A program made the translations under genes and the position numbers. The notes under the pieces are model-generated. The model did not search any database and was not told where the DNA came from. It was given only the letters and a program-made list of their open reading frames with translations. From a bacterium (lineage in GTDB: Bacteria > CAYTYR01 > UBA6262): a stretch of 37,587 nt of DNA. Location: NCBI GenBank assembly GCA_028712895.1, contig JAQTPL010000017.1, forward strand, positions 1 through 37,587, written 5' to 3'. Of the stretch, positions 1 to 37,587 are shown one piece after another (the first letter of the stretch is position 1; every line of letters starts with the position of its first letter).

Positions 1-124
1 TGCTTTCCTTGGTAGCGCCGGCAAATCTGGCGATAACGATAGCTGCCAAAATACCTAAGATGACGATAACGATTAACAGTTCTACCAGGGTAAAGCCCTT
101 CCGGTTTCTCAGTTTACTTAACAT
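1..124 (-). CDS. Type IV pilin / GspG-like pseudopilin, 3' part beyond window
   Basis: Only the first 41 codons lie in the window; the gene continues past base 1. The ATG is at 124-122, preceded by an AAAGGAG ribosome site. The encoded N-terminus has a class III leader of ten residues ending in Gly, then FTLVELLIVIVILGILAA, the hydrophobic alpha1 helix with Glu at mature position 5 that prepilin peptidase and pilus assembly require. Bases 1-124 are identical to 589-712 of the next gene upstream, so this is another member of the same recently duplicated or converted pilin family. It follows the 215-712 pilin by 90 bp, which includes a strong hairpin. The pilin identity is secure; the missing C-terminal half cannot be described. 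Confidence 0.9.
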   Translation of the reverse strand, partial: MLSKLRNRKGFTLVELLIVIVILGILAAIVIARFAGATKES

Positions 125-166
125 ATTTACTATGCTCCTTTCAGTTTAAATAACGCTGGCGTTGTC

Positions 167-199
167 CAGAGAGAACAGGCTTATCACCTGTTCTCTCTG
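167..199 (-). other. 13-bp perfect stem-loop between pilin genes
   Basis: Bases 167-179 pair perfectly with 187-199 (GAGAGAACAGG core), leaving a 7-base loop. It lies between the stop of the 215-712 pilin and the start of the next pilin. No T-run follows on the minus strand, so it is not a classical terminator. An RNA-stabilising 3' end, a processing site or a partial attenuator that lowers expression of the downstream pilin are all possible. The structure is certain as sequence; the role is inference. Confidence 0.6.
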
Positions 200-214
200 T
201 CACGCTTAAACATC

Positions 215-712
215 TTACCAGAGGTTATACTTCACACCCCAGCTTGTATCTGACGGTGAGCCTGCCGTTGTATCAGTAGAAAAATAGTTCGCGCATACTC
301 TGCCGGTCAGGGAATCATACGACCAGCCGCCAGCACCTGAAATCTTAGCATCCCGTTGGGTCTCATTATCGCTCGGGCTGAATTCAGCCGTCACGAGTTC
401 AACCGCGTTTGACCTGTAGAAGGGGTCAATGGGTATTCTTTCCAAGAATGTCTTGCTGTCTACGTCAACCGCTGTTCCTTTCCAGAGATCATCCAGATTA
501 GCTGGATAGCTGTTACTCTTGGAATTCGCTTTGTACGTTTCCAGTGAAGACCTGATGGTACGCAGGTTTCCCTTCAAATTGGATTCTTTGCTTTCCTTGG
601 TAGCGCCGGCAAATCTGGCGATAACGATAGCTGCCAAAATACCTAAGATGACGATAACGATTAACAGTTCTACCAGGGTAAAGCCCTTCCGGTTTCTCAG
701 TTTACTTAACAT
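215..712 (-). CDS. Type IV pilin / GspG-like pseudopilin
   Basis: 165 aa. The leader MLSKLRNRKG is followed by Phe and the conserved FTLVELL helix, with the prepilin peptidase site after Gly10 and Glu at mature position 5. The globular part carries GspG/major-pilin hallmarks: an IPIDPFY segment, then GGWSYDS, GRVCANYF with one Cys, and the ending TSWGVKYNLW shared by all pilins here. An AGGAGGTG ribosome site precedes the ATG. It should be an inner-membrane pilin precursor assembled by the PilB/PilC proteins encoded at 2771-7449. It is one unit of a 543-bp tandem array and is nearly identical to the 758-1255 gene except in the central and C-terminal part. Whether it is the major pilin or a minor or type II secretion pseudopilin cannot be decided. 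Confidence 0.93.
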   Translation of the reverse strand: MLSKLRNRKGFTLVELLIVIVILGILAAIVIARFAGATKESKESNLKGNLRTIRSSLETYKANSKSNSYPANLDDLWKGTAVDVDSKTFLERIPIDPFYRSNAVELVTAEFSPSDNETQRDAKISGAGGWSYDSLTGRVCANYFSTDTTAGSPSDTSWGVKYNLW

Positions 713-757
713 ATTGTTTCACCTCCTTCCTCTTTAGTTTTTACTCCGCGCTTGTTC

Positions 758-1255
758 TTACCAAATGTTATATGCAGCACCCCAGCTGGTGTCCAATGGC
801 ACACCCGCCGATGTATCAGTAGAAAAATAATTCGCGCATACCCTGCCGGTCAGGGAATCATACGCCCAGCCGCCAGCACCGGTAATATTGGCGTCTCTTT
901 CCGTAGCCAGATCGATCGGGCTGAAAATAGCTGTAGCCAGATATACATCCTTGCTCCTATAGAAGGGGTCAATGGGTATTCTTTCCAAGAATGTCTTGCT
1001 GTCTACGTCAACATTAGTTCCTTTCCAGAGATCATCCAGATTGGCCGGATAGCTGTTACTCTTGGAATTCGCTTTGTACATTTCCAGTGAAGACCTGATG
1101 GTACGCAGGTTTCCCTTCAAGTTAGATTCTTTGCTTTCCTTGGTAGCGCCGGCAAATCTAGCGATAACGATAGCTGCCAAAATACCTAAGATGACGATAA
1201 CGATTAACAGTTCTACCAGGGTAAAGCCCTTCCGGTTTCTCAGTTTACTTAACAT
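758..1255 (-). CDS. Type IV pilin / GspG-like pseudopilin
   Basis: 165 aa. It has the same ten-residue leader, the FTLVELLIVIV helix, the single-Cys GRVCANYF motif and a TSWGAAYNIW end. It differs from the 215-712 product mainly at residues about 100-140, where the sequence reads KDVYLATAIFSPIDLA instead of NAVELVTAEFSPSDNE. That region lies between alpha1 and the C-terminal beta-sheet and is probably surface exposed. An AGGAGGTG ribosome site precedes the ATG at 1255. It is cotranscribed with its neighbours, with 45-bp gaps on both sides. Pilin family membership is certain from the sequence; major versus minor status is unknown. Confidence 0.93.
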   Translation of the reverse strand: MLSKLRNRKGFTLVELLIVIVILGILAAIVIARFAGATKESKESNLKGNLRTIRSSLEMYKANSKSNSYPANLDDLWKGTNVDVDSKTFLERIPIDPFYRSKDVYLATAIFSPIDLATERDANITGAGGWAYDSLTGRVCANYFSTDTSAGVPLDTSWGAAYNIW

Positions 1256-1300
1256 ATTGTTTCACCTCCTTCCTTTTTAGTTTTCACTCCGTGCTTGTTC

Positions 1301-1798
1301 TTACCAAAGATTATACTTGACACCCCAACTGGTATCGATCGGTTCACCAGGCGTGGTATCAGTAGAATAATAATTCGCGCATACCCTGCCGGTCAGGGAA
1401 TCATACGCCCAGCCGCCGCCGCCAGTGATCTTGGCATCCCGGTCGGTGGCATCTTCAGTCGGATCAAATATTTCAGTCGCAGCATAAACAGTTCTACTCT
1501 TATAGAACGGGTCTTGCGGTATCCTTTCCAGGAATGTCTTGCTGTCTACATCACTATTAGTACCTTTCCAGAGGTCATCCAGGGACTCAGGATATACGTT
1601 AGCCTTGGAATTAGCCTTATAAATTTCCAGAGAAGACCGGATGGTCCGCAGGTTTCCCTTCAGGCTGGCTTCCTTAGTTTCCTTAGTCGCTCCGGCAAAC
1701 CTGGCGATCACGATAGCTGCCAAAATACCTAAGATGACGATAACGATTAATAATTCTACCAGGGTAAAACCCTTACTATTCTTCATTTTATTTAGCAT
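1301..1798 (-). CDS. Type IV pilin / GspG-like pseudopilin, first of the array
   Basis: 165 aa with leader MLNKMKNSKG and then the conserved FTLVELLIVIVILGILAA helix. It keeps the DPFY, GGWAYDS, GRVCANYY and TSWGVKYNLW elements of its two downstream paralogues, but has diverged throughout, including the nucleotide sequence of the 5' end. It is the promoter-proximal gene of the array. A TTGCCA/TATAAT promoter lies about 48 bp upstream of the start, and an AAAGGAGGTG ribosome site precedes the ATG. It is probably the most highly expressed of the tandem pilins, which is inferred from position only. Confidence 0.93.
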   Translation of the reverse strand: MLNKMKNSKGFTLVELLIVIVILGILAAIVIARFAGATKETKEASLKGNLRTIRSSLEIYKANSKANVYPESLDDLWKGTNSDVDSKTFLERIPQDPFYKSRTVYAATEIFDPTEDATDRDAKITGGGGWAYDSLTGRVCANYYSTDTTPGEPIDTSWGVKYNLW

Positions 1799-1980
1799 AT
1801 AGTCTCACCTCCTTTCAATTTGAAATACATAGAACGCACTTGGTAATTATAACACAACCCTTGATTTATTGGCAAGCAAATAAAATAAAAATAGCGGCCA
1901 TCCTGAAGATCAATGATATCTATCATGGTACTGCACACATTGGTCTTTTTTATGAGCCGCTGCAAGAATCCTGCAAACAT
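1792..1980 (-). CDS. Possible 62-aa small ORF overlapping the pilin start
   Basis: The ATG at 1980-1978 follows AAGGAGG by 5 bases, a very strong ribosome site. The frame runs 62 codons and stops at 1794-1792, overlapping the first pilin ATG, a layout typical of translational coupling. The product (starting MFAGFLQRLIKKTN) has no signal peptide, clear membrane segment or recognisable family. The pilin promoter at 1846-1875 lies inside this frame, so most pilin transcripts would lack its start. It may be a chance frame or a leader peptide. A weak TTGATA-16-TATATA promoter-like pair lies further upstream, near 2046-2073. Confidence 0.22.
   Translation of the reverse strand: MFAGFLQRLIKKTNVCSTMIDIIDLQDGRYFYFICLPINQGLCYNYQVRSMYFKLKGGETIC
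1846..1875 (-). promoter_or_regulatory. Sigma70-type promoter of the tandem pilin array
   Basis: On the minus strand, TTGCCA (1875-1870) and TATAAT (1851-1846) are separated by 18 bases: 5/6 and 6/6 matches to the vegetative consensus. The predicted transcription start is near 1839, giving a leader of about 40 bases with an AAAGGAGGTG ribosome site before the pilin ATG at 1798. Confidence 0.75.
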
Positions 1981-2091
1981 AACGTCCTCCTTAAACTGAT
2001 CTATTCTGTTGTCAAAGATATCCATCTTATCTTGACTAAAGTAATTTCTATATAGTCTTCACTTAATCAATATCAAGTATAAAGAGCAATC

Positions 2092-2568
2092 TTACCAGGC
2101 AGTGTACACTTCACCCCAGGAAGTATCCTTTGGCAATCCGGCGGGATCATTACTGGGTATATCCACGTACACCTGACCTGTAGCGTTGGAATAAACCCAA
2201 CCGCCTATGCCGGCAGCCTGCAAAGTAGTATACTCGGTGCTTTTCTTATAGAAAGGATCCTGAGGAATTTTCCTGATATAGCCCTCAGTTACCAGGGCTT
2301 GTAAATTTGTAGGATAACTATCGCTGGCGGAACGAGCCCGGTATATCTCGACCTGGCTTCGTAAACCGCTAAGGTTGGCTTTCAAGCCGGCTTCTTTGGC
2401 ATCTTTGGTCGCGCCAGTGAACCTGGATATGACCACTGCGGCCAAGATACCAATAATGACTATAACAATCAAAAGTTCCACTAAGGTAAAGCCCTTATAT
2501 TTTACGCGGATGGCTTTCCTTAGCAGTCTCTTTATGCGCTTATGTAATTTCGGTGTACGGCGTTTCAT
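2092..2568 (-). CDS. Type IV pilin-like protein with long basic leader
   Basis: 158 aa from the ATG at 2568, which has GGAGG five bases upstream. A GTG four codons earlier is open but overlaps that ribosome site, so it is not preferred. The leader before the Gly-Phe cleavage site is 26 residues long with 13 Lys/Arg, against ten residues in the array pilins. The helix FTLVELLIVIVIIGILAAVV and Glu5 are intact. The C-terminal part keeps DPFY, GGWVYS and TSWGEVYTAW but lacks the Cys found in the array pilins. It has its own promoter and stands apart from the array, so it is probably a functionally distinct minor pilin or pseudopilin. That last point is inference. Confidence 0.9.
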   Translation of the reverse strand: MKRRTPKLHKRIKRLLRKAIRVKYKGFTLVELLIVIVIIGILAAVVISRFTGATKDAKEAGLKANLSGLRSQVEIYRARSASDSYPTNLQALVTEGYIRKIPQDPFYKKSTEYTTLQAAGIGGWVYSNATGQVYVDIPSNDPAGLPKDTSWGEVYTAW

Positions 2569-2601
2569 TTTATCCTCCACTCCGTACCACCCCCCAATAT
2601 A

Positions 2602-2630
2602 AATATAAAGCGGGATATCACTTTTGTCAA
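2602..2630 (-). promoter_or_regulatory. Sigma70-type promoter of the separate pilin
   Basis: TTGACA (2630-2625) and TATATT (2607-2602) are separated by 17 bases on the minus strand. The predicted start is near 2595, 27 bases before the ATG at 2568 and upstream of its GGAGG site. Confidence 0.8.
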
Positions 2631-2742
2631 GCGGTTTCGGGAACGAAATCTGCGGTGTTTCGTCTATATTTTAACTTTTTTTTCGCGTTTTACTTTTTGG
2701 TTTTTTTGCTGTAATTTTTGGCTTTTATTTTTTCAATTTCAA

Positions 2743-2765
2743 ATCTCAAATTTCAAATTTGAGAT
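2743..2765. repeat. 11-bp AT-rich inverted repeat after pilC
   Basis: ATCTCAAATTT (2743-2753) and AAATTTGAGAT (2755-2765) form a perfect inverted repeat around a single C, six bases after the pilC stop. On the minus strand it is followed by A-rich rather than T-rich sequence, so it is not a standard terminator. It may cap the pilC transcript 3' end or be a protein-binding palindrome. Confidence 0.5.
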
Positions 2766-2770
2766 CGTTT

Positions 2771-3991
2771 TTACGCTCCGGCCCGCGCTACTTTGATCAT
2801 GTCATACATAGGCAATACCAATGACATGGCAATGAATCCGACTAAAACTCCCATCACCAGGATCATTACCGGCTCCAGGATACTCGACAGGTTCCTGATC
2901 AGGTAATCCACTTCCCGCTCATAAAAATCAGCTATCTTTACCAGGATCTTTTCCACCGTACCGGTAACTTCGCCGACTGGTATCATATTCGCGATCATGG
3001 GAGGTATGAGCAGGCTTTTGGCGAACGGCGTGCCCATATCACCTCCTTGCTTAACTGAATCAATAACACTTTCTAAGACTTCAGCCATGCAGACATTGCC
3101 CACTATATCCCGGGAGATATTCAAGGATTCAATGATCGGCACCCCGGCACTTAACATCACGCCAAAGGTCCGGGTAAAACGTGTCAGGATCATCTTATGC
3201 TGCAATGAACCAAAAATAGGCATCTTTAATATGAACATATCAATGGCATACCGACCTTTTTTGGTTTTACTGAATTTACCGTAACTAATATAGAGAATTA
3301 TGCCGAGCACGATCAGGACTAAAAATCTCTTTTTAAGTATATTACTGATAAAGAGTAAAACCCTGGTCGGAGCTGGCAGCTCTACACCGGAAGAGGCAAA
3401 GATATTGGTAAAAGTCGGCAATACAAACACAATCAGGAAAGTCACGGCTATAGCGCTGATAATGCTCAAAATAAAAGGATACATCAAGGCTGCTTTCAAG
3501 CGACCACGGATCTCTTCGTCCCGCTCCATGAAAGTCGCCCATTGGATCAGGATCTTATCCATTTCACCGCCGCTTTCACCGACCCTGATCATGCTGATAA
3601 AGAGATTGTCAAATACCGCCGGATGGCGGGCGGCCGCCCAGGATAGGGAATTACCATGGCTGATATCCTTGGCGACTTGGGCGATCACTCGTTTGAATTT
3701 GGGATTTTGGGTTTGGCTGGCAAGCACGTCGAGGCATTTGGTCAAGGCCAGGCCGGCGCCGATCATGGTAGACAATTGCTGGCTGAAAATACCTTTGTCG
3801 CGGGTCGTGATCTTGACAAACATTTCGTTCAGGTTAATATTCAGCCCGCCCTTTTTTTCCAGGGCTAATTTTTGGACAAAAAGACCCTGCTTTTTCAGGG
3901 TAATACTGGCCAGTACCTGATTAGGAGCGTCAATAGAACCTTTTATTTTTTTACCACCCTTATCAAAAGCCAAGTAGGTGAAAATAGGCAT
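2771..3991 (-). CDS. pilC: Type IV pilus inner-membrane platform protein PilC (GspF family)
   Basis: 406 aa, the normal family length. The N-terminus MPIFTYLAFDKGGKKIKGSI is the usual PilC/GspF start. Two T2SSF cytoplasmic repeats follow at about 70-195 and 275-395, each with the GESGG/GEVTGT-type motif, with membrane helices near 170-195, 220-240 and 375-400. The protein is the inner-membrane platform that couples the PilB ATPase to pilin insertion. It follows the HD-GYP gene by 39 bp; that gap is filled by a 35-base sequence matching the terminal repeat of the mobile element at 18918-19187, which supplies the AGGA ribosome site. GspF of type II secretion is the alternative, but the pilB partner with an MshEN domain favours a pilus. 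Confidence 0.93.
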   Translation of the reverse strand: MPIFTYLAFDKGGKKIKGSIDAPNQVLASITLKKQGLFVQKLALEKKGGLNINLNEMFVKITTRDKGIFSQQLSTMIGAGLALTKCLDVLASQTQNPKFKRVIAQVAKDISHGNSLSWAAARHPAVFDNLFISMIRVGESGGEMDKILIQWATFMERDEEIRGRLKAALMYPFILSIISAIAVTFLIVFVLPTFTNIFASSGVELPAPTRVLLFISNILKKRFLVLIVLGIILYISYGKFSKTKKGRYAIDMFILKMPIFGSLQHKMILTRFTRTFGVMLSAGVPIIESLNISRDIVGNVCMAEVLESVIDSVKQGGDMGTPFAKSLLIPPMIANMIPVGEVTGTVEKILVKIADFYEREVDYLIRNLSSILEPVMILVMGVLVGFIAMSLVLPMYDMIKVARAGA

Positions 3992-3995
3992 ATCA

Positions 3996-4030
3996 GTGTC
4001 CTGTCTTTAAAATCTCTTCACATTTGAAAG
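3996..4030 (-). repeat. Solo copy of the MITE terminal repeat upstream of pilC
   Basis: This sequence matches 18919-18954, one end of the MITE-like element, at about 30 of 36 aligned positions (GTGTCCTGTCT, then AAATCTCTT and ATTTGAAAG on the plus strand). It fills the gap from the HD-GYP stop codon to just before pilC and lies exactly as far from the pilC ATG as the element end lies from the DUF3307 ATG. It provides the AGGA ribosome site for pilC. It is either a remnant of an insertion or a shared leader motif. Confidence 0.6.
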
Positions 4031-5713
4031 CTATCGTTCTACTCCTATCGGTTTAAGGCTTTCTTCTTCCAGCACTTCCACAAAAGCATTGACTACCTGC
4101 GGATCAAATTGGGAGCCAGCTGATTTTTTTAATTGCTCTATCGCTTCTTCTTTGGGCAAGCCCTTATGATACGGCCGGTCACTGGTCATAGCTTCAAATG
4201 AATCAGCGACGCTTAAGATCCTGGCGCCGATGGGAATCTCATCACGCTGTAACCCGTCCAGGTACCCTTTGCCGTCGTACCGTTCATGATGGTGATAAAC
4301 AATAGGGATAACGTCCTGCAGGCTCTTGATGGGCTTGAGGATCTGCGCTCCCATAAAGGGGTGGTTTTTAATGTGCGAATATTCATCCGCCGTCAGTTTT
4401 TTGACCTTCTTAAGAATATTTTCTTTGATACCGATCTTGCCGATATCATGCAGGCTGGCGGCATACTGGACAATTTCAATGGTCTCAGCCGGCAAAGCCA
4501 GCTTCTGCGCTATGGAGACTGCATATTTCGTGGTTTGCTCAGAATGGCCGCGCGTATAAGGATCCCGCGCTTCAATAGCATTCACTAAAGAACGGATAAT
4601 TTCCAGGTATGCTTCCCGGCTCTCTTCATAATTCACCACTGTCTGCAGGAAAAGCGCGATCTGGTTGGCCAGGGTGTAGAGCATATGTTCATCCTCAGCG
4701 CTAAAGATTTGCGGGCTCACCCGGTCTTTCCAGCCATTATAGTTGATCACTTCGATTATTCCCAGGCTTTTTTCTCCGATATTGATCGGGGCCAGCAACA
4801 TGGCCTTAAAAGTGATCGCCTTACTGCTATTTTTTACCAACTGGTTGTATTTATCCTTAAAACGGGGATCATTCGCAGGGTCAGCCAACCTGACTGGCTT
4901 GCTTTCTACCGCCGTCCAGCCTACTAAACCCTCCCCTTTTTTAAAACTGAGGCGGTTAATAAAATTAGCTTCATAACCAACGCCATATTTCAACACCAAT
5001 GCTCCCAGGTCCTCTTCCCAGAGATACAATCCGCACAGCTGCACTTTCCAGATCTTGGCAATTTCCTCAGGAATATTATTCAAGACCTGTTCCCGGTTAG
5101 TATTAGAGCCCATTTTTTGGGCAATGTGGGGAAAGATAGATAATTTGTTATTTTTACCGACTTGCTGCGCCAGGGTTTCTTCCAGGGCAAGAAATTGTTT
5201 TTTGCCGGCTTCGGCATCTACTGATTGTTGTTGCAGTATAGTTTCTTTTTCCGCCAGCATTTTTTGCAGCTTCTGGGTTTCTTTTTTAAATTTCGCTTCA
5301 ATTTTGGGCAACAGCAGGAACGTGATCCAGAAGCCTAATCCCACTAACTGGGTCATTCGCCCGGACCAGATCAGGTACTCATTGCCGGTCAGCACCATAC
5401 TTTCCCCGGACAGCAATCCCAGGCTGGCGATGGTCAATCCTGCGGCCGATAAGGACTGGCTCTTCAGGGAAACCACAATATTCCCGGTCACCACGGCAGC
5501 GATAACACCTAAGCTGAGATATTGCAGGCTGTCAATCACCAGGAAAAACGAAATTCCCTGCGCCAGGCCCCATAACACCAGCAGACTATTACTGACTACG
5601 CTCCACACATTCATTAAACCCTTGGTATAATTCCGGCATCCTACTATGATACTGCCAACGGTCAGTAATAAGACTGCTATTTCCCAGATCAAGAAAATAG
5701 ATTTATCCACCAT
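4031..5713 (-). CDS. Membrane GAF / HD-GYP cyclic-di-GMP phosphodiesterase-like protein
   Basis: 560 aa. About five membrane helices occupy residues 8-136, then a coiled coil (140-185), a GAF domain (about 205-360) and an HD-GYP domain (about 365-555). Metal-binding motifs are present: His390, His422-Asp423 in LHDIGKIGI, His451 in HPFMG, and the His474-476 cluster. The signature GYP reads GYL (483-485). HD-GYP proteins hydrolyse c-di-GMP to GMP or pGpG. Its position between pilB and pilC, 35 and 39 bp from each, points to control of pilus assembly by local c-di-GMP turnover, since PilB here has an MshEN receptor. The start has AGGAG five bases upstream. Loss of the GYP proline could affect activity or partner binding, so enzymatic activity is likely but not certain. 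Confidence 0.88.
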   Translation of the reverse strand: MVDKSIFLIWEIAVLLLTVGSIIVGCRNYTKGLMNVWSVVSNSLLVLWGLAQGISFFLVIDSLQYLSLGVIAAVVTGNIVVSLKSQSLSAAGLTIASLGLLSGESMVLTGNEYLIWSGRMTQLVGLGFWITFLLLPKIEAKFKKETQKLQKMLAEKETILQQQSVDAEAGKKQFLALEETLAQQVGKNNKLSIFPHIAQKMGSNTNREQVLNNIPEEIAKIWKVQLCGLYLWEEDLGALVLKYGVGYEANFINRLSFKKGEGLVGWTAVESKPVRLADPANDPRFKDKYNQLVKNSSKAITFKAMLLAPINIGEKSLGIIEVINYNGWKDRVSPQIFSAEDEHMLYTLANQIALFLQTVVNYEESREAYLEIIRSLVNAIEARDPYTRGHSEQTTKYAVSIAQKLALPAETIEIVQYAASLHDIGKIGIKENILKKVKKLTADEYSHIKNHPFMGAQILKPIKSLQDVIPIVYHHHERYDGKGYLDGLQRDEIPIGARILSVADSFEAMTSDRPYHKGLPKEEAIEQLKKSAGSQFDPQVVNAFVEVLEEESLKPIGVER

Positions 5714-5748
5714 ATCAACTCCTACACGCTGTACGCTAAACGCTATAT

Positions 5749-7449
5749 TTATTCTTGTTCCGTTACTACCCGGACTACTTCTTCGATACTGGTGATACCT
5801 TTTTTTACTTTATCCAACCCGTCTTCTTTTAAAGTGATCATGCCATTTTCCACCGCTGCCTGCTTTAATGTTTCCGTGGAAGGACGCGTCATGATCAGAT
5901 CGCGAATACGGCGTTCACTGATCATCATTTCATAGATCCCGAGCCGTCCTTTGTACCCGATCTTTTGGCATTCTTTACACCCGACGGGTTTATAAAAAGT
6001 ATATTCCTGGCTGGGATCAAAACCAAACCGTTCCAGGACTTCTTTGGATGGCGTATAGGGTTCTTTGCAGGTCGGACAAAGTTTGCGCACCAGGCGTTGG
6101 GCCAGCACACCCAGGATACCGGATGAGATCAGGAATGGTTCTATGCCCATATCCAGCAGCCTGGTGACAGCCCCGGGAGCATCGTTGGTATGAATGGTGG
6201 AAAATACCAAGTGGCCGGTCAGGGCGGAACGGATGGCAATATCTGCCGTATCCTTATCGCGGATCTCCCCGACCATGATGACATTAGGGTCCTGCCGCAA
6301 TACAGAACGCAACACATCGCTAAAATTAAGCCCGATCCTGGTATTGACCTGCACCTGGTTGACCATTTTTAATTCATACTCTACCGGGTCTTCGATCGTG
6401 ATGATATTCTTATCCAGGGTATTGATCTTATCGAGGGCTGCATACAGCGAAGTAGTCTTGCCGCTGCCGGTAGGCCCGGTCACCAGGACAATACCATAAG
6501 GTTTTTTGATCAAGATATCAAACTGTTCCAGCACCGTCGGTTGAAAGCCCAATTGCCCCAAGCCGAACAGGAAAGAAGTCTTATCCAGGATTCTCATGAC
6601 TATTTTTTCGCCATTGATAGTCGGCAGAGTAGAAACACGGAAGTCAATACCTTTGTCCCACAGGCGCACGTGAAAGCGTCCGTCCTGGGGCATGCGTTTT
6701 TCCGCGATATCCAGGTCAGCCATGACTTTAATTCTGGAAGTGATCACTGAATGCAGGCGTTTCGGCGGGGTCATGATCTCGCGTAAAACCCCGTCGATAC
6801 GATACCGTATGCGGACAATATTGCGGTCCGGCTCGATATGGATATCACTGGCCCGGTTCTGGATGGCTTGCATGATAATGGCATTGACCAGTTTAATGAC
6901 CGGCCCATCCTCGGCCGCATCGCCCATTTTGCCCAGGTCCATTTCTTCGGTCCCGGCTTCTTCTTCTACCTGGACATTTTGGTCCTGGGTGATTTGCTGG
7001 ATAGCTTCCAGGGAACGGTAATACTGGTCAATGGCTTTGAGAATTTCCACTTCCGTGGCAATGGCTGGTTCAATTTCGCATTTAGTGATATATTTGAGGT
7101 TATCGATGGCCATGACGTCAAAAGGATCAGCCATAGCAACGGTGAGCACGTTTTCGATTTTAAACAGGGGAATAGACTGGTACTTGCGGGCCATTTTTTC
7201 CGGGATCAGCCGGATGACTTCAGGGTCGATAATATAGGTCCCCATATTGATATGGGGTATACCCAGCTGCTGTCCCAGGAAATCCATCAGCTTTTCTTCG
7301 TCGATAAAACCTAATTTTACCAACGTTTTCCCAAGCCGTTCACCGGTGCGTTTCTGGGCTTCGAGGGCTTCCTGCAACTGGCGCTCATTGATCACGCCAG
7401 AGTCGATCAGCATTTCTCCTAATCGCTTTTTACTTGTTTTATCTGGCAT
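5749..7449 (-). CDS. pilB: Type IV pilus assembly ATPase PilB with MshEN c-di-GMP domain
   Basis: 566 aa. Residues 9-61 form a textbook MshEN domain: two 24-residue RLGxxL...G....LxxAL-type motifs (9-32 and 38-61) joined by five residues, the known c-di-GMP-binding arrangement of MshE and some PilB proteins. A second N-terminal module follows (about 62-150). The secretion ATPase core has Walker A GPTGSGKT at 325-332, the Asp box near 353-358, Walker B around 389-400 (VIMVGEIRDKDTADIA) and the tetracysteine zinc motif C458/C461/C491/C494. It powers pilin polymerisation from the cytoplasmic face. The promoter is at 7533-7562 and a TGGAG ribosome site precedes the ATG. It heads a pilB, HD-GYP, pilC operon. 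GspE is the alternative name if this were type II secretion. Confidence 0.94.
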   Translation of the reverse strand: MPDKTSKKRLGEMLIDSGVINERQLQEALEAQKRTGERLGKTLVKLGFIDEEKLMDFLGQQLGIPHINMGTYIIDPEVIRLIPEKMARKYQSIPLFKIENVLTVAMADPFDVMAIDNLKYITKCEIEPAIATEVEILKAIDQYYRSLEAIQQITQDQNVQVEEEAGTEEMDLGKMGDAAEDGPVIKLVNAIIMQAIQNRASDIHIEPDRNIVRIRYRIDGVLREIMTPPKRLHSVITSRIKVMADLDIAEKRMPQDGRFHVRLWDKGIDFRVSTLPTINGEKIVMRILDKTSFLFGLGQLGFQPTVLEQFDILIKKPYGIVLVTGPTGSGKTTSLYAALDKINTLDKNIITIEDPVEYELKMVNQVQVNTRIGLNFSDVLRSVLRQDPNVIMVGEIRDKDTADIAIRSALTGHLVFSTIHTNDAPGAVTRLLDMGIEPFLISSGILGVLAQRLVRKLCPTCKEPYTPSKEVLERFGFDPSQEYTFYKPVGCKECQKIGYKGRLGIYEMMISERRIRDLIMTRPSTETLKQAAVENGMITLKEDGLDKVKKGITSIEEVVRVVTEQE

Positions 7450-7532
7450 TCATTCTCCAGTAATACTAATCCTGAAATAATAACATTTTACCTACGGGGA
7501 CATTGTAATTTAGTATCTGGGATCTTTTTGTT

Positions 7533-7562
7533 ATTATATAGTTTATAGTTTCTTTTTGTCAA
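7533..7562 (-). promoter_or_regulatory. Consensus sigma70 promoter of the pilB operon
   Basis: TTGACA (7562-7557) and TATAAT (7538-7533) are both perfect matches, separated by 18 bases on the minus strand. The predicted start is near 7526, giving a leader of about 77 bases to the pilB ATG at 7449. The promoter lies in the 130-bp gap after the glycosyltransferase stop, so pilB need not depend on readthrough. Confidence 0.8.
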
Positions 7563-7579
7563 TATATAAGATGCTTTGT

Positions 7580-9202
7580 TTAGCTTCTGTTTCTTTTGTA
7601 GATCATTATCTGGGCCTGGCCTGACCCGAGCAGTTCTTGTCTCTTTTTCACTTGCTCTGGTCCGAAAGCATAAATGGTCGTGTCCTTAAGCAGGAAAACA
7701 AAGCCATCCAAACAATAATCCTGCTTGATGATAAGCCTCATTTTATCAAATATATACTCAGGAGCATTTCCCGGCTTGCCGACAGAAGAAACAATATTTA
7801 CGGCAATGATATACTTTGGCTTGTTATTTTCAACTTCACGTACCACTTCTCGCTGTATGGCTAACACTTCGGTCTGATCTATCCGCCAAAATATATGATA
7901 GAAATAGATGTATTTGGACGCGCTTTTCCTTTTGGCATAATACAATATCTCAGGCTCTGATCCGAGAATAGCCACGGTATCAGACGGCGAAGTTTGAGTA
8001 GCGACATAGCCGGCTATCTGCCAAGCCTCTACAAAGGGATTCCTCCCGTAGATCGACTGTGAGATCTGTTCCGGAGTATATTGGAATAAATAGCGATAAT
8101 TAGCTTGCCAGGGTATATAAATACTCAGGGCAATGAGCGCCCCGGACAAGATTACCCGCAGCCAATGGCTTTTACATATTTTAATATCCTGATCCAGCAG
8201 CTTCCATAACCCCCAGGCAGCGCCTATAGCCAAAGGCGGAGTTATCTGTAAAAAATAGTGCGGGAAGAAACGCTTCCCGGCGGAAACTCCCAGGAATGAC
8301 ATAACAAACCACACCACCAAAAGGATCGTCTTTTTCCGGTCCATTTTGAAACCAGAAATAAAAGCGTATAAACAAAATAGCCAAAACAGTAGATCGCTTT
8401 TTAAGATGAAAACTAAGCGGCGCCAAAAAATCATTAATACCCTTAGATCAAATAAAGAACCGCCAATAGCCATGTAATTAACCAGGTTGTAGCCGAAAGT
8501 CCCATAGATAAAATCAGGCACCGCCCTGCGGGACCAGAAATAAAACAGCAACAATGCCGGGATCAAAATGAATCCAGAGACTAAATACAAAAGCTGCTTT
8601 GCTAAACGTTTAAGATCGTGCGCTTTCAGCGCTTGATACGATAAATAAAGTATGATGCCGGCGAAATTATGGACTCCGACTGGTTTGATCATGCAAGCTA
8701 TACCGCTGAGTAATCCGCAAGGAATAAGCCATTTTACACTTTGCTTTTCTTCTGACTTCAATAACAAAATATAACTGCCTATTATTGGCAATAGCATAAA
8801 GATTTCCGTATTAGCCGTGAAACCAAAAACGCACGGCTCGCTGGCCATAAGTGAAAATATAGCCGCCGCCATCAAGCTCAAGGATTGTTTATGAAATAAT
8901 TGCCAGCTTAATAAATATATAAGTACTACTTCTGCCAGCACCCATAAGATTAAAAAGAAATGTATCGCTTCAACAGAGTAACCAAACACTTTAAATGTAA
9001 GCAGGTAAATAAAATAGATTAACGGGGGTTTATGATCAAAACTATCCCGGTAGGGAATTTCCCCATGCTCAATCCCCCAGGCAATATAAGCATATCCGCC
9101 TTCATCTCTTTCCAAGGGCACACTCAGATATGGCAGCCTGATCAATATTGAGAACGCTATGACCAGTAAAAGCGATAGAACAGTAAATACCTTTTTATTC
9201 AA
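7580..9202 (-). CDS. GT-C membrane glycosyltransferase (PMT/ArnT-like, GT39/GT83 type)
   Basis: About 540 aa from the TTG at 9202, which has GGAGG seven bases upstream. A GTG at 9235 overlaps the previous stop but lacks a ribosome site, so it is less likely. The first luminal loop carries ERDEGGYA, the acidic motif of PMT_2/ArnT enzymes, followed by YRDSFDHKPPLIYF, also typical of the family. About ten to twelve membrane helices follow, with a soluble C-terminal tail from about residue 395. Such proteins transfer sugars from polyprenyl-phosphate donors to lipids or proteins on the periplasmic side. The neighbouring sulfatase-fold and TMTC-like genes suggest a surface-glycan or protein-decoration cluster. 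The acceptor is unknown; pilin is a guess from proximity. Confidence 0.8.
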   Translation of the reverse strand: MNKKVFTVLSLLLVIAFSILIRLPYLSVPLERDEGGYAYIAWGIEHGEIPYRDSFDHKPPLIYFIYLLTFKVFGYSVEAIHFFLILWVLAEVVLIYLLSWQLFHKQSLSLMAAAIFSLMASEPCVFGFTANTEIFMLLPIIGSYILLLKSEEKQSVKWLIPCGLLSGIACMIKPVGVHNFAGIILYLSYQALKAHDLKRLAKQLLYLVSGFILIPALLLFYFWSRRAVPDFIYGTFGYNLVNYMAIGGSLFDLRVLMIFWRRLVFILKSDLLFWLFCLYAFISGFKMDRKKTILLVVWFVMSFLGVSAGKRFFPHYFLQITPPLAIGAAWGLWKLLDQDIKICKSHWLRVILSGALIALSIYIPWQANYRYLFQYTPEQISQSIYGRNPFVEAWQIAGYVATQTSPSDTVAILGSEPEILYYAKRKSASKYIYFYHIFWRIDQTEVLAIQREVVREVENNKPKYIIAVNIVSSVGKPGNAPEYIFDKMRLIIKQDYCLDGFVFLLKDTTIYAFGPEQVKKRQELLGSGQAQIMIYKRNRS

Positions 9203-9234
9203 CGTGTTCCCTCCCGTTATTCTCTCTCCCGGCA

Positions 9235-11331
9235 CTATTGATATGGCACCAGGTAACCGTTGCGCCAGAAACTGTGCTTATCCAGGGACATCCATTGGAA
9301 TAACTGGTTTTTCAACATAGCCACGGTTTTGGATTCTTGCGCGGCGATGTTGTTTAATTCTTGCGGATCATTGTAAGTATCATATAATTCAAACTGCATC
9401 CCCTGCCGGGTCGGGATATAGATCAACTTATACCGTTCCGTGCGGATCATGCGGTGCTTAGCGATCGTCGTTAAAGACCGATATTCCGGTTTCACCACCA
9501 CTTCGTTATTATAGGTACTATCGATTTCTCCCAGGCTGATAATATCCGGATACATAATTCTTTGCTGCTGATAGAAATTATCCCCTTTATCCGTGAACCA
9601 CAAGCCGGTTTCAGCAAAGGCAGTCAAGTTCAGGCTGCTGGTGGTCCCCCTGGCCAGGGGCAGCAAGCTCACTCCGGCCATAGTTGGGGGAGCCGGGATA
9701 TGCAACAGGTCCAGGATGGTCGGGGCCACATCTATATCGCGCACTATACTGCCTGACTCCTGCACCGGAAAAGATGCCCCGGGTTTCTTAATGATCAGCG
9801 GCACATTTAATACGGCCCGGCCACGCAGATGCTCCCCATGGCCCTGGCCCCATCCATGTTCATATAATTGTTCCCCATGGTCACTAAGAACGATAATTAT
9901 CGTATTCTGATCCAGATTATTTTTCTCCAAATAAGTCATCAACCTGCCAGCCATATCATCCAGGCTGCGGACCGCCCCCTTATACAAACCCCTGATTTGT
10001 GCCAGGTCTGCCGGAGGCAAAGCCAGGCTTTCTCCCGGAATATTTGGCTTGTAATATTTATAGCGGCCTTGGTATCCCGGCTTAGTGAACATAGAATAGT
10101 ATGGGTACGGCGCGGCATACGGGAAATGAGTCACCGAAGAGAATAAAACCAGGAAAAAGTTCTGCCGGCCTTTAAACCCGGCGATAATTTTTTCAGCTTC
10201 CCGTTCCAGCACTATGGGATCGGCATTATTAGCCATTTCCTTTAAAACCGGGAATATGTCCCGGCCAGCCTGGTTCAAAATATATGGCAACAATAAATAA
10301 TGCATTTCCAGGCAGCGCTGTTCGATCAGGGTGTTAAAATTAAAATACGGTGTCTTAACAATATCAAAGCCAGCTTGGAAACGGGAAAAAACATCTCCGG
10401 CGAAATCACTGACCACAGCCGTGCGGTAACCATATTTTTTCAGGACCGTGCATAGAGACCCTTGATCCTGTTCTCTCAGGCTTTTTTCCGGGAACATATT
10501 ACGCACCCCATGCTGGCTGGGATACTGGCTCTTCAAATAGGTGATCCATTGCGGGAATGTCCGCGGCAAGGACACGTAACACTGCTGAAAACGCGTCCCT
10601 TGCTGCGCCAGGGAGATCAGGTTAGGCGTTAACTCATCGGTCACATAATCATTGCGCAGGCTATCAGCGCTGATAATGATCACATTCAGACCAGCCGGAA
10701 TTTGCCGGTATGTTTTTTGGGTCAAAGCCAGCAAGCCCCAGACGATCAAGGCAGAACCCGCCAGAGACACCGCTATCATCCGCACCAGCCAGGACCATCT
10801 CCTAAAAAGGAAGACGATAAAAAGCAAAAGTAAAAAACAGATCGTCAGGTAGAAATAAACCGGCTGCAGGTGAGCTGTCACCCCTTCCTGCAGCGCCTGG
10901 CGCCAGGGAGAACGTTCATGGAAATATTCACTATAGACCTGGGGATATTTGAGCATACTGGCAACTAAGAAAAAAACCTCGGTCGCTACCAGGGAAAGGA
11001 CCATGACCGGAAGTTTGCCACGCAGGCGCATCAGCCAGAACCTGGCTCCGAGCAAGGCCGACCAGAAATAATACCAGGCCAGCCCGCACAGAAAACCGAG
11101 GATCATATATACTCCCAGGATCTTGGCCTGGATCAGCAGGATATCCTGCCAGAAAAGCTTCCTGATCATGTCTACAGCCGGTTGGGCAGTTACTCCCATA
11201 TAGGAAAAAAGCTGCTGGTCAGCCAGGGACAGGACAAAAAACCCGGCATATACCAACGCCCCTATTTCTCCCCAGAATAAGGATTTATTATTCTTGACTC
11301 TGCTGGTTATTTTCACTACAATTGAATTCAT
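9235..11331 (-). CDS. Membrane sulfatase / LtaS-type phosphotransferase-fold protein
   Basis: 698 aa. Five membrane helices in residues 20-205 precede an alkaline-phosphatase-superfamily domain, the layout of LtaS/EptA-like enzymes. The catalytic domain begins NVIIISADSLRND (Asp223 a metal ligand). The nucleophile region reads SLPRTFPQW, with Thr258 at the position used by phosphoglycerol or phosphoethanolamine transferases instead of the Cys or Ser of true sulfatases. A later SDHGEQLYEHGWGQGHGEH segment supplies the remaining metal ligands. It probably modifies envelope glycans or lipids in the periplasm; the substrate is unknown. The start is supported by a GAGAGGA ribosome site, and its ATG shares the CATG at 11329-11332 with the start of the divergent phosphoesterase. 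It overlaps the downstream frame slightly if that gene starts at its GTG. Confidence 0.83.
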   Translation of the reverse strand: MNSIVVKITSRVKNNKSLFWGEIGALVYAGFFVLSLADQQLFSYMGVTAQPAVDMIRKLFWQDILLIQAKILGVYMILGFLCGLAWYYFWSALLGARFWLMRLRGKLPVMVLSLVATEVFFLVASMLKYPQVYSEYFHERSPWRQALQEGVTAHLQPVYFYLTICFLLLLFIVFLFRRWSWLVRMIAVSLAGSALIVWGLLALTQKTYRQIPAGLNVIIISADSLRNDYVTDELTPNLISLAQQGTRFQQCYVSLPRTFPQWITYLKSQYPSQHGVRNMFPEKSLREQDQGSLCTVLKKYGYRTAVVSDFAGDVFSRFQAGFDIVKTPYFNFNTLIEQRCLEMHYLLLPYILNQAGRDIFPVLKEMANNADPIVLEREAEKIIAGFKGRQNFFLVLFSSVTHFPYAAPYPYYSMFTKPGYQGRYKYYKPNIPGESLALPPADLAQIRGLYKGAVRSLDDMAGRLMTYLEKNNLDQNTIIIVLSDHGEQLYEHGWGQGHGEHLRGRAVLNVPLIIKKPGASFPVQESGSIVRDIDVAPTILDLLHIPAPPTMAGVSLLPLARGTTSSLNLTAFAETGLWFTDKGDNFYQQQRIMYPDIISLGEIDSTYNNEVVVKPEYRSLTTIAKHRMIRTERYKLIYIPTRQGMQFELYDTYNDPQELNNIAAQESKTVAMLKNQLFQWMSLDKHSFWRNGYLVPYQ

Positions 11332-12244
11332 GGATCCTCTCTATCTGCGCTTACTACTATCATTGTCCTGGATACTCTACCTGGGATTTCTGTATCACCT
11401 GTATTTTGGTTTTACTGCAAAACCGGTAAAAAAACTTGATCAGCTGCCAATAAACACTACTTTTTCCCTGGCTATTTTTGGTGACTGCCAGGGGACGGAT
11501 AATCCGTTCACTTCCCTGCGTCCAACTTATTTTGTATTCAATAACCTGCTGGACAATATTAATTCCCGCTTACCTCTGGCCACGATTATCCTCGGTGATA
11601 TGGTGGTTAGCGGCCGGGCTTATCATTTTTACCGTTTCCGCCGGCAGCTTGACCGTCTAAAAACACCAGTCTATCCAATTCTTGGGAATCATGACCTGAA
11701 ATACCAGGGCCGGGCTATTTTTACCAAGCTTTTCGGCTCAGCTTATTATTCTTTTTCCGTCGGCGCAAATACCTTCATCTTGCTGGATAATGCGGCCGGT
11801 TTTATTGATCCCCCGCAAATGGAGTGGTTAGAAACTCAGTTAAAAAATAATCCCGGCAACCGCTTATATGTTTTTCTGCATCAGCCGCTATTCGATCCAC
11901 GGCCGGGACAATCCTATGCCATGAGCGACCAGTCACAAGCTAATAAATTAGCGGGACTGTTTACTCGCGCCGCAGTGACTGCCGTATTTGCTTCACACTT
12001 ACATGGCTATTATGCTGCCATACAGGACCAGGTATCTTATTTTGTTACTGGCGGGGGCGGCAGCACTCTCACTTCGCCCCAAGATTATTATCATTACCTG
12101 CTGTTGCATATTGACCAAGATGAATTTAATGTTGAAATAGTAAAAATACCTGCCCGTCCTTCTGGTTCGCTGCTTTGGCGCTGGGGCTGTCTGGCTATTC
12201 TCTGGTGTTTATTGCTCTGGCTCACTTTTTCTTTGGTTCGCTGA
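11330..12244 (+). CDS. Membrane calcineurin-like metallophosphoesterase
   Basis: 304 aa from the ATG at 11330; an in-frame TTG at 11294 would add 12 residues. N-terminal (about 5-25) and C-terminal (about 280-302) hydrophobic helices flank the catalytic domain. Metallophosphoesterase motifs appear in order: GDCQG, LGDMV, GNHD, LHQP and SHLHGY. The first motif is DxQ rather than DxH and the second lacks its last Asp, so the metal site is slightly atypical. It is the only convincing plus-strand gene. Its start overlaps the divergent 698-residue gene and its end overlaps the convergent 803-residue gene by 23 bp. It probably acts at the membrane, perhaps removing phosphate groups from envelope intermediates handled by the flanking sulfatase-fold enzymes. 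That role is inferred from context only. Confidence 0.82.
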   Translation: MDPLYLRLLLSLSWILYLGFLYHLYFGFTAKPVKKLDQLPINTTFSLAIFGDCQGTDNPFTSLRPTYFVFNNLLDNINSRLPLATIILGDMVVSGRAYHFYRFRRQLDRLKTPVYPILGNHDLKYQGRAIFTKLFGSAYYSFSVGANTFILLDNAAGFIDPPQMEWLETQLKNNPGNRLYVFLHQPLFDPRPGQSYAMSDQSQANKLAGLFTRAAVTAVFASHLHGYYAAIQDQVSYFVTGGGGSTLTSPQDYYHYLLLHIDQDEFNVEIVKIPARPSGSLLWRWGCLAILWCLLLWLTFSLVR

Positions 12245-14633
12245 GATATCCCCACTCGGCCAGCATCTCCTTGAATACACCGCTCACTCCGGCCTGCTTT
12301 TCCCATTCTTGTTTATACTGTTCCAGTCTCCCCCAAGACAAAGAGAAACCAGATCCTGCTACTGCCGGCTCCGGTTCTCCTTTGAGTAAATAAAAATCAG
12401 GCCCGCCTATTACTTTAGCCTGGTCCGGGAGCAGCGGCAGAGTCATGCCAGATACCAGGATCTGCGCCAGTGGTATTTTTTTCCGGTCATACACTGCTGT
12501 GATTTTTAGCGCTGCATTATACGGTATAGTGTGGAAGCGCAACTCTGTTTTATCCCCCGTGGCGGTGAGCTTTAAAGTCTTTCCTTTAAATGAGACTGTA
12601 CCTTGCCCAGCTACCTGTGTCCCGGCAAAAGCGCCATTACTGGTAATTTCCATGGTCAGGATCTTTGGTCCCATATTTTGTCCGGTAAAAATATTTATCT
12701 CCGGATCCGGCTCATACCGGTCCAGCAGTGAACGCATTCTTTGCCGCAAGCCAAAATCAGCGGCAATGATATTTTTCTGCTCCTGCGGATCAAGCGTCAG
12801 GTCATACAACTCTTCGGGAATGAATTCCTGTAAAACTTTCCCCCGCTTTTCATAGACGCCGAAATTACGGATATACTTATACCTGTCCTCTACCCATATT
12901 CCCTTATTAAACCGGCCCCGCAAAAAGATCATTTTTTTCGGCGGGAGCTTATCTGCGGTGATCGTGGCGGCCAGGGAAAATCCCCTAAAATCAGCGCGGG
13001 CCGGCAGGTTCAGAAGGTCCAAGATGGTCGGAGCCAGGTCCAGATGTTCGGTAGTGGCGGTGACCCGCAGCGGATTAGTGATCTTAGCCGGGAATTGTAC
13101 GATCAAGGGCACGTGCACATCCTGGTCCTTCAGGCTGATCCCATGGTCATGAAAGATCACTTTTTTGCGGCTGACGGGCAAGACCTGCCAGTCCAGGTTT
13201 TCCGCGTGGTCACTAGTCACAACCACCAGAGTGTTCTCGCGCAAGCCCAGCTTTTCCAGGGCCGAGAACAGCTGGCCCAGGTAATCGTCATTATAAGCTA
13301 CTGCAGCTTCATATAATGTCCGATACCAGCTATAAGCGCTAAAATCAGTAAGCAGCGACCGGCATTGCCACAAATAACGGAACGGCGGTTTGTATGGGCC
13401 GTGAGCAGAATCATAATAGACCATTAAGGCAAATGGTAAGCTGCCATTTTTTTGCAGCCAGGCAATGGTTTCGTTGGTTATATGGACGTTGCTGTAGCCA
13501 TACCGCTCCATAATACGAGCGTCATCAAAACCAAAATCAACGCCAAAACCAGCACCATCAGTGAGGAGAGATATTACGCCGATCGCTCCGGTCTGGTAAC
13601 CATTATCCCGCAAAGCCGAGGCCAGGGTGGTGAATTGGCTCCGGTAATATTTCTGCCGGCTTTCCGCGCTGGCTACATATTCCAGGGACACCTCTCCAAG
13701 TTCAAAAGGCAAGCGGGAAGTTAAAAATGAGGTGACTGACTGCTTGGTCATATTGCCATTGGCCAGGTGCTTTTCAAAAGAAATACCTTGGTCTGCCAGG
13801 CGGTCGAGATGCGGAGTATAACTGCGCCCGTCAGTCTGTCGGCCGATCGCCGCACGACCGGTAGAATCAAGCACGACCAACAAGACATTATACTTAGGCT
13901 CACCAGTTTCACTAGCAGTGATGATCGGATTGCCCCAGAAAGCTTGTCCGCGTTCACCGGCAGTAGTGAACTGGAGCTGGACTTTTTGCCCGGCATAGGC
14001 TGATAAATCTACGGCATAATCATGCCATTGGTGATCCCGTTCTTCCATCTGGACATCAAAATATTGCCGGAATAACCGGTACTTTTTGTCTTCATAACGA
14101 TAAGGATATCTTGGTAAAGGCTGAATCTTTTCCTTAAAAATATTTTTGACCGCTCCTATACCCAGGCTCACCCTGACCTGGAATTCCACTGGCTGGGCCA
14201 GGATACCGCAGGAGAAGAGCAGGCGCGGTGTCTTTTTGGGTACTACTAATTCATAGGTTATAACGGTAGGCGCTGGTGCGTAGAGGCAATTTTTATGAAC
14301 TACTTTTAAAGGATACCAACCCAGAGAAATATGCATGTTTTCCGGAAGACGGTGAAAATTAATATTATCGTTGAGCAGCACCTGTTGTTTTAACTCCTGG
14401 TACCGGGCCTGATAATCCTGGTGACTGATATGAGCCGCCGGACTTAAGTCTATAAGATTATAAACGATTGTGTTCTTGGCCGCTAGCGGAGTGAGCAATA
14501 ATGGCGGCTTCTTGACCCGGCGGTCATTCGGGATAATAAAAATAGCCAGGAAAAGTAGATATAGGACAATCCCCACACTGGCGAGTAGAAAAACATATTT
14601 GATAATTTTAAGGATTATTCTTGAGACCAGCAT
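12222..14633 (-). CDS. Membrane-anchored sulfatase-fold hydrolase/transferase
   Basis: 803 aa. One membrane helix (about 10-35) is followed by a beta-rich region (about 60-240, containing QFTTAGERGQAFWGNP, reminiscent of a carbohydrate-binding or jelly-roll fold). The alkaline-phosphatase-superfamily domain starts at NVLLVVLDSTGRAAIG, with NMTKQSVTSFLTSRLP as the nucleophile region (Thr in place of the sulfatase Cys or Ser). VVVTSDHAENLDW and a later FHDHGISL give metal ligands. About 150 C-terminal residues form a further beta-rich extension. No formylglycine CxPxR motif is visible, so true sulfatase activity is uncertain. It ends convergently with, and 23 bp inside, the phosphoesterase gene. 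Only a weak purine-rich ribosome site (GAAAGAAG) precedes the ATG. It is likely cotranscribed with the TMTC-like gene upstream. Confidence 0.78.
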   Translation of the reverse strand: MLVSRIILKIIKYVFLLASVGIVLYLLFLAIFIIPNDRRVKKPPLLLTPLAAKNTIVYNLIDLSPAAHISHQDYQARYQELKQQVLLNDNINFHRLPENMHISLGWYPLKVVHKNCLYAPAPTVITYELVVPKKTPRLLFSCGILAQPVEFQVRVSLGIGAVKNIFKEKIQPLPRYPYRYEDKKYRLFRQYFDVQMEERDHQWHDYAVDLSAYAGQKVQLQFTTAGERGQAFWGNPIITASETGEPKYNVLLVVLDSTGRAAIGRQTDGRSYTPHLDRLADQGISFEKHLANGNMTKQSVTSFLTSRLPFELGEVSLEYVASAESRQKYYRSQFTTLASALRDNGYQTGAIGVISLLTDGAGFGVDFGFDDARIMERYGYSNVHITNETIAWLQKNGSLPFALMVYYDSAHGPYKPPFRYLWQCRSLLTDFSAYSWYRTLYEAAVAYNDDYLGQLFSALEKLGLRENTLVVVTSDHAENLDWQVLPVSRKKVIFHDHGISLKDQDVHVPLIVQFPAKITNPLRVTATTEHLDLAPTILDLLNLPARADFRGFSLAATITADKLPPKKMIFLRGRFNKGIWVEDRYKYIRNFGVYEKRGKVLQEFIPEELYDLTLDPQEQKNIIAADFGLRQRMRSLLDRYEPDPEINIFTGQNMGPKILTMEITSNGAFAGTQVAGQGTVSFKGKTLKLTATGDKTELRFHTIPYNAALKITAVYDRKKIPLAQILVSGMTLPLLPDQAKVIGGPDFYLLKGEPEPAVAGSGFSLSWGRLEQYKQEWEKQAGVSGVFKEMLAEWGYLSEPKKK

Positions 14634-14746
14634 TGTTCTTCTTTCCGGTAAGTTAGGCTCCGCTTTGTTCCGCGGTTACACAAATATATACTTGTTAATC
14701 TGTGCCGCGCCCGCCAGCACTTTTTGGCGGGTAATCCCTGTCCGCC

Positions 14747-16372
14747 TCAGGAGGATCTGTTAAAAATCTGTGCAATCAACTTCAAATTATGCCGGGCTGC
14801 GGCATGTCCCGGCTCAAGTTCCAGAACCTTGTGGTAATAAGCACTGGCAATGTCCGGGTAGCGCAAACGGCTATAACAATTACCCAGGTTAAGGAGTAGA
14901 TTAATTTTAGTGTGCGCATCAAGCGATTTAACTTTAAGGCCGGTTTGATAAGACGCTATAGCCTCTGGCCAGGATAGTTCTCCTTCATAAGCCAGGCCTA
15001 AATCATTGTACAACTCCGCAACATCAGGATTGAGCTCCAGAGCTGCTTGATATTCCTGTATAGCTGGCCTGTATTTTGACTCTTTATAATACACTTCCCC
15101 GAGGGCAAAATGCGCCCGGGGGGATTCCGGCGAAGTCCTGACCGTGCTGGCCCATAAGGTATGATCACTATGCCAGTCTCTATTACGCCGGATGGTCCTG
15201 ACCATATAAGCAGACAGCAAAACTATGATTAATAGATACCCTACTACCCTGATTCTGCCGCGGCCTGGATGATTTTCCGCCAAAAGCAGGTTCAGAGGAA
15301 CAGCTATGGCCATAGCCATACCAGCTAACGGGAGATATAGAAATCTCTCAGCCAGCAAGGCTTCTAAAGGAATAATATTGGATACCGGCAGTAAAGCTAT
15401 CAGGAACCAAAACAGGCCAAACGTTATGAGTTTTTCTTTACGACTGATCTTTATACCTAACACTATAATAACCAGGATCAAACCCAAGCCGGTTACTACT
15501 CTGGGATCAGTGATACTCCTGGCAATATCTAATACATAATCAACCGTAAGTTTCCCGGGGAAGGCCAATACTTTCAGATAGTAATAAAAACTTTTGGCCA
15601 TCGTAAGCATGGTATACCAAAGGCTGCCCCCCCACCATCCCCGCTGGTGTATCTGTCCCAAAACTAATGTCCTGAGCAATAAATATAGTCCGCTGATAAC
15701 CACAACTGGGAGATACGACCACCACATATTGGCGGCTTTGCTTTTGTCTACTTTTAATACATAATAATAATCATACAAGGCAATCAGGAAGATAAAGATG
15801 ATAGCTGTTTCTTTAGCCAATAAGCCCAGGATAAAAAACAATATTGACCAGTAATAACCTTTCCTGGTATGGCGCAGGTATGACAGAATGGCCAGGAGCA
15901 GGAATAAAGTACATAATAGATTGCTCCGGGAAGCGATCCAGGAAACAGTCTCGCACTGCGCTGGATGAATGGCAAAAACAGCTGCCGCCAGCCAGGCTGT
16001 CACCGGCAAGTGTACCAGGGATAAAACTAACCAATATAGCAGGATGACATTGGCGGCGTGAAGCAGAATATTGGCCAGGTGATACCCCCAGGGATGCAAG
16101 CCCCAAAGCCAATGATCCAGGGCCAGGCTTAAGGCAGCCAATGGACGATAGATCATAAATCCCCGGTCACCTGAAAATGACCGGGTATCAGTAAAAAACC
16201 GTGGTATATTTTTTATTTCTTTAATATACTGGTTATTGACGACAAATACTTTATCATCATAAACAAACTGATTGAGCAAGGTATTAGCAAAAACCACTCC
16301 TACTAATAAAACCAGCAGGCCCAGCGGCAATAATTTTTTATTAAGTAAAGGCATTTGCGGATATTTTACCAT
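14747..16372 (-). CDS. TMTC-like membrane GT-C protein with C-terminal TPR repeats
   Basis: 541 aa. N-terminal helix, then NQFVYDDKVFVVNNQYI, the DD-type motif of the first luminal loop in TMTC/PMT-like GT-C proteins. About nine further helices run to residue 390. Three to four TPR units follow (about 410-535), e.g. AHFALGEVYYKESKYRPAIQEYQAALELNP. Eukaryotic TMTC proteins O-mannosylate cadherins; bacterial members have unknown substrates, but this architecture suggests transfer of lipid-linked sugar to proteins. The listed ATG at 16372 lies within a probable promoter (16363-16391), whose predicted start falls about two bases before Met7. Translation from Met7 (16354), nearly leaderless, is therefore plausible. 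It forms a glycan block with the two sulfatase-fold genes and the ArnT-like gene. Confidence 0.8.
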   Translation of the reverse strand: MVKYPQMPLLNKKLLPLGLLVLLVGVVFANTLLNQFVYDDKVFVVNNQYIKEIKNIPRFFTDTRSFSGDRGFMIYRPLAALSLALDHWLWGLHPWGYHLANILLHAANVILLYWLVLSLVHLPVTAWLAAAVFAIHPAQCETVSWIASRSNLLCTLFLLLAILSYLRHTRKGYYWSILFFILGLLAKETAIIFIFLIALYDYYYVLKVDKSKAANMWWSYLPVVVISGLYLLLRTLVLGQIHQRGWWGGSLWYTMLTMAKSFYYYLKVLAFPGKLTVDYVLDIARSITDPRVVTGLGLILVIIVLGIKISRKEKLITFGLFWFLIALLPVSNIIPLEALLAERFLYLPLAGMAMAIAVPLNLLLAENHPGRGRIRVVGYLLIIVLLSAYMVRTIRRNRDWHSDHTLWASTVRTSPESPRAHFALGEVYYKESKYRPAIQEYQAALELNPDVAELYNDLGLAYEGELSWPEAIASYQTGLKVKSLDAHTKINLLLNLGNCYSRLRYPDIASAYYHKVLELEPGHAAARHNLKLIAQIFNRSS

Positions 16373-16391
16373 TCTTATGATGAAATCTCAA
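16363..16391 (-). promoter_or_regulatory. Sigma70-type promoter of the TMTC-like gene
   Basis: TTGAGA (16391-16386) and TAAAAT (16368-16363) are 17 bases apart on the minus strand, directly after the htrA terminator U-tract. The -10 lies inside codons 2-4 of the longest frame. The predicted start near 16356 adjoins the ATG at 16354, implying a leaderless or nearly leaderless transcript. Confidence 0.55.
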
Positions 16392-16392
16392 T

Positions 16393-16430
16393 AAAAAACG
16401 GCAAGGATTTATTTTCATCCCTGCCGTTTT
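16393..16430 (-). terminator. Rho-independent terminator of htrA
   Basis: On the minus strand AAAACGGCA (16430-16422) pairs with TGCCGTTTT (16403-16395). Four further pairs lie beyond one mismatch, the loop is eight bases, and a six-T tract (16398-16393) ends the structure. It lies 38 bases after the htrA stop. Confidence 0.85.
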
Positions 16431-16467
16431 AAACTGCCGTCCGCCATCCGCTATCTGCCAACTGGGT

Positions 16468-18024
16468 TTATTTTTCCTGAATAGTCAAATATATCAGTCG
16501 TCCTCGACGGTTTATGTCAAAGACGATACCATCGCTCAATTTAGCAGCGGCTGTAATTTTTTCAAATTCCTTAATGGTAGTCACTGCCTGCCTATTAATG
16601 GAACGGATCACGTCTTTCACCTGCAGTCCGGCACTTTCTGCCTTACTACCGGGAGCTAACTCCGCAATAATGACTCCTTTTTCCGCACTCTCATAGCCCA
16701 GCTGATTAGCCATATCTTTAGTCAATGGCTGAACTTTCATCCCCAGCCATTCCTTGGAAACCTGGCTTGTCCCGCCAGCGCCTGCCTGCCCCGGAATGAT
16801 ATTTTTTTCTCCTTCTTTTACCTCCCCTGGCATCTCCCCGACAACCAGGTCAAACATCTCTTCTTTATTATTGCGCCATATTTTAACCTTGGTTTTTTTC
16901 TTTGGTTCGGTCTGCGCCACTAAATCCTGCAATCCCATGGTGTCTTTAACCGGCTTCCCATCATATTCAATAATAATATCACCGCGTTTCAATCCTGCTC
17001 TTTCTGCCGGAGCATCTTTCATGACACTATTTAAGAGCACCCCTCTGGCTTCTTTAAGGCCAAATTGCTTAGCTACGGCCTCATCTACCGGCCTTATTTC
17101 TACTCCCAGCCAGCCGCGGGTTACCTTGCCTTTCTCGATCAATTGCACCAAGATTGCTTTGGCCTTGTTTATAGGAGTAGCAAAGCCAACTCCCACAAAA
17201 CCACCCGTAGGAGTGTATATTGCCGTGTTAATGCCAATCACTTCTCCTTTGATATTGATCAACGGGCCACCGCTGTTGCCCTGGTTAATGGCAGCATCGG
17301 TCTGGATCATTTCCCGGAGTTGTTGGTTGTCTATCGTTAATGATTGCCTTCTGGCGCTGATAATACCAACGGTCACGGTCTGCTCTAAACCAAAAGGAGA
17401 GCCGATAGCTATGGACCAATCACCAACCCTGATCTTATCAGAATCACCCAGCATCGCCGCTGGCAATTTATCAGCTGGTATTTTAATTATGGCCAAGTCA
17501 GTCTTAGGATCCTGGCCGATAATCTTACCTTTGAATTTTCGTTCATCACTCAAGGTTACTTCTATTTCAGAGGCCCCGCCAATAACGTGGTTATTGGTTA
17601 AGATATAGCCATCCGCGCTGATAATGACACCACTACCAGTCCCGCTTAACTTACGTTCCAAATACTTTTTTTGTTGTTTGGGACGCTGCTGATTGGGTTG
17701 CTGCCCATTAAAAAAATCATCAAAAAAATTGTCAAACGGATTACCGAAGAAAAACTCGTATGGCTGGTATTCCTGTTTAATGACCTGAGTTGTGGAAATG
17801 TTTACTACAGTAGGTTTAAGCTGCTCAGCAATCGTGACAAAAGCGTCTTGCAAATTCATTACTGCTTGAGGTACGGTAATTTCCGGTTTTATGGTTGGCC
17901 CTAAATTAAGCGCTTGAGTACTGGTGCACCATAAGGAATTTATGCTGCGTCCGAAGAAAGCTCCCGCGCCCAGCAGTAAAATAACCAGGACCGCCATAGT
18001 AATAAACTTGATCTTTCTGTCCAT
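16468..18024 (-). CDS. htrA: Periplasmic serine protease HtrA/DegP family, two PDZ domains
   Basis: 518 aa. An N-terminal hydrophobic segment (7-28) is a signal peptide or anchor. The trypsin-like domain (about 60-290) has the catalytic triad His146 (LTNNHV), Asp176 (KTDLAI) and Ser251 (NQGNSGGP). Two PDZ domains follow (about 300-395 and 425-515). A Phe/Gln-rich Q-linker-like loop at about 85-125 matches the flexible LA loop of DegP. It degrades or refolds misfolded envelope proteins. AAAGGAGG lies just before the ATG. Upstream are a promoter matching the sigmaE consensus and a long leader stem-loop; downstream is a clear terminator, so it is monocistronic. An ECF sigma/anti-sigma operon lies 7 kb away. 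DegQ or DegS-like naming is possible; the presence of two PDZ domains favours DegP/DegQ/MucD. Confidence 0.95.
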   Translation of the reverse strand: MDRKIKFITMAVLVILLLGAGAFFGRSINSLWCTSTQALNLGPTIKPEITVPQAVMNLQDAFVTIAEQLKPTVVNISTTQVIKQEYQPYEFFFGNPFDNFFDDFFNGQQPNQQRPKQQKKYLERKLSGTGSGVIISADGYILTNNHVIGGASEIEVTLSDERKFKGKIIGQDPKTDLAIIKIPADKLPAAMLGDSDKIRVGDWSIAIGSPFGLEQTVTVGIISARRQSLTIDNQQLREMIQTDAAINQGNSGGPLINIKGEVIGINTAIYTPTGGFVGVGFATPINKAKAILVQLIEKGKVTRGWLGVEIRPVDEAVAKQFGLKEARGVLLNSVMKDAPAERAGLKRGDIIIEYDGKPVKDTMGLQDLVAQTEPKKKTKVKIWRNNKEEMFDLVVGEMPGEVKEGEKNIIPGQAGAGGTSQVSKEWLGMKVQPLTKDMANQLGYESAEKGVIIAELAPGSKAESAGLQVKDVIRSINRQAVTTIKEFEKITAAAKLSDGIVFDINRRGRLIYLTIQEK

Positions 18025-18078
18025 ACCTTTCCTCCTTTAATAAAGTAAAAAATACTGCAGTTAGTACGAAAAACAGTT

Positions 18079-18156
18079 GCCAGTAAGAGCAAAAAGCAGT
18101 TAACTGTATTTCACATGGACTGCCCTTCGTTTTGACTGCCTTTTGCTTTGACTGGC
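18079..18156 (-). other. Long stem-loop in the htrA leader
   Basis: Bases 18079-18100 pair with 18135-18156: 6 bp (GCCAGT/ACTGGC), a 3x3 internal loop, 7 bp (AGCAAAA/TTTTGCT), one A/C mismatch, and 5 bp (GCAGT/ACTGC), closing a 34-base loop. It begins just downstream of the predicted sigmaE-type start near 18164 and ends about 55 bases before the htrA ATG. It could be an mRNA-stabilising or thermosensing leader, or a remnant of an inverted-repeat element. Confidence 0.55.
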
Positions 18157-18169
18157 TCACGTTTATATA

Positions 18170-18197
18170 TTAGACTGTTTAAATTAGAAAAAGTTCC
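18170..18197 (-). promoter_or_regulatory. SigmaE-type (ECF) promoter of htrA
   Basis: GGAACTT (18197-18191), 15 bases, then GTCTAA (18175-18170) on the minus strand. This equals the E. coli RpoE consensus in both elements and in spacing. The predicted start is near 18164, with a leader of about 140 bases to the htrA ATG. A vegetative -10-like TAATAT overlaps it but lacks a good -35. Confidence 0.65.
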
Positions 18198-18221
18198 CAA
18201 AAATTAAAGAACTTCTATATC

Positions 18222-18914
18222 TTAAAAAATCACTCTTAATGTTATCCCGCCAACCACTGCGGCCAATACACTGACCAGGACCGAAACCGCAGAATATTTT
18301 TCCTTGCTGAAATAACGCACCAGGAAAACGACCGGGGTAAATATATACCAGTATCCCGGAGCGCTGACTAAAGTTATGACTAGTATCCTCTCCAGTATCC
18401 CATAATATTTAAATTGCGGCGGTATCTCTACCTGCGGCAGGTGTTTCACCAGTTTCTCCACATAAGGGATCAGGATCGAGCCGCCAAAGCCAATACCTAT
18501 AAGGAAGGTCAGGTAGATAACAGGCTTATCCTGGCTGTACCAGTATAACCAGGAACTCTGGTCAACTGTATATATTACTAAGCTGAGCGGCAGTAAAAAT
18601 ACCGTGCTGATAAAAGCAATATGCAAAATCTGGTCGAGAAGGAAAAGCCATACTGTATCACGGCTGTTTTTCCGGTTATAAATGATCTTTAATAAATCCT
18701 GGAATCCGTGGGATATGAATAAGAACAAAAGGAAAAACCAAAGATCCGCTCGCTCCCAGAAAGGCCACAGCAAGAGCGCCCCGCTGATCACAAAAATACC
18801 ACTATGGAAAAAAGAACCCCATGGATATTTAGTTTTCAAGATATATATTTTATTAGTCTGGATAGGGAAATCAGCGATGAAATGAGCCAATAATAAGCGC
18901 CAGAAAACAAACAT
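18222..18914 (-). CDS. DUF3307 family membrane protein
   Basis: 230 aa. The N-terminus FWRLLLAHFIADFPIQTNKIYILK is the hallmark of DUF3307 (the LLAHxxADFPxQ core), a family of polytopic membrane proteins of unknown function. About six hydrophobic helices follow (near 30-55, 75-90, 88-115, 125-150, 170-190 and 200-228). The ATG lies five bases from the MITE-like element, whose terminal repeat supplies an AGGA seven bases before the start. Removing the element would place a GGAGG, now beside the adenylate cyclase stop, five bases before this ATG. The gene therefore probably once followed the cyclase directly in one operon. No function can be assigned. Confidence 0.8.
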   Translation of the reverse strand: MFVFWRLLLAHFIADFPIQTNKIYILKTKYPWGSFFHSGIFVISGALLLWPFWERADLWFFLLFLFISHGFQDLLKIIYNRKNSRDTVWLFLLDQILHIAFISTVFLLPLSLVIYTVDQSSWLYWYSQDKPVIYLTFLIGIGFGGSILIPYVEKLVKHLPQVEIPPQFKYYGILERILVITLVSAPGYWYIFTPVVFLVRYFSKEKYSAVSVLVSVLAAVVGGITLRVIF

Positions 18915-18917
18915 TTT

Positions 18918-19187
18918 GGTGTCCTGTCTCCTAAATCTCTTTTATATTTGAAAGTCATATTTGAGTCGAATTCCAGGAACGACGACGAAGTCGTATCCAC
19001 TGCGATACTTCGAGGAGGAGTGACACAGAAGTCGGCCAAAGATGACTTTCCCGAAGGGCTGAGGTCTTTTGCCCAGATACTGTGTTGCTCATCACTTATG
19101 TGCCTAAAAGCACACTGCACTCCTCGCGCCTTGTCTCTAGCCAAAATCCCTTCAGCAAATATAAAGAGATTTAGGAAACAGGGCACC
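18918..19187. mobile_element. 270-bp MITE-like element with 33-bp terminal inverted repeats
   Basis: The left end 18918-18950 (plus strand, starting GGTGTCCTGTCTCC) and the right end 19187-19156 read on the minus strand (starting GGTGCCCTGTTTCC) match with two substitutions and one single-base gap. No transposase is encoded. The interior is rich in small hairpins (e.g. GTATC/GATAC, TGTGC/GCACA, CCCGAAGGG), plus a long-range GAGGAGTG/CACTCCTC pairing. No clear target duplication is visible. It fills the gap between the adenylate cyclase stop and the DUF3307 start. A solo end-like copy precedes pilC. A structured non-coding RNA cannot be excluded, but the terminal repeats favour a non-autonomous transposon. 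Confidence 0.7.
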
Positions 19188-19193
19188 TACCTC

Positions 19194-20564
19194 CTAAACC
19201 TTTCTACCTTTTAGGACATAGAGCTTCACTGGTTTTTCTTTGCCCGGTATCGGGACTTCGCTGAGTTCCTGCACTTCCACCAGATCTTTGACTTCCAAAT
19301 ACGTGCTTTCGCTGATCAAAATATCAGTATGAAATTCCTTATTTAAGCTCTCCATACGGGAGGTCAGGTTCACCGTATCGCCGATAACCGTATATTCAGT
19401 CTTGTGTTCCGAACCGATATTGCCGGCTACTACTTCCCCGGTATGAACGGCAATACCGATACGCAGGGGCTCTTTCCCCTCCTGCTGGCGTACATTATTG
19501 AACTCAGTTAACCTCTCTCGCATCTCCAAGGCGGTTAAAACCGCCCTTCTGGCATCATCCTCATGAGGCATCGCGTCGCCGAATACAGCCAGGATCGCGT
19601 CGCCGATAAATTTATCGAGCCGGCCTTCATACTTGACCACCACATCTACCATAATATTGAAATAGCGGTTAAGGAAATCTACCACTTCCTCTGGTTCTAT
19701 TTTTTCGCTGATACTGGTAAAACTACGAATATCAGATAATAGGATAGTGGCTTTCTTCCGTTCCCCGGAAAGTTGCAGGCGTCCGTCAAGGATTGCCTCA
19801 GCCACTTGTTTAGTTACATATCGGCCAAAAGTATTCCTGATCCGGTCACGATCCTTAAGTCCTTTGACCATGCCATTAAAAGAATAAGCCAGGTCCTGTA
19901 ATTCATCATGACTCCTGATATCAACTTGTACTTCCAGGTTCCCTTGTCCTATCCGGCGGGCAGCATCTGCCAGCCTATTGACCGGACGGACCATCAAGGT
20001 TACCATGACAATGGTGATCAGGATCCCCAAGCCCAGCATCGCCCCGGTTATATAAATTATCTTCCGTCTTTTTTCCGCCAAAGCTTTGGTTATGCTTTTC
20101 TGCGAGAAACCAATACGTACTGTCCCGGCTTTAAAATTATTACCGACCATGATCGGTACAGCGATATCAAAAAGCTGTTCGTTCTTCAACAGGAAAGGCT
20201 GGATAATGATCTGCCTGGTGCCGGCCGCTTTTTTCCCTTCCTCGCTCATATCGGCCCGGCCGATCTTTTCCTTTTCACTATGGGAAATGATCTTCCCCTT
20301 ACTATCCAACACCATGGCATAAATTACAGCCTGTTCTTTGACCATTTCCTGCACATTGAAATACAGCTGGAAGTCATCCGGCTGGGGGAACAAAGCTTCC
20401 CGTACGCTGCGGGCAAAAAATTCCGCCCTGATCTCCATTTCCTTGACCAGTGACTGCTGGGTCTGCTGGAGTACCAGCGTGGCCATCACCCACATAATAC
20501 TAATGATGATCAAGGACACAATGATACTGAATTTTAAAGCTATTTTACTGACCCCTAATTTCAC
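19194..20564 (-). CDS. Membrane class III adenylate cyclase with periplasmic sensor and HAMP
   Basis: 456 aa. Membrane helix (about 12-32), periplasmic sensor region (about 35-165), second helix (about 170-192), HAMP (about 192-245), then a class III nucleotide cyclase domain (about 265-450). Catalytic residues are visible: metal-binding Asp in LLSDIRSFT and in DKFIGDAILAVFGD, the substrate Lys of DKFIGD, an Asp in YTVIGDTVNL consistent with adenine selection, and the Asn/Arg pair in NLTSRME. It should make cAMP in response to an envelope signal. It is the last gene of the PorV-TPR/FlgD-like operon (19-bp gap). Its stop is followed by GGAGGTA and then the MITE-like element. GTP specificity is not excluded by eye. 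Confidence 0.9.
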   Translation of the reverse strand: MKLGVSKIALKFSIIVSLIIISIMWVMATLVLQQTQQSLVKEMEIRAEFFARSVREALFPQPDDFQLYFNVQEMVKEQAVIYAMVLDSKGKIISHSEKEKIGRADMSEEGKKAAGTRQIIIQPFLLKNEQLFDIAVPIMVGNNFKAGTVRIGFSQKSITKALAEKRRKIIYITGAMLGLGILITIVMVTLMVRPVNRLADAARRIGQGNLEVQVDIRSHDELQDLAYSFNGMVKGLKDRDRIRNTFGRYVTKQVAEAILDGRLQLSGERKKATILLSDIRSFTSISEKIEPEEVVDFLNRYFNIMVDVVVKYEGRLDKFIGDAILAVFGDAMPHEDDARRAVLTALEMRERLTEFNNVRQQEGKEPLRIGIAVHTGEVVAGNIGSEHKTEYTVIGDTVNLTSRMESLNKEFHTDILISESTYLEVKDLVEVQELSEVPIPGKEKPVKLYVLKGRKV

Positions 20565-20583
20565 CGGCCTGCTGCCTCCGCTC

Positions 20584-20940
20584 TCACTTGATCACCGCTA
20601 TTTTACACTTACTCTTGCCGCTACTTTTTTCTATTACGCAGATATAACCGCCGCTTTCCACTTTTTTCCCATCCCCATTCCGGCCGTCCCACTCCAGTGA
20701 ATTTTGGCCGCGGGCCGCATAAACGGTCCAATCCTTGACCAGTTCCCCGATCAGGCTGTAAATGCTTATTTTTACTTCCTGCGCATCGTCCACAAAGAAC
20801 CTTATCGCGGTTTTTTCCCGGCTGCTGTTAAATGGATTAGGCACATTAAAAAAATCTCCCTGGGCACCGGCTGCCCAGTGGCCTGTTCCTAATACTATTA
20901 ATACTGCGGTTAATAATAAACTCGTCTTTTTAAAAGTCAT
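20584..20940 (-). CDS. Small secreted FlgD/T9SS-CTD-like beta-sandwich protein
   Basis: 118 aa from the ATG at 20940, which has AAGGAG upstream. A longer frame would run back into the preceding gene. A signal peptide (about 1-28, ending AGAQG) leads directly to one module: VPNPFNSSREKTAIRFF, then VKISIYSLIGELVKDW, then LEWDGRNGDGKKVESGGYICVIE. This is the FlgD Ig-like / type A C-terminal sorting-domain pattern normally found at the end of large secreted proteins. Here it makes up the entire mature protein. It lies 10 bp after the PorV-TPR gene, and PorV binds such domains in Bacteroidetes type IX secretion. It could be a decoy, plug or partner of that barrel, but this is inference. The Lys-rich end is ordinary for this fold. 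Confidence 0.8.
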   Translation of the reverse strand: MTFKKTSLLLTAVLIVLGTGHWAAGAQGDFFNVPNPFNSSREKTAIRFFVDDAQEVKISIYSLIGELVKDWTVYAARGQNSLEWDGRNGDGKKVESGGYICVIEKSSGKSKCKIAVIK

Positions 20941-20950
20941 GGGGACTCCT

Positions 20951-22777
20951 TTATTTGCTGCCGATAGCTTCCAGTACGCTTTGCGCTTTAGATACCAGCT
21001 TTTCGGCGTTCTCATTGGTCGGGTCCAGGGCTAATATCTGGTTACACCTGTTTATGGTCTCCTGGTATTGGCCTTTTAAGTAAAGATCCGCAGCCTTGTA
21101 ATAGAGCTGGTTGATCTGCTTTTGATCCACTTTCCTGGTCACCTGGGTCTGCTCTTCTTGTTTTATTTTGTCCAGATACCTTGCTGCCGCATTATTACCC
21201 GGATCCAGCCGCAGCGCGGCCCGGAACTCTTTTACGGCGTTGGCCTTATCGCCGTTTTTATATAACAGTTCGCCATTGTCGTAATGATCTTTGATCAATC
21301 CTTTGATCTTAAGACGTGTATCAGTGCTCTTCTTGTTGGCGGTTAAATGTTCCGGTTTAATCCGCAAGACCTTCTGGTATTCATTCAGGGCTTCGTTATA
21401 TCTTTCTTTATCATACAGGTCATCCCCGGCCCTAATGATGTTGTTTATCCTCACTATTTCATTTTCTTTTTCCCTTTCGTTCAGGATCGCCCGGTCTTCC
21501 TTGGCCAATTTTTCATTGATCTTGGTTATATATTCCTTAGCCCTCTCATTAGCCGGATCCAACTTAGCCACTTCTTTCCACTGTTCCATGGAATCTACTA
21601 GTTTGCCGTCGGCAAACAGGACGTAAGCTTTGCTCACGTGTTGTTCGATTAGTTTCCGGTTGACGATAGCATCGAGCTCTGCGGATACCTTATTTACTTT
21701 ATCCTGGATCTCTTTGTTTTGCGGGTCCCAGATGAGCGCTTTGTCCCACTCTCCTAAGGCCAGGGCGTATTTCTGGCTATTATAGAGTTCAGCCCCTGAT
21801 TGATCGAGACCTGCGACTTTCTCTTTTACCGCCTCCCGGCTGTATTGCGCTTCACCAATATAGCCAAACCGGTACGTGACGCTGATCCGGTTACCGAACC
21901 CGAGAGCATGCGGCACTGCGGCGTAATCCAGGGTAAACCCTGCCACTGTTATCCCCAAACCGCAGGTTATATTATTATTTATATCCTTACCGATCCGGGC
22001 CGCATAATTATTGCCGAACCAGTACTCTACCCCAAAATGGTTCTTGGCCTGGATAAAGCTGGAGTAATCAACATCTGCGGCCAAGACCAGTTTATCCTCC
22101 CAGGCGGTTTGCGGCAGGTCAGTTCTATAGGCTACACCGAACTTTGAATAGAAAGGATATTTATCTTTTTCAGTGTTCAATTTAGGCGCCGGGGCCATTA
22201 AATTCTGGAAATTAGCCGCCGCGGTTAATTTATTACCGAGGAAATGGTACAGTACCCCGGCATCGATACCGAAAGCTGAAGCAGAATAAATGTCCGCTGA
22301 TTCAGTCACAGACTTTAAGGTAGTGCCAACAGATAAGCGGCTGGTTAGTTTAGTGGCGTAGGAGAGCAGCAGAGCTTTCTGGCTGAAACTAAAATTAATC
22401 GGTTCACTATCCACTGTTTCGCGGCGTTGGAAATTAACGCTGGTAAGGGTGATCATGCTGGCAGCGATGGTACCGTATTTTTCCAGAGGATAGGCAAAAC
22501 CGATAAAATTATAATTGGTCTCTTCCCAAAGCGGTGCGTAAAAAGTATTCAGTTCATATTTCAGCAGTTGGGCCAGACCGGCAGGATTATAATAGGCGGC
22601 TGCGGCATTATCGCTGATCGCGGTAAAACTATTACCCATACCCAGGGCCCTGGCACTGGGACCCAGATGCAGGAAACTGCCTGGCTGACCGCCACTCGCC
22701 GCCTGCCCCAGGGCCAGCCCGGGCCAGAGCATGAGCAAGATCATAATGCCAGTAATACTATGTGCTTTACAACACAT
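20951..22777 (-). CDS. PorV/PorQ-like outer-membrane barrel fused to TPR repeats
   Basis: 608 aa from the ATG at 22777, preceded by AAGGCGG; the 12 codons upstream lack a ribosome site. After the signal peptide the mature part begins with SARALGMGNSFTAISDNAAAAYYNPAGLAQL (split here only for family comparison), the signature start of PorV/PorQ/UPF0164 barrels. Alternating beta-strand sequence continues to about residue 320. The rest (about 325-608) contains at least four TPR units, e.g. AELYNSQKYALALGEWDKAL and GNNAAARYLDKI-type segments, presumably periplasmic. It may be a secretion or assembly platform in the outer membrane. It heads an operon with a FlgD-like protein and an adenylate cyclase, with its own promoter at 22932-22960 and a long leader. 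Confidence 0.82.
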   Translation of the reverse strand: MCCKAHSITGIMILLMLWPGLALGQAASGGQPGSFLHLGPSARALGMGNSFTAISDNAAAAYYNPAGLAQLLKYELNTFYAPLWEETNYNFIGFAYPLEKYGTIAASMITLTSVNFQRRETVDSEPINFSFSQKALLLSYATKLTSRLSVGTTLKSVTESADIYSASAFGIDAGVLYHFLGNKLTAAANFQNLMAPAPKLNTEKDKYPFYSKFGVAYRTDLPQTAWEDKLVLAADVDYSSFIQAKNHFGVEYWFGNNYAARIGKDINNNITCGLGITVAGFTLDYAAVPHALGFGNRISVTYRFGYIGEAQYSREAVKEKVAGLDQSGAELYNSQKYALALGEWDKALIWDPQNKEIQDKVNKVSAELDAIVNRKLIEQHVSKAYVLFADGKLVDSMEQWKEVAKLDPANERAKEYITKINEKLAKEDRAILNEREKENEIVRINNIIRAGDDLYDKERYNEALNEYQKVLRIKPEHLTANKKSTDTRLKIKGLIKDHYDNGELLYKNGDKANAVKEFRAALRLDPGNNAAARYLDKIKQEEQTQVTRKVDQKQINQLYYKAADLYLKGQYQETINRCNQILALDPTNENAEKLVSKAQSVLEAIGSK

Positions 22778-22840
22778 GATGTACCGCCTTCTGATTGTAA
22801 TATTCCAACTCATCTGAAAAAAAAGCCACCTGCATTAAAC

Positions 22841-22903
22841 CTAAGACGGTGTAATACAGCTGACTATAGACAAACAATTTTGCAGCACCTGGGCAATATC
22901 CAT
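22841..22903 (-). CDS. Possible 20-residue leader peptide upstream of the PorV-TPR gene
   Basis: The ATG at 22903 is preceded seven bases earlier by GGGGAG and opens 20 codons (MDIAQVLQNCLSIVSCITPS) ending in TAG. It sits inside the 148-base leader between the promoter at 22932-22960 and the PorV-TPR ATG. After its stop come a weak 4-bp stem and an eight-T run (22824-22817), so attenuation is conceivable. Too short to judge as a protein. Confidence 0.3.
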   Translation of the reverse strand: MDIAQVLQNCLSIVSCITPS

Positions 22904-22931
22904 TGTTACGCTCCCCGGCATTATTTTTTAT

Positions 22932-22960
22932 ATTTTAAGATAAACTAACTCCCTTGTCAA
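22932..22960 (-). promoter_or_regulatory. Sigma70-type promoter of the PorV-TPR operon
   Basis: TTGACA (22960-22955), 17 bases, TAAAAT (22937-22932) on the minus strand. The predicted start is near 22925, with a leader of about 148 bases to the ATG at 22777. Confidence 0.78.
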
Positions 22961-22984
22961 GGTATTTACGGCTTTCCTGCCGGG

Positions 22985-24001
22985 TTAAAAAGCAAGGGTT
23001 AGCCCTAAACTATAGTAGGAGCTGGTATCTTTATAAACCTCCCGGTATAAATTATAACTGGTATTCAAAATAATCCAGTCATTGAGATAATAATCAAGAC
23101 CCAATGTATAGGAATCAGCGCTAACACCGGAAACCTCATAAAAATCATCCATTATACTATTAAGCGTACCGTCACTTGGTGTGCTATTTTCATTAAGGGT
23201 GAATTGCAGTACTGCGGCATGGAGGTAGCCGGCGCTCACGGTCCAGCGAGATAAAAAGTTCCGGCTGATCAGGACCTCATAACTGAACTTTGGGAATCCT
23301 CCCAGGCCTGGGAAGAGGTTAAAGATCCGGGCATTACTTTGCCTGGCGCCGGCGTCATACAGCACTATATCTTCTTCAATATCAGGGCTGTATGTATAAT
23401 CCGAATATCCCAGATACAATGAGGTATCAGCATAGAAGATTTCAGTAACACCCAGGGTCCAATTGGCCTGCTTAATGGTTTCGCTGGTATTTTTAGCTGC
23501 TACAGTAGCCTGCCGGGATCCTCCACGCCTGGTCTGATAATAAACAGTAAAACCTTCTGTATGTACATCATAGACATGATTTATTAAACTATAATCAAGA
23601 TCAATAATTGTTTGGAAATTAGTACTACGCGAAGATTTTTCATCCAGCCAACCATGGGAAATCATAGTCGTCCCCAGGCCAAAACCATCAGCTTGATAGC
23701 TTCCTACTTTCGGCGTGAGGAAAATATTACCCCGGGCGCTGAAAGAATTTGTCATCCTTATGTTCACTCCGGTATGATATACTTGCGTAGAGTCAGTATT
23801 AAGATCAGAATCGCTATAACTATAGCTGCAATTCAGGTCCAGCTTCTTAGTTAAACCTAACCTGACGGCAGTATAATTAGCCAGGTAGTCATCCGAGCCG
23901 GTAGTCACCGTAGTGCTTATCCCCACTCCGGCATATACCTTTGTTGGCAGCAGAACCTGTAACGCTGCCAGCCCAAAAAAAAATATAGCTGTTCTGCTCA
24001 T
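22985..24001 (-). CDS. Outer-membrane beta-barrel protein, last gene of the sigma-factor operon
   Basis: 338 aa. A signal peptide (about 1-24, ending VYAG) precedes alternating hydrophobic/polar beta-strands throughout, with many aromatic residues at strand ends (e.g. LDLNCSYSYSD, FSYEVLISRNFLSRW) and a C-terminal SLGLTLAF ending in Phe, the classical barrel insertion signal. No specific porin family is recognised. Its ATG overlaps the stop of the DUF3106 gene by one base (TAATG), so it is translationally coupled to the sigma, anti-sigma, acidic protein and DUF3106 genes. It may be a target whose folding is monitored, or a component of the sensing system. That is inference. Confidence 0.8.
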   Translation of the reverse strand: MSRTAIFFFGLAALQVLLPTKVYAGVGISTTVTTGSDDYLANYTAVRLGLTKKLDLNCSYSYSDSDLNTDSTQVYHTGVNIRMTNSFSARGNIFLTPKVGSYQADGFGLGTTMISHGWLDEKSSRSTNFQTIIDLDYSLINHVYDVHTEGFTVYYQTRRGGSRQATVAAKNTSETIKQANWTLGVTEIFYADTSLYLGYSDYTYSPDIEEDIVLYDAGARQSNARIFNLFPGLGGFPKFSYEVLISRNFLSRWTVSAGYLHAAVLQFTLNENSTPSDGTLNSIMDDFYEVSGVSADSYTLGLDYYLNDWIILNTSYNLYREVYKDTSSYYSLGLTLAF

Positions 24002-24498
24002 TATTTATTTCTCGCTTTGTTTTGTTTCATCCTTTGCTGGATGACCGCTTGCCGCTGAGCCGGCGGTAATTGCCGGAATTTCCGCATTTTTTGCTTCAGG
24101 TCCTGCTGCTGCTGCGGGGTTAATTGCTGCCAGCGGCGGTAATTCTGCCTGATCTGCCGCTGTTCCTGCGGACTTAGTTTTTGCCAACGCTGGTAATTTT
24201 CTTTAAGCGTTTTTCTTTCTTTCGGAGAAAGTTGCTGGAAACGCTTATAATTACTTCTCATCCTGGTTTGTTCCTCCGGCGGCAATTCCTTAAACTTTTG
24301 CAACCGGGCTTTGATCTCCTTTTTCTGCTCCGGACTTAATTTTTGCCAATTCTGATAGGTCTGCCGCAGCTGCTGTTTCTGTTCCAAGGTCATGTTTTGC
24401 CAGCGTTCCTGGTTAGTGCTCTGCCCCCAGAGCACACCGGCAACCAGCAGGAAAACCGCCAGTAAAAACATTCTTTTCCGTAATTTAGTTATTTTCAT
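24001..24498 (-). CDS. DUF3106 periplasmic protein of seven 18-residue repeats
   Basis: 165 aa from the ATG at 24498, which has GGGAG six bases upstream; seven earlier codons are open but lack a ribosome site. A signal peptide (about 1-25) is followed by seven exact-length 18-residue repeats (34-51, 52-69, 70-87, 88-105, 106-123, 124-141, 142-159). The pattern is xxLSPEQxxxLKxxYxxW/F, as in DUF3106. The protein is strongly basic and Gln-rich, presumably a helical solenoid in the periplasm. The gene overlaps the small acidic gene by 14 bp and the barrel gene by 1 bp. Some DUF3106 genes are known beside ECF sigma/anti-sigma genes, but the function is unknown. Charge complementarity with the acidic neighbours suggests binding. 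Confidence 0.85.
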   Translation of the reverse strand: MKITKLRKRMFLLAVFLLVAGVLWGQSTNQERWQNMTLEQKQQLRQTYQNWQKLSPEQKKEIKARLQKFKELPPEEQTRMRSNYKRFQQLSPKERKTLKENYQRWQKLSPQEQRQIRQNYRRWQQLTPQQQQDLKQKMRKFRQLPPAQRQAVIQQRMKQNKARNK

Positions 24499-24721
24499 CA
24501 GTTTCTCCCTTATAACCATCTGCTTCTACAGGTACTGTCGTAAACAAAACATCATAGTGTTCCATCAGATCCAAATTATCGACAAATTCATAATCCATTA
24601 AAAGATCAATCTCGTCAATAATCTCCTGATCCATTTCATCATGTGTGGCCAATACCAGCGGTATGTTTAGAAAAGTCACCTGTATTAAGATCATTAGGAG
24701 CAATCTGCCGGAATTACGCAT
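24485..24721 (-). CDS. Small acidic secreted protein with anti-sigma-tail-like motif
   Basis: 78 aa. A signal peptide is likely (about 1-25, cleavage after VLA), leaving about 53 residues rich in Asp/Glu. Residues 35-56 (DEIDLLMDYEFVDNLDLM core) match, in spacing and in Tyr, Leu and acidic positions, the C-terminal periplasmic tail of the adjacent anti-sigma factor (129-150, ELELIENYELIQDLELLENL). The ATG follows the anti-sigma stop by two bases, with AGAGGA as ribosome site. The 3' end overlaps the DUF3106 gene. It may compete with, or oligomerise like, the anti-sigma tail. No described family is recognised; coupling on both sides makes it a real gene. Confidence 0.78.
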   Translation of the reverse strand: MRNSGRLLLMILIQVTFLNIPLVLATHDEMDQEIIDEIDLLMDYEFVDNLDLMEHYDVLFTTVPVEADGYKGETDENN

Positions 24722-24723
24722 TA

Positions 24724-25200
24724 TTATCCTCTCAGTTGCTCCGCTTCTTGTAAATTTTCCAGTAGCTCCAGGTCCTGGATCAATTCATAGTTCTCGATCA
24801 GCTCCAACTCCTGCACTATCGGCAGGTCAGCTGAAGTCATTTCTGACCCGTGTCGGGACCAACGGGGACTGGAGATAATAATTAACAGCAGTATAAGTGC
24901 TCCGGCCAATGCCGGCACTAACCTGCGCGGCGCAAGAAAACCTCGCCACCGGGATAGCGATTCTTTTTCGGCAGACACTGCCTGATACACCTGATGCTGA
25001 AAATCCTGCCAAAAGAAAGAGGATTTTTCCTTTTCCACCTGCTCCTTAGCAACCAGAGTTAACGTCTTTTTGATCTGCCCATATGTTTGCCGGCAAGCAA
25101 CGCAGGTCTCCAGGTGCCCGGCTATTTTTGACATAGCTGGCGAATCAAGTTCCTGGTAGTAGTAATTAACTAATGACCGTTGGATCTTTTTGCACTCCAT
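24724..25200 (-). CDS. zf-HC2 membrane anti-sigma factor
   Basis: 158 aa. The N-terminal anti-sigma zinc-finger domain has Cys3, His29, Cys33 and Cys36 (HLETCVAC), the usual HxxxCxxC pattern. A linker leads to one membrane helix at about 93-110. The periplasmic tail (111-158) is short and acidic, with the quasi-repeat ELELIENYELIQDLELLENL at 131-150. It should hold the sigma factor encoded two bases upstream at the membrane until an envelope signal reaches the tail. The tail motif recurs in the next gene's secreted protein, suggesting a shared partner, perhaps the basic DUF3106 protein. A regulated-proteolysis site is not evident by eye. Confidence 0.88.
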   Translation of the reverse strand: MECKKIQRSLVNYYYQELDSPAMSKIAGHLETCVACRQTYGQIKKTLTLVAKEQVEKEKSSFFWQDFQHQVYQAVSAEKESLSRWRGFLAPRRLVPALAGALILLLIIISSPRWSRHGSEMTSADLPIVQELELIENYELIQDLELLENLQEAEQLRG

Positions 25201-25202
25201 AA

Positions 25203-25805
25203 CTATCGCTCCTTGAATTCTTTCAATACTTCCTGTAATCGCTGTACCGCCCTGAACAAATGGGATTTTACCGTACCCTCAGCCAAACCGGTAATGCCGG
25301 CTATTTCGTTTATCTTTAACTCTTCAAAATGCTTTAAAGCAAAAATTTCTTTCTGTTGCCGCGGTAAAGCCTGAAGTGCCTGTTCCAGCCGCAGTTTTAA
25401 TTTCTCATTATCGATCAATCTTTGCGGATCGCTATCCAGGCTTTGGTCTGGTATGCTGTTCTCCAAAGATTGTTCCTGGTCTTCATTTTGCCCCTCCGCC
25501 TGGCTGAAGTTGAAAGTAAACCGGCTAACCAGATACCGGTGCCGGTGGTAACTACGGCACAAGTTAAGTAAGATCTGGTAAAACCAGGTCTGGAAACTGG
25601 CTGTACCGCGAAAAGCATGTACATTTTTATAGACCCTGACAAAACCTTCCTGCGCCAAGTCTTCGGCGTCTTCCGGCCGGCTCACCAGGTGCAGGCAGAA
25701 ATAATAGGCCCTCTTCTGATATTTTTCCAGCAGCAGCCCGAAGGCTGCCTGGTCGCCGTTTTTGATCTTTTCAATTAGCTGTTGGTCTATATCCTTGCTT
25801 TCCAC
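25203..25805 (-). CDS. ECF-type RNA polymerase sigma factor (RpoE-like)
   Basis: 200 aa from the GTG at 25805, with GAGG six bases upstream. Region 2 spans about 22-92 (AFGLLLEKYQKRAY, EDAEDLAQEGFVRVYK, FQTWFYQILLNLCRSY). A variable acidic linker (100-130) leads to region 4 at about 136-190 (ALPRQQKEIFALKHFEELKINEIA and a helix-turn-helix ending EGTVKSHLFRAVQRL). No other domains. It directs polymerase to stress promoters and is controlled by the zf-HC2 anti-sigma factor two bases downstream. A candidate target is htrA, whose promoter equals the E. coli sigmaE consensus. The 124-bp gap upstream has an AGGTCT/AGACCT inverted repeat (25855-25880) but no convincing promoter. Confidence 0.93.
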   Translation of the reverse strand: MESKDIDQQLIEKIKNGDQAAFGLLLEKYQKRAYYFCLHLVSRPEDAEDLAQEGFVRVYKNVHAFRGTASFQTWFYQILLNLCRSYHRHRYLVSRFTFNFSQAEGQNEDQEQSLENSIPDQSLDSDPQRLIDNEKLKLRLEQALQALPRQQKEIFALKHFEELKINEIAGITGLAEGTVKSHLFRAVQRLQEVLKEFKER

Positions 25806-25854
25806 CTGCTACCTCATTAGACGCTAGAGCTAGATAATAGTTTACCCTGGGATT

Positions 25855-25880
25855 AGGTCTGTACTTAGGACTTTAGACCT
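25855..25880. repeat. Inverted repeat upstream of the sigma operon
   Basis: AGGTCT (25855-25860) and AGACCT (25875-25880) flank 14 bases. A related direct repeat, CTACTTC, occurs twice at about 25880-25897. These lie in the only non-coding stretch before the ECF sigma gene and could be a regulator-binding site or a weak hairpin. Function unknown. Confidence 0.35.
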
Positions 25881-25929
25881 ACTTCCATACCTACTTCTAC
25901 AACCTTAACTTAACCACTAACATTGAATT

Positions 25930-27504
25930 TTAATTTTCCAGTATCTTCTGGGTTGGCAGGGTAAAGATAAACCGGCTGCCGTCATGGATATCGCTTTCTA
26001 TCCTGATCGAGCCGCCATGGCCTTCGATGATCCTTTTAACCAGGGGCAAACCTAAACCAGCGCCTTCGGTCTGACCGGTGAAACTCTCTTCGATCTGATA
26101 AAACAGCTGGAAGATTTTCTCGCGTTCTTCTGGAGGAATGCCGGGACCATTATCGGCAATTGTGAACTCAACAGTTTGGGCAGACAAGTGACGGCAATTG
26201 AGGCGTATTTTAGTTTCTTTTTTGCCGGAAAATTTGATCGCATTATCAATCAGATTAAAGAATATATCTTTAATCTTTTCTTCATCACCATAAAGAACGG
26301 TAACCCCCTGACAAGACGCGTCAATTTCCAGAGTTACTCCTTTTTGTACCATGACTTCCCGAAAATTAGCGTCAATAGCTTTAAGTATCTCTTGCAGGTC
26401 AACTGCTTTACAAGTCAAGTCCAAATCCGTTCCTACAACTATAGTGAACGCCAGGAGCTTATTGATCAGATCGACTAACTGCTGGCCTTGCCGGTCAATA
26501 TCCTGGAGAGCGTTTAGCTGGAACTCGTCGAACGTTGGCTCTTTTTTTTGCTGCATCATCAGCATACCGGAATATCCCAATATACTGGTTAAAGGAGTAC
26601 GTAATTTATGAGAAATAGCAGAGAGGAAATTTTGTTTCAGAAACCCTTCTTTTTTAGCTTCAGTAATATCCCGCAGCAGGATAATATAACCTAAGACCTT
26701 TTTTTGCTCATCATTGATCCTGGTCATGGCGCATTCCAGGAAATAGTTTTTACCCTCGCGTCTTTTCATTTCGCAGCTGGCGGAGGAATGGGCATGGAGT
26801 TCCGGCAATAGAGAAGAAAAGTCATAATATCCCCGCAAGGTGTCCAGGAAATGATGCCGGAGCAGCTGGCTTTTTTCCATTCCCAGGAGTCGTACCGCTG
26901 ACTCATTCAGCATGATTACCTGATAATTGGCATCAGTTACTACCGCGCCGTCACTCATTCCTTTAAAAACAGCTTCGATCTCTTCCTTTTTTTCCCGGAC
27001 TTCCTGGAACAGGCGGGCATTTTCAATCGCTACGGCTGCCTGGGCAGCCAAGGCTTCCAGGATGTGCTGGTCTTCCGCGGTGAAGTCCCCGTTATCTTTT
27101 TTATTAATGACTTCCATAACCCCGCTGATCTTATCCTTATAGATCAACGGCACGCACATCATAGACCTGGTCTTAAAACTTGATTTGGAATCAGCCCGTG
27201 AGCTCCAGCGGGTATCCTTTTCGACGTCATTGACGATGAGAGCCTTTCTTTCCCGGGCCACCCAACCGGCAATGCCTTCCCCGATCTTCAGCCGGATCTG
27301 TTTTACCTGCTCGCCTTTCTCTCCCAGGGCAATATCAAAGACCAGCTCATTGGTCGCCGGGTCCAGCAGCATCAGGCTGCCGGCTTCAGCCTTCACTACC
27401 ACTGCTGCCTGGTCCACTATAATAGTCAACAATTTATCCAGGTCCAGGGTTGAATTCAAGATCTTATTTATTTCCAGCAATTGTGCTAAATCATTGGCAT
27501 CCAT
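25930..27504 (-). CDS. Soluble GAF-PAS sensor histidine kinase
   Basis: 524 aa with no membrane segment. GAF domain (about 15-165), PAS (about 175-285), HisKA with phospho-acceptor His299, HATPase_c (about 405-520) with N-box NLIDNAIKFS, G1 DNGPGIPPEE and G2 GAGLGLPLV. The H-box reads SHKLRTPL: the acidic residue normally after His is Lys. That residue often acts as a general base in autophosphorylation, so activity may be altered, although such variants occur in predicted kinases. It is the last gene of the long sensor/proteolysis operon, 8 bp after the archaemetzincin-like gene. The two free receivers at 32095-32846 are its possible partners. Confidence 0.9.
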   Translation of the reverse strand: MDANDLAQLLEINKILNSTLDLDKLLTIIVDQAAVVVKAEAGSLMLLDPATNELVFDIALGEKGEQVKQIRLKIGEGIAGWVARERKALIVNDVEKDTRWSSRADSKSSFKTRSMMCVPLIYKDKISGVMEVINKKDNGDFTAEDQHILEALAAQAAVAIENARLFQEVREKKEEIEAVFKGMSDGAVVTDANYQVIMLNESAVRLLGMEKSQLLRHHFLDTLRGYYDFSSLLPELHAHSSASCEMKRREGKNYFLECAMTRINDEQKKVLGYIILLRDITEAKKEGFLKQNFLSAISHKLRTPLTSILGYSGMLMMQQKKEPTFDEFQLNALQDIDRQGQQLVDLINKLLAFTIVVGTDLDLTCKAVDLQEILKAIDANFREVMVQKGVTLEIDASCQGVTVLYGDEEKIKDIFFNLIDNAIKFSGKKETKIRLNCRHLSAQTVEFTIADNGPGIPPEEREKIFQLFYQIEESFTGQTEGAGLGLPLVKRIIEGHGGSIRIESDIHDGSRFIFTLPTQKILEN

Positions 27505-27512
27505 ATGGCCTC

Positions 27513-28040
27513 TTATATCTTAGAAATCTTCGTATTTAATTGTGGCCAGCAGTCTAAACAAAAGGATGGATATTTAATATCGATCTCATGCAGGTTGCGG
27601 GCATGATACATCAGGCACTTGTTATCCTGGCACAGGCTAAGACCCAGTAGCAAAGCTATTTCCCGCAGGATCAATTTCAGGACACGGGCCTGGAAGACCG
27701 CTTCATTGGCCGGTAATTTATAGAACTCCGGGCGCAAACGGGGCAAAGCCACAAGGCCCATCCTCCGGCTATGTTCCTCACGGTTATAAATAAAATCATC
27801 TTCGGATTCAGAAATATCAGCTTCCACCAGGCCGATCAAAAACTTTTGTTGGTTATTACTAAGCAGGTGGGCCAGGCGGGCCAAGACAAAGGCTGGAGTG
27901 TTTTTTTCCGGCAAGGCCACGGCAGGATGGATTTCTACCAAAAGCGCACTATCTTTTAATTTATCCTTTACTTGTGCCGTAAGCAAAGCGACCAATGATT
28001 CTGGTATTTTTCCGATTGGGACGAGGCCAATTCTGATCAT
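27513..28040 (-). CDS. Archaemetzincin-like protein lacking catalytic histidines
   Basis: 175 aa. The N-terminus IRIGLVPIGKIP and the middle FLIGLVEADISESEDDFIY / VALPRLRPEFY follow the archaemetzincin (AmzA, M54) pattern. The C-terminal motif aligns in register with HExxHxxGx3Cx4CxM: it reads REIALLLGLSLC (126-137), then C142, M144, and C161/C164. All His ligands of the catalytic zinc are replaced (Arg126, Leu130, Leu136), while Glu127, Gly133 and the four structural-zinc cysteines remain. It is therefore probably a non-proteolytic zinc protein. It lies 5 bp after lon and 8 bp before a kinase gene, suggesting an adaptor or regulatory role, which is inference. Confidence 0.78.
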   Translation of the reverse strand: MIRIGLVPIGKIPESLVALLTAQVKDKLKDSALLVEIHPAVALPEKNTPAFVLARLAHLLSNNQQKFLIGLVEADISESEDDFIYNREEHSRRMGLVALPRLRPEFYKLPANEAVFQARVLKLILREIALLLGLSLCQDNKCLMYHARNLHEIDIKYPSFCLDCWPQLNTKISKI

Positions 28041-28045
28041 AACGT

Positions 28046-30385
28046 TTAAGCAACCTTTGGATTAAGCGCTTCTTGCAGTACGTCAGCCAGTTTATCAACC
28101 AGGACGAATTTCACTTGTTCCCGGATTTCCTGGGGAATATCTTCCAGGTCGCCTTCGTTTTTTTTAGGTAAGATGATCGTCTTGATGCCAGCCAAGTGCG
28201 CGGCCAGCACTTTTTCTTTAATCCCGCCTACCGGCAGGACCTCGCCGCGCAGGGTGATCTCGCCGGTCATGGCCAAATCATGTTTGATGGCTCTCTCGCT
28301 CAACAGGGAAACCAGCGACGTAGCCATGGTAACGCCGGCAGAGGGACCGTCCTTCGGTATAGCGCCCGCGGGAACGTGCACATGGATATCCATGGTCTCA
28401 AAGAAATCGTCCGCGATATTCAGGTCCTGGGAATGAGACCGGATATAACTTAACGCCGCCTGGGCTGATTCTTTCATTACATCGCCCAATTGTCCGGTTA
28501 AGGTTAATCCTTTATTGCCCCGCATTTTAGATGATTCAATAAACAGGATCTCCCCTCCCATCGGGGTCCAAGCCATGCCTGTCGCCACTCCGATAGCATC
28601 TTTTTTCTCGGCTACCTCTGGAATAAATTTTTGCGGACCTAAAAATTCCTGTATATTCTGGTCAGTAACCGTAACTTTATTCGTAATACCTTCGGCTACC
28701 TTAGTAGCTACCTTGCGGCAGACTCCGGCAATTTCCCGCTCCAAATTGCGCAGTCCGGCTTCCTTGGAATAACTGGTAATGATCCGCAAGACCCCGGCTG
28801 GCGTAAATTCAATATTTGCGTCGCTAAGCCCATGTTCCTTAGTCTGCCGGGGGATCAAATACTTCTGGGTAATTAATAATTTTTCATTCTGGGTATAGCC
28901 TGGCAGCTCCAGCACCTCCATGCGGTCGCGCAAGGCCGGCGGCACGGGATCAAGGATATTTCCAGTAGCAATAAAAATAACCCGGGACAGGTCAAAGGGC
29001 ACATCCAGGTAATGATCGGAAAAAGAATTATTCTGCTCCGGATCCAGTACTTCCAATAACGCGCTGGCCGGGTCGCCGCGGAAATCTTCGCCGATCTTGT
29101 CTATTTCATCCAGCATAAAGACCGGATTATTGCTTTCCGCCCGGCGAATACCCTGGATGATCCGGCCCGGCAAACTGCCGACATAAGTACGGCGATGCCC
29201 GCGGATCTCAGCCTCATCCCTGATCCCGCCCAGGGAGATGCGCACAAATTTGCGGCCCAAAGCCCTGGCGATGGACCTTCCCAAAGATGTTTTCCCGGTG
29301 CCCGGAGGCCCGATGAAACACAATATCGGCCCTTTAGCTTCTGGCCGCAATTTCCTGACTGCCAGGTATTCCAGGATCCGCTGTTTCACTTTTTCCAGGT
29401 CATAATGGTCTTCATCTAATATTTGCCTGGCCTTGGTAATGTCCAGCATATCCGCTGTAGCTTTACTCCAGGGCAGGCCGGTCAGCCAATCCAGATAGGT
29501 ACGGCTCACGGTATATTCAGCAGCGGCAAAAGGCATTTTCATTAAACGCAATAACTCACGTTCTGCTTCTTTTTCTACCTCTGGCGGCATTTTAGCTTCC
29601 TTGATCTTGATCTTCAATTCGTTCAACTCAATAGTTTTTTCATCGCCTTCACCGAGTTCCCGCTGGATCGCTTCCATCTGCTTGCGCAGGAAAAATTCTT
29701 TTTGCGTGCGGTCAACTTCTGTCCGTACCTGCGACTGGATCTTACTTCCCAGCTCCAAAACCGCCAGCTCTTCCGTCAAATAAACGGTCAAGCGTTCCAG
29801 CCGCCGCTTAATATCGATGATTTCCAGCAACTCCTGCTTGATCCTGATATCCAGGGTTAGATTGGAGGAAACAAAATCGCTTAGTTTATTAGGGGATTCA
29901 ATATTCATGGCCGCAATATATACTTCTTCGCTCAAATAAGGAGCCAGGTTCACCAGTTTCTGGAACAGGGATAGAACATTGCGCATCATGGCTTGTACTT
30001 CCAGGCTTCTTTCTTCAACCTCTTCCAGTACCTCTACCCGGCCTTTGAGATACGGCTCGGCCTGGACAATACCTTTTAATTTAGCCCGGCTTAGTCCCTG
30101 CACGATCAGGCGCAAAGAGCCGTCAGGGAACTTCAGCATTTTCAAGATGAGCACAACGGTACCCATATCATAAAGATCATTTACCTGCGGGTCTTCGGCA
30201 TTGGCATCTTTCTGGGAAAAAAGAGCAATGATCTTATCCTTGACCAAGGCATCTTCTACCAGCTTGATCGATTTCTCCCGGCCGATGATGATCGGGCTCA
30301 CCACAAAAGGGTAAAAAACCGTATCCCGGACCGGCAAGATCGGCACCTCGGTAGGCAGGTCTATGCGCACTTTTTCTTCATACAT
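28046..30385 (-). CDS. lon: ATP-dependent protease Lon
   Basis: 779 aa, close to the usual length (E. coli 784). LON substrate-binding domain (about 10-205), coiled-coil middle, AAA+ domain with Walker A GPPGTGKT (359-366) and Walker B FMLDEID (Asp426/Glu427), and the C-terminal protease domain with catalytic Ser682 (KDGPSAGVTM) and Lys723 (GGIKEKVLAAH). It degrades misfolded and regulatory proteins in the cytoplasm. GAGGAG five bases before the ATG. It lies 22 bp after hsp20 and 5 bp before the archaemetzincin-like gene, forming a protein quality-control block inside a signalling operon. No CIRCE or other heat-shock element was seen nearby. Confidence 0.97.
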   Translation of the reverse strand: MYEEKVRIDLPTEVPILPVRDTVFYPFVVSPIIIGREKSIKLVEDALVKDKIIALFSQKDANAEDPQVNDLYDMGTVVLILKMLKFPDGSLRLIVQGLSRAKLKGIVQAEPYLKGRVEVLEEVEERSLEVQAMMRNVLSLFQKLVNLAPYLSEEVYIAAMNIESPNKLSDFVSSNLTLDIRIKQELLEIIDIKRRLERLTVYLTEELAVLELGSKIQSQVRTEVDRTQKEFFLRKQMEAIQRELGEGDEKTIELNELKIKIKEAKMPPEVEKEAERELLRLMKMPFAAAEYTVSRTYLDWLTGLPWSKATADMLDITKARQILDEDHYDLEKVKQRILEYLAVRKLRPEAKGPILCFIGPPGTGKTSLGRSIARALGRKFVRISLGGIRDEAEIRGHRRTYVGSLPGRIIQGIRRAESNNPVFMLDEIDKIGEDFRGDPASALLEVLDPEQNNSFSDHYLDVPFDLSRVIFIATGNILDPVPPALRDRMEVLELPGYTQNEKLLITQKYLIPRQTKEHGLSDANIEFTPAGVLRIITSYSKEAGLRNLEREIAGVCRKVATKVAEGITNKVTVTDQNIQEFLGPQKFIPEVAEKKDAIGVATGMAWTPMGGEILFIESSKMRGNKGLTLTGQLGDVMKESAQAALSYIRSHSQDLNIADDFFETMDIHVHVPAGAIPKDGPSAGVTMATSLVSLLSERAIKHDLAMTGEITLRGEVLPVGGIKEKVLAAHLAGIKTIILPKKNEGDLEDIPQEIREQVKFVLVDKLADVLQEALNPKVA

Positions 30386-30407
30386 ACAAACTCCTCGTCT
30401 AGGTCAG

Positions 30408-30818
30408 TTATTTTTTCTTAGGTACAATGATTTCAATAAAACCTTTGGCGCAGGTGGTTCTGATCCTACCTACCGCCTGGGCCGTCGGCAAAGGCACGAT
30501 CCGTTCAAAAGCGCCATAATGTATTTCCATCTGGTAATAATTAGTTTTTACGACAGCCCGGGTTTCCCGGCGTTTGCCGCGGATATGCAAAATATTATTG
30601 TTATACTTCACTTCGACATCTTTACGGCTGACTCCAGGCACTTCCAGGCAGACCATGATATTCCGCGGGGTTTCATAAACATCACATGGCGGGCACCAGG
30701 CCTGCTGACAGCTCATCCGGGGAGGAGTTTTACATTTCAGCAACTGGGTAAAGAGTTTATTCATTTCATAGGACAGAACGCTAAAATTAGTAAACAGATC
30801 TTCTTTAGAACTATTCAT
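30408..30818 (-). CDS. Hsp20 / small heat-shock protein
   Basis: 136 aa. The alpha-crystallin domain spans about 43-132: PCDVYETPRNIMVCLEVPGV, VKYNNNILHIRGKR, AFERIVPLP and GFIEIIVPKK at the end are all standard Hsp20 features. A short N-terminal arm includes PPRMSCQQAWCPPCD with three Cys. An IXI-like C-terminal tail is essentially absent after IIVPKKK. It is an ATP-independent holdase that keeps unfolding clients soluble, possibly handing them to Lon, encoded next. The ATG overlaps the stop of the glycosidase gene by four bases (ATGA). Confidence 0.92.
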   Translation of the reverse strand: MNSSKEDLFTNFSVLSYEMNKLFTQLLKCKTPPRMSCQQAWCPPCDVYETPRNIMVCLEVPGVSRKDVEVKYNNNILHIRGKRRETRAVVKTNYYQMEIHYGAFERIVPLPTAQAVGRIRTTCAKGFIEIIVPKKK

Positions 30819-32062
30819 TTTTTCTTTTCCTTATCCGTTCTTTTTGTTTCTTTTGGCGTTTTCCCGCCGGTAAACATTTGCTGGATCATCTCATAAGCCA
30901 GGCGTGGCTGACGCGTATTAAGCCCGTTAACCAAGGTTTTATCCAGGGCAACCAGGCCCCACCATTCTTCGTTCATATTCATATTTCTTTCCGCTTTTAT
31001 ATCTTTCCAATAAGCCCCGTTCGACCAGCAAGCGTCAGTATCATGCTCGATCAGGCTGCCGCCTTCGCGCTTCCACCATTCATCGCTCCACTCAAAGAGA
31101 AAGCCGCCCAGGGAATTGCCGAAGCCCAGTCCGCCCATGGCGTTTTCCGCTATTTCTTTCCACTGGCTCTTAATAAAATCAGCCTGGAACTGCTGGTCCT
31201 CGCATTTTTTGTACGCATCATAGGCATCACAGCCAAATTCCAGCAAGAGCACCGGTTTCTTCCATTCCCGGTCCACTTCCCGCCAAAAATTGCCGAAACT
31301 CTTGCCGCGGTAACAAACCGAACCCAGCACGTCAATATGGGAATCATAGCGTGCCGCCATGGAGACCGAAGCCAGGTCCCCATTACCCAGCACCACAGGG
31401 TGATCCGGATCCAGTTGTTTGATCTTGCCGGCCAGTTTATTCACAAATGAATAATATATTTTAGCCTGGGCCATTTTCTTCTTTTGCGGATCCTTGATCT
31501 TTTCCAATTCGGGACTGGTCCAGTAGTTAATTTTCTGCGGCGCAAAGGAATAATTGTTCTCATTGCCCAGGACCCACATCAGGATACCCGGTGTGTCTTT
31601 ATAAGCCTTGACCATATCCAGGACTTCTTTAGTCACTAATTCCTGGAATTTGGGACTGGCATAATCCGCCTGCCACCAATCCAGCCAATGGCCCATGACC
31701 GTGCTGATCTCAAAGTTTTTATACAGGTCGGTGATCACTCTTTTCGTCTGGTAAATATTCTCGCCAGGCTGGTAAAAGCGGACGGTATTGATACCTGCTT
31801 CTTTCATCATCTGCCCATCCAGCAGCCAGGGCCGGTTCGGGTCACCGCAAAAATTATAATCAGCATTGCCGCCGATCGGGACCGGGTGATAGCAAACTCC
31901 GCGGATAAAATACAATTGCCCATTAACCAGCAATTGATACTGTCCCATCACATTTTTTACGATCTCCACTTTTGCCCGCGCCCAGACTGACGCAGCATTG
32001 AAATTGATTAGCATCAATAAACAACAAAAACAAATTATTCGTTTCACCCTGTTAGACCTCAC
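30815..32062 (-). CDS. Secreted GH2/GH5-like TIM-barrel glycoside hydrolase
   Basis: 415 aa from the GTG at 32062; an in-frame GTG at 32047 has a better placed GAGG and may be the true start. A signal peptide ends near residue 29 (VWARA). The catalytic barrel begins LLVNGQLYFIRGVCYHPVP, the GH2-type opening. The acid/base is Glu168 in WVLGNENN and the nucleophile is probably Glu275 in VLLLEFGCDAY, both in the expected context of clan GH-A. No accessory sugar-binding domain is visible. Substrate could be a beta-linked glucan, glucuronide or mannan. It is unusual to find it between two response regulators and hsp20 in one operon, so it may be induced together with a sensory response. Family-level placement is uncertain. 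Confidence 0.78.
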   Translation of the reverse strand: MRSNRVKRIICFCCLLMLINFNAASVWARAKVEIVKNVMGQYQLLVNGQLYFIRGVCYHPVPIGGNADYNFCGDPNRPWLLDGQMMKEAGINTVRFYQPGENIYQTKRVITDLYKNFEISTVMGHWLDWWQADYASPKFQELVTKEVLDMVKAYKDTPGILMWVLGNENNYSFAPQKINYWTSPELEKIKDPQKKKMAQAKIYYSFVNKLAGKIKQLDPDHPVVLGNGDLASVSMAARYDSHIDVLGSVCYRGKSFGNFWREVDREWKKPVLLLEFGCDAYDAYKKCEDQQFQADFIKSQWKEIAENAMGGLGFGNSLGGFLFEWSDEWWKREGGSLIEHDTDACWSNGAYWKDIKAERNMNMNEEWWGLVALDKTLVNGLNTRQPRLAYEMIQQMFTGGKTPKETKRTDKEKKK

Positions 32063-32094
32063 TTCCTGAAAGGTTACATTCGTATTAAGCTGAA

Positions 32095-32460
32095 TTATAA
32101 CAAATATTTTTTCACTTCTGCCAGCAAGACTTCCGGCCGGAACGGTTTAACCACATAGCTATTAGCCCTGGATTTTTTAGCTTCGATCATGGCTTCTCTC
32201 TGGCTCTTCGCAGTCAATATTATTATCGGTATCTGTTTCAGGCCCGGGTCATTCTTGACCTGGGTGCAAACCTGCAGGCCATCGATTTTCGGCATCATTA
32301 TATCCAGGACCAGCAAATCCGGCTTTTCACTGGGTATCATAGCTAAAGCTTCTTCCCCGTCTGCCGCTGTTATTACTTCATATCCACTGGCTTCCAAACG
32401 CGATTTCACCAGTAGCAGTAATTTGGGTTCATCATCAACCAATAAAATTTTATTCCCCAT
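32095..32460 (-). CDS. Stand-alone response regulator receiver
   Basis: 121 aa, a single CheY-like receiver. Acidic pocket Asp9-Asp10, phospho-acceptor Asp53 (LVLDIMMP), the Thr of ILTAKS, and the Lys of VVKPF are all present. No output domain. It follows the second receiver gene by two bases and shares many residues with it, consistent with duplication. It probably acts through protein contact or as a phosphate sink or relay for the kinases in this operon. Confidence 0.93.
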   Translation of the reverse strand: MGNKILLVDDEPKLLLLVKSRLEASGYEVITAADGEEALAMIPSEKPDLLVLDIMMPKIDGLQVCTQVKNDPGLKQIPIIILTAKSQREAMIEAKKSRANSYVVKPFRPEVLLAEVKKYLL

Positions 32461-32462
32461 TT

Positions 32463-32846
32463 TTATCTCTCATTTTTCTTGCTTAGTTCTTTAACCATGC
32501 CCAGCAATACTGCTGGTGAAAAAGGCTTCATGATCACATAATCTACTCCTAAAGAACGGCATTGCTCTTCCAGTTCCCGGACATTAGACGCAGTAAAAAT
32601 AATGATCGGGATCTTGGCAAATTCAGGATCAGCTTTTAATTGTTTAGCTACTTCGTAGCCATTGAGATCAGGCATGACAATATCCAATAGGATCAGGTCA
32701 GGCTTTTCCTCTTTTACCTTTTCCAGGGCTTGTGAACCGCCATAAGCAGTGACTACATCAAAACCATTGGCTTCGAGCCTGGATTTTAAGAGGATACGCA
32801 CATGAGGTTCGTCATCCACTACCAGTATTTTTTTATTAGTACTCAT
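32463..32846 (-). CDS. Stand-alone response regulator receiver
   Basis: 127 aa, a single receiver with Asp11-Asp12, phospho-acceptor Asp55 (LILLDIVMP), IIFTAS switch Thr and IMKPF Lys. No DNA-binding or enzymatic output. The start overlaps the stop of the 1059-residue kinase gene by four bases (ATGA), so kinase and receiver are translationally coupled and form a likely cognate pair. Paralogous to the following gene. Confidence 0.93.
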   Translation of the reverse strand: MSTNKKILVVDDEPHVRILLKSRLEANGFDVVTAYGGSQALEKVKEEKPDLILLDIVMPDLNGYEVAKQLKADPEFAKIPIIIFTASNVRELEEQCRSLGVDYVIMKPFSPAVLLGMVKELSKKNER

Positions 32847-35800
32847 TTTGCCTCCTCTAATTTGCTCTTGGCAAGCTTCAGTAATCCCTCTGCTTCGTGT
32901 CCATCTTCCGGATACATAACCAGCGCGGAAGATAAACCATCAACAGGCACCTGCTTTTCCCGGCAGTTCTCGATAATGCGCTGGGACAGGGAATTGGCTC
33001 CTGGCCGGGCCGTCCTGACCAGGACAACAAGCAAAGTGCGCTCCTCAAACCGTACTACCAGGTCATCTGCTCTCCTGACAGTATATCTGGCTACTGTTTC
33101 GATCCCGTCCAGGATAGACATGGCCTGCGGCGTATCCTGGGCTGGCTTGATCAAGATCAAAGCCAAAGCCTCATACTCTTTCTTGGCTTTATCCAGTTGG
33201 TCCCTAAAGAGATCATGAAAAACCGTATCGGCTGATAATTTTGGCAGGGTAAAAATAAATTTACTGCCTTTTTCCAGATCGCTTTGTACGCGGATACGGC
33301 CGCCATGCATCTCCACCAAGCTCTTACTGATCGCTAAGCCCAGGCCCGTACCGCGATATCCCGGCCCGGTTGTCCGGTTGATCTGCTCGAACCGGTCGAA
33401 TATTTTATGGAAGTTTTCTGCGGCGATCCCCCGGCCATGGTCTTCTACCATTACTTCGATCTCTAGACCTTTATCCATCAGGTAAATTCCCACTTCTCCC
33501 TTATCCTGAGAGAACTTAATGGCATTATCTATCAAATTACTAAGTACTTGTTTTATCCGGTCCTCATCAAAATATAAAATAAAACCCGGCAGGCCCAAAT
33601 GCAACCCTAAGGTGATCTGACGCTCCCGGCTCTTTATCTCCAGATTATTAACCACAGCCCTGATCACCGGTACGATATCATGTTCTGTCTTATTTAAAGT
33701 AACCTTGCCTGCCTCGATCTTGGAAACATCCAGCAGGTCATTGATAATCCTGGTCAGCCGGTCAATTTCTTCCGTGGCGATGTGCAGGAATTCTTTTTGG
33801 CTCTGGTTAAGTTCTCCTTTAATGCCTTCGAGGACTTGGGCAATAGATTCACGGATACAGGTGATCGGAGTTCTCAATTCATGGGAGACCGTAGAAATGA
33901 ATTCAGTCTTTAGCCGCTCCGCCTCCTTTTGCCTGGTCACATCCCGGAAAGCCAGGGCCAACCCGATCATTTCATTCTCTTCCTTAAAAACAGGAGCGAT
34001 ATCAAAATGCAGGATCCGGCTGGGATCTTCACCCAATTTTATTTCTTTACTGATAACTTTGCTTTTTTCCCATGATTCTACCAAGCTCAGGTCCAGCCCT
34101 GCACTAGTTAATATTTCCAGCATTTTAGCGTAATCTTGCTCATCCTTCTGGCATCCCAGCAAGCGCCGGGCCATATCATTACTCACCGCGATCTGGCCAT
34201 TTTTATCCAGCATGATCACGCCTTCGTTCAGCGATTCAACGAGAACCGAGATCTTTTCATTCCACTCCTGGAGTTTGCCCTGCATGGCTTGCATTTCTTG
34301 CCTGTTTTCCTCAAAATCTTCCAGCAGAGAAAGCATTATCTCCCTGGATTCTTTGGCCTCCTGCAAAGCCTGTTCCAATTTACTGGTGCGCTCCCGGATA
34401 TTATCTTCCAAAGTTGAACTGTACTGCTCCAACGCTTTTTTGGAACTATTAAGTTCTTCGATCATTTGCAGATTTTCCCGCAAATCAGTCCCGACCAGGA
34501 TCATACCGTCAATTTCATTCTTCTTGTCCCGAACCATAGTGCAGGAAAGGCTGACCGGAATAGGGACCAAGGTCTTGGTGCGGTATTTAACGATCACATT
34601 ACGGGTCGGATGCTTCTTAGTTTTAGCTAGCAGGTCAGTCAGGATCTCAACACTATCCCCTTCCTGGAATAAAATATCTACGCTTTTATTATGCAGCTCT
34701 TCCCAGGTATAGCCCAGCAAGTTTAGAGTCACCTTATTTACTTCCCGGATAGTCCCGTCACCGTGCAATACCACCAATGAATCGCTCATACTATTAATAA
34801 TGTTTTCAAAGAAAAGTTTACGGTCAGTTATATCCTGATGCGCAGTCTTCAGGTCAGTGATCATCCAATTAAAAGACTGGGCCAATTGTTCAATCTCATC
34901 CCCGGTTTTGATATTAGACCGGATATTCAGGTCCCCGGTAGAGACTTTTTGCATCGCTTTTTGCAATGAGGAAATGGAATCAACTATCCGGCGGCTGAAA
35001 AACACATTAAAAGGGATCAGGATGAGCAATAATCCGACGGCCAGGGCAAATTGCCGGGCGAACATCTGCCTGATCGGGGCAAAGGCGATGGTTGTTTCTT
35101 GCGATAAAATGACGAACCAGCGGATCTTGTTAGCCAGTAGAAGATTATTTTCTACCCCGGCATAAGTAATAATAGCCTGGTGTCCGTTAATATCATTACT
35201 GACTATCCAAGCTTCTCTTCCTGTGGCAATGAGAGCCTTTACCTTTTTCTGGAAATCACTATTAGCTCTCTGCCCCTTTACTTCACTAAAAAGTATTGTC
35301 CCGGTACTATCAGCCAAAAGCGCCATACTGCCCGGTATATACTTGATTACGGCCATAGCTTGTAATTCTTTTCTGATATCAAAGACTTCTTTTAAAATGC
35401 CGATAACATTCCCCTGGCTATCCCTGACCGGCACGCAAATCGGTATAGCCCAAGTCTGGCTCGATTCATCATATTCAACTTGTCCGATATATACTTTTCC
35501 CTCGCCTTTTTGAAAAGTTTTTTGCCACCATTCCTCGTCTGCCTGGTAAAAATCAGAGGTTTTATTGGAGGTGGCTACCAGCCCGCCAAACCTGTCAGTA
35601 ACGAATATTTCAGTAATTCTTTCTCTAATCTTTTTGTTCTTTTGTAATTGTTCACTGAAGCTAGTGCGCATATAATTCTGTACTAGTGCAGAATCTGGCG
35701 CGGCTGCCAGCCATTGCTGGTCCATACTGGCAAAGTAGCTATTCCTATCAACAATATTGCCATATGAGGCATTAGCCTGCTGCAATGATGTTTTAAAACT

Positions 35801-36022
35801 AAAACGGTCTGCAAAAACAGTTACATTGCCAACTTCTTCCTTGACGAGTGAGGAGATATTATCAGCTATTAAGTTGGCGCGGTTAGACAGATGGGTCCTG
35901 ATAGTTTGTTTCATAATAGTGGAAATAGAATAGTAACTATACATGCTAACACCAGCCAGAACTATGCAGGTCAATAGCAGGTTATTTACCAATATTTTTT
36001 CTCTGAGGCTGGTCATTCTCAT
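32843..36022 (-). CDS. Large membrane sensor histidine kinase: dCache-HAMP-PAS-PAS-HisKA-HATPase-degenerate GGDEF
   Basis: 1059 aa. Membrane helices near 13-33 and 325-345 enclose a large periplasmic dCache-like sensor. HAMP (about 345-395), PAS (about 400-520), coiled coil (about 525-590), a second PAS (about 590-700), HisKA with SHELRTPI, HATPase_c with NLIDNAIKFS, DHGRGIAAEN and GTGLGLAIS. The last 120 residues keep the fold pattern of a GGDEF domain (RRADDLVVRF, GANSLSQRI, SSALVMYPEDG, LLKLAKSKL), but the signature is EERTL at 993-997. Diguanylate cyclase activity is therefore unlikely; a regulatory or docking role is more probable. It overlaps the PAS gene upstream and the receiver gene downstream by four bases each. 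Confidence 0.92.
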   Translation of the reverse strand: MRMTSLREKILVNNLLLTCIVLAGVSMYSYYSISTIMKQTIRTHLSNRANLIADNISSLVKEEVGNVTVFADRFSFKTSLQQANASYGNIVDRNSYFASMDQQWLAAAPDSALVQNYMRTSFSEQLQKNKKIRERITEIFVTDRFGGLVATSNKTSDFYQADEEWWQKTFQKGEGKVYIGQVEYDESSQTWAIPICVPVRDSQGNVIGILKEVFDIRKELQAMAVIKYIPGSMALLADSTGTILFSEVKGQRANSDFQKKVKALIATGREAWIVSNDINGHQAIITYAGVENNLLLANKIRWFVILSQETTIAFAPIRQMFARQFALAVGLLLILIPFNVFFSRRIVDSISSLQKAMQKVSTGDLNIRSNIKTGDEIEQLAQSFNWMITDLKTAHQDITDRKLFFENIINSMSDSLVVLHGDGTIREVNKVTLNLLGYTWEELHNKSVDILFQEGDSVEILTDLLAKTKKHPTRNVIVKYRTKTLVPIPVSLSCTMVRDKKNEIDGMILVGTDLRENLQMIEELNSSKKALEQYSSTLEDNIRERTSKLEQALQEAKESREIMLSLLEDFEENRQEMQAMQGKLQEWNEKISVLVESLNEGVIMLDKNGQIAVSNDMARRLLGCQKDEQDYAKMLEILTSAGLDLSLVESWEKSKVISKEIKLGEDPSRILHFDIAPVFKEENEMIGLALAFRDVTRQKEAERLKTEFISTVSHELRTPITCIRESIAQVLEGIKGELNQSQKEFLHIATEEIDRLTRIINDLLDVSKIEAGKVTLNKTEHDIVPVIRAVVNNLEIKSRERQITLGLHLGLPGFILYFDEDRIKQVLSNLIDNAIKFSQDKGEVGIYLMDKGLEIEVMVEDHGRGIAAENFHKIFDRFEQINRTTGPGYRGTGLGLAISKSLVEMHGGRIRVQSDLEKGSKFIFTLPKLSADTVFHDLFRDQLDKAKKEYEALALILIKPAQDTPQAMSILDGIETVARYTVRRADDLVVRFEERTLLVVLVRTARPGANSLSQRIIENCREKQVPVDGLSSALVMYPEDGHEAEGLLKLAKSKLEEAK

Positions 36023-36867
36023 ACAGTTTGTGTACCTCTGTTTTTAGCTAGTTCCTGCTTTAATGAATCAACTTGCTCTTTTAACTCAATGATTCGTTTT
36101 TCCCGGTCTATAGTAGTCCTGTGTAGTAATCGCATTTCCTCTATTTTCTGGCTCAATTCTTTTCTGGAATTATCCAATTCCTCAATAATTTTTCCAGTCT
36201 TGGAAAACACCCTGATCGCGCTAATAGTCCCGACAACCTGATTTTTCTTATCTTTCAGGGCAACTATATCAGCAAGTACCTGCGTCCCTTTTTGACTATG
36301 AAAAGATACTTCTTTGATTGCCCCCTGGGTGAATACTTTTTCAAATTCTTTAGCAAAAACCATCCGGTCATCCGGTAGGACGATATTTTTGATATCTTTA
36401 TTTAATAGATCTTCACGGTTTAAACCGGTTTCTTCAAGAATAATATCGTTGCAAAACAGGACTTTGCCTTTAGCCTCAGTCCTGATTATGCCTTCAGGCA
36501 TAGTTTTCAATATAATATCCAGATCCTGTTTCTGCTGTATGAGCTCATCATTGGTTGACCGTAGTTCATCTTCTGTTGCCCGCAATTCCTGGTTAGTCGC
36601 CTGCAGTTCCTGATTGGCTGCTTGTGCCGATATATTGGCGTTATGCAACTCCTGGATCAGCTCCTGATATTGCCGGGCGATCACGCTTTTAAGAATGACC
36701 AGGGAAACTAAAGCCATTAGAGTCACAAAAATAATAGTCAATATATGCGCCAGCCATACATTATTAATAATGAATATTTCAGTTTTCAAAAATTCGAAAA
36801 CCACGATCAGAATAAAAATAAGCAGCGTATATGGCAGCATAAGTTGCCTGATTTTATTATTGTCCAT
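36019..36867 (-). CDS. Membrane PAS sensor without kinase domain
   Basis: 282 aa. Two membrane helices (about 10-27 and 35-62), a coiled coil rich in Gln/Glu/Leu (about 70-115, with ELQATNQELRATEDELRSTN-type repeats), one PAS domain (about 118-230) and a C-terminal coiled coil (about 230-278) with the DREKRIIELKEQV motif. That motif usually leads into a histidine kinase domain, but none follows. It overlaps the PAS protein upstream by 11 bp and the large kinase downstream by 4 bp. It may signal to the kinase in trans by coiled-coil pairing. The REKRIIELK segment is shared with its upstream neighbour. Confidence 0.85.
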   Translation of the reverse strand: MDNNKIRQLMLPYTLLIFILIVVFEFLKTEIFIINNVWLAHILTIIFVTLMALVSLVILKSVIARQYQELIQELHNANISAQAANQELQATNQELRATEDELRSTNDELIQQKQDLDIILKTMPEGIIRTEAKGKVLFCNDIILEETGLNREDLLNKDIKNIVLPDDRMVFAKEFEKVFTQGAIKEVSFHSQKGTQVLADIVALKDKKNQVVGTISAIRVFSKTGKIIEELDNSRKELSQKIEEMRLLHRTTIDREKRIIELKEQVDSLKQELAKNRGTQTV

Positions 36868-37587
36868 GCTGACTTTGCTCCAGGTCTTTTAGTTTTTTCT
36901 TCAGCTCGATGATCCTTTTTTCCCGTTCCAGAGTCACTTTATTGAACCGCTCCAGATCTCTCACCCGTTTTTGCAGTTCATCGTTCATCCGGGTGCGTTC
37001 AGTGATATCACGGGCTATGGCTAGTATTCCCTGTGGCTGTCCGGACTGATCGCGTATAAAATTGAAAACAATCTCCGCAATAATTATGGAACCGTTTTTA
37101 TGATTCAATTCTATTTCCAAGATCCGTGACCGGGAGACATCTTTGACGCCTGCTTTTTCACGAGCTATTTCTTCAGCTAAGACCTTCCGGGCTAATTCGT
37201 ATGACCGCGCCGAGAAAGCTTCAGCCATAGATATCTGCATCGCTTCTTCAGCAGTATAACCTACCAGGCGCGTAATCGAAGGGCTAAAATAGGTCGGCTT
37301 CATTTGTAGATCTATGGTCCAAATGACATCTGTCGCATTCTCAGCCAGTAACCGGTAACTGTATTCACTCTGCCGCAGCGCTTCCTCTGCCTTCCTGCGT
37401 TCGGTGATGTCCCGTACCACGTGTACGATCTTGTCCACTTTGCCAGTATCATCCAATATCGGCGAAACCGTAACCGAGATCCAGCGATTCAGCGTTACCT
37501 CAAATAATTCGACGCGTTCTTCCTTCTGTGAAGACATGAACTTTTCCATTGGGCAGCCGGTCTGGGGACGGTTCTGGTTATGGAAGA
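36857..37587 (-). CDS. PAS sensor protein, 5' end beyond window
   Basis: The frame is open to the window edge; the ATG at 37549 is internal. The residues encoded upstream of it (HNQNRPQTGCPM) belong to a PAS domain core, which reads on through RWISVTVSPILDD to VVRDITERR. A second PAS domain follows (about 75-195 counting from that Met) and ends AIARDITERT. The C-terminal coiled coil has EREKRIIELKKKL. No kinase domain follows, since the gene stops at 36857 within the start of the membrane PAS gene. It is the first visible gene of the sensor operon; more PAS or GAF domains, or membrane segments, probably lie outside the window. Confidence 0.85.
   Translation of the reverse strand, partial: FHNQNRPQTGCPMEKFMSSQKEERVELFEVTLNRWISVTVSPILDDTGKVDKIVHVVRDITERRKAEEALRQSEYSYRLLAENATDVIWTIDLQMKPTYFSPSITRLVGYTAEEAMQISMAEAFSARSYELARKVLAEEIAREKAGVKDVSRSRILEIELNHKNGSIIIAEIVFNFIRDQSGQPQGILAIARDITERTRMNDELQKRVRDLERFNKVTLEREKRIIELKKKLKDLEQSQHGQ

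Follow-up and report, generated by a model that had tools for sequence, protein, structure and literature searches.

The window, by which we mean the whole stretch of 37,587 nucleotides that was analyzed, carries on its minus strand five ORFs in the order ECF sigma factor, anti-sigma factor, small acidic protein, DUF3106 protein and barrel-like protein; all features of the operon described below lie on this strand. The gaps between successive genes are +2, +2, −14 and −1 bases, and a check of the ORFs bore out exactly the five genes, strands and gaps of an earlier note made from the sequence. The DUF3106 gene probably starts, as that note assumed, with the ATG at 24498, the mechanical ORF beginning at 24519. 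Upstream, ahead of the sigma promoter, lies a histidine kinase gene (25930–27504), and about 170 bases downstream a gene for a PorV-like TPR protein (20951–22813); neither is counted as part of the operon. The order of the five genes is repeated in three relatives as well as in other phyla, and the operon is thus more than a chance arrangement.

The first gene (25203–25805, GTG start) specifies an ECF sigma factor of 200 aa, possessing regions 2 and 4 only and identified through TIGR02937 and the Pfam motifs Sigma70_r2 (1.3e-17) and Sigma70_r4_2 (9e-17), both over the cut-off. It is followed by a membrane-anchored anti-sigma factor of 158 aa (24724–25200). The zf-HC2 match of the latter (6e-4) falls just under the Pfam cut-off; its zinc motif H29xxxC33xxC36 (25093–25116) is, however, intact, and a profile of the family finds RsiW (1.2e-10) and, again in the N-terminal domain, ChrR and RsrA. 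The HxxxCxxC-type domain is followed by one transmembrane helix (24865–24921, hydropathy peak 2.4 at residue 94), which makes this a class I (zinc-binding type) anti-sigma factor. The HxxxCxxC motif is missing from the anti-sigmas of members of the G024 phylum.

The periplasmic tail of the window anti-sigma contains three acidic hexads, LELIEN, YELIQD and LELLEN (24754–24807), which we propose as the docking site for the DUF3106 protein. The consensus, in three copies, is [N/D/H]-hydrophobic-[D/E]-hydrophobic-hydrophobic-[E/Q]. The anti-sigma tails of 21 loci align gap-free through all three hexads; every tail (100%) has hydrophobic residues at positions 2, 4 and 5, position 3 is Asp or Glu in 86–95%, and position 1 is mostly Asn, Asp or His. 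No counterpart of the tail was present in the libraries searched. A tail profile found matches in 23 of 386 genomes, 22 of these being DUF3106 carriers, and all matches lay within about 1 kb of DUF3106 except two borderline ones (E values of 0.005 and 0.0098); the profile was built from tails beside DUF3106, so that matches there are partly circular, which is not true of its near-absence elsewhere. Of the 348 genomes that lack DUF3106, 347 gave no match at the chosen threshold, which rules out that the tail is a general feature of anti-sigma factors. G003, which belongs to the same family and has no DUF3106 gene, has no tail motif either.

The third gene (24485–24721) encodes a small protein of 78 aa with a signal-peptide-like start, a net charge of −15 and no Pfam match. 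Its conservation across lineages rules out a chance ORF. By sequence comparison it duplicates the anti-sigma tail in secreted form, a point absent from the earlier note. Its hexad repeats, IDLLMD, YEFVDN and LDLMEH, occupy positions 24554–24610, and phmmer cross-matches the acidic protein and the tail in the window and its relatives. The similarity depends upon residue order, with z = 6.4 against shuffles for the window protein and values between 3 and 8 across the 14 systems of the hexad type that were compared. A profile built from tails only, without any acidic ORF, recovers the acidic ORF as a separate gene in six genomes; in one phylum the unusual variant MYEHMDMYEHM is common to tail and acidic protein. 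Cognate pairs of tail and acidic protein also outscore permuted ones (p = 1.5e-4 overall and 0.014 within the hexad group, shared ancestry being incompletely removed). The acidic proteins of Gammaproteobacteria and desulfuromonads gave no significant similarity to their own tails (z of 0 to 1.4), and the proteobacterial type carries a different motif, LEFLxFLxEW.

The product of the fourth gene (24001–24498), a secreted basic protein, scores 95.8 bits against PF11304 (DUF3106), for which the gathering cut-off is 24.3 (2.6e-27). Its AlphaFold2 model (pLDDT 96) has seven helices of 15–16 residues, one for each of seven 18-residue repeats, and with high confidence the model predicts a solenoid with one helix per 18 residues. 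The length of this repeat equals that of three tail hexads. Foldseek found no match to the model in the PDB below E = 5; the lack of a fold match there rules out a relative of Spy, CpxP or CnrX. PDB sequence matches to toxofilin and Phactr were weak and are taken as chance. In a frequent alternative form DUF3106 is fused to a FecR-like domain, as read from the sequences of L031 and L033.

The last gene (22985–24001) may encode an outer-membrane beta-barrel of 338 aa. The protein has a hydrophobic N-terminus and a C-terminal Phe, belongs to no Pfam family, yields an all-beta model of low confidence (pLDDT 53) and gives weak Foldseek matches to outer-membrane barrels. Homologs follow DUF3106 in L029, L033, L063 and L147. 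Sequence links join the window protein, L033/L063 and L147, and L147 in turn to L127, the others being heavily diverged; by sequence, the barrels of the window lineage, L126 and L127 may be homologous only in part.

Profile searches identified DUF3106 carriers in 38 of 386 genomes and 58 DUF3106 loci in a named collection. We compiled a census of 94 non-redundant DUF3106 loci, a hit-based sample in which the counts are uncorrected for phylogeny. An ECF sigma gene on the same strand lies just upstream of DUF3106 in 72 of the 94 loci, and a membrane protein bearing the tail is present in 61. A separate small secreted acidic ORF was found in 38 by script and in about 45 by eye, the script having falsely scored one in L030, L036, L125 and L150 and having missed the ORF in L034, L039, L060, L062 and others. 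Since it is missing at about half of the loci the putative decoy would be non-essential. Some DUF3106 genes, such as that of Polynucleobacter, have no same-strand sigma gene upstream in this census. All five genes occur together in seven loci by script, or eight if L127 is included by eye; the full set is found in the window lineage, a Goldiibacteriota assembly (L126), Bdellovibrio (L127) and two Gammaproteobacteria (L132 and L143). Three relatives (G001, G002 and G004) have the same five genes in an order identical to that of the window, and the closest relatives that bear a name are metagenome assemblies with the label Elusimicrobia (UBA6262; NC_groundwater_1672).

To the earlier note the five genes together looked like a complete and possibly undescribed envelope-sensing system. 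The co-occurrence of sigma gene, tail, acidic ORF and DUF3106 was upheld by the census, and an ECF module with DUF3106 and the acidic ORF, its order conserved across lineages, stands; the barrel as a core part does not, since a barrel-like gene lies directly downstream of DUF3106 in only 11 of the 94 loci and is better regarded as often accompanying the module, as a passenger or a partner. Bridging to the barrel by the DUF3106 protein, which the note had suggested, is conjectural.

Upstream of the sigma gene we were able to identify a potential ECF promoter (GTAAAC-N16-CGTCTA, 25818–25845), predicted to be autoregulated. In four genomes, that of the window and G001, G002 and G004, the sequence GTAAAC-N16-CGTCT stands 40–47 bases ahead of the start of the sigma gene, and shuffles give an expectation of 0 by chance in the window. 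It also precedes the sigma gene in L060, L061, L065 and L080; of the 75 loci of the wider set, 10 (7 or 8 when deduplicated) have it there, as against 0.5 in shuffles, and in 11 genomes of other phyla the motif was at background level only. A search of the window's genome with the refined motif GTAAAY-N2-TT-N11-GCGTC gave two exact sites, one before the five-gene operon and one, kept in all four genomes, before the gene for a secreted Gln/Lys-rich protein of 204 aa. One site with a single mismatch lies 42 bases ahead of the gene for a 316-aa lipoprotein, and the remaining one-mismatch sites fall inside ORFs. The genome therefore has three sites just upstream of ORF starts, all of which precede genes for secreted or envelope proteins. 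The relative of the lipoprotein in G004 likewise has an exact promoter site. In G090, from another phylum, the gene for a relative (2.6e-61) directly follows a DUF3106 gene, an adjacency which independently confirms that the lipoprotein and DUF3106 genes belong together. Because the promoter is found before the sigma, Gln/Lys-rich protein and lipoprotein genes, the ECF system probably regulates itself and controls a small envelope regulon.

Class I anti-sigma factors hold ECF sigmas sequestered until proteolysis or a conformational change brings release (PMC7406223), and a precedent for a soluble partner of such a protein is provided by RseB, a negative regulator which acts on RseA as a periplasmic brake (PMC8103513). 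From the gene order, the tail motif and its specificity, the homology of tail and acidic protein, and the promoter we infer binding, competition, sign and signal as follows. The anti-sigma would retain the sigma factor inside the cell and expose in the periplasm its short tail, built of three acidic, hydrophobic hexads, upon which the basic DUF3106 solenoid would dock; the acidic protein, as a soluble secreted copy of the tail, would compete for DUF3106. This docking and competition are the most likely relationship. The earlier note had already cast the acidic protein as a competitor, and the presence of a hexad copy of the tail strengthens that suggestion, the competition itself being presumptive; the opposite charges of the acidic and DUF3106 proteins alone prove nothing. 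If the action of RseB on RseA is a guide, DUF3106 might keep the anti-sigma intact while bound to the tail. An RseB-like sign is the most likely one, and it is the least certain step of the scheme. Envelope damage would then pull DUF3106 off the tail, the anti-sigma would be lost, and the freed sigma factor would transcribe its own operon together with the genes for the Gln/Lys-rich secreted protein and the lipoprotein. The decoy, co-produced with DUF3106, would set the amount of free DUF3106 able to re-silence the system, and the barrel might be a regulated client or an outer-membrane partner. Taken as a whole, an autoregulated ECF switch in which DUF3106 is a periplasmic co-regulator docking on the tail, the acidic protein competes and the sign is RseB-like has in our estimate a slightly better than even chance of being correct.

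The strongest competitor to this scheme differs in sign: DUF3106 on the tail would activate, by opening or exposing the anti-sigma, and the acidic protein would provide negative feedback, soaking up DUF3106 after induction. The conservation evidence fits this equally, and the predicted co-induction of all parts from one promoter would suit such feedback; the precedent of RseB, itself negative, argues against it, and we consider it a secondary though serious possibility. One might alternatively regard the tail as a protease-recognition or degradation element, with the acidic protein as a decoy for a site-1 protease and DUF3106 as a mere product of the regulon, for instance a chaperone of the periplasm. 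Proteolysis does inactivate many class I anti-sigmas (PMC7406223), and the regulon makes further secreted helical proteins. However, a general protease is hard to square with a tail that tracks DUF3106 in all but one of the genomes matched, and no protease gene was a conserved neighbor in the loci looked at, which leaves this explanation unlikely. Rather less likely still is that a complex of the acidic protein with DUF3106, structural or chaperone-like, is a regulon product only, the tail resemblance reflecting ancestry with no regulatory role. The regulon has other non-regulatory products, namely the barrel, the lipoprotein and the Gln/Lys-rich protein, in whose company such a complex would fit, but the anti-sigma tail itself is strongly conserved and keeps its link with DUF3106 at loci that lack the acidic ORF. 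It is improbable that DUF3106 serves as a sensor of metals or misfolded proteins in the manner of CnrYXH, CpxP or Spy, for while the combination of sigma, anti-sigma and periplasmic helical protein is similar and DUF3106 has LTPEQ-like motifs and a weak Pfam Metal_resist match (0.0016, below the cut-off), its high-confidence model matched no such structure in the PDB below E = 5 and its single-helix 18-residue repeats differ.

The RseB-like scheme places the operon closest to RpoE/RseA/RseB, with which it shares an ECF sigma, a membrane anti-sigma with a periplasmic tail, a soluble periplasmic partner from the same operon, an autoregulated promoter (here predicted) and an envelope regulon. Unlike RseB, the DUF3106 protein is a predicted alpha-solenoid with no PDB match, and no product of the operon has a Pfam match to RseB/MucB; the three-hexad tail, the adjacent secreted tail copy and, often, a barrel gene in the operon are further differences. 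With CnrYXH and the Metal_resist/LTXXQ systems it shares a layout in three parts, in which a helical protein of the periplasm accompanies the ECF pair, but DUF3106 lacks a fold match to the solved Spy, CpxP and CnrX structures, and the window anti-sigma is of the class I zinc type, CnrY being of a different structural class according to the title of a reference in PMC7406223. The likeness to the class I zinc-binding proteins RsiW, ChrR and RsrA lies in the N-terminal domain, and the window's periplasmic tail stands alone in the libraries searched.

The proteobacterial clusters sigma–DUF3619–DUF3106–RDD display an identical gene order. In L150, L168, L155, L146 and L137 the protein at the anti-sigma position is DUF3619 above the cut-off, from which we take DUF3619 to be the Beta- and Gammaproteobacterial counterpart of the window anti-sigma, which itself gave no Pfam match to DUF3619 (PF12279). 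The tails in these clusters are short and variant (e.g., LDFYQDLEFYNWL), many lacking the three-hexad motif.

The literature searched, the main, large ECF re-classification lying outside that search, contains no mention of DUF3106, PF11304 or DUF3619; the neighbor association of DUF3106 with ECF genes may already be on record in that re-classification, though not a mechanism. The components are of known kinds, and it is the arrangement of tail, decoy and solenoid that is undescribed in the literature searched. The five-gene operon is apparently a widespread and unstudied envelope-sensing switch. That it represents an undescribed class of ECF module found in many phyla, a periplasmic titration switch in which the DUF3106 solenoid reads the three-hexad tail and a secreted paralog of the tail serves as the decoy which sets the threshold, is a tentative proposal, to which we would give a little less than an even chance. 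It offers a hypothesis of function for the abundant DUF3106 family and its anti-sigma partners, DUF3619 included, linked through one simple motif, and a control principle, an exported protein mimicking the sensory tail of the anti-sigma itself, which is likewise undescribed in the literature searched; a few peptides and one purified protein would suffice for a test. The module is present not only in metagenome assemblies but also in named isolates, including Malonomonas rubra DSM 5091 and Luteibacter.

At several loci (L150, L168, L155, L146 and L137) the anti-sigma position ahead of DUF3106 is occupied by DUF3619 proteins, and this placement suggests that DUF3619 is an anti-sigma family. In the phylum of genome G024 the anti-sigma domain has no HxxxCxxC zinc motif and the hexad tail is retained (L032, L069, L075–L079). 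The 18-residue DUF3106 repeat of the window is exactly three times as long as a tail hexad.

DUF3106 repeats are also found fused behind a FecR-like periplasmic domain (L031:5469–6740 and L033:3–1280). At locus L063 the gene of an additional secreted Spy-like helical protein (2485–3081) separates the anti-sigma gene from that of the FecR-DUF3106 protein. Five of the 15 small acidic proteins (set A3) weakly match Pfam LED_rpt (PF20854), the best with an E-value of 0.0028.

The predicted promoter of the sigma operon also precedes, in four genomes, the gene for a secreted Gln/Lys/Glu-rich helical protein of ~204 aa without a Pfam family (G000:C15 near 24821 [L179] in the genome of the window; also L173, L178 and L176). 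A lipoprotein family with no Pfam match (L193 [G000:C52], L180 and L040:6147–7163) is a probable regulon member in the window's lineage and lies within the DUF3106 operon of another phylum.

Elsewhere in the window, three near-identical type IV pilin-like genes, each specifying 165 aa, stand in tandem (215–1798), with a fourth pilin gene and pilus assembly genes upstream.
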